Source of the DNA: Gammaproteobacteria bacterium RIFCSPLOWO2_02_FULL_61_13
Lineage (GTDB): Bacteria; Pseudomonadota; Gammaproteobacteria; Eutrophobiales; Eutrophobiaceae
Direction of reading: 5' to 3'
Assembly (NCBI GenBank): GCA_001801865.1
Contig: MGYT01000166.1
Location: forward strand, 10,798-49,443
Length of the DNA: 38,646 bases
A program made the translations under genes and the position numbers. The notes under the pieces were generated by a model, which saw only the letters and a program-made list of their open reading frames with translations, did not search any database and was not told the origin of the DNA. Positions 1-38,646 of this stretch are shown here, in pieces. Within the stretch, counting starts at the first letter, position 1; the number at the start of each line of letters is the position of its first letter.

Positions 1-1397
1 AGCAGGCCATTCGCCTGCTGCAGCTGTCGAGTGTCGAATTGCAGGCCGAGGTCCAGGAGGCGCTGGAGTCCAATATCATGCTGGAGCTGGATGAACCGGA
101 GTCTGAAGTTGCAGTGGAATTGCCGCCCCAGGAACAGCAGATAAAGGTTGGCGGCCTGGATTCTGCCGCCAGCGCGGACGAGTCCGCGGACAGTCCGGAC
201 GATATGCCGGTGGACACTGCGTGGGACGACGTCTATCAGGGCGGCACAGCCAGCCAGCGCGGCAGTGGAGACGGCGAGTATTCCGGATTCGAAAATCAGA
301 CGGCGCAGGAGGCGACGCTGCGCAATCATCTGCTCTGGCAGTTGAACCTGACCCCGACCAGCGACACTGATCGGACCATTGCCGCGGCGATCATCGACGC
401 GCTGGATAACGACGGCTTTCTGACCAGCACACTGGAAGAGATCCGGCAGGCGCTCGCCCCGCAACTTGAGGTGGACGTGGACGAGGTGCACGCGATGCTG
501 CGCCTGGTGCAGGCCATGGAACCCACCGGGGTCGGCGCGCGCGATTTGCGCGAGTCCCTGTTGCTGCAACTGGCGCAGCTGACCCCGAACATACCGCACC
601 GTGATTGCGCCATGCGGCTCGTGGACGGATACCTGGATCTGCTGGCGGCGCGCGACTACCCGCAGCTGATGCGCCGCCTGAAAATCGGGCGCGAGGAACT
701 GCAGCAGGCGGTTGCGCTGATTCAATCCCTGAACCCACGCCCGGGCAGCCAGGTACAGGATTTGCCGACGCAATATGTGGTCCCGGATGTGTACGTACGG
801 CGCGACCGCAACAGCTGGCGCGTGGAACTGAACACGGACATCATCCCGCAATTGCGCATCAACCCGGGTTACCTGAGCATGGTGCGCCGTGCGGACAGCA
901 GCCCGGACAATTCGTCCCTGAAGAACCACCTACAGGAGGCGCGCTGGCTCATCAAGAGCCTGCAGAGCCGCAGCGAAACCTTGCTCAAGGTCGCCACCTG
1001 CGTGGTCGAACGCCAGCGCGCGTTCCTCGAACACGGGGAGGAGGCCATGCGCCCGCTGGTGTTGCATGACGTGGCACAGGCTCTGGGCATGCACGAATCC
1101 ACCATTTCGCGCGTCACCACCCGGAAATACATGCACACGCCGCGCGGGATCTTTGAGCTCAAATTCTTCTTTTCCAGCCATGTCAGTACCGAGCTGGGCG
1201 GATCCTGTTCTTCCACCGCCATCCGCGCCTTTATCCGCAAACTGATCAGCGCCGAACAGGGCGATCGACCGCTGAGCGACAACCGTATTGCCGCGGTGCT
1301 CAAGGAGCAGGGAATTATCGTGGCGCGCCGCACGGTGGCCAAATACCGGGAGGCGATGGCCATTCCTCCGTCACATGAACGCAAGCGTCTGGGCTGA
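1..1397 (+). CDS. rpoN: RNA polymerase sigma-54 factor RpoN (5' truncated by window edge)
   Basis: Sigma-54 directs RNA polymerase to -24/-12 promoters, which need an AAA+ enhancer-binding protein for opening. The reading frame is open from base 3, and its first visible residues (QAIRLLQLSSVELQ) match region I of the family, so only about 18-20 N-terminal residues lie outside the window. An acidic, low-complexity region II follows (roughly visible residues 30-100), then the core-binding domain, a helix-turn-helix (DVAQALGMHESTISRV) and the C-terminal RpoN box (ARRTVAKYRE), which reads the -24 element. The visible 464 residues agree with the usual total of about 480. It heads a plus-strand cluster with hpf, rapZ and PTS genes, the classic rpoN neighbourhood. 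A TTG at 39 could be mistaken for a start, but homology clearly continues upstream of it. Confidence 0.97.
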   Translation, partial: QAIRLLQLSSVELQAEVQEALESNIMLELDEPESEVAVELPPQEQQIKVGGLDSAASADESADSPDDMPVDTAWDDVYQGGTASQRGSGDGEYSGFENQTAQEATLRNHLLWQLNLTPTSDTDRTIAAAIIDALDNDGFLTSTLEEIRQALAPQLEVDVDEVHAMLRLVQAMEPTGVGARDLRESLLLQLAQLTPNIPHRDCAMRLVDGYLDLLAARDYPQLMRRLKIGREELQQAVALIQSLNPRPGSQVQDLPTQYVVPDVYVRRDRNSWRVELNTDIIPQLRINPGYLSMVRRADSSPDNSSLKNHLQEARWLIKSLQSRSETLLKVATCVVERQRAFLEHGEEAMRPLVLHDVAQALGMHESTISRVTTRKYMHTPRGIFELKFFFSSHVSTELGGSCSSTAIRAFIRKLISAEQGDRPLSDNRIAAVLKEQGIIVARRTVAKYREAMAIPPSHERKRLG

Positions 1398-1454
1398 GTG
1401 CCCGGGCCATTCGCGGTATGGCAGAAAAAACACCCCCTAATAATGGAGCCGAAC

Positions 1455-1781
1455 ATGCAGATCAGCGTGACAGGGCAGAACATTGACATTACCCCCGCCA
1501 TTCGTGCCTATGTGGAAGAAAAATTCGTGCGCCTTGAGCGCCATTTCGAACACATGACCAATGTGCACGTGATCTTGCGGGTGGAACGGGAACGTCACCG
1601 GGCGGAGGCGTCGGTACACGTCAATAAAGCCGACCTGTTTGCCGACCACGAACATTCCGACATGTACGCCGCCATTGACGGCCTGGTGGACAAACTCGAC
1701 CGCCAGGTCAAGAAGCACAAGGAGCGGCTGCAGGATCACCGGCGCGGCGCGCCCCCCAAGAAAGCACCTGAGCCGGACTGA
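1455..1781 (+). CDS. hpf: Ribosome hibernation promoting factor HPF (short form)
   Basis: This 108-residue protein of the HPF/YfiA (sigma-54 modulation protein) family binds the 30S decoding channel in stationary phase and promotes 100S ribosome dimers. The N-terminus MQISVTGQNIDITPAIR and the segment around VNKADLFADHEHSDMYAAID are typical, with a basic tail rich in Lys and Arg. It is the short form, without the extra C-terminal dimerisation domain of long HPFs. I chose the ATG at 1455 because GGAG lies six bases upstream and the protein then aligns with family starts. An in-frame ATG at 1443 and a GTG at 1398 are less likely. It lies 57 bases behind rpoN and is probably cotranscribed. The usual next gene, ptsN, is missing. 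Confidence 0.95.
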   Translation: MQISVTGQNIDITPAIRAYVEEKFVRLERHFEHMTNVHVILRVERERHRAEASVHVNKADLFADHEHSDMYAAIDGLVDKLDRQVKKHKERLQDHRRGAPPKKAPEPD

Positions 1782-1834
1782 CCCTTGCGCCGCAATCCTG
1801 CGACTTCGGATCCGACCCTGGCTGCACGCTGACG

Positions 1835-2713
1835 ATGCCCGCGGCAAAATGCAGCCGGCGTTTCATCGTGGTCACCGGGCTCTCCGGCGCCGGCAAAACC
1901 GTGGCGCTTAATGCGCTGGAAGACCTGGAGTTCTACTGCATCGACAATCTTCCGGCCGGCATGCTGGAGCAGTTCTTTGCGCGCATCGCGCTTGGCGTTG
2001 ATGGCCTCCCGGACGCGGTTGCCGTGGGGATAGATGCGCGAAATCCGGAGCCGGCCCTGGCCGGTGTCCCCGCGCAACTGGGGCAACTGCGCGGTGGTGG
2101 TATTCCCGCCGAAGTCGTATTTCTGGATGCCGGCGACGATGTCCTGGTACGCCGCTTCAGCGAGACGCGCCGGCGCCACCCGCTGTCCGCGGAGCAGACC
2201 ATGCTGCCGGATGCCATCCGCAAGGAGCGCCGGCTGCTGGGGCCGCTGTCCGAGATTGCCGATTTGCGCATCGACACCAGTCTGTGCACCGTGCATGAAC
2301 TGCGCAAGCTGGTGCACGAGCGCGTGGCGCTGCGACCAGCAGCCGTATTGTCGTTGCAATTTATCTCCTTCGGTTACAAGTTCGGCGTGCCGCTGGACGC
2401 GGATTTCGTATTTGACGTGCGTTGCCTGCCGAATCCGCACTGGGAACCCGGACTCCGCAACCTTACCGGCAAGGACCCGGCCGTGGCGGAGTTTCTGCAG
2501 CGCGAACCCGAAGTCCGCGCCATGCTGCAGGACCAATGCGGATTCCTGGATCGCTGGATCCCGCGCTTCGAGGCCGAACAGCGCAGCTACCTCAGCGTTG
2601 CCCTGGGCTGCACCGGGGGGCAACATCGCTCCGTGTACATGGCGCAATGGCTGGCCGGACATATCCAGGCCGGAAACCGGCGCGTCGTGGTTCGGCACCG
2701 GGATCTCGAATGA
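1835..2713 (+). CDS. rapZ: RNase adapter protein RapZ (YvcJ family nucleotide-binding protein)
   Basis: In E. coli this protein delivers the small RNA GlmZ to RNase E and so controls glucosamine-6-phosphate synthase; in other bacteria it is known as a nucleotide-binding ATPase/GTPase. The N-terminal Walker A motif GLSGAGKT covers residues 15-22. The conserved block FISFGYKFGVPLDADFVFD and the C-terminal CTGGQHRSV motif of the RNA-binding domain are present. At 292 residues it is slightly longer than the 284 of E. coli. The stop overlaps the start of the next gene (ATGA), which implies translational coupling to the PTS EIIA. Whether it regulates GlmS here cannot be seen, because no GlmZ-like RNA is in the window. 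Confidence 0.95.
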   Translation: MPAAKCSRRFIVVTGLSGAGKTVALNALEDLEFYCIDNLPAGMLEQFFARIALGVDGLPDAVAVGIDARNPEPALAGVPAQLGQLRGGGIPAEVVFLDAGDDVLVRRFSETRRRHPLSAEQTMLPDAIRKERRLLGPLSEIADLRIDTSLCTVHELRKLVHERVALRPAAVLSLQFISFGYKFGVPLDADFVFDVRCLPNPHWEPGLRNLTGKDPAVAEFLQREPEVRAMLQDQCGFLDRWIPRFEAEQRSYLSVALGCTGGQHRSVYMAQWLAGHIQAGNRRVVVRHRDLE

Positions 2714-3102
2714 GCGTCGGCATAGTACTTATTGCCCACGCCGGCATCGGCCCGGCCCTGGCGGGTACCGCCCAATTCGTGCTTGGGGAACTGTCGCTGC
2801 CGCTGCGGGTGGTAGTCGTCTCCCGGGACAGTCGCGCGGAAGAGGTCCTTGAACATCTGCAGGCGGTGACGGCGGAACTGGACCAGGGTGATGGCGTGTT
2901 GATCCTGACCGATATGTACGGCGCCACCCCCACCAATGTTGCGCGCCGGATCAACCCCGGGCGGCCGGTCAAAATTGTCACCGGCGTCAACCTGCCCATG
3001 CTGTTGCACGTTCTCAACTATCCGGGCCGGGACCTGGAGGCCCTGGCGGCCACGGCGCTGGAAGGCGGACGCCAGGGAATCCTGGCCGTGACGGACGACT
3101 GA
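2710..3102 (+). CDS. PTS EIIA component, mannose/fructose family (stand-alone)
   Basis: This 130-residue cytoplasmic phosphocarrier belongs to the EIIA-Man family. The expected phosphorylated histidine is His10 in LIAHAGIG. The later segment GVLILTDMYGATPTNVA is the family's conserved second block. No EIIB, EIIC or EIID gene accompanies it, so it is unlikely to serve sugar uptake. It more probably relays phosphate from HPr to a regulatory target, as proposed for PTS clusters beside rpoN and rapZ. Its ATG overlaps the rapZ stop by four bases and HPr follows after one base, so rapZ, EIIA, HPr and EI form one tightly coupled unit. Its position corresponds to the EIIA gene found after rapZ in Xanthomonas and many betaproteobacteria. 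Confidence 0.9.
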   Translation: MSVGIVLIAHAGIGPALAGTAQFVLGELSLPLRVVVVSRDSRAEEVLEHLQAVTAELDQGDGVLILTDMYGATPTNVARRINPGRPVKIVTGVNLPMLLHVLNYPGRDLEALAATALEGGRQGILAVTDD

Positions 3103-3103
3103 C

Positions 3104-3373
3104 ATGCCGCAACGCTCCATGGTGCTGGTCAACAAACTCGGGCTGCACGCGCGCGCGGCCGCGAGTTTCGTCAAGACTGCCGCGGCGTTCGGTTGCGACA
3201 TTACCGTCAACTGCAACGGCAAGGACGTGAATGGCAAGAGCATCATGGGCGTAATGATGCTGGCGGCAGCCAAGGGCAGTGCCATCGAAGTGACGGCCGA
3301 TGGGCCGGGGGCGGCGGCAGCGCTGGACCGGATTGAGGCGCTGGTGCTGGATCGCTTTGGAGAGGACGAATGA
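3104..3373 (+). CDS. ptsH: HPr phosphocarrier protein
   Basis: This is an 89-residue HPr-family protein. The phosphoryl-accepting His15 lies in NKLGLHARAAASF, and a serine at exactly position 46 (GKSIMGVM) matches the site used by HPr kinase. HPr takes phosphate from EI and passes it to EIIA proteins. The retained Ser46 motif is notable because no hprK gene is present in this cluster, where Xanthomonas-type genomes carry one. The start at 3104 follows the EIIA stop by one base, and the stop overlaps the EI start (ATGA). It could equally be called NPr/ptsO from its rpoN-rapZ context; ptsH is used here because EI of the sugar-PTS length follows directly. Confidence 0.95.
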   Translation: MPQRSMVLVNKLGLHARAAASFVKTAAAFGCDITVNCNGKDVNGKSIMGVMMLAAAKGSAIEVTADGPGAAAALDRIEALVLDRFGEDE

Positions 3374-5136
3374 CCATCGCGCTGCATGGCCTGGGAATAT
3401 CGCGCGGGATCGCCATCGGCCCGGCGCACATCATCGAACGGGGACAGCTGGACATACCCGAGTACGAACTGGAACCGGAGCAGATCCTCGACGAGACACA
3501 GCGCCTGCAGGAGGCGGTGCGGGCCGCGCAGGAGCAATTGCGCGCCATCCGCCAGCACATCCCCGCCGGAACCGCCGCGGAAATAGCCGCGCTCATCGAT
3601 GCCCACATATTGATGCTCGATGATACTGCGCTTATCCACGAGCCACTGCGCCTGATCCGGGAAGAGCGCCGCAACGCCGAATGGGCGCTGAAAGCGCAGC
3701 GCGACGCGCTGGTCCGCACCTTCGAGGAAATGGATGATGCTTATCTGCGCACGCGCCGCGACGACGTCGTGCATGTGGTAAACCGGGTCCAGCGCATCCT
3801 GCTGAGACATTCACCGCTGCGCCACGAGCAACCCGACAGCCGTCTGGCCGGATACATCATCTTCGCCGACGACCTGACACCCGCAGATACGGTGCTCATG
3901 CAGCACCACGGCATTGCCGCATTCGTGACCGAGTACGGCGGACCCACCTCCCATACCTCCATCCTGGCCCGCAGCCTGGGCATCCCCGCCATCGTCGGCC
4001 TGCATCAGGCCCACGTCTACATTCGGGATGAGGATCCGACCATCGTGGATGGCAGCCGTGGCGTGGTGCTGGTGGACCCGGACGCTGCCAGCCTGGAGTT
4101 TTATCGATCCCGCCGCGAGCAGGATCAGCGCTATTACTCCGGCCTGATCCGCCTCAAGGGCGCACCCGCGTGTACGCAGGATGGTGTGCGCATCCAGTTG
4201 CAGGCGAACGTCGAGTTACCCAGGGACTTCGAGCACGTGTTGCAGGTGGGTGCGGACGGAATTGGCCTGTACCGGACCGAGTTTCTGTTCATGAACCGCG
4301 CGGCGCCCCCGGATGAAGAGGAGCAATACCAGAATTATCTGCGCGCGGTCCAGGTGCTGGGCCGGCTGCCGGTGACCATTCGCACACTGGATCTGGGCGC
4401 GGACAAGGAGGCAGACAACCGCCGCCATGGGCCGCTGGCAGCAAATCCGGCGCTCGGCCTGCGCGCCGTGCGGCTTTGCCTCAAGGAACCGGCCCTGTTC
4501 CGGCCGCAGTTGCGCGCCATCCTGCGCGCTTCGGCGGCGGGCGACGTACGCCTGATGATCCCGATGCTTTCCAACCTCCACGAGGTGGAACAGGTGCTGG
4601 ATATGATCGACGACAGCAAGCGCGATCTAAGCAGCGCGGGTATGCAGTTCAATCCCGACCTTCCTGTCGGTGGCATGATCGAAGTTCCGGCGGCCGCAGT
4701 ATGCGCGGACATGTTCGCGCAGCGCCTGGACTTCCTGTCCATCGGCACCAACGACCTGATCCAGTACACCATGGCCATTGATCGGGTGAATGACGAGGTC
4801 AATTACCTGTATGACCCGCTGCATCCGGCGGTGCTGCGGCTGGTGTATGGCACCATTGCCGCCGGCCTCGCCGCCGGGATACCCGTGGCCATGTGTGGCG
4901 AAATGGCGGGGGATATTCGCTATGTGCGCCTGCTGCTGGCGCTCGGTCTGCGCACGTTCAGCGTGCATCCGTCCAGCCTGCTGGAGGTAAAACAGTTGAT
5001 CATGGAAAGCGAGATGGGGCCGCTGCAGGAACTGGCACGGCGCGCATTGGCAGCCCCGGGCGGCACGGAAGTCGCGACAATTCTGGAAGAATTTCGCCTG
5101 CCGGCAGGGGCGGGCGCGAACAGCACTACCAGCTGA
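3370..5136 (+). CDS. ptsI: Phosphoenolpyruvate-protein phosphotransferase (enzyme I)
   Basis: EI transfers phosphate from phosphoenolpyruvate to HPr. The protein has 588 residues, near the usual 575. It carries the N-terminal HPr-binding helices, the phosphohistidine motif GGPTSHTSILAR (His195), the PEP-binding barrel with LYRTEFLFMNR, and the C-terminal signatures GTNDLIQYTMAIDR and VAMCGEMAGD with the catalytic cysteine. There is no N-terminal GAF domain, so it is not the PtsP (EI-Ntr) form often found in nitrogen-PTS systems. Its ATG overlaps the HPr stop by four bases. Its last 11 bases overlap the convergent DUF2782 gene, which leaves no room for a terminator between them. Confidence 0.96.
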   Translation: MTIALHGLGISRGIAIGPAHIIERGQLDIPEYELEPEQILDETQRLQEAVRAAQEQLRAIRQHIPAGTAAEIAALIDAHILMLDDTALIHEPLRLIREERRNAEWALKAQRDALVRTFEEMDDAYLRTRRDDVVHVVNRVQRILLRHSPLRHEQPDSRLAGYIIFADDLTPADTVLMQHHGIAAFVTEYGGPTSHTSILARSLGIPAIVGLHQAHVYIRDEDPTIVDGSRGVVLVDPDAASLEFYRSRREQDQRYYSGLIRLKGAPACTQDGVRIQLQANVELPRDFEHVLQVGADGIGLYRTEFLFMNRAAPPDEEEQYQNYLRAVQVLGRLPVTIRTLDLGADKEADNRRHGPLAANPALGLRAVRLCLKEPALFRPQLRAILRASAAGDVRLMIPMLSNLHEVEQVLDMIDDSKRDLSSAGMQFNPDLPVGGMIEVPAAAVCADMFAQRLDFLSIGTNDLIQYTMAIDRVNDEVNYLYDPLHPAVLRLVYGTIAAGLAAGIPVAMCGEMAGDIRYVRLLLALGLRTFSVHPSSLLEVKQLIMESEMGPLQELARRALAAPGGTEVATILEEFRLPAGAGANSTTS

Positions 5137-5503
5137 AAATGACCCACTGGGGCACGGCGAAATCCTCATACAGGTCCGACATGCGGGATTCCATGCGGCC
5201 GTCCCCATCCTTATCCAGCAGGTAATAGGGTTTGCCCACCTTGGGCGTGATCTTGACCATGAACATGCGGCCGTTGGCGCGGTATTCCTCCACCACCGCA
5301 TCGCCTTTGCGCACGATGGTGACATCCGGCTCAATAGGCTGGCCGTCCTCAAGCCGATCCGGCAGGTCCGGCGGGGTCGGGTCCGGGACCAGTTCCTCCG
5401 CAGCCGGCTCCGGGGCGGCCGTGGGCGCCGGCGCGGGCTCCTGCGCGATTGCGCCCACGGGGAACAGCGCGCATATCAAAAGGGGTAACAGGATTCGCTT
5501 CAT
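5126..5503 (-). CDS. DUF2782 family secreted protein
   Basis: This 125-residue protein has a clear signal peptide (MKRILLPLLICALFPVGAIA, cleavage probably after AIA), then a Pro/Ala/Glu-rich linker to about residue 55 and a compact C-terminal domain with RKGDAVVEEYRANGRMFMVKI and PYYLLDKDGDGRM. These match DUF2782, a proteobacterial family of unknown function often found near polA, as here. It is probably periplasmic or outer-membrane associated, and I see no lipobox cysteine. It overlaps the ptsI 3' end by 11 bases on the opposite strand and lies 23 bases downstream of the LOG-family gene, so the two minus-strand genes may form an operon. No function can be assigned from sequence. Confidence 0.85.
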   Translation of the reverse strand: MKRILLPLLICALFPVGAIAQEPAPAPTAAPEPAAEELVPDPTPPDLPDRLEDGQPIEPDVTIVRKGDAVVEEYRANGRMFMVKITPKVGKPYYLLDKDGDGRMESRMSDLYEDFAVPQWVIFSW

Positions 5504-5526
5504 GCTCGCATTCCGTCCGTTGCTGT

Positions 5527-6243
5527 CTAAATGTCCAGGATTGGCGCCTTGTCCGGGGCGCCGGGTTTGATTCCGCGTTGTTCATAATAACGGAAAATGG
5601 CATCCACCACCTGCTGCGGGGTATCCACCACGGCGAACAAATCCAGGTCGGCGGGACTGATGGTGCCGTGCTCCAGCATCGCCCCCCGGAACCATTGCAT
5701 CAGGCCTGCCCAGAACGGCGTATGCACGAGGATGATGGGGATACGGCGACTCTTGCCGGTCTGGATCAGGGTCAGAATTTCGCAGAATTCATCCAGCGTG
5801 CCGAAGCCGCCGGGCAAAACCACATAGGCCGAGGCGTATTTGACGAACATCACCTTGCGTGAAAAGAAATGCCGGAAGTAGAGCGCCTCGTCCTGGTAGT
5901 GGTTGGCGATCTGTTCCCGGGGCAACTGGATATTCAAGCCGATGCTGGGGGACTTGCCGGCATAGGCGCCCTTGTTGCACGCCTCCATGATCCCGGGTCC
6001 GCCGCCGGTGACGACACTGAATCCGGCATCCGAAATCAGGCGCGCAATTTCCTCGCCCAAGACGTAAAACGGACTGCCCGGCGGCTGGCGCGCGGAGCCA
6101 AACATGCTTACTGAGGGTTTGATATTGGCGAGACGCTCGAAACCCTCCACGAACTCGGCCATAATCTGGAACACCTTCCATGACTCACGTGTGAGGTCAG
6201 AGTCGCTGGCCCCGCGCGCAGCGGAATTTCTCTTGTCGTTCAT
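5527..6243 (-). CDS. LOG family / TIGR00730 Rossmann-fold protein
   Basis: This 238-residue protein has the two family signatures GGGPGIMEA (residues 80-88) and PGGFGTLDE (144-152), which in characterised members bind the nucleotide phosphate and carry the catalytic glutamate and arginine. Some members are cytokinin-activating phosphoribohydrolases; in bacteria they often act as purine or pyrimidine nucleoside 5'-monophosphate hydrolases. The family match is firm but the substrate is not. I chose the ATG at 6243; a TTG at 6264 would extend it by seven residues and is possible. It diverges from polA with only 36 bases between starts, so its promoter and the polA promoter must overlap. Confidence 0.9.
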   Translation of the reverse strand: MNDKRNSAARGASDSDLTRESWKVFQIMAEFVEGFERLANIKPSVSMFGSARQPPGSPFYVLGEEIARLISDAGFSVVTGGGPGIMEACNKGAYAGKSPSIGLNIQLPREQIANHYQDEALYFRHFFSRKVMFVKYASAYVVLPGGFGTLDEFCEILTLIQTGKSRRIPIILVHTPFWAGLMQWFRGAMLEHGTISPADLDLFAVVDTPQQVVDAIFRYYEQRGIKPGAPDKAPILDI

Positions 6244-6279
6244 GATGTCTCTTGATCCTGCCAATCAATTGGGTACCCG

Positions 6280-8982
6280 ATGAGCGCCAAAAAACTGGTG
6301 CTGGTAGACGGATCATATTATCTGTTCCGTGCCTTCCACGCGCTGCCGCCCTTGACCAGCTCGTCCGGCGAACCCACCGGCGCCATCTTCGGCGTCATGG
6401 GCATGTTGAAAAAACTGCTGGCGGAACAGCGCCCGGATTATTTTGCCGTGGTCTTCGATCCGAAGGGCGACACGTTTCGCAATGAACTTTACCCCGCCTA
6501 CAAGGCCAACCGGCCGCCCATCGATCCGGAGCTTGCCTGCCAGATCGGGCCGCTGCAGGAGATCATCGCGGCTCTCGGCGTGCCGCTGCTCGTCATCGAT
6601 GGCGTCGAGGCGGACGATGTGCTCGCCACGCTGGCGCGGCGTGCCGCGGAACGAGGCGTCGAAACCGTCATATCCAGCGGCGACAAGGACCTGGCCCAGA
6701 TCGTCAATGATCGCATCCGACTCATCAACACCATGACCGGAGTGGTGCTCGACCCGGACGGCGTCAAGGAAAAATATGGCGTCACGCCGGCGCAGATTGT
6801 CGACTACCTGACGCTGGTCGGTGACACGGTCGACAATGTCCCGGGGGTGCCGAAAGTCGGCCCGAAGACCGCAGCCAAGTGGCTGGCAGAGTATGGCAGC
6901 CTGGAGTCCGTGCTCACCAATGCGCACAACATCAAGGGCAAGATCGGCGAATATTTACGCGCCGCCATCCCGCACCTGCCGCTGACGCGACAGCTGGTCA
7001 CACTGAAGATGGACGTGGACCTGCCATTGGAACCGGAAGACCTGGTGCGCGCCCCTCCTGATGTCGCGCGCCTGCAGCCGCTGCTGGAACGGTATGAATT
7101 GCGCGGGTGGAGCGAGGCCGCCACCACACCCGCCCCGCAACCGCAGGTGCCCGGCCCGCTGGCCGCGGTGTCGGTCCCGGCATACGAAACGGTGCTTGAT
7201 GCGACGCAACTCGCGGCATGGGTGGAACGACTCAAGACCGCCGAACTAATCGCCGTGGATACCGAGACCACCGGCCTCGACCCGATGACGGCCCGGCTGG
7301 TCGGCATCTCGTTCACCGATCGCGCCGGCGCGGCCGCCTACGTCCCCGTCGGCCATGACTATCCGGGGGCACAGAACCAATTACCGCTGTCCCGGGCGCT
7401 GGATCTGCTGCGGCCTGTGCTCGAAGCGGAACAACCGGCCAAGCTCGGACATAACATCAAATACGATCTCAGCGTATTTGCCATGCATGGCATCAACCTG
7501 GCCGGCATCCGTCATGACTCCATGCTCGAGTCCTATGTGATCGACAGCACCGGTTCGCGCCATGACATGGATTCATTAGCCGAACAAAGGCTGCGCCGCA
7601 AGACCATTCATTACGAAGACGTGACCGGGAAAGGCGCGCGGCAGATCTCGTTCAGCCAGGTGGCCATTGACGTGGCGACCGCTTATGCGGCGGAAGACGC
7701 GGAAGTGACGCTGGCATTGCACCAAAACATGTGGCCGGTGCTGCAATCGACCGCGGGCCTGCGCGAAGTCTATGAGCAGCTGGAGATGCCGCTGGTGCCG
7801 GTGCTATCCCGCATGGAGCGTTGCGGCGTCAAGGTTGACGCGCACATGCTGCGGCAGCAGGGACACGAACTTGCGCAACGCATGGGCGAGCTGGAGGAGC
7901 AGGCCTACGCCGTGGCCGGCCAGCGCTTCAACATCGCCTCACCCAAACAGATCCGGGAAATCCTGTATGAAAAAATGAACCTGCCGGTCACGGAGAAAAC
8001 CGGCACCGGCCAGCCCTCGACCGCAGAGTCGGCGCTTCAGGACCTGGCCGATGAGTATGAACTGCCGCGATTGATCCTTGACCACCGCGCGCTCAGCAAG
8101 CTGAAATCCACCTACACGGATCGACTGCCGCAACAGGTGAATGAAGACACCGGCCGCGTGCACACGTCATATCATCAGGCGGTTGCCGCCACCGGCCGCC
8201 TTTCCTCCTCCGATCCGAACCTGCAGAACATCCCGATTCGCACCGCGGAGGGGCGCCGCATCCGCCAGGCCTTCGTGGCCGGGCCAGGCAACGTGCTGGT
8301 CGCGGCCGATTACTCCCAGATTGAGCTGCGCATCATGGCCCACCTGTCCGGGGACGCCCGGCTGCTGCAGGCCTTTGCCGCGGGCGAGGACGTGCATCGG
8401 CTTACAGCCGCGGAGGTATTTAACGTGGCGTTGGATTTGGTGACACCGGAACAGCGGCGCGCCGCCAAGGCCATCAATTTTGGCCTTATCTATGGCATGA
8501 GCCCATTCGGGCTGGCGCGACAGCTCGGCATTGAACGCAGTGCTGCCAGGGAATACGTGGATCTTTATTTTCAACGCTACCCCGCGGTGCGGGAATTCAT
8601 GGACCGCACCCGGCGCGAGGCCCATGATCGGGGCTACGTGGAAACGGTGTTCAGGCGCCGCTTGTATCTGCCGGACATCAACGCCCGCGACAATGCGCGG
8701 CGCCAGTATGCCGAGCGTACCGCCATCAATGCCCCCATGCAGGGCACTGCCGCCGACATCATCAAGCGCGCCATGATTGCCATAGACACCATGTTGCCGG
8801 ACCGTTTCCCGGAGGCGCATATGATCATGCAGGTGCATGACGAGCTGGTATTTGAGGTCCCGGAACCGGGTGCCGAGGCGCTGTGCGCGGCCGTGGCAGA
8901 GATAATGTCCGGCGCGGCCCGTCTCAGCGTCCCGCTGGCCGTGGATACCGGCAAGGGCAAAAACTGGGACGAGGCCCATTGA
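6280..8982 (+). CDS. polA: DNA polymerase I
   Basis: This is a full-length three-domain DNA polymerase I of 900 residues, used for Okazaki fragment processing and excision repair. The N-terminal 5'-3' exonuclease (about 1-290) keeps its acidic residues (LVDGSYYLFRAF, VVFDPKGDTFR, GVEADDVLATLA). The proofreading domain (about 300-500) appears active: Asp327 and Glu329 in VDTETTGLD, GHNIKYD, and YAAEDAEVT. Polymerase motif A is AADYSQIELR (Asp677), motif B RRAAKAINFGLIYG (Lys730) and motif C MQVHDELVFEV (Asp854). The start at 6280 lies 36 bases from the divergent LOG gene, with a poor ribosome-binding site. polA stands alone transcriptionally, with a 133-base gap to hisA. Confidence 0.98.
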   Translation: MSAKKLVLVDGSYYLFRAFHALPPLTSSSGEPTGAIFGVMGMLKKLLAEQRPDYFAVVFDPKGDTFRNELYPAYKANRPPIDPELACQIGPLQEIIAALGVPLLVIDGVEADDVLATLARRAAERGVETVISSGDKDLAQIVNDRIRLINTMTGVVLDPDGVKEKYGVTPAQIVDYLTLVGDTVDNVPGVPKVGPKTAAKWLAEYGSLESVLTNAHNIKGKIGEYLRAAIPHLPLTRQLVTLKMDVDLPLEPEDLVRAPPDVARLQPLLERYELRGWSEAATTPAPQPQVPGPLAAVSVPAYETVLDATQLAAWVERLKTAELIAVDTETTGLDPMTARLVGISFTDRAGAAAYVPVGHDYPGAQNQLPLSRALDLLRPVLEAEQPAKLGHNIKYDLSVFAMHGINLAGIRHDSMLESYVIDSTGSRHDMDSLAEQRLRRKTIHYEDVTGKGARQISFSQVAIDVATAYAAEDAEVTLALHQNMWPVLQSTAGLREVYEQLEMPLVPVLSRMERCGVKVDAHMLRQQGHELAQRMGELEEQAYAVAGQRFNIASPKQIREILYEKMNLPVTEKTGTGQPSTAESALQDLADEYELPRLILDHRALSKLKSTYTDRLPQQVNEDTGRVHTSYHQAVAATGRLSSSDPNLQNIPIRTAEGRRIRQAFVAGPGNVLVAADYSQIELRIMAHLSGDARLLQAFAAGEDVHRLTAAEVFNVALDLVTPEQRRAAKAINFGLIYGMSPFGLARQLGIERSAAREYVDLYFQRYPAVREFMDRTRREAHDRGYVETVFRRRLYLPDINARDNARRQYAERTAINAPMQGTAADIIKRAMIAIDTMLPDRFPEAHMIMQVHDELVFEVPEPGAEALCAAVAEIMSGAARLSVPLAVDTGKGKNWDEAH

Positions 8983-9032
8983 GGGCGCTGCGGCTCCGAC
9001 CCGACACCGCCCCTAGTGTTCGACAACACCTG

Positions 9033-9041
9033 TGCTAACAT
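9033..9041 (+). promoter_or_regulatory. Possible extended -10 promoter element ahead of hisA
   Basis: The 133-base polA-hisA gap holds TG-C-TAACAT, an extended -10-like sequence 75 bases upstream of the hisA ATG. No convincing -35 was found at 16-18 bases. A small hairpin GTGTT-CGAC-AACAC lies just upstream at 9016-9029. No his leader peptide with a histidine run is visible, so classical attenuation is not supported. This is a weak call by eye. Confidence 0.25.
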
Positions 9042-9115
9042 TTGCCGAAAATCCGCCCTGCCCGCCCATCGCGTAGCCTACGGCTGTACCCTCGACGACG
9101 TTCACCGCATTCCAC

Positions 9116-9856
9116 ATGGAACTGATCCCGGCCATTGATATCAAGGACGGCAAGTGCGTGCGCTTGCGACAGGGGCGCATGGACGCCGAAACCGTGTACG
9201 GGGATCCGGTACAGATGGCGGAGCGCTGGGTGTCCGCCGGGGCGCGCCGCCTGCACCTGGTTGATCTCAATGGCGCTGTCAATGGTCGCCCCGGCAATGC
9301 GGACATTATTCACGCCATTGCGGAAAAACACCGGGGCATCATCATTCAGGTCGGCGGTGGCATTCGCGACGAGGACACCATCCAGACTTACCTGAACGCC
9401 GGTGTGAACTTTGTCATCATCGGGACGCGCGCGGTGACCACGCCGCATTTCGTCTCCGATGTTTGCCTTGAGTTCCCCGGTCACATCATCGTCAGCCTGG
9501 ATGCCAAAGACGGCAAACTGGCCACGGAAGGGTGGTCCAAGCTTTCACACCATGACGTGGTGGACATGGCGCGCCGCTTCGAGGACGAGGGCGTGGCGAG
9601 CATTGTCTACACCGACATCGGCCGTGACGGCATGCTGAGCAGCGTCAATGTCGAATCCACGGTGCGCCTGTGCCGGCAGGTCAAAATCCCCGTTATTGCC
9701 TCCGGCGGCATTCAAAATCTGGACGACATCCGCGCCCTGTGCGCGGCGGCGAGCGAAGGCATTGTCGGCGCCATCACCGGCCGCGCGATCTACGAGGGAA
9801 CCCTGGACTTTACCGCCGCACAAAAGCTTGCCGACAAGCTTTGTTCCGGGCGTTGA
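9116..9856 (+). CDS. hisA: ProFAR isomerase (phosphoribosylformimino-AICAR-phosphate isomerase)
   Basis: HisA catalyses the Amadori rearrangement of ProFAR to PRFAR in histidine synthesis. The protein is a 246-residue half-barrel-repeat TIM barrel with catalytic-type Asp8 ([14 protein letters not shown]) and Asp129 ([11 protein letters not shown]), and phosphate-binding glycines in [11 protein letters not shown] and [14 protein letters not shown]. The start ATG at 9116 gives the usual N-terminus. In Pseudomonas and Xanthomonas, hisB and hisH lie directly upstream; here polA does, so hisA is the first gene of a truncated his operon. hisF follows after six bases. Confidence 0.97.
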
Positions 9857-9862
9857 GGTCCC

Positions 9863-10621
9863 GTGGGTCTGGCCAAACGCATCATCCCCTGCCTGGACGT
9901 GGATCGGGGGCGGGTGGTCAAAGGTGTGCGTTTCCAGGATATTGTTGACGCCGGCGACCCGGTGGAAGTCGCGCGCCGCTATGACCAGCAAGGCGCCGAT
10001 GAGCTGGCCTTCCTTGACATCACCGCCAGCAGCGATCAACGCAATACCATGGTGGACGTGGTGGAGGCCGTGGCGGCGCAGGTGTTCATCCCGTTGACCG
10101 TGGGTGGCGGCATCCGCACTCTGGACGATATCCGGCGGCTTTTGCTGGCGGGCGCAGACAAGGTCAGCATCAACACCGCAGCAGTGCAACGGCCCGAATT
10201 CGTGGCCGAGGCGGCGCGTGAATTCGGCTGCCAGTGCATTGTCGTCGCCATTGACGCCAAGCGCGTCAACCCGGGCTGGGAGGTGTTTACGCACGGCGGG
10301 CGCCGCGGCACCGGCCTCGACGCAGTCCATTGGGCATGCCGCATGTGCGAGGCCGGCGCCGGGGAAATCCTGCTGACCAGCATGGACAAGGACGGCACGC
10401 GCAGCGGCTTTGATCTTGAACTTACCCGCGCCGTCAGCGCCGCGGTGCCCGTGCCGGTCATTGCCTCGGGCGGCGTCGGCAATCTGGACGATCTGGTGGA
10501 CGGCATCCGCATCGGCCAAGCGGATGCTGTGCTCGCGGCCAGCATCTTTCATTTCGGCGAGCATACCGTTCTGGACGCAAAGCAGTGCCTGGCCCGGCAC
10601 GGCATTGAAGTGCGCTTGTGA
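9863..10621 (+). CDS. hisF: Imidazole glycerol phosphate synthase, cyclase subunit
   Basis: HisF condenses PRFAR with ammonia, which HisH supplies from glutamine, to give imidazole glycerol phosphate and AICAR. This 252-residue TIM barrel has the catalytic aspartates Asp12 ([13 protein letters not shown]) and Asp131 (VVAIDAKR). The start is a GTG at 9863, supported by GAGG a few bases upstream and by the conserved [10 protein letters not shown] start. It is a paralogue of the adjacent hisA. Its partner hisH is not in the window, so the glutaminase subunit must be encoded elsewhere. The stop overlaps a possible GTG start of hisI. Confidence 0.97.
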
Positions 10622-11058
10622 GCGCGGACCCAGAGCCAGGCGTTGCGAAGGACATGAACACGACGCCCATGAATTGGCTGGAAGCGGTGCGCTGGGATGA
10701 GCACGGTCTTGTCCCCGCGGTGGCGCAGGACACCGCCAGCGGCAGGGTGCTGACGCTGGCATGGATGAATCGCGAGGCGCTGGCGCTTACCGTGGCCGAG
10801 GGCCGCGCGGTTTATTGGTCCCGATCCAGAAATCGCCTGTGGCGCAAGGGCGAGGAATCCGGTCACGTGCAATGGCTGGAAGAACTGCGGCTGGATTGCG
10901 ATCAGGACGCGATTTTGCTCCGCGTCCGCCAGCAGGGCGGCATCGCCTGCCACACCGGCCGGGCGGCGTGTTTCTTCCTGCGGCTGGAAGACGGGAAATG
11001 GGGTGAGATTGATCCGGTACTGCAGGAACCGGCTGCAATTTATCCGCGCGGGAAATAG
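10618..11058 (+). CDS. hisI: Phosphoribosyl-AMP cyclohydrolase
   Basis: HisI opens the purine ring of phosphoribosyl-AMP, the third step of histidine synthesis. Conserved blocks are [32 protein letters not shown] and the metal-binding LDCDQDAI and [14 protein letters not shown], with three cysteines and acidic residues for Zn/Mg. It is the stand-alone form; the pyrophosphohydrolase HisE is a separate gene next to it. The start is uncertain. The GTG at 10618 overlaps the hisF stop by four bases and has GAAG seven bases upstream. ATG at 10654 or 10669 would give 134 or 129 residues, and family homology begins at 10669 ([16 protein letters not shown]). The first 17 residues may therefore not be made. 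Confidence 0.94.
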
Positions 11059-11068
11059 GATTGCCGGT

Positions 11069-11416
11069 ATGATCCCTTCCGGTACCGACGCATTCACGGA
11101 CGATACGCTGCAGCAACTGGCGCGCCTGCTCGCGGAGCGGCGCGGCGCGGACCCCGCCACTTCCTATGTTGCCGGTCTGCTGGCGGGCGGCGAGGACGCG
11201 ATTCTGAAAAAGATCGCCGAGGAGACCGCCGAGGTGTTGCTGGCCGGGAAGGCCGCGGATCCGGCAGCGCTGGTGCATGAGGTGGCGGATCTCTGGTTTC
11301 ATACACTGGTCCTGCTGGCGGCCCGCGAACTGGGTCCGCAACCGGTGCTGGACGAATTGCGCCGGCGCCTGGGCCGCTCCGGGCTGGACGAAAAGGCCGC
11401 GCGTTTGCGAAAGTAG
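11069..11416 (+). CDS. hisE: Phosphoribosyl-ATP pyrophosphohydrolase
   Basis: HisE hydrolyses phosphoribosyl-ATP to phosphoribosyl-AMP, the second step of histidine synthesis. The protein is a 115-residue all-alpha MazG-like fold with the metal-binding signature [10 protein letters not shown] and [14 protein letters not shown]. The ATG at 11069 is supported by AGGA eight bases upstream and by the typical start length; the open frame extends upstream into hisI but without homology. It lies 10 bases after hisI and 31 bases before tatA. The hisI-hisE-tatABC linkage is the same as in Pseudomonas. Confidence 0.95.
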
Positions 11417-11447
11417 GCGGCGTGGCAACGCATCCGGGAGACGTGAC

Positions 11448-11657
11448 ATGAATATTGGCATCTGGGAGTTGGTTGTCATATTGGTCATCGTGGCGTTGTT
11501 GTTTGGCACCAGAAAGCTGGGCAGCATCGGCACCGACGTGGGTCAGGCTATCAAGGGCTTTCGCGCGGCCATGCGCGACGATGGCGGGACGCAGACCGGC
11601 GCCGGCAGCGCCCAGCCACTGGAAAAAGATCCGGCCAAGAAGGACCAGGCTTCCTGA
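11448..11657 (+). CDS. tatA: Twin-arginine translocase subunit TatA
   Basis: TatA polymerises to form the protein-conducting assembly that exports folded, cofactor-bearing proteins with twin-arginine signal peptides. This 69-residue protein has the single N-terminal membrane helix (IWELVVILVIVALLFG), the FGTRKL hinge, then an amphipathic helix (IGTDVGQAIKGFRAAM) and a short charged tail. GGGAG lies seven bases before the ATG. It is the first of three adjacent tat genes; with tatB and tatC present, the system appears complete. Confidence 0.96.
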   Translation: MNIGIWELVVILVIVALLFGTRKLGSIGTDVGQAIKGFRAAMRDDGGTQTGAGSAQPLEKDPAKKDQAS

Positions 11658-11693
11658 ACTTTACCCCGCCTGAGCGGCGCCGGACGCGCCCCC

Positions 11694-12002
11694 ATGTTTG
11701 ACATCGGATTCTGGGAACTGGCGGTGCTGGCCGTGGTGGCGTTGCTGGTGGTCGGGCCGGAACGACTGCCCCAACTGGTGCGGGACGGTGGGCGCTGGGT
11801 ACGGGCAGTACGCCGTTTCGTCACCGAAACCCGCTATGAAATTGAGCGGGAATTGGACGTGGATGCCGGGCGGGATTTCTCCCGTGGCCTGGCGGAAATG
11901 GATGAATTGATGCGCATTGCCCCCGATCGGGAGCCCGGTGCGGCGAAATCTTCCCCGCAACCGCCGGCGAGCAACCCGGATCCCAAGCACACCGAACCAT
12001 GA
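11694..12002 (+). CDS. tatB: Twin-arginine translocase subunit TatB
   Basis: TatB works with TatC as the receptor for twin-arginine signal peptides. This 102-residue protein has an N-terminal membrane helix (FDIGFWELAVLAVVALLVVG) with the TatB-type glutamate and the GPERLP hinge, then a longer charged amphipathic region and a Pro-rich tail. The MFDIGF start and longer tail distinguish it from TatA. At 102 residues it is shorter than E. coli TatB (171). The stop overlaps the tatC start by four bases. Confidence 0.95.
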   Translation: MFDIGFWELAVLAVVALLVVGPERLPQLVRDGGRWVRAVRRFVTETRYEIERELDVDAGRDFSRGLAEMDELMRIAPDREPGAAKSSPQPPASNPDPKHTEP

Positions 12003-12775
12003 GTGACGCGCGCCCGGCGGATCGCGACCCGGAACTGCCGCTCATCGCCCACCTGATCGAGCTGCGATCACGGCTGCTGCGCTGCCTGCTGGTGCTGGCT
12101 GGAATATTTCTGGCCACGACCCCGTTCGCAAACGACATTTATGCCATTGTCGCCGGGCCGTTGCTGGCGAAATTGCCTTCTGGCAGCACCATGATCGCCA
12201 CTGAAGTCGCGGCGCCATTTGTCGTGCCGTTCAAGCTGTGCCTGTTTGTCGCGTTGTTTGCGGCCATGCCGTTTGTGCTGTATCAGGCCTGGGCCTTCAT
12301 CGCGCCCGGCCTGTATGAAACTGAACGCCGCTTCGCGGTGCCCCTGTTGCTGTCCAGCATCGCGCTGTTTTACGCGGGCATCGCCTTTGCATTCTTCGTG
12401 GTATTTCCCTTGCTGTTCGGATTTTTTACCGCCACGGTTCCTGCAGGCGTGGCGGTGATGACCGATATCGGGCATTACCTGGATTTTGTGCTGAAGCTGT
12501 TCTTTTCCTTCGGGCTGGTGTTCGAAGTGCCGGTGGCCACGGTGCTGGTTATCTGGACCGGGCTGCTGTCGGCCGCGTCGCTGGTGCGCGCCCGGCCGTA
12601 CATAATTCTTGGCGCCTTCGCCCTTGGCGCCCTGTTGACGCCGGGGCCGGATGTGCTGTCGCAAATCCTGCTGGCGCTGCCGCTCTGGCTGCTGTTCGAA
12701 GTGGGGCTGTTCCTCGGCCGCCGCGTCAACGGCCGGGGCGAGAAAGTTGCGGCGCTGGATCAGTCAACACCCTGA
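11999..12775 (+). CDS. tatC: Twin-arginine translocase subunit TatC
   Basis: TatC is the six-helix membrane receptor that binds the RR motif of Tat substrates. This 258-residue protein has the cytoplasmic N-terminal signature LIAHLIELRSRLLRCL, the first-periplasmic-loop region, the YQAWAFIAPGLYETERR motif and six predicted membrane segments. The ATG overlaps the tatB stop. Its last 12 bases overlap the convergent C13 peptidase gene. A GC-rich palindrome begins 24 bases past the stop, but with no T-run. Confidence 0.97.
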   Translation: MSDARPADRDPELPLIAHLIELRSRLLRCLLVLAGIFLATTPFANDIYAIVAGPLLAKLPSGSTMIATEVAAPFVVPFKLCLFVALFAAMPFVLYQAWAFIAPGLYETERRFAVPLLLSSIALFYAGIAFAFFVVFPLLFGFFTATVPAGVAVMTDIGHYLDFVLKLFFSFGLVFEVPVATVLVIWTGLLSAASLVRARPYIILGAFALGALLTPGPDVLSQILLALPLWLLFEVGLFLGRRVNGRGEKVAALDQSTP

Positions 12776-14221
12776 ATCCGCCTGCCAGCGGCACCGGGCC
12801 GGGCCCGGGCCCGGTAACAGCGAGATTTCTGCGGCATTTTCCACCGGCGCCGGGGGCGGCTGTCCGCGGGCGCGCAGACGCGCCGTCAACTGCTCGAGCA
12901 AAGGCGCGATCTCCGAACCCACCCAAAGCTGTGGCTCTGACGGCGTCAATTCCTCTTCCTCCTCGCGCGCACTCAGGCTGTCCCGGGCGCGTTCAAACGC
13001 GGACACAAATGACAGATCCTTCGGCAATTCCGTGCCGAAGAAAGCCGCGCCAAAGTACGTATACGGACCGTCGTGTCCACAACCGAAGGAACTTCGATCA
13101 CGGCGCGCCGAGGTCATCACCAGCGAATCAGAATTGCGCAGTTCGTCCAGGAACTCCCCGGAAAAGCAGGCCGACACAATTACCACACGGTAACGGATGC
13201 CGGAGCCATCAAGGGCGGCGCGCAGCCCCCGCGGCGTGATCCCCGCCAGTCGGAAATCATCCAGATCCAGGGTCAGTCCCTGCCCCTCTTCGCCGTGGGA
13301 GGTCAGGAACAGCAGCAGAATGTCTTCTTCCGGATCCATCTTGCGCGCAACGCCTTGCAGCGCCGCCTGCAGGTTGTCCTTGCTGGCGAGCGGCAACTGC
13401 TCAAAGGTGCTGTGATTATTCACCAGCAACAAGGTGCGGCCGGTGGCATCGAAGTCGCGGCTGAAAATCTTGGCGGCGCGCTGCACCTCGTTCATGAACA
13501 CATCCTCTCCGGCGTCGCCGGCCACGCCGATAAAATACACATCCACGACGCCGGGGCGGTGATCGAGCAGGCCTCTGGTCCCCTGCCCAAGGAGTTCGTC
13601 CTGCTGAAAGAACAGGCGCTCGACGTCCAGGGAACGGGGCTGTTCGTCTGTCCCCGGATAGGTCCGGGCCCACAACGGTTCCGGGGGCAGAAGGTACCAG
13701 GGCAGAATATTGAAGGCCCCGAAGCTGACCAGCAGCACGGCGCCCATGACGGCGCGCGGTTCCAGCACCAGTCGAATCGCGCGCAGCACGATAATCAGAT
13801 ACCAGATGAGATATACCGGCGTCAGCCAGGTATAAAATTCGGGCGGCACGACCGGGACAAATCTTTCCACGGCATGCACCACTCCGGTGTAGACGCCGAA
13901 GGTCGTGGGGGCAACGGCCAATACCAGCACGCCCAGCGGCAGGGCGGCGGCCAGATCGCGACCGCTGGCGGCGATCAGGATCAGGCTGGCAAAAAACAGC
14001 AGATACAGCATGGACTGGTAATACAGGCCGGTGGGGCTGAACTGCGCGTCCGGCCACACCAGGTACAGGTCATAGCCCAGATTCAGCGCCACGGACAGCA
14101 GGAACAACAGCGTCAACTGCAACAGGTCGGGACGAAACTGCCAGCGCGATACCGGCAACAGCAGTGCCAGCCGCAGGCCGGCAAACAGGTTGCGGGCGAA
14201 ATCAGTAATCAATCGGCGCAT
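12764..14221 (-). CDS. Membrane-anchored C13 family (legumain-like) cysteine peptidase
   Basis: This 485-residue protein has two parts. Residues 1-180 carry about five hydrophobic segments (roughly 33-55, 66-88, 92-115, 130-150 and 156-180), so it sits in the inner membrane. Residues 220-420 form a caspase-like C13 domain with the expected His/Cys dyad: His309 in LLFLTSHGEEG and Cys352 in YRVVIVSACFSGEFLDE, followed by SLVMTSARRDRSSFGCG. The C-terminus is Pro-rich and low in complexity. C13 enzymes in eukaryotes cleave after Asn or act as GPI transamidases; bacterial members are largely uncharacterised, so I give no substrate. It starts 33 bases after the rhodanese gene on the same strand, which suggests cotranscription, and its 3' end overlaps tatC on the other strand. 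Confidence 0.88.
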   Translation of the reverse strand: MRRLITDFARNLFAGLRLALLLPVSRWQFRPDLLQLTLLFLLSVALNLGYDLYLVWPDAQFSPTGLYYQSMLYLLFFASLILIAASGRDLAAALPLGVLVLAVAPTTFGVYTGVVHAVERFVPVVPPEFYTWLTPVYLIWYLIIVLRAIRLVLEPRAVMGAVLLVSFGAFNILPWYLLPPEPLWARTYPGTDEQPRSLDVERLFFQQDELLGQGTRGLLDHRPGVVDVYFIGVAGDAGEDVFMNEVQRAAKIFSRDFDATGRTLLLVNNHSTFEQLPLASKDNLQAALQGVARKMDPEEDILLLFLTSHGEEGQGLTLDLDDFRLAGITPRGLRAALDGSGIRYRVVIVSACFSGEFLDELRNSDSLVMTSARRDRSSFGCGHDGPYTYFGAAFFGTELPKDLSFVSAFERARDSLSAREEEEELTPSEPQLWVGSEIAPLLEQLTARLRARGQPPPAPVENAAEISLLPGPGPARCRWQADSGC

Positions 14222-14254
14222 GAATTCAGTACGTCAGCAGATTGCTGCGATTCG

Positions 14255-14668
14255 TCAGGTCTGTTCCCAGGGCAGGCCATGAAAACGCCAGCCATTGATG
14301 GAGCCGCGGTGCCGATCTGCGTCCCGATCTCCTTCGAATCCTTCCATGATGTTATAGACATGACGATATCCGGCCGCAACCAGGGCCCGCGCTGCCGCCT
14401 CCGAGCGTTTGCCGCTGCGACACATTGCCAGCAGCGGCACCTCTTCGGGCGCGGAGCCCGGGCGCAAGGTCTCAAGACTATGCGCCACCTTGGCGACGAA
14501 TTCCGGGTCGGCGCGCCAATCTGGGTATTCCTGCCAGGGCACATGCACAGCGCCCAACGGGTGGCCCACGTAATCGAATTCCACGCGCGAACGCACATCC
14601 AGCAACAGGGCATCAGGTCGTTGGCGCAGGATTTCCCAGGCCTGTTTCGGATTCAGTTCGCTGACCAT
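14255..14668 (-). CDS. Rhodanese-like domain protein (single domain)
   Basis: This 137-residue single-domain rhodanese has the fold signature ALLLDVRSRVEFDYVGHPLGAVHVPW and the active-site loop CRSGKRS with catalytic Cys83, which would carry a persulfide. It is cytoplasmic with no signal peptide. The C-terminus (residues 108-137, EGFEGDRDADRHRGSINGWRF) resembles the family of sulfurtransferases that keep a GW..GLP tail. A strong GGAGG precedes the ATG on the minus strand. It is the first gene of a two-gene unit with the C13 peptidase and is divergent from ilvE. Sulfur-transfer partners cannot be inferred from context. Confidence 0.9.
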   Translation of the reverse strand: MVSELNPKQAWEILRQRPDALLLDVRSRVEFDYVGHPLGAVHVPWQEYPDWRADPEFVAKVAHSLETLRPGSAPEEVPLLAMCRSGKRSEAAARALVAAGYRHVYNIMEGFEGDRDADRHRGSINGWRFHGLPWEQT

Positions 14669-14826
14669 GGTTACCTCCGGGCATGCCGCAGCGGGTACGT
14701 TTCGGCCTTTATTCTACGGCATCCGCCCCGGCGGGCGCCGGACCGGTTTGGCAGCAGACCGCCAAGTATGCTGCAATAGCCCGTTCCGGTTATGACAGCA
14801 CAGGAATTTTCCCGAGGACCGCAAGC

Positions 14827-15792
14827 ATGACAATGGACGATCGCGACGGCGTCATCTGGCTGGACGGCAATCACGTGCCCTGGCGCGACGCGCGCGTACA
14901 TGTGCTGACACACACGCTTCACTACGGAATGGGTGTGTTTGAAGGTATCCGTGCCTATGACACGGACAACGGCCCGGCCATCTTCCGGCTCCATGAACAT
15001 ACGGAACGCCTGTTCCGTTCCGCGCATATCCTGCGCATGCCCATGCCCTGGGATCGTGACGCCATCAATCAGGCCTGCCTGGAGGTCGTAAAGCGCAACG
15101 GCTTGGGCGCATGCTACATACGGCCCCTGTGCTTCTATGGCTCCGAGGGCATGGGGCTGCGTGCCGACAATCTCAAAACCCATGTGGCCGTGGCCGCATG
15201 GGAGTGGGGCGCGTACCTGGGCAAGGAAGGGTTGGAGCGCGGAATCCGCATCCGCACTTCGTCCTTCACGCGGCATCACGTCAACATTTCCATGTGCAAG
15301 GCCAAGGCTGTGGGGCATTACATCAACTCCATGCTTGCGCTGCAGGAGGCATTGCAGGATGGATACGACGAAGCGTTGTTGTTGGACCCCGAAGGCTACG
15401 TGGCCGAGGGCAGCGGCGAAAACATCTTCATCGTGCGGGACGGCCGGATATACACGCCGGAATTGACCTCCGCGCTGGAAGGGATCACGCGCCAGAGCAT
15501 CGTGACGCTGGCGGGGGAATGCGGCATCCCGGTGCACGAAAAGCGGCTGACACGCGACGAAGTGTACGTCGCCGACGAAGCCTTCTTCACCGGCACCGCC
15601 GCGGAGGTGACGCCGATCCGGGAGCTGGACAACCGCAGCATCGGCAGCGGACGGCGCGGCCCTGTAACCGAGCGCCTGCAAAGTCTGTACTTTGACTACG
15701 CCAGCGGACGGCGACCGGGCCACCCGGAATGGCTTGTGCATGTAAACTGGAACAAGGGCGGGGCACGCCATGTCGGATCCGCGACACGGTAG
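14827..15792 (+). CDS. ilvE: Branched-chain amino acid aminotransferase
   Basis: This fold-type IV PLP aminotransferase performs the last step of valine, leucine and isoleucine synthesis. The 321-residue product has HTLHYGMGVFEGIRAY at the N-terminus, the PLP lysine at Lys160 (MCKAKAVGHYINSM), GYVAEGSGENIFIV and LEGITRQSIVTLA, all typical of IlvE rather than of D-amino-acid transaminases. I chose ATG 14827 because GAGGA lies about eight bases upstream; the open frame extends to 14683 without homology. The 158 bases between it and the divergent rhodanese gene must hold both promoters, but I could not identify a good pair of boxes. Its 3' end overlaps the small zinc-finger gene by 23 bases. Confidence 0.95.
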   Translation: MTMDDRDGVIWLDGNHVPWRDARVHVLTHTLHYGMGVFEGIRAYDTDNGPAIFRLHEHTERLFRSAHILRMPMPWDRDAINQACLEVVKRNGLGACYIRPLCFYGSEGMGLRADNLKTHVAVAAWEWGAYLGKEGLERGIRIRTSSFTRHHVNISMCKAKAVGHYINSMLALQEALQDGYDEALLLDPEGYVAEGSGENIFIVRDGRIYTPELTSALEGITRQSIVTLAGECGIPVHEKRLTRDEVYVADEAFFTGTAAEVTPIRELDNRSIGSGRRGPVTERLQSLYFDYASGRRPGHPEWLVHVNWNKGGARHVGSATR

Positions 15793-15967
15793 CGCCACGC
15801 CAAATGATCGCAGCACCCGGGACGTGACCCGGTCCATGCTGCCTTTGCACTGCCCGTTGCCGGAGATGAGTCTGTGGAATTCGCACCCCCGGGTGTATCT
15901 TCCCATCGAGAAGTCCGGGCATGCGAAGTGCCCCTATTGCGGCACCGAGTTCGCCCTCAGGGATTGA
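15770..15967 (+). CDS. Small zinc-finger protein (zf-CHCC family)
   Basis: This 65-residue protein has its conserved part in the C-terminal half: a Cys in LHCPLP, then SHPRVYLPIE, and CPYCGTEFALRD. The C-x(n)-H-x(n)-C-x2-C arrangement is that of the zf-CHCC family, which is related to the zinc-binding domain of the mitochondrial complex I subunit NDUFS6. In many beta- and gammaproteobacteria this gene directly follows ilvE, as here, and the 23-base overlap suggests coupling. The function is not established; a role linked to respiratory complex I assembly is only an analogy. Confidence 0.85.
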   Translation: MSDPRHGSATPNDRSTRDVTRSMLPLHCPLPEMSLWNSHPRVYLPIEKSGHAKCPYCGTEFALRD

Positions 15968-15995
15968 AGTCCGCGCCGCTACCTCAGGCAGGCCC

Positions 15996-16904
15996 ATGGG
16001 GCCGTTAATCGTCTGGCGTATCACCGATGGCCGCCGCGGGCACGACAGTCAAAGCCTGGGGTTGACCCAGGCCTTGGGCAGATTGACTCCGTGCCGGAGT
16101 TTCGATTTGCCTGCCCTGCCCTGGCCAGGGGCGCTGGCCGGTTGGCTCTCAGGCAACTTGCCCGGCATGGACAGCTTGCCGAACCCGCATTTGATTGTCG
16201 GCGCCGGACATGGCACCCATGCTTCCATTCTTGCCGCGCGGCGCGCGCGCGGCGGCAAGGCCGTGGTATTGATGCGGCCCACGCTTCCCGCCGCCTGTTT
16301 CGATTTTTGCATCATTCCCGAACATGACCCGGCGCCGGCAAGCGGCCGGATCCTGCGTTCGTGCGGGCCGCTGAACACCCTGTGCGCGTCCACTCAGCAG
16401 GATCCCGCGCGCGGATTGATTTTGATCGGCGGTCCATCCAGGCATTTCCACTGGCGCTTCGACGAGCTGCTGCCGCGCATTCAAACACTGCTGGCCTCCA
16501 GTGGCCTGCGCTGGACTCTGGCCGATTCTCCGCGCACACCGCACTGTGACAGCAACAGAATGGCCGGGCTGCCCGGTGCAGATTTTGTTCGCCACGGAGA
16601 GACCGCTGTGGATTGGATCGAAACCCAGATGCGCTCCGCCGGCACGGTCTGGGTCACCGCCGACAGCATGTCGATGATCTTTGAGGCACTCTCGGCCGGA
16701 TCGGCCGTAGGCATCCTTGAATTGCCGGCACGCCGCACGGATCGGGTCACCCGCGCGATCTCGGATCTGGTCTTGCGCGGCATGGTCATGCCGTTTGAAT
16801 CCTGGCAATCCGGCCACCGCCTTGTCACTCATCGGCCCGCGCTGGCAGAGGCAGATCGATGTGCGGCACTTTTACTGCAGCGTATGACCGCTGGATCAAC
16901 CTGA
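15996..16904 (+). CDS. ELM1 / DUF1022 family protein (glycosyltransferase-like fold)
   Basis: This 302-residue protein begins LIVWRITDGRRGHDSQSLGL and contains HLIVGAGHGTHASILAARRA, CFDFCIIPEHD, LILIGGPSRHFHW and TVWVTADSMSMIFEALSAGSAVGILEL. These are hallmarks of the family named for plant ELM1 (elongated mitochondria 1). Bacterial members are often found with LPS genes and share features of GT-B glycosyltransferases. I chose the ATG at 15996, with AGGCAGG just upstream. The gene follows the zinc-finger gene by 28 bases and precedes a GT4 transferase by one base, so it is probably part of an ilvE-led operon. The biochemical activity is unknown. Confidence 0.85.
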   Translation: MGPLIVWRITDGRRGHDSQSLGLTQALGRLTPCRSFDLPALPWPGALAGWLSGNLPGMDSLPNPHLIVGAGHGTHASILAARRARGGKAVVLMRPTLPAACFDFCIIPEHDPAPASGRILRSCGPLNTLCASTQQDPARGLILIGGPSRHFHWRFDELLPRIQTLLASSGLRWTLADSPRTPHCDSNRMAGLPGADFVRHGETAVDWIETQMRSAGTVWVTADSMSMIFEALSAGSAVGILELPARRTDRVTRAISDLVLRGMVMPFESWQSGHRLVTHRPALAEADRCAALLLQRMTAGST

Positions 16905-16905
16905 A

Positions 16906-18018
16906 ATGCGGCTGACCGTGGTGCAAATATTGCCCGCGCTGGAGTCCGGCGGCGTCGAGCGCGGCACCGTGGAAATTGCACGCGCCCTCGTGGAACGCGG
17001 GCATCGGGCCATAGTTGTTTCCGCAGGCGGGCGTCTGGTGGCCGCGCTGCAAATGGCCGGAGCGGAGCATGTGATGCTGGAGGTCGGGCGTAAATCCCTG
17101 TTCACGCTACGGCAGGTAAAACCTCTGGCGCGGCTGTTGCTGGACAGTGGCGCGCATATTCTGCATGCGCGCTCGCGCCTGCCGGCATGGATTGGCGTAA
17201 TGGCATTGCGGCGGCTGGGCTCGCAGGCGCCACACCTGATCACCACCGTGCACGGCCCATACAGCGTCAATCCCTACAGTGCCGTGATGACCAGGGGCAC
17301 ACCCATCATTGCTATCTCGGATTTCATCCGCGATTACATCCTGGCCAATTACCCGCGCACCCATCCCGGACGGATACGGGTCATCCCCCGCGGCGTCAGT
17401 GCGCTGGAATTTCCGCCGGGCTACCAGCCGCCCGCGGCGTGGCGGGATCGTTGGGAATGGGAATTTCCCCCGTTGCGCGGCAAGATCCTGCTCACCCTTC
17501 CGGCGCGCGTAACCAGATGGAAGGGTCAGGAGGATTTCATCGAAGTGGTGGGACTGCTGCGCGCGCGCGGCGTCGATGTTCACGGCCTGATTGTCGGCGC
17601 GATTGAGCCGCGGCGCCGGGGATTCCTCAATGAACTGAGGGGGCGGGCGCAACAGCGGGGGCTGGAATCCCATGTCAGCTTTCTCGGGCACCGGGACGAT
17701 GTGCGTGAGATCATGGCAAGCTCAGCCGTCGTGCTATCCCTGGCCCGCATTCCCGAGGCCTTTGGCCGGACCGCCCTCGAGTCGCTGAGCCTGGGGATTC
17801 CTGTCGTGGGTTATGACCACGGCGGCACGCGGGAAATACTCGCGCCGATATTTGCCAATGGTCTGGTGGCCCCCGGGGCACTGAATGCCGCGGCGGACCG
17901 GGTCGGCGAAATACTCCTGCAACGCCCGGTCATTCCGGCGCAGCATCCATTCCCGCTGCAACGCATGCTGGATGAAACCCTCGCTGTCTATTTGGGCGCA
18001 GCCGGCCAGCGTCCGTAA
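16906..18018 (+). CDS. Glycosyltransferase family 4-type (GT-B) protein
   Basis: This 370-residue GT-B glycosyltransferase has the N-terminal donor-acceptor cleft motif LPALESGGVERGTVEIARAL and the C-terminal nucleotide-sugar motif RIPEAFGRTALESLSLGIPVVGYDHGG, in which the E-x7-E pair contacts the donor. There are no membrane spans, so it would act on the cytoplasmic face of the inner membrane, probably adding a sugar to LPS core or another lipid-linked glycan. It follows the ELM1-like gene with a one-base gap. Its last 31 bases overlap the convergent sulfotransferase gene. Sugar specificity cannot be inferred from sequence. Confidence 0.92.
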   Translation: MRLTVVQILPALESGGVERGTVEIARALVERGHRAIVVSAGGRLVAALQMAGAEHVMLEVGRKSLFTLRQVKPLARLLLDSGAHILHARSRLPAWIGVMALRRLGSQAPHLITTVHGPYSVNPYSAVMTRGTPIIAISDFIRDYILANYPRTHPGRIRVIPRGVSALEFPPGYQPPAAWRDRWEWEFPPLRGKILLTLPARVTRWKGQEDFIEVVGLLRARGVDVHGLIVGAIEPRRRGFLNELRGRAQQRGLESHVSFLGHRDDVREIMASSAVVLSLARIPEAFGRTALESLSLGIPVVGYDHGGTREILAPIFANGLVAPGALNAAADRVGEILLQRPVIPAQHPFPLQRMLDETLAVYLGAAGQRP

Positions 18019-18806
18019 TCATAGCCAAAATCGTGGCGCAGCAACGTGCTGCAGGTCGCGGAGAAATACGCCCGGTCCTCGCTGCCGAACCAGTCCGCTG
18101 CCGGCCGATTATCGCGCCGCACGACGGTGACGCCGCCAGGGGTGTCCGGGTCGCGCTTTGCCGCCATGCGCTCCTTGCTCGACTCATTGACCCCAACCGT
18201 CAACGCCGCCGCTCCGAGCTGAAGCGCCCAAAATTCGTCGATGCGCATGAGTTCGCGCAGCGGATCGCATTGCAGATCTTCATAACGCACCACCAGGGTC
18301 TGCTTCGGAAAGCGTTGTGCAATCCGGCCCCAGGCATTGCAAAAACGCATGCACCACCACAGATCGTTATTGAAACGTTTCCCGCTCATGTCGCCGCGCA
18401 GAAATTCGCTGAACGGGCAGGCATAGTGTTCCTTCCACTTCTCATAGTTGGCGACCAGGGAGCTGCGCAGGTCACGCACCAATACCACGTACGGCGGCAG
18501 TCGCACTTGCTGTCGTAACCATGGCGATGCCACCAGCAGATGCGGTATTGAATGGCTGCTGACCAGCAGCGGGCCACGCGCATGCACGCGCGCATCATGC
18601 ACACCACCAATGATGTCGTTGGCGTGGCTGTAGCGGGGCGGAGGGAGTACATGCCGCACGGCAATCGCGGTGGCCAGCATATGCTTTAACCAGTGGGTCC
18701 CGGACTGGTGCATGCTGACCAGAAAGCCCGTATAGTCCCGGTGCCTGAGCAGGGAGAAATTGGACAAATCACGGCGCAGGCAGTGGTAATGGAATCGCAG
18801 GCTCAT
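17988..18806 (-). CDS. Sulfotransferase (PAPS-dependent)
   Basis: This 272-residue protein has the two PAPS-binding motifs of sulfotransferases: the 5'-phosphosulfate loop SMHQSGTHWLK (residues 31-41) and the 3'-phosphate motif VVLVRDLRSSLVANY (107-121). The segment SSHSIPHLLVASPWL lies between them. It resembles the Sulfotransfer_1/3 group that modifies carbohydrates or lipids. It is the only minus-strand gene between plus-strand glycan genes: it overlaps the GT4 gene convergently and faces the GT2 gene with a 30-base gap between starts. A likely role is sulfation of the glycan built by its neighbours, which is inference. No PAPS synthesis genes are in the window. Confidence 0.88.
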   Translation of the reverse strand: MSLRFHYHCLRRDLSNFSLLRHRDYTGFLVSMHQSGTHWLKHMLATAIAVRHVLPPPRYSHANDIIGGVHDARVHARGPLLVSSHSIPHLLVASPWLRQQVRLPPYVVLVRDLRSSLVANYEKWKEHYACPFSEFLRGDMSGKRFNNDLWWCMRFCNAWGRIAQRFPKQTLVVRYEDLQCDPLRELMRIDEFWALQLGAAALTVGVNESSKERMAAKRDPDTPGGVTVVRRDNRPAADWFGSEDRAYFSATCSTLLRHDFGYDYGRWPAAPK

Positions 18807-18836
18807 TCACGACTTCCGGGAATTGGCGCCACAGGC

Positions 18837-19790
18837 ATGCAGGATGTTAGCGCGGTTCCTCGAGCCCATGATAGCGCCGGCGCGGCCATCCGCATCGCCA
18901 TTTGCATCCCCACCTACCGGCGCAATGATCTCCTGCGCCTATGCCTGGCTGCCGTTGCCAGTCTGCGCCCGCCTGACGGCAGCAGATTACTGGTGCTGAT
19001 TGCTGACAATGACGCCAGCGGCGGCGCCCGGGCAGTGTGGAAAGAATCGATGCAGTCCAGCGCTATGCAGACATTTTATTTTGTCGAACCCCGGCGCGGT
19101 CTGTGCTGCATCCGGAACCGGTTGGTACAGGAGGCGCTGCGTACGGGGGCGGCGTGGATCGCATTTGTCGACGATGACGAGCAGCCGGCGCCCGACTGGT
19201 TGCAGGCGCACATGCATTCGTTATCGGCCTCCGGTGCGGACGTTTCCTGCGGGCCGGTAATCCTGCGTGCCAGCGGCGCGGTTATCGGGGCTGAGCCGGA
19301 TTCCGGTTCGGTTCCGGATGCAACACCGCGCTCGCCGCGCTTTGTCGCCTGCAACAATGTGCTGTTTCGGCGCAAGTTAATCGCGGAACAGGGCCTGCGC
19401 TTTGATCCCCTTTTCAATTTTACCGGCGGCGAAGACTTTGATTTTTTCGAGGCCTCCCGGCGTTGTGGTAATCGTCACATCTGGACCGCGGCGGCACAGG
19501 TATATGAATCACTCACTCCGGAACGGTCGACGCTCCGGTACCTTTTTCACAGACATTGGTCCGGCGCCATGACCCGCGTCTTGCAGCAACGCAAATGGCA
19601 GGGTGCAGGCATGGTCTGGCCCCGGTTCCTGCTGAAGATTTGCGGCAAGCTGCTGGGCGGAACAGCATCCCTGTTGTTCGCGTTGCTGCCACCGCATCGA
19701 CGCGCCATGGAGGACTGCATCAAGCGCTACGCCAGTGCCTGGGGTTATTTGTGCGGCCTTCTTAACCTCTACCGTGAACGTTATCGCTAA
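18837..19790 (+). CDS. Glycosyltransferase family 2 protein
   Basis: This 317-residue GT-A transferase begins with IRIAICIPTYRRNDLLRLCLAAV and has the metal-binding DDDE (Asp112-Glu115) in IAFVDDDEQPAPDW. Later blocks include RFVACNNVLFRRKL and FTGGEDFDFFEASRRCG, followed by a C-terminal hydrophobic stretch (LLKICGKLLGGTASLLFALLP) that could tether it to the membrane. I chose ATG 18837; an in-frame ATG at 18789 would run into the divergent sulfotransferase start. The gene is followed after 10 bases by the O-antigen-ligase-like gene and is likely cotranscribed with it and the GT9 gene. Confidence 0.9.
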   Translation: MQDVSAVPRAHDSAGAAIRIAICIPTYRRNDLLRLCLAAVASLRPPDGSRLLVLIADNDASGGARAVWKESMQSSAMQTFYFVEPRRGLCCIRNRLVQEALRTGAAWIAFVDDDEQPAPDWLQAHMHSLSASGADVSCGPVILRASGAVIGAEPDSGSVPDATPRSPRFVACNNVLFRRKLIAEQGLRFDPLFNFTGGEDFDFFEASRRCGNRHIWTAAAQVYESLTPERSTLRYLFHRHWSGAMTRVLQQRKWQGAGMVWPRFLLKICGKLLGGTASLLFALLPPHRRAMEDCIKRYASAWGYLCGLLNLYRERYR

Positions 19791-19800
19791 GGCGGGGCCG

Positions 19801-21084
19801 ATGACGGGAAATCGATTCCTGCAACACGCGCGCGCCCGGTGGTCATGGCTGCACAATAATCTGGCCTGGCTGCTCATGGCGACCACATTGGCGTTGTTCG
19901 CCACGGAAACCCTGTTCAATGTGCCCTTCTGGCTCATGGCAGTTGCAGGCCTGTATCTGTCGATCAAGGCGCCGCGCGCGTTGTGGCGCGAGCCTGTTCT
20001 ACGCCTTGCCGGATTGCTGTTTCTTTGTATTTGGCTGCCCCAATTGCTGGCATTACCGGACGCTGCAAACCTTGGTCGCAGTCTCGAAACCGTTATCGCC
20101 TACCCGCATTTCTATTTCGCCGGCGTGTACATTCTGCGCGCGCTTCAGGATCGGCAAACCCGCGATCGGCTGGAAATGGCGATCTCAATCATAGTCACGG
20201 TCTGGATCGCAGACGCGTTGGTACAGTATGTTGCCGGCGCGGACCTGTTTGGTTATCCCTATCGCCCGGGGCAACTCACCGGGATGTTTTATCCCAAAAT
20301 CAGTCTCGGACACCTGCTCGCTGTCCTGGCGCCCGTATATTTCGAGACCGTGCGACAACGCTGCGGCGGCCGGCCCTGGCTTTGGCTGCTGGCGGCATTG
20401 CTGCTACTCACGGTCGTATTGCTGAGCGGCAGGCGCGTGGCCTGGTTGATGACGGGCCTTTCATTTGCCGGATACATACTTTATCTCTATCGCATCAATG
20501 CCATGTCCTTGCGTACGATTGCACTGGTTTTTGCAATCGGCGTGCTGGGTGGAAGTGCTGTTCTGGCGACAAACCCGGCCGTCGCGCGACGAACCGCCGT
20601 CCTGCTCGGCCTGTTCAGTGGTAATGCCAAGGACATGGACCAGGCCACCTCCCACCGACTGCCCTTATGGGGAACCGCCCTGCACATCGCCTCCAGCCAC
20701 TGGATCAATGGCGTAGGTCCGCGTGGTTACCGTTACGTGTTCCGTGAATACGCCGGGGATGACAACTTCTATCTGCGCAATGGCAGGGACGGGCAGACGC
20801 ACCCGCACCAACTGGTGCTCGAGGTGGCCACGGAAACCGGAGCAATTGGATTGTCCGGTCTGATCTGTTTCTGGTGGCTATTTATGACTGCGGGCTGGCG
20901 CCGCCTGCAGGCCACGCTGGACGGTGCGCCGTGGCTTATCGCCGGACTCGTGGCATGGTGGCCGCTGAACGCGCACATGGCGTTTTATGGATCCTACTGG
21001 TCAGCGGTCAGCTGGTGGGTGTTGTTGCTTTTGCTGGCGCCGCGCGGCGCGTCAGCGCCCGAACCATCATGCACAAGATCCTGA
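19801..21084 (+). CDS. O-antigen ligase (WaaL) family membrane protein
   Basis: This 427-residue, very hydrophobic protein has about 10-12 predicted membrane segments and a large periplasmic loop (roughly residues 280-345) containing SHRLPLWGTALHIASSHWINGVGPRGY and THPHQLVLEVATETGAIGL, the signature region of the Wzy_C/O-antigen ligase family, including its conserved histidine. Such enzymes join an undecaprenyl-linked glycan to the lipid A core, or act as related ligases or polymerases. WaaL and Wzy are hard to tell apart by sequence; the core-transferase neighbours favour WaaL. The start at 19801 has AAGG upstream, 10 bases after the GT2 gene. It overlaps the following GT9 gene by 16 bases. 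Confidence 0.85.
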   Translation: MTGNRFLQHARARWSWLHNNLAWLLMATTLALFATETLFNVPFWLMAVAGLYLSIKAPRALWREPVLRLAGLLFLCIWLPQLLALPDAANLGRSLETVIAYPHFYFAGVYILRALQDRQTRDRLEMAISIIVTVWIADALVQYVAGADLFGYPYRPGQLTGMFYPKISLGHLLAVLAPVYFETVRQRCGGRPWLWLLAALLLLTVVLLSGRRVAWLMTGLSFAGYILYLYRINAMSLRTIALVFAIGVLGGSAVLATNPAVARRTAVLLGLFSGNAKDMDQATSHRLPLWGTALHIASSHWINGVGPRGYRYVFREYAGDDNFYLRNGRDGQTHPHQLVLEVATETGAIGLSGLICFWWLFMTAGWRRLQATLDGAPWLIAGLVAWWPLNAHMAFYGSYWSAVSWWVLLLLLAPRGASAPEPSCTRS

Positions 21085-22025
21085 TCATCAAGTTAGGCGC
21101 GCTGGGCGACATCATCATGGCGTGCCCCATTATCAAACGCATCCAGGAGCATCACGGGGATGCCGGCATATATCTTCTTACCAGCGATGCCCACCGGGAT
21201 TTCTTTGGCCACTGGCCGGGCCTGGCAATACACAGTTTTGCCCGCCATGGCCTCGGCTCAACGTTACATGCCATGCGCTGGATTCGGGCGCAGCATTTCG
21301 AACGCATCTACGATTTACAATCCAATGATCGGTCCGGGCTGTTGTGCGCGATCAGCGGCGTGCGCGAGCGTGTCGGCAACCATCCGCGTTACCCGTATAC
21401 CATCCATCCGCATCAACCGTGGCGGGGCAAGACCCACATTCAAGAACGCTGGCGTGAGGTTCTCGTCAGCGCAGGGATTGACCCCGGGCCGCTGTTACCG
21501 TGGCTGCCGATACCGGATCAGGAGCGGCAGGCGGCGGCAGCCTGGTTGCGGGAGCGCCGCCTGGAGCGCACCCCTTTTGCGATCCTGCACGCGGGCGCAA
21601 GCCCCCGCCATCCGGAGAAACGCTGGCCTTGCTTTCGTGAACTGGGTGTCGCAATCCGTAGTGCAGGCATGGAGGTGGTATGGGCCGGGGGCGCCGACGA
21701 CGTGGCGCTGACGCATGAGTTGGCAAATCATGTCGGTATCGACGCAAGTGGGGCGTTATCGCTTACACAACTGGCTGCCCTGGGGGTGCATGCGCGCTTC
21801 GCTGTCACCAATGATTCAGCGCCCATGCATGTCCTTGCCTGCGCCGGCATCCCGGTGTTCGGATTATTCGGACCGACGGACTGGCGCATAAATCACGCCG
21901 TCGGACAGCGGGAATTTGTCATCAGCGCGAGTCCGGAGACGGAAAATTTTGTGCCTGTCCCTCTTTCCAGCCTGCCGGTTGCAGACGTGACAAAGAGACT
22001 GCGCATTGCCGGTTTGCTGGGTTGA
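21069..22025 (+). CDS. Glycosyltransferase family 9 (heptosyltransferase-like) protein
   Basis: This 318-residue GT-B protein of family GT9 begins MHKILIIKLGALGDIIMACPIIKRI, the ADP-heptose transferase start signature. It carries the C-terminal AVTNDSAPMHVLACAGIPVFGLFGPTDW, which binds the donor, and FAILHAGASPRHPEKRWP mid-way. In LPS synthesis GT9 enzymes add heptose to the inner core; it may correspond to WaaC, WaaF or WaaQ but I cannot tell which. The ATG lies inside the 3' end of the preceding ligase gene (16-base overlap), pointing to coupling. It converges on the minus-strand GT4 gene with a 25-base gap holding no clear terminator. Confidence 0.9.
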   Translation: MHKILIIKLGALGDIIMACPIIKRIQEHHGDAGIYLLTSDAHRDFFGHWPGLAIHSFARHGLGSTLHAMRWIRAQHFERIYDLQSNDRSGLLCAISGVRERVGNHPRYPYTIHPHQPWRGKTHIQERWREVLVSAGIDPGPLLPWLPIPDQERQAAAAWLRERRLERTPFAILHAGASPRHPEKRWPCFRELGVAIRSAGMEVVWAGGADDVALTHELANHVGIDASGALSLTQLAALGVHARFAVTNDSAPMHVLACAGIPVFGLFGPTDWRINHAVGQREFVISASPETENFVPVPLSSLPVADVTKRLRIAGLLG

Positions 22026-22050
22026 ACCTATTACAGAAGCACTGAATTGT

Positions 22051-23085
22051 TCAGGGGTTCCTTGGCATGCCTTCGTAGACTGCCAGCAATTGCGGCACGA
22101 CCGCATCGGCGCTATAGCGCGAAACAAAGTAATCGGTTGCGCACGCGGCACGGGTCCTGGCCGTCGCTGGGTGCGCCAGCACCAGCATCAGCGCCTCGGC
22201 CAGCGCTGCGCTGTCTCCCGGCGGAACCAGTATGGCGCTGGCAGCATCGAGAATTTCCCGCGGCCCCTGAGTCGATGTAGCAACGATCGGGAGGCCGCGC
22301 GCCATGGCCTCCAGCACGACGATGCCAAACGGCTCATCCAATGAGGGCAGTACAAACAGGGTGCCCTGATCCAGAAAGGCGACCGGGTCGGTTAGCCAGC
22401 CGGCGAAACGCACGACGCCCCCGAGTCCCTCGCGCAAGGATGCCTGCTCCAGTTTTTTCCGGAGCGGGCCATCGCCGCCGATCAGCACCGGCGGCAAGGG
22501 GACGTCGCGCCGGCGCAGGTCCGCCAATGCGGCCAGCAGTATATGAAACCCCTTCTTCTGCACCATTCGTCCCAGGGCGATAAGGGCGGCAGGCCGATCC
22601 GGCGGCGGTGTCATCGCCGGTAACACGGAAAAATTGGGCACCACCTGCATGCGCTCGGCAGTAATGCCGCATTGCCGCAGATAGGCGGCCTGATCCCGGG
22701 TGGCCGGCAGAAATTTGTTCACGCGGGCGTAGTATTTAATGTTTACGTAATTATGCGTCATGCTTAGCAGCGGCACTTGAGTGTCCCGCAGTGCTGTACC
22801 AGTGTGGAATGCAGCGCGGGCCAAATGGGCCTGCACCACCGCCGGCCGAAATGCCTCGATGAGCGCGCGCAACCGCCCCGCGGTAAAGGGATCCCAATTG
22901 CCCAATGAACGGACGGTGGCAATCTCGAGTCCTGCCATCCGCCCCAGGCGTTCCCGCGCCATGCCGGACGGATGACATATGGCGAGAACGTGATGGCCTC
23001 GGCGTGCCAGTTCCTGTGACAGGTCCACGAAATAGCGTTCGGCGCCGCCGAAGCCTTTTGCCAGCATGACGTGACAGATACGCAT
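22051..23085 (-). CDS. Glycosyltransferase family 4 protein
   Basis: This 344-residue GT-B transferase begins MRICHVMLAKGFGGAERYFVDLSQEL and ends with the donor-binding motif SLDEPFGIVVLEAMARGLPIVATSTQGPREIL. The glycosyl-acceptor half includes VVQAHLARAAFHTG and the linker PDRPAALIALGRMVQKKGF. It is most like cytoplasmic-face LPS core or O-chain transferases. I chose the ATG at 23085, two bases after the GT9 stop; the open frame reaches further upstream without family homology. It is the last gene of the minus-strand run rpmH-rnpA-yidD-yidC-mnmE-GT9-GT4. Confidence 0.92.
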   Translation of the reverse strand: MRICHVMLAKGFGGAERYFVDLSQELARRGHHVLAICHPSGMARERLGRMAGLEIATVRSLGNWDPFTAGRLRALIEAFRPAVVQAHLARAAFHTGTALRDTQVPLLSMTHNYVNIKYYARVNKFLPATRDQAAYLRQCGITAERMQVVPNFSVLPAMTPPPDRPAALIALGRMVQKKGFHILLAALADLRRRDVPLPPVLIGGDGPLRKKLEQASLREGLGGVVRFAGWLTDPVAFLDQGTLFVLPSLDEPFGIVVLEAMARGLPIVATSTQGPREILDAASAILVPPGDSAALAEALMLVLAHPATARTRAACATDYFVSRYSADAVVPQLLAVYEGMPRNP

Positions 23086-23087
23086 GC

Positions 23088-24026
23088 TCACACAGCCAGC
23101 GATGGGACGTTTTCCGATCGACATGCCATCACTTGCGCACGCAACTGATTGAGCACATCCGTTACCGGAAGCCGATTCAGGTCGCGATCCGGTCCCACCA
23201 GCCACGCCGCTCCGGGCCCCCAGGGGCGATAGCGCGCCGGATCGCCGACACCGAAAAGGGTCAAGGTGGGTGTCTGCACCGCGGCAGCGATATGACCCAG
23301 GCCGGAGTCGTTGCCGACAAAGATTTGCGCCTGTTTGAGAACGGCGGCAGCCTCAAGCAGACCGGTCTTCCCGGTTAGATTCAGGCATGGAAATGGGGCG
23401 GCCGCGGCAATGGCGGCCGCGGGCAGCCGATCACCTGCGCTCCCCAGCAACACCACTGCGTCAAACTCGCCGTGCAACGACTCGGCCAACTCGATGAAGC
23501 GCCGTGCCGGCCAGATCTTGGGTGGCCAGTTCGCGCCCGGTCCCAGCGCCAGCAGGCGCCGGCCGGCAAACTCGCCCAGCAGGTTGCGCGCGAATTCGTG
23601 CTGGGCGGGACCAAGCCATATGCGTGGGGAAAACTTTTCCAGGTCCAGCGGTACACCTGACATGACACCGAGATGCTGTTGCACCGCATGCGGACCGGAT
23701 GCGCGCCCCTGCCAGCGAAAGAAACGGCGTCGTGCGCGGATCAGCAACGGCAGAAAATCCGTGCGCAAATCCACGACCAGGTCGTAGCGGACAGTGCGCA
23801 AATCGACCAGCAAACTGGCCAGGCCACGCAGCGCCCGCTGTTTATCCTTGTGGATGACGCGGCCAAGAAAAGGACAACCGGAAAAGATCTCGCTGGAACG
23901 GCGATCGCCAACAATGTCGACCCTGGCAGCCGGTTCGAAGGCGTGCAGGGCCTGTAATACCGGAGTGGTCATAATGGCATCACCGATATTGCTCAAACTG
24001 ACAAGCAGAAATCTGGGCGCGTTCAT
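23088..24026 (-). CDS. Glycosyltransferase family 9 (heptosyltransferase-like) protein
   Basis: This 312-residue GT9 protein has the start signature FLLVSLSNIGDAIMTTPVLQAL and the donor-site motif IFVGNDSGLGHIAAAVQTPTLTLFGVGDP. The central GPGANWPPKIWPARRFIELA block matches ADP-heptose:LPS heptosyltransferases. It is a diverged paralogue of the GT9 protein encoded at 21069-22025. Its ATG overlaps the mnmE stop by four bases, so a glycan gene is translationally coupled to a tRNA-modification GTPase. Inner-core heptose addition is the likely job but is inferred from the family only. Confidence 0.9.
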   Translation of the reverse strand: MNAPRFLLVSLSNIGDAIMTTPVLQALHAFEPAARVDIVGDRRSSEIFSGCPFLGRVIHKDKQRALRGLASLLVDLRTVRYDLVVDLRTDFLPLLIRARRRFFRWQGRASGPHAVQQHLGVMSGVPLDLEKFSPRIWLGPAQHEFARNLLGEFAGRRLLALGPGANWPPKIWPARRFIELAESLHGEFDAVVLLGSAGDRLPAAAIAAAAPFPCLNLTGKTGLLEAAAVLKQAQIFVGNDSGLGHIAAAVQTPTLTLFGVGDPARYRPWGPGAAWLVGPDRDLNRLPVTDVLNQLRAQVMACRSENVPSLAV

Positions 24027-25369
24027 TTGCCGATGCAGAACCGGGAAAAGATCTGGCCCAAAAGTTCATCCGCGCTCACGGTACCGGTAATCCGGCCCAG
24101 CGCGGTTTGCGCAAGGCGCAATTCTTCCGCCGCCAGTTCCAATGCGCCGCCCTCCTCCACCACCCGTGCCGCCTGCGCCACGGCAACGCCGGCCGCATCC
24201 AGCGCATGCAAATGACGGGTCTGCGCCAGCAGTACGTCCTCAGGACCAGCACCGCCGGCGACTGCCTCTTCCAGGATTTGCTGCAACAATTCGATACCCT
24301 CCCCGCTGCGGGCGCACAGCGACACCTCCCATCCATCCTGACATTCCTGCATCCCGGCTTTTGCCCCGCACAAATCTATCTTGTTACGTACCCGGACGCG
24401 GCGCTGCGCCGGCGGCAGCCGCGCCTTCAGTTCCGGCGGAACCTGCTGCATGGAATGGTCGCTCACCAGCAGAACCAGGTCCGCTTGCTCCAGCGCCAGC
24501 AAACTCCGGCGCACGCCTTCCTGCTCCACGGAATCCGCGCTGTCGCGAACGCCGGCTGTATCGATGATGGAAAGCCGCACCCCGCCCACCGTCATATCGC
24601 CCTCAATCGTGTCCCGGGTCGTGCCAGGGAGCACGTCGACGATGGCGCGGTCGGTGCCCGTCAGACGATTGAGCAAAGTTGACTTGCCGACATTCGGCGC
24701 TCCGGCGATGACCACGCGTAATCCGGCACGCAACAGGTTTCCGGCCCGCGCAGCTGCCAACACCTGCTGCAGTTGCCCGAGCCAGTTGCCTGCGTCCGCC
24801 TGCAACTGCCGGCGCCCGGGCAGATCCAGGTCTTCTTCGGGAAAATCCAGCGCCGCCTCAACCGCTACACGCAGCAAGCTCAGCCCATTCTGCAATACAG
24901 AAATGCGCCGTGAAAATTCCCCGTCCATGGCACGGACTGCGCAACGCGCAGCGCGCTCCGTCTGGCTGTTTATCAAATCCGCCACGGCCTCGGCCTGGAG
25001 CAGATCCATGCGCCCATTGAGAAAAGCCCGCTCGGTGAATTCTCCGGGCCGGGCCGGCCGCGCACCGAGTTCCAGCACACGCCGCAACACGAGGTTGGTG
25101 ACCACCGGGCCACCATGTCCCTGCAACTCAAGGACATCCTCGCCGGTATAGGAAGCGGGGGCGGCGAAATACAACAGCACGCCGTGATCAATTACCGCCG
25201 CGTCCGCGTCGAGGAATGCCCGGTAAGTTGCGCGCCGGGGATCAATCCCGGCGCCGGAAATCGCCTTTGCAATGGCGTGGCACATGGGGCCCGAGACCCG
25301 CACTATGCCTATCCCACCGCGCCCTGCGGGGGTGGCGATGGCGGCTATGGTATCGGCCGCCGGAGTCAC
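24023..25369 (-). CDS. mnmE: tRNA modification GTPase MnmE (TrmE)
   Basis: MnmE with MnmG makes 5-carboxymethylaminomethyl-type modifications at U34 of tRNAs. The 448-residue protein has the N-terminal folate-binding domain (DTIAAIATPAGRGGIGIVRVSG), a helical domain, the G domain with G1 GAPNVGKST (223-231), G3 DTAGVRDS and G4 NKID, and the C-terminal FCIGK with the conserved cysteine Cys446. The start is a GTG at 25369, three bases after the yidC stop. It is the fifth gene of the conserved rpmH-rnpA-yidD-yidC-mnmE operon. Its partner mnmG usually follows; here a heptosyltransferase-like gene does. Confidence 0.97.
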   Translation of the reverse strand: MTPAADTIAAIATPAGRGGIGIVRVSGPMCHAIAKAISGAGIDPRRATYRAFLDADAAVIDHGVLLYFAAPASYTGEDVLELQGHGGPVVTNLVLRRVLELGARPARPGEFTERAFLNGRMDLLQAEAVADLINSQTERAARCAVRAMDGEFSRRISVLQNGLSLLRVAVEAALDFPEEDLDLPGRRQLQADAGNWLGQLQQVLAAARAGNLLRAGLRVVIAGAPNVGKSTLLNRLTGTDRAIVDVLPGTTRDTIEGDMTVGGVRLSIIDTAGVRDSADSVEQEGVRRSLLALEQADLVLLVSDHSMQQVPPELKARLPPAQRRVRVRNKIDLCGAKAGMQECQDGWEVSLCARSGEGIELLQQILEEAVAGGAGPEDVLLAQTRHLHALDAAGVAVAQAARVVEEGGALELAAEELRLAQTALGRITGTVSADELLGQIFSRFCIGK

Positions 25370-25372
25370 GGC

Positions 25373-27010
25373 TCAGCCCGGGGTCTTTGTGCCACGCTCA
25401 ATGTTGCGCGTGATGAGCCACTGCTGGGCGATGGAGAGGATATTGTTTGCCACCCAATACACCACCAGTCCCGACGGAAAGAAGCCAAAGAAAATAGTGA
25501 AGGCGAAGGGCATGATCTGCATAACCTTCTCCTGTACCGGGTCCATGGGCGCGGGATTGAGCTTCTGCTGAATGAACATGGTCACGCCCATGATCAGCGG
25601 TAGCACCCAGTAGGGATCCGGCGCGGACAGATCCTTGATCCATAGAATGAACGGCGCCTGGCGCATTTCCACCGACTCCAACAGCACCCAGTACAGTGCA
25701 ATAAATACCGGTATCTGAATCAGGATTGGCAGGCAACCGCCAAAGGGATTTATTTTTTCCTCCTTGTAGATCTGCATCATGGCCTGGTTCAGGCGCGCAC
25801 GATCCTCCTTGTAGCGCTCCTGGATCGCCTTCAGGCGCGGCTGCACGCGCCGCATGTTGGCCATGGACCGGTAGCCGGCGGCGGAAAGGTGGTAAAAAAG
25901 GATCTTCAACAGCACCGTCACCAGAATGATTGACCAGCCCCAGTTTCCGGTCTGTTCATGCAACCACACCAGGCAGCGGAACAGCGGTTTCCCGATAAAC
26001 CACAGCGCGCCGTAATCAACAGTCAGATCCAGACCTTCCGCCGTTTCCGCCAGGACTCCCTGGATCTTCGGGCCGACATAAAGGCGCATTTCCGTATCCG
26101 CGCTGGCGCCGGCCGGGATCTCCAGCATCGGCGTGAATGCACCCACGGCGAACTGATTGTCTGCAAGAATGGAACTGTAATAGTGATAGGGCCGGTTGTT
26201 ATCCGCGGGGAGGATGGCGGCGATGAAATAATGCTGCAGCATCGCGACCCACCCGTTGACCACGTCGCGCGCTATCTTCTGTTCCATGAGATCGTCAAAG
26301 TCCACCTTCTCATAGCGTTGCTCCGGACTCGACAATACCGCGCCAATATAGGTGTAGATAATGCGCCACCCGCCGGTATCTGGCTTGGCGCGCTGAATTT
26401 GCGTGTAGCTTCTCCCTGCCCAGGCCGCCGTGGATCGATTTTCCACCCGGTAACGCACGTGGATCACGTAGCTGCCGCGCGTAAAGCGATATTCCTTGGT
26501 CACGGACAATTCGCCATCCTGCCACCGCAACGGGACTATCAATTCCTGCTGCCCCTTTGCCATCTGAAACTTGTCCGCCGATGCCTGGAACAGGTCCTTA
26601 TGCGATGGGCCGCCCGCGGAACCCACCAGTCCGCCCTGAATGACATACGCCTCAGGCGCTGCGGCATCGAGAATGACCAGCGGTATTTCAGGCCGGGACA
26701 GGTTCAGGGGGTAACCCGGCAACGCCAAGCGTTGAATGCCCGCGCCGCGTCGATTGATTTCCAGTTGCAGCACGTCCGTTTCCACAGATATGGGCCGTTC
26801 CGTGCCGGCCCCAATACTCGCGTTGATCGCACCTGCGTCAAATGACGGCGATGGCGGCGGCGATGCAGGTACCGGCAGCGGCGCGGCTGCGTCCGGACTC
26901 GCGGCAGGAACCGGGGCGGGAACCGGACTGTAATCTGACTCCCATGTCTGCCAGATCATGGATCCGACCAGCACCAGGGAGACCACGAGAATGAAGCGTA
27001 GATTTTCCAA
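25373..27010 (-). CDS. yidC: Membrane protein insertase YidC
   Basis: YidC inserts and folds inner-membrane proteins, alone or with SecYEG. The 545-residue product begins with the typical hydrophobic helix (NLRFILVVSLVLVGSMIWQ), then a Pro/Ala-rich linker, a large periplasmic beta domain (about 60-330) and five C-terminal membrane segments, including the hydrophilic-groove helix (WSIILVTVLLKILFY). The start is a TTG at 27010: GGAG lies seven bases upstream and the encoded LENLRF aligns with the usual MDNQRN start. The open frame extends to 27115 but would add an unrelated, yidD-overlapping leader. It lies four bases after yidD and three before mnmE. Confidence 0.96.
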   Translation of the reverse strand: MENLRFILVVSLVLVGSMIWQTWESDYSPVPAPVPAASPDAAAPLPVPASPPPSPSFDAGAINASIGAGTERPISVETDVLQLEINRRGAGIQRLALPGYPLNLSRPEIPLVILDAAAPEAYVIQGGLVGSAGGPSHKDLFQASADKFQMAKGQQELIVPLRWQDGELSVTKEYRFTRGSYVIHVRYRVENRSTAAWAGRSYTQIQRAKPDTGGWRIIYTYIGAVLSSPEQRYEKVDFDDLMEQKIARDVVNGWVAMLQHYFIAAILPADNNRPYHYYSSILADNQFAVGAFTPMLEIPAGASADTEMRLYVGPKIQGVLAETAEGLDLTVDYGALWFIGKPLFRCLVWLHEQTGNWGWSIILVTVLLKILFYHLSAAGYRSMANMRRVQPRLKAIQERYKEDRARLNQAMMQIYKEEKINPFGGCLPILIQIPVFIALYWVLLESVEMRQAPFILWIKDLSAPDPYWVLPLIMGVTMFIQQKLNPAPMDPVQEKVMQIMPFAFTIFFGFFPSGLVVYWVANNILSIAQQWLITRNIERGTKTPG

Positions 27011-27014
27011 GCGC

Positions 27015-27230
27015 CTACTCCGACGGGACCGGATCGACACCGCCCGCGCAAAACGGGTGACAGCGCAGTATGCGTCCCAACCCATATCTGATGCCGGCCC
27101 AGGTGCCGTGTACACGTAATGCCTCCAACATGTACTCGGAACAGGTCGGATGAAACCGGCACTGCCCGCCGAAATAGGGACTAAAGGCCAACCGATACAC
27201 CCGAATCAATCCCGTCAGCAGGGCGCGCAT
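27015..27230 (-). CDS. yidD: Membrane protein insertion efficiency factor YidD
   Basis: This 71-residue protein has the family signature FGGQCRFHPTCSEYMLEALRVHG and GRILRCHPFCAGGVDPVP, with three conserved cysteines, and a short amphipathic N-terminus. YidD is a peripheral inner-membrane protein that helps YidC-dependent insertion. I chose the ATG at 27230, with AAGGTGG upstream; it overlaps the rnpA 3' end by 16 bases. Gene order rnpA-yidD-yidC is nearly universal. It has the usual length. Confidence 0.95.
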   Translation of the reverse strand: MRALLTGLIRVYRLAFSPYFGGQCRFHPTCSEYMLEALRVHGTWAGIRYGLGRILRCHPFCAGGVDPVPSE

Positions 27231-27580
27231 GATGGTGCCACCTTTTGCGAATGCTTTTGCAGTGATGCCCACAGCTTTTCCGAATCGTTCACGTCCACTC
27301 GAGCCTGCGCCATGACCACCAGATCCACGCCCCCGAATTGATCCTGGTGCGTGCGGAAGTACTCGCGCACAATTCTTTTCAGGCGATTTCGCACCACGGC
27401 GGAGCGGATGCGGTTCCGGGCGATGGCAAACCCCAGGCGCGGGCGCTGCAACCCGTTTACGCGGGCAAGGATAACGAATTGCGAATCACTGGAACGCTGG
27501 CTGAAAGCAAAAACCGCTTTGAAATCCGCCGGGGTCCGGAGTCTGCTGGCGGGCGGAAATCTGCCCGTCGCGCAGGTCAC
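27215..27580 (-). CDS. rnpA: Ribonuclease P protein component
   Basis: RnpA is the protein subunit of RNase P; with the catalytic RNA (not in this window) it trims tRNA 5' leaders. The 121-residue basic protein has RLRTPADFKAVF near the N-terminus and the RNR signature block RSAVVRNRLKRIVREYFR. The start is a GTG at 27580, eight bases after the rpmH stop; no in-frame ATG gives a complete domain. Its length matches E. coli RnpA (119). It overlaps yidD by 16 bases. Confidence 0.95.
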   Translation of the reverse strand: MTCATGRFPPASRLRTPADFKAVFAFSQRSSDSQFVILARVNGLQRPRLGFAIARNRIRSAVVRNRLKRIVREYFRTHQDQFGGVDLVVMAQARVDVNDSEKLWASLQKHSQKVAPSCAPC

Positions 27581-27588
27581 AGGCGTGC

Positions 27589-27723
27589 TCAGGGCGTAAG
27601 CCGCTTTCTGCCCTTCGCGCGCCGCGACTTGAGTACCTTTCTTCCACCCTTGGTACTCATACGGGCACGAAAGCCGTGATCGCGCTTGCGCTTGATTTTG
27701 CTGGGTTGGTACGTCCGTTTCAT
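27589..27723 (-). CDS. rpmH: 50S ribosomal protein L34
   Basis: The 44-residue, Lys/Arg-rich protein begins [18 protein letters not shown] and contains [12 protein letters not shown], the universal L34 signature. It is the first gene of the leftward origin-proximal operon and diverges from dnaA across a 188-base gap. The ATG at 27723 gives the standard L34 length; the open frame upstream to 27789 has no homology. Confidence 0.98.
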
Positions 27724-27775
27724 AATCGACTGAATCCTGGTTAACTGCTGGGAATACAAGCGAAAAAGGCGCGGT

Positions 27776-27805
27776 ATCTTACGAGCCACCCTTTCGCATT
27801 GTCAA
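27776..27805 (-). promoter_or_regulatory. Probable sigma-70 promoter of rpmH
   Basis: Read on the minus strand, a perfect -35 box TTGACA (27805-27800) is followed after 18 bases by TAAGAT (27781-27776) as the -10. Transcription would begin near 27769 and give a leader of about 45 bases before the rpmH ATG at 27723. A DnaA box lies 12 bases upstream of the -35, so DnaA could affect this promoter as well as dnaA's own. Confidence 0.6.
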
Positions 27806-27816
27806 TTTTGCCGGGC

Positions 27817-27825
27817 TGTGGATAA
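27817..27825 (-). promoter_or_regulatory. DnaA box (perfect TTATCCACA) between rpmH and dnaA
   Basis: The plus strand reads TGTGGATAA, the exact complement of the strong DnaA box TTATCCACA. It lies 87 bases upstream of the dnaA start, between the rpmH promoter and dnaA, which is where autoregulatory boxes are known in other gammaproteobacteria. It is the only good box in this 188-base gap, so the gap looks regulatory rather than a full origin. Confidence 0.75.
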
Positions 27826-27911
27826 CCCTTGGGAACGGGTATACACTCCAGCCCTCTCCTGTTTCATCAAGAAAACTCTAATAATAAAGTACACAGCTCT
27901 CGGGGCCACCG

Positions 27912-29231
27912 ATGTCAATCTGGGAAGTATGTTTGAATCGGTTGGAAGGGGAGCTTTCCGCGCAACAGTTCAACACCTGGATCCGGCCACTACAGGCGAT
28001 TGAGGCAGCGGAATCCATTCGACTGCTGGCGCCAAACCGCTTTGTGCTGGACTGGATCACGGAACAGTACCTGGAGCGGATCAGGAACCTGATTGGCAAT
28101 ATAACCAACGGTCGCGGCTGTAGCCTGTCCGTTGAGGTTGGTAGTAGTTCGCGTCAACCTGCCGGGCCCACGACAACCCAAACCAGTGACGCCCCGCCGG
28201 CACCGCGGCGACAATCGAACAACCTGAATCCCGCGTTCCGCTTTGAGACATTTGTCGAGGGAAAATCCAACCAACTCGCCCGGGCAGCATCCATGCAGGC
28301 CGCGGAAAACCCCGGCGCATCATACAACCCGCTGTTTATCTGCGGCGGTGTGGGCCTGGGCAAAACCCATCTGATGCAGGCCATCGGCCAGGGAATACTT
28401 CAGTACAAACCCGGTGCGAACGTCGCTTATCTGCATTCCGAACGCTTTGTAGCCGACATGGTACGGGCCCTGCAACACAACACTATCAATGAATTCAAAC
28501 GTTTTTACCGCTCTCTCGATGCCTTGCTGATTGATGACATTCAGTTCTTCGCCGGCAAGGAGCGCTCGCAGGAAGAGTTTTTTCACACCTTCAATTCCCT
28601 GTTGGAAGGGCGACATCAGATCGTGCTTACCTGTGATCGTTACCCAAGGGAAGTGAACCTGGAGGAGCGGCTTAAATCCCGTTTTGGCTGGGGGCTTACT
28701 GTTGCCATTGAACCACCGGAGTTGGAAACCCGTGTCGCAATAATAAAACAGAAGGCGGAACAGTCCGGCGTAGTGGTGCCGGATGAAGTTGCGTTTTTTA
28801 TTGCCAAGCGATTTCGGTCCAACGTGCGTGAATTGGAGGGCGCTCTTAACCGTGTAGTGGCCAACGCCCGGCTGACGGGAAATTCCCTTTCACTGGAGTT
28901 TGCGCAGTCCGCGCTGCGTGATTTGTTGTTACTCCAGGACAAGCAAGTGACACTGGAGAATATCCAGCGGACAGTGGCAGAGTACTATCAAATCCGGGTG
29001 GCAGACCTGCATTCAAAACGGCGGAATCGATCTATTGTCCGGCCAAGACAATTGGCGATGGCTTTGGCGAAGGAGTTGACCGGTCACAGTCTGCCCGAGA
29101 TTGGGGATGCCTTTGGGGGTCGCGATCACACCACGGTGCTGCACGCATGCCGCAAGATCGCGGTTCTTTGTCAGGAGGAAAGAAAGATGGAAGAGGATTA
29201 CAGGAATCTCGCGAACATCCTCACAAGCTGA
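27912..29231 (+). CDS. dnaA: Chromosomal replication initiator protein DnaA
   Basis: DnaA binds boxes at oriC, melts the AT-rich element and loads DnaB. The 439-residue product has the domain I start ([26 protein letters not shown]), a short domain II linker (about 85-105), the AAA+ domain III with Walker A GGVGLGKT (145-152) and Walker [10 protein letters not shown] (Asp208-Asp209), and domain IV with the DNA-binding signature [14 protein letters not shown] (around Arg404). It diverges from rpmH. dnaN follows after 182 bases that carry DnaA boxes and a strongly AT-rich tract. Confidence 0.98.
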
Positions 29232-29239
29232 GTAAAAAC

Positions 29240-29248
29240 TGTGGATAA
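29240..29248 (-). promoter_or_regulatory. DnaA box (perfect TTATCCACA) in putative oriC
   Basis: The plus strand reads TGTGGATAA nine bases after the dnaA stop codon, the exact complement of the consensus high-affinity DnaA box. It has the same orientation as the box upstream of dnaA. Confidence 0.75.
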
Positions 29249-29298
29249 ACCAGGACATACTCATGACAGTGCTCAACTTATTAGACGGATGTACGGGC

Positions 29299-29307
29299 TT
29301 ATACACA
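29299..29307 (+). promoter_or_regulatory. DnaA box (TTATACACA) at the edge of the AT-rich tract
   Basis: TTATACACA fits the accepted TTATNCACA consensus and is in the opposite orientation to the box at 29240. The AT-rich tract begins directly after it, so this box would sit next to the unwinding element. Confidence 0.65.
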
Positions 29308-29413
29308 GTAATTCAGTATAGTTCTATATTATTTAACTATATGATATTTATATGTTTTTTATACTTATAAACAGAAAAAAGCTCTACTAATAAGAGAAAT
29401 AGGGATAGATCTT

Positions 29414-30514
29414 ATGAAACTAACTATTTTAAGAGAAGACATTCTTCCCGCCCTGCAAATTGTTAATGGTGTAGTGGAGCGTCGTCAGACCTTACCCATA
29501 CTTTCGAATCTATTACTTAAAGTTGGACCAAAGTTGCTGACACTGACTGCCACGGATATGGAAGTGGAGTTGGTGGTGAGTTTGGATCGGGCCTCGCGCA
29601 GCGCTGGGGAGACAACGATCCCAGCTCGTAAACTTTTGGATATCTGCCGCTCATTGCCGGATAAATCCGAGTTGACGCTGGACCTGGAAGGGGATCGGGC
29701 GTCAATGACAGCGGGTAAAAATCGCTTCACCTTGGCGACGCTTCCTGCTGCAGAGTACCCATTGATCGAGATTGGCGAAAAGGTGGCTGAGGTTTCACTA
29801 CCACAGAAGCCGCTGAAAAGCCTTTTGGAACGTACCGCCTTTGCCATGGCGCAGCAGGATGTCCGCTATTACCTGAACGGGTTGTTACTGGAAATAGGCG
29901 GGGGCAAGGTACGGGCCGTAGCTACGGATGGGCACCGTTTGGCCCTGTGTGATGAACAGGTTGAAACTGCGAAAGGGGACCCGGTTCAAATTATTGTCCC
30001 GCGAAAAGGTGTGCTGGAATTGATTCGCCTATTGGATGAGAAAGGTGAAAACGCGGTGGTGCAAGTTAGCCGGAATCATATTCGGGTTGAGTTAGGGGGG
30101 TTGCAATTTACGAGTAAATTAATTGATGGAAAATTCCCCGATTACACGAAGGTTATTCCGATGGAGAGTCAGACACCCGTGATCGGTGACCGGGAGGAAC
30201 TGCGGCAGGGGTTTATTCGTGCCTCAATCCTTTCTAATGAAAAGTACCGTGGGGTCCGTGTGACTTTGGAGAAGAACCGACTTCGGGCGCTGGCTCACAA
30301 CCCTGAGCAGGAAGAGGCTGAAGTGGATGTGGAAGTAGACTATGCAGGCGGGAATGTAGAGATTGGTTTTAACGTTTCCTACCTGCTGGATGCCCTGGCA
30401 ATTATAAAAACCGAGAAAGTCAGAATGACCATTACTGACCCAGGCGCCAGTGCTTTGATAACGCCGGAGGGAAATGCCAGTTGTCGGTATGTCGTCATGC
30501 CTATGCGGCTGTAA
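29414..30514 (+). CDS. dnaN: DNA polymerase III beta subunit (sliding clamp)
   Basis: The clamp encircles DNA and tethers Pol III, Pol I, ligase and MutS/MutL. The 366-residue product begins MKLTILREDILPALQIVNGVVERRQTLPILSNLL and shows three repeated clamp domains; YYLNGLLLEI and GHRLALCDE lie in the middle domain, and the terminal CRYVVMPMRL is the conserved C-terminus beside the client-binding pocket. Its base composition is visibly richer in G and T on this strand than that of the left-arm genes, consistent with a leading strand moving right. recF follows after 42 bases. Confidence 0.98.
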   Translation: MKLTILREDILPALQIVNGVVERRQTLPILSNLLLKVGPKLLTLTATDMEVELVVSLDRASRSAGETTIPARKLLDICRSLPDKSELTLDLEGDRASMTAGKNRFTLATLPAAEYPLIEIGEKVAEVSLPQKPLKSLLERTAFAMAQQDVRYYLNGLLLEIGGGKVRAVATDGHRLALCDEQVETAKGDPVQIIVPRKGVLELIRLLDEKGENAVVQVSRNHIRVELGGLQFTSKLIDGKFPDYTKVIPMESQTPVIGDREELRQGFIRASILSNEKYRGVRVTLEKNRLRALAHNPEQEEAEVDVEVDYAGGNVEIGFNVSYLLDALAIIKTEKVRMTITDPGASALITPEGNASCRYVVMPMRL

Positions 30515-30556
30515 CGCATAAGTTGCAACTCACGCCGTATTCGCCGTCAGGAAGAG

Positions 30557-34067
<3,511 letters not shown>

Positions 34068-34081
34068 GCAGCCTGTTCGCG

Positions 34082-34756
34082 TCAACGCGGGCGTAAAGCC
34101 TTTGGTGTTCGCGCAACCACCCATACCTGGATCTCATTCGCGCCCGACCGAAGCAAGACCTTCGCCATCTCCTTTGCCGTGGCTCCGGTGGTGAGGATGT
34201 CGTCCACGATGGCGACTCGGCCGGTGACGACATCCCGCCCTGCAGCCGCAAAAGCGCCGTGTACATTCTTTCGTCGTTGGTTCGCAGTCAATCCCACCTG
34301 TTGTGGATGCGAACCAACCCGAACGATCTTGTCGGTGAGTACCGGAATGTCCAGTTCACGCCCTATCCCACGTGCCAGCTCCACTGCCTGATTGAATCCT
34401 CGATCCGCCAGGCGGTGGGGATGCGCGGGTACCGGAACCAATGCCTCCGGAAGGGGGGTGCCCGAAGCCAGTCCGCGCCGCACCATCTCTCTGGCCAGAA
34501 ATGCTCCCCAAAAAACCGATCCGAAATATTTGAACTCGTGAATTACTTTATCGATGGGGTAGGCGAAGGTATATGGAACCACGAGGCACTCCCAGCATGG
34601 GGGCCTGACCTGGCAGGCAACACACACTGGAGACGGTGACGGCAGGCCACAACGGTTGCAGGCCGTGGCAAGACGCGGCAGGTCGCGGTCGCACCCACGG
34701 CAAATCAGGTCTGCGCAGCTGGCGCCGCATAATGCGCAGGGAAATTCCCGGTACAT
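34082..34756 (-). CDS. comF: ComF / GntX family phosphoribosyltransferase-like protein
   Basis: This 224-residue protein has an N-terminal zinc-binding region (CALCGASC, CRGC, CNRCGLP, CVAC) and a C-terminal phosphoribosyltransferase fold with the PRPP-site motif VAIVDDILTTGATAKE. Members are ComF in naturally competent bacteria and GntX in E. coli, needed for DNA uptake or for using DNA as nutrient; the precise reaction is unknown. The ATG at 34756 is preceded by GGAG six bases away. An in-frame ATG at 34840 would add 28 residues but lacks a ribosome-binding site and reaches into the bioB promoter. It diverges from bioB, as in many gammaproteobacteria. Confidence 0.9.
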   Translation of the reverse strand: MYREFPCALCGASCADLICRGCDRDLPRLATACNRCGLPSPSPVCVACQVRPPCWECLVVPYTFAYPIDKVIHEFKYFGSVFWGAFLAREMVRRGLASGTPLPEALVPVPAHPHRLADRGFNQAVELARGIGRELDIPVLTDKIVRVGSHPQQVGLTANQRRKNVHGAFAAAGRDVVTGRVAIVDDILTTGATAKEMAKVLLRSGANEIQVWVVARTPKALRPR

Positions 34757-34811
34757 CCTTGTCTCCTGTCGTCGCGTCCCAGCAGCGGTTAACCTGACCC
34801 GCAACCAGAAG

Positions 34812-34840
34812 TTGACACCGGGCCTCGGGTTTCCAATCAT
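34812..34840 (+). promoter_or_regulatory. Probable promoter of the bioBFCD operon
   Basis: TTGACA (34812-34817) and AATCAT (34835-34840) are separated by 17 bases, a good -35 with a fair -10. Transcription would begin near 34847, giving a short leader that includes the strong ribosome-binding site before bioB. I looked for an E. coli-type BirA operator (TTGTAAACC and its inverted copy) and found none. Confidence 0.45.
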
Positions 34841-34861
34841 GGTGCCAGATTTACGCCCCTG

Positions 34862-34872
34862 GAGAGGAGGAG
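34862..34872 (+). promoter_or_regulatory. Unusually strong ribosome-binding site of bioB
   Basis: GAGAGGAGGAG ends six bases before the bioB ATG. It offers an uninterrupted Shine-Dalgarno match much stronger than most in this window. It fixes the bioB start at 34879. Confidence 0.6.
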
Positions 34873-34878
34873 CAATCC

Positions 34879-35859
34879 ATGCATAACCCGGATGTTTGTG
34901 AATCCGATCCGCCCGTCTCGACTCACCCGCACTGGCAGGTGGCGGCGGTGGAAGCACTCTACCATCAACCGTTCCACGACTTGATTCACCAGGCACAGCA
35001 GGTCCATCGCCGCCACTTCGATCCAAACGAAGTCCAGCTGAGTACGCTGATGAACATCAAAAGCGGCGGCTGCCCCGAGGACTGTGCGTATTGTCCCCAG
35101 AGCGCACGCCATTCGTCTCCAGTCGTGTCGGAGCACATGGTTTCCGTGGCTGAGGTTCAGGCGGCAGCGCAGGCGGCAAAGGCTGCCGGTGCGACCCGGT
35201 TCTGCATGGGGGCTGCGTGGCGCAGCCCGCGCGGTAAAGATTTTGAACGCGCCATCGAGATGGTTCAGGCGGTGCGCGAACTGGGAATGGAATCCTGCGC
35301 CACGCTTGGCATGCTTACCGACGCGCAGGCACAGGAGCTCGCAGACGCCGGTCTGGACTATTACAACCACAACCTGGATACCTCGGCGGAGTTCTACGCC
35401 CGGATCATCTCCACTCGTACTTATGCGGACCGTCTGGAAACGCTGGGGCACGTGCGCAATGCCGGTATCAAGGTCTGTTGTGGCGGCATTATTGGGATGG
35501 GGGAGTCAGTGCGCGATCGCTGCACATTGCTGGCGACACTGACACATCTCCCCCAACCCCCGGAAAGCGTCCCGATCAACATGCTGGTGCGTGCCCCGGG
35601 TACGCCGCTGGAACATGCCGAAGAACTGGATCCGCTGGATATGGTTCGCACAATCGCCGTAGCGCGTATCCTGATGCCCGCGTCCCGCGTGCGCCTGTCT
35701 GCCGGACGCAGTGCTATGGATGACGCGCTCCAGGCGTTGTGTTTTCACGCCGGAGCCAATTCCATTTTCTATGGCGACCGTCTTTTGACCACCGAAAATC
35801 CGGGCGTGCAGCAGGACCTGCGGTTGCTTGATCGTCTCGGTATGGTCGCCTCTCGATAG
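34879..35859 (+). CDS. bioB: Biotin synthase
   Basis: BioB is a radical SAM enzyme that inserts sulfur into dethiobiotin, the final step of biotin synthesis. The 326-residue product has the radical-SAM cluster Cys65, Cys69 and Cys72 (CPEDCAYC), NIKSGG just before it, the [2Fe-2S]-ligand regions ([20 protein letters not shown]) and [17 protein letters not shown]. It is the first gene of bioB-bioF-bioC-bioD. Confidence 0.97.
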
Positions 35860-35871
35860 CGGGAACCCGGC

Positions 35872-37074
35872 TTGGGCGCGATCGATCTGTCTCCGTTGCT
35901 TGAGAAATCGTTTCGGTTCCGCGCCGCCCAGTCCGAGTTGCAGACCAAATCCCTGCTGCGTGAACGCCTCGCCGTCAAGGGCCGGCAGGGGCGATGCGTG
36001 CACATTGGCTCGGAAACGTTGCTGAATTTTTGCAGCAATGACTATCTCGGTCTCGCCGCCGATCCCCGGCTTGTACGCGCGCTCAAGACCGGCGTGGACA
36101 TTTACGGCGTCGGTGCCGGGGCGTCGGCACTGGTGTGTGGTCGCAGCCGTGCGCATGACGAGTTGGAACGCGCGGTGGCGGAATTCACAGGCCGGGATCG
36201 GGCACTCCTGTTTTGCTCCGGCTATATGGCGAATCTGGCCCTGGGGGTCAGCGGACTGGTGGGCACCCGGGACCTGGTAATAGAAGATCGACTCAACCAC
36301 GCTTCGTTGATAGATGCCGCCCGTATCTCCGGCGCGCGCCTGCGTCGCTATCCTCACTGCGACCATGCCACTGCGGCAAAATTGATTCGAACGGATACGA
36401 AACGGAAGTTAGTCCTTACTGACGGTGTATTCAGCATGGACGGTGACATTGCTCCCGTAGCCGAACTGGCCCAAGCGTGTGATGAATCAGGGGCGTTGCT
36501 GGCAGTGGACGATGCCCACGGCCTGGGTGTGTTGGGAAATACCGGGGGCGGCGTGCTGGAGGTCGCCGGCATGGATCAATACCGGGTCCCTTTACTGGTG
36601 GGTACGTTCGGAAAGGCCGTGGGCACGGCCGGTGCCTTCATTGCCGGCCCGGACGATATCATCGAATTTCTGTGTCAGCGGGCCCGCACTTATATGTATT
36701 CAACGGCGCCACCGCCGGCATTGGCCCATGCAACCCGCCATGCACTTGAAATCATCGCGGCAGAGCCCGAGCGTCGTACCGCGCTGGCAAATCTGATCAA
36801 TTATTTTCACGACGGCGCAGCTGAGCTCGGTCTGCCAGTGCCGGAGTCGGACACGCCCATTCAACCGCTGATACTCGGCAGACCGAGTCAGGCGGTTAAT
36901 GTGAGCGCCAGACTGCGGGCCGCGGGAATATTGGTGACACCGATTCGGCCGCCCACGGTGCCGGCGGCAACATCGCGTCTGCGCATCACGATTACGGCCG
37001 CCCACACCCGCGAAGATTTGGATCATCTCCTGCAACAACTTGCGCGTCTGTTAAAACCGGGACAACGCATATGA
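35872..37074 (+). CDS. bioF: 8-amino-7-oxononanoate synthase
   Basis: BioF is a PLP enzyme that joins pimeloyl-ACP (or CoA) to alanine, the first step of biotin ring assembly. The 400-residue fold-type I protein has LNFCSNDYLGLAADPRL, the SGYMANLA block, AVDDAHGLGVLG and the PLP lysine at Lys248 (VGTFGKAVGTAGAF). The start is a TTG at 35872: no in-frame ATG precedes the conserved domain, and GGGA lies upstream. Its stop overlaps the bioC start by four bases. The gap after bioB is 12 bases. Confidence 0.96.
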   Translation: MGAIDLSPLLEKSFRFRAAQSELQTKSLLRERLAVKGRQGRCVHIGSETLLNFCSNDYLGLAADPRLVRALKTGVDIYGVGAGASALVCGRSRAHDELERAVAEFTGRDRALLFCSGYMANLALGVSGLVGTRDLVIEDRLNHASLIDAARISGARLRRYPHCDHATAAKLIRTDTKRKLVLTDGVFSMDGDIAPVAELAQACDESGALLAVDDAHGLGVLGNTGGGVLEVAGMDQYRVPLLVGTFGKAVGTAGAFIAGPDDIIEFLCQRARTYMYSTAPPPALAHATRHALEIIAAEPERRTALANLINYFHDGAAELGLPVPESDTPIQPLILGRPSQAVNVSARLRAAGILVTPIRPPTVPAATSRLRITITAAHTREDLDHLLQQLARLLKPGQRI

Positions 37075-37949
37075 ATGATGGTAGTGCCGCGCTGTTCCAC
37101 AAGGATAAGCGTCGTATTGCGCGGAACTTTTCCAGGGCTGCGTCGGGTTATGACGGATTGGCGCAATTTCAGCAAACGGTCGGCGCACGACTCATCGAAA
37201 GCCTGCCGGTCATGAGAGTCCGGCCGACGGTATTTGCGGATCTCGGCAGCGGCACCGGCAGACTCGCGCAGGCCCTGCGGGGACTGTACCCCGGCAGCAC
37301 CGGCATCCAGATCGACCTCGCCGAGGAAATGCTCCGACAAGCCCGGCCGCGCTGGCCGTGGCGACGCATGCACAGCCACTGGATCTGCGCCGACGCGGAA
37401 TTTCTGCCCCTCAAGGATGCCAGCCTGGATCTCGTGGCATCAAATCTGATGTTGCAGTGGTGCAATGAACCGGGACGAGTGCTCGAGGAGGCCTTTCGGG
37501 CCTTGCGTCCCGGTGGGCTGTTATTACTGTCGACCCTTGGGCCCGGGACCCTGGAGGAATTGCGCGCAAGCTGGCGCGAGGTGGACGCCGGCGTTCACGT
37601 CAACGCCTTCCTGGACATTCACAACCTGGGCACGGCGCTGGTAAACATGGGATTCTCGGGCCCGGTGCTGGAGACAGAAAAATTTACACTGACTTACATG
37701 GATGGGATGGCTTTGATGCGCGATCTGAAACGTCTCGGCACAGGCAACACAAACTCCGGCCGGACCCGTGCTCTGACCGGCAAGGGCCGACTGAACGGAA
37801 TGTTGCAAAACTATGAGCGCTACCGGGAAGGCGGAAAATTACCGGCCACCTACGAAGTTATTTATGCCCATGCCTGGCGTGCAGAAGAAAAAATTGCGCG
37901 CCCACGTGGAACAATAACCATTCCGGTTTCCTCCATTCGTCGCAACTGA
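37071..37949 (+). CDS. bioC: Malonyl-ACP O-methyltransferase BioC
   Basis: BioC methylates malonyl-ACP so that fatty-acid synthesis can build the pimeloyl chain. The 292-residue protein has a SAM-binding motif FADLGSGTGRL, the DLAEEML and LDLVASNLMLQW blocks, and the typical N-terminus KDKRRIARNFSRAASGYDGLAQFQ. It is longer than E. coli BioC (251), with added C-terminal residues. The partner esterase gene bioH, normally between bioF and bioC in Pseudomonas, is absent here. Its 3' end carries a partial parS-like sequence (37898-37913). bioD follows after two bases. Confidence 0.94.
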   Translation: MNDGSAALFHKDKRRIARNFSRAASGYDGLAQFQQTVGARLIESLPVMRVRPTVFADLGSGTGRLAQALRGLYPGSTGIQIDLAEEMLRQARPRWPWRRMHSHWICADAEFLPLKDASLDLVASNLMLQWCNEPGRVLEEAFRALRPGGLLLLSTLGPGTLEELRASWREVDAGVHVNAFLDIHNLGTALVNMGFSGPVLETEKFTLTYMDGMALMRDLKRLGTGNTNSGRTRALTGKGRLNGMLQNYERYREGGKLPATYEVIYAHAWRAEEKIARPRGTITIPVSSIRRN

Positions 37950-37951
37950 AC

Positions 37952-38641
37952 ATGCCCGCGCGCCTGGATTGTTTTGTCACCGGGACTGATACCGGGGTTG
38001 GAAAGACCTGGGTCAGCGCGGGCCTGATGCGATGCTTTTCTGCGGCCGGTCTCCTGGTCGCGGGCATGAAACCCGTTGCCAGCGGCAGTCGCCGCACTCG
38101 CGCCGGACTGCGCAATGAGGATGCAGAAAACCTGCAGGTCCTGGCGTCGGTAGCGCCACCTTATAATCTTGTGAACCCGGTGCCGCTACCTGATGCGGTG
38201 GCACCACATATCGCTGCGGCGCGAGCAGGCGTGCGCATTGATCTGGCGGCGATTCGGGCTGCGTACCTGCAATTGTGCCAGCAGGCAAATGTCGTGATCG
38301 TAGAGGGTATCGGCGGCTGGCGCGTACCGCTGTCCGAAGTCGGCACCACGGCCGATCTGGTCCGGGCACTGGAGATACCGGTTTTGCTGGTGGTGGGACT
38401 ACGGTTGGGGTGTATCAATCACGCCTTGCTGAGCGTGGAATCCATCGCCGCGGATGGAATATCACTGGCGGGATGGGTCGCCAACCATGTGGACCCGGGG
38501 TATGGTGAAGCCAATGAAGTGATCAATTACCTGAGTGAGCATATCGGCGCACCGTTAATCGGCACTGTGCCGAACCTGGCTGAATTTCAGCCGGATCGCG
38601 TGGCCGAAGCACTGGCCGTCGAATTGCTGGCGTTTGGATAG
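37952..38641 (+). CDS. bioD: Dethiobiotin synthetase
   Basis: BioD closes the ureido ring using ATP and CO2. The 229-residue protein has the P-loop GTDTGVGKT (11-19), MKPVASG, VIVEGIGGWRVPLSE and the LRLGCINHALLS block, all typical. The gene is complete, ending five bases before the window edge. It is the fourth gene of the bio operon; bioA is not in the window and must lie elsewhere or beyond the edge. Confidence 0.96.
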   Translation: MPARLDCFVTGTDTGVGKTWVSAGLMRCFSAAGLLVAGMKPVASGSRRTRAGLRNEDAENLQVLASVAPPYNLVNPVPLPDAVAPHIAAARAGVRIDLAAIRAAYLQLCQQANVVIVEGIGGWRVPLSEVGTTADLVRALEIPVLLVVGLRLGCINHALLSVESIAADGISLAGWVANHVDPGYGEANEVINYLSEHIGAPLIGTVPNLAEFQPDRVAEALAVELLAFG

Positions 38642-38646
38642 TGGCT

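Follow-up and report, generated by a model that had tools for sequence, protein, structure and literature searches.

The stretch of DNA analysed here (the window; 38,646 nucleotides from Gammaproteobacteria bacterium RIFCSPLOWO2_02_FULL_61_13) carries, within a run of glycosyltransferase (GT) genes, a minus-strand gene for a sulfotransferase-like protein with a SULT fold, hereafter ST. Its reading frame runs from ATG to stop and encodes 272 amino acids at 17988–18806, exactly where the original prediction had placed it. That prediction set the gene in opposite orientation among four plus-strand glycan genes; the orientation is right, and the genes number five. Two come before ST: an ELM1-type putative glycosyltransferase (15921–16904; PF06258, E = 6.4e-56) and a GT4 glycosyltransferase (GT4a; 16906–18018), the 3′ end of which overlaps that of ST tail-to-tail by 31 bp (17988–18018). 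Three follow: a GT2 glycosyltransferase (18837–19790), divergent from ST, listed as an open reading frame (ORF) from 18693 but with a likelier start at ATG 18837, about 30 bp from the start of ST; a Wzy_C/O-antigen-ligase family membrane protein (19735–21084, start uncertain; E = 1.4e-15); and a GT9 heptosyltransferase-family protein (GT9a; 21069–22025; E = 5.1e-21). Two minus-strand glycosyltransferases come next, a GT4 (GT4b; 22051–23205, start uncertain; E = 3e-32) and a second GT9 heptosyltransferase-family protein (GT9b; 23088–24026; E = 2.7e-35), all of these assignments being from Pfam. Beyond GT9b lies what we take to be the dnaA region, the names ilvE, mnmE, yidC, rnpA, dnaA, hisA, hisF and tatC being given from sequence; Pfam finds a class-IV aminotransferase domain in the gene named ilvE. 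The genome also holds a Kdo-transferase-type gene (PF04413, 170 bits), which makes LPS plausible; we infer the LPS core itself, since both GT9 proteins score below the NCBIfam heptosyltransferase cut-offs. Elsewhere in the window, a minus-strand gene (12764–14221) encodes a membrane protein whose C-terminal part is caspase-like (NF047832, E = 1.5e-7, with 31 bits where the cut-off is 140), and one related locus, L026, has a homologue of it (47%) in the corresponding place.

By profile and by fold, ST resembles the cytosolic SULTs. Pfam assigns it to PF00685 (Sulfotransfer_1; E = 8.1e-11, 42.2 bits against a cut-off of 22), a family matched at E ≤ 0.001 by all 23 members of an alignment of ST and its relatives (A1). 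PF13469 is matched just above threshold (27.7 bits against 27), no NCBIfam model matches, and Stf0 (PF09037), the family of LpsS, is absent from the Pfam matches of ST at E ≤ 0.1. An AlphaFold2 model generated from A1 (mean pLDDT 86.3, pTM 0.86) yielded 99 PDB matches at E ≤ 0.001 in Foldseek (best 1.0e-06), and the best 50 listed by VIA-align are all sulfotransferases, headed by 1q20 (Z 17.6, r.m.s.d. 3.7, 241 residues aligned, 19% identity); the figures from both programs cover the highest-ranked chains only. The predicted model thus has the β-sheet PAPS-binding fold, at Z about 17 to SULTs (SULT2A8, 7d1x; SULT2A1; SULT2B1, 1q20; SULT1E1), and residues 23–231 match the 7d1x profile (E = 5.2e-12).

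The donor site is another matter: the original prediction had credited ST with both binding motifs, and neither is intact. When ST is aligned to solved enzymes, its 5′-phosphosulfate loop (residues 31–39, SMHQSGTHW; 18690–18716, minus strand, as are the features that follow) has Gln34 (18705–18707) in place of the expected Lys of PKSGTTW or PKSGTHW. The 3′-phosphate motif (residues 111–119, RDLRSSLVA; 18450–18476) keeps only the Arg of RXXXDXXXS, as Arg111; Ser115 replaces the Asp and Ala119 the Ser. ST shares with SULTs this Arg, the SGT-x-W loop and the position of the presumed catalytic base, His85 (18552–18554), which aligns with the SSH of SULT2A1. It differs from them again at Lys211 (18174–18176), which lies in the column of a Phe that, in SULTs, presumably stacks on the adenine (the Phe229/Trp53 adenine contact). 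As described in excerpts of PMC11625862, features common to sulfotransferases are a Lys or Arg in the loop, the RXXXDXXXS motif and a His as base, the first of which also forms part of a working definition of polysaccharide sulfotransferases; of these three, ST has the His. The canonical SULT sequence RKGxxGDW, as it appears in part of PMC6969939, corresponds to VVRRDNRPAADW in ST.

Loss of the loop lysine is a trait of a whole clade. A search with six peptide patterns, MHQSGTHW among them, so that Gln34 was partly selected for, returned 23 loci, 21 of them with near-full-length ST; with two copies in L041 and the window sequence, these make up the 23 rows of A1, L043 (residues 1–65 only) and L044 (residues 193–265 only) being omitted from the alignment and the counts. 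The L043 match (1772–1966), on a contig labelled Zixiibacteriota, stops after 65 residues and is identical to the gammaproteobacterial L025, and we suspect a binning error or chimera. A whole-protein search found ST in 11 of 53 genomes of the host family, its own included (a profile returned the same 11, and a search of the order covers the same 53), with Gln at position 34 in all 11 matches. Using a profile itself built from A1, we obtained matches in 12 of 369 genomes sampled across the class, seven at 51–74 bits and five strong (own included), these last with Gln at position 34 in four and Asn in one; across the phylum, 6 of 398 sampled genomes matched, own included, and the other five copies, at 222–292 bits, are from outside the class, probably from Alphaproteobacteria. 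Across the 31 distinct sequences above 220 bits, position 34 is Gln in 24, Asn in 6 and His in 1, and never Lys or Arg. Gly36, Trp39, His85 and Arg111 are each invariant; column 211 is Lys in 30 and Arg in 1, column 115 is Asp in only two, and column 119 is Ser in 27 and Ala in 4.

Sequences beyond the clade look different at these positions. Ten outgroup sequences at 50–75 bits all have Lys34, Asp115 and Ser119, with Phe (five), Tyr (three), Leu (one) or Lys (one) in column 211. The nearest non-clade sequences in the class search, gammaproteobacterial ‘KSGRTW’ sulfotransferases (L060–L068; 51–74 bits), likewise depart from ST in keeping the loop Lys and the 3′-motif Asp and Ser, and their column 211 is mostly aromatic. 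Among the best 30 PF00685 loci of the class, the loop is readable in 27 and always has Lys; PF00685 occurs at 15 places in the genome of ST, and the seven readable by motif search are all Arg-type. The five lowest-scoring clade members (L088–L092, outside the class) read KNSGTHW, with a Lys one residue upstream of the usual site, and judging by these sequences the lysine may have been shifted in them rather than lost. Gln34, Ser115 and Ala119, together with the clade-wide column counts, rule out an ordinary SULT with both motifs intact. The label ‘PAPS-type sulfotransferase’ given in the original prediction holds for family and fold, and is put in question by the replacement of the loop Lys across the clade. 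In the open-access PMC literature, to which our search was confined (subscription papers fall outside its scope), we found no description of a lysine-less clade and no paper combining ‘sulfotransferase’ and ‘SGTHW’.

A tblastn comparison with the window proteins showed that ST usually keeps its place. In 14 of the 21 loci with near-full-length ST (L022, L025, L026, L028, L029, L031–L034, L037–L040 and L042) it lies on the opposite strand beside GT4a, with GT9a (mostly), Wzy_C or GT2 on its other side. One of these, L034, is on a contig labelled as a Klebsiella pneumoniae MAG, and its locus has relatives in uncultured gammaproteobacteria; the label is probably a labelling or binning error. In two further genomes (L069 and L070) ST runs in the same direction as GT4a, ELM1 and an ilvE-like gene, and in L069 the ORF ends overlap by 1–4 bp in an operon-like manner. 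The other seven loci (L023, L024, L027, L030, L035, L036 and L041) have ST outside the slot, next to genes for a flippase-like protein and an Asn synthase (L027), GT9, P450 and EamA genes (L030) or a methyltransferase gene (L036), or still beside mnmE but without matched GTs (L041). L041, from a Thiobacillus-labelled MAG, carries two ST genes in tandem (9163–10795). Four copies outside the class (L123–L126) have no recognisable glycan locus, as judged by ORF starts alone.

GT4a is present in 45 of the 53 family genomes, against 11 for ST, and one genome with ST, G050, has an intact GT locus without it (L086), its ST being on the same contig at a distance of about 262 kb. Among 13 loci lacking ST in place, hand-picked from the 45 GT4a genomes (L086 alone being from an ST genome), the next matched glycan gene is within 100 bp of GT4a in nine. 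This closing up of ST-less loci, with the wider spread of GT4a, indicates that ST was added to an older locus and is optional there.

Protein distances of ST follow those of its neighbours (r = 0.913 with GT4a over 15 loci, 0.849 with GT9a over 13 and 0.804 with mnmE over 12), none of 2,000 permutations reaching the observed value for any pair. Distances among the other locus genes correlate as well (0.698–0.832), and because all locus-gene pairs do so, the agreement of trees speaks for long co-inheritance and is not proof of joint function; together with the slot shared by 14 of 21 loci, it rules out a recent horizontal gain confined to this genome. Between the window and L022, the one pair compared, ST has a dN of 0.149 (dS 1.19), against 0.224 for GT4a, 0.249 for mnmE, 0.278 for GT9b, 0.279 for GT4b, 0.309 for GT9a and 0.352 for Wzy_C, with dS at 1.1–1.7 and so near saturation. 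ST is the most conserved of the seven proteins in this pair and, by this comparison of a single pair of species, is under purifying selection. Since ST has homologues in 11 of the 53 family genomes (own included), it is not a chance ORF; these homologues, the 23 loci and the low dN against L022 rule out a spurious ORF or a pseudogene.

A search of the genome for PAPS supply, as the original prediction advised, recovered one strong APS kinase (contig C177, 222.6 bits) and one ATP sulfurylase (contig C50, 255.7 bits), both away from the ST locus, from which it follows that PAPS can probably be made. With PF00685 at so many places in the genome, PAPS probably also serves other enzymes, and its supply says little about ST. 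As a co-occurring marker the APS kinase is weak: it exceeds 100 bits in 9 of 11 ST genomes as against 25 of 42 others (raw counts), and we set it aside as evidence on the donor. Among ST genomes, G001 (91% complete) gave no APS kinase match, and G020 gave just a fragment of 43 positions at the edge of a contig. On C177 the APS kinase sits in a separate glycan cluster (L045) that also has several genes of the sulfotransferase family, AlgX/MBOAT, genes for UDP-sugar dehydrogenases and an ABC transporter; this cluster is likely to be a sulfated exopolysaccharide locus.

Either ST is a sulfate-adding enzyme of an unusual kind or it only resembles one. With a little more belief than doubt, we favour a cytoplasmic SULT-fold PAPS sulfotransferase with a remodelled pocket that sulfates the LPS-core-type glycan of the neighbouring glycosyltransferases. 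PAPS would be bound in the remodelled pocket of the cytoplasmic enzyme, and the sulfuryl group would be moved to a hydroxyl of a lipid-linked core sugar with His85 as base; the acceptor sugar would be made by the GTs encoded around ST, and sulfation would precede export and ligation. The role of the lost lysine might be covered by hydrogen bonding from Gln34 or by the clade-specific Lys211. We infer the activity, the donor PAPS and the LPS-core acceptor, the last from locus context. For the sulfated surface glycan of the original prediction, then, speak the LPS-type GT locus, the co-varying distances and the PAPS genes, and against it the clade-wide replacement of a usual catalytic residue. 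Also counting against the reading we favour are the missing 3′-motif Asp, and in the window copy the missing Ser; the dispensability of ST for the locus; its position off the slot in a third of loci (7 of 21); and the weak or missing APS kinase of G001 and G020.

The foremost alternative keeps ST as an active PAPS sulfotransferase and takes the locus as no more than its usual address, the acceptor being a small molecule, a glycolipid or some envelope glycan other than LPS. The off-slot neighbours in L027, L030, L036 and L041 and the intact ST-less GT locus of G050 speak for it, but the slot is kept in 14 of 21 loci, the ELM1/GT4a arrangements of L069 and L070 are operon-like, and some off-slot copies are also near glycan genes; we consider it improbable, though a serious contender. 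Unlikely as well, in our estimation, is that this clade, tied to the LPS-type locus next to the dnaA region, rebuilt its donor pocket (loop Lys lost, Lys gained at the SULT Phe column, 3′-motif Asp lost), so that a different chemistry or donor modifies the LPS core, whether by PAPS without the loop Lys or by a non-PAPS donor. We hold it less probable still that ST no longer uses PAPS in the normal way, and modifies the same glycan from a different donor or with a different group. Three pocket positions have changed together (at position 34 Lys has given way to Gln, Asn or His in 31 of 31, position 115 keeps Asp in 2 of 31, and at position 211 an aromatic residue has given way to Lys or Arg in 31 of 31), but a PAPS-type site is apparently retained in Gly36, Trp39, His85 and Arg111 (31 of 31) and Ser119 (27 of 31), and most ST genomes can probably make PAPS, 9 of 11 having a strong APS kinase match. 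A catalytically dead fold kept for binding or regulation would be conserved as well, but the invariant His base and Arg and the lowest dN of seven (one pair) suggest a retained active site and leave this the most doubtful reading.

ST is set apart from SULTs by its gene context, a bacterial GT locus. In proposed role it matches LpsS of Sinorhizobium meliloti, which acts in LPS sulfation (excerpts of PMC12445080 and PMC6192434); the family listing in the former places LpsS in Stf0, whereas ST belongs to PF00685/PF13469. Both excerpts describe sulfated LPS and the sulfotransferase LpsS from rhizobia. A gammaproteobacterial surface-glycan cluster with sulfotransferase genes among GTs has a counterpart in Cobetia marina (part of PMC11766843), but that one is a capsule cluster with an ABC transporter and its own PAPS genes, unlike the LPS-type locus of ST, where the PAPS genes are elsewhere. 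The original prediction was fair in calling sulfation uncommon in gammaproteobacterial LPS, with precedents in the sulphated O-specific polysaccharide of Pseudoalteromonas marinoglutinosa (excerpt of PMC3210612) and the sulfated O-polysaccharide of Cobetia litoralis (a title in the reference list of PMC11766843); the excerpt of PMC4052302 concerns only a sponge-derived sulfated ‘LPS’. Sulfated LPS is thus already known, in gammaproteobacteria too, and what is new is a subfamily that lacks the lysine and is tied to an LPS-type locus.

Profile-based annotation labels the members of this clade ordinary sulfotransferases, and the label needs qualifying. If active, ST and its relatives would provide a natural test of whether the loop lysine, regarded as near-universal, is necessary, evolution having already made the substitution and selection having preserved it, and would furnish a genetic means of recognising sulfated LPS in many uncultured gammaproteobacteria.
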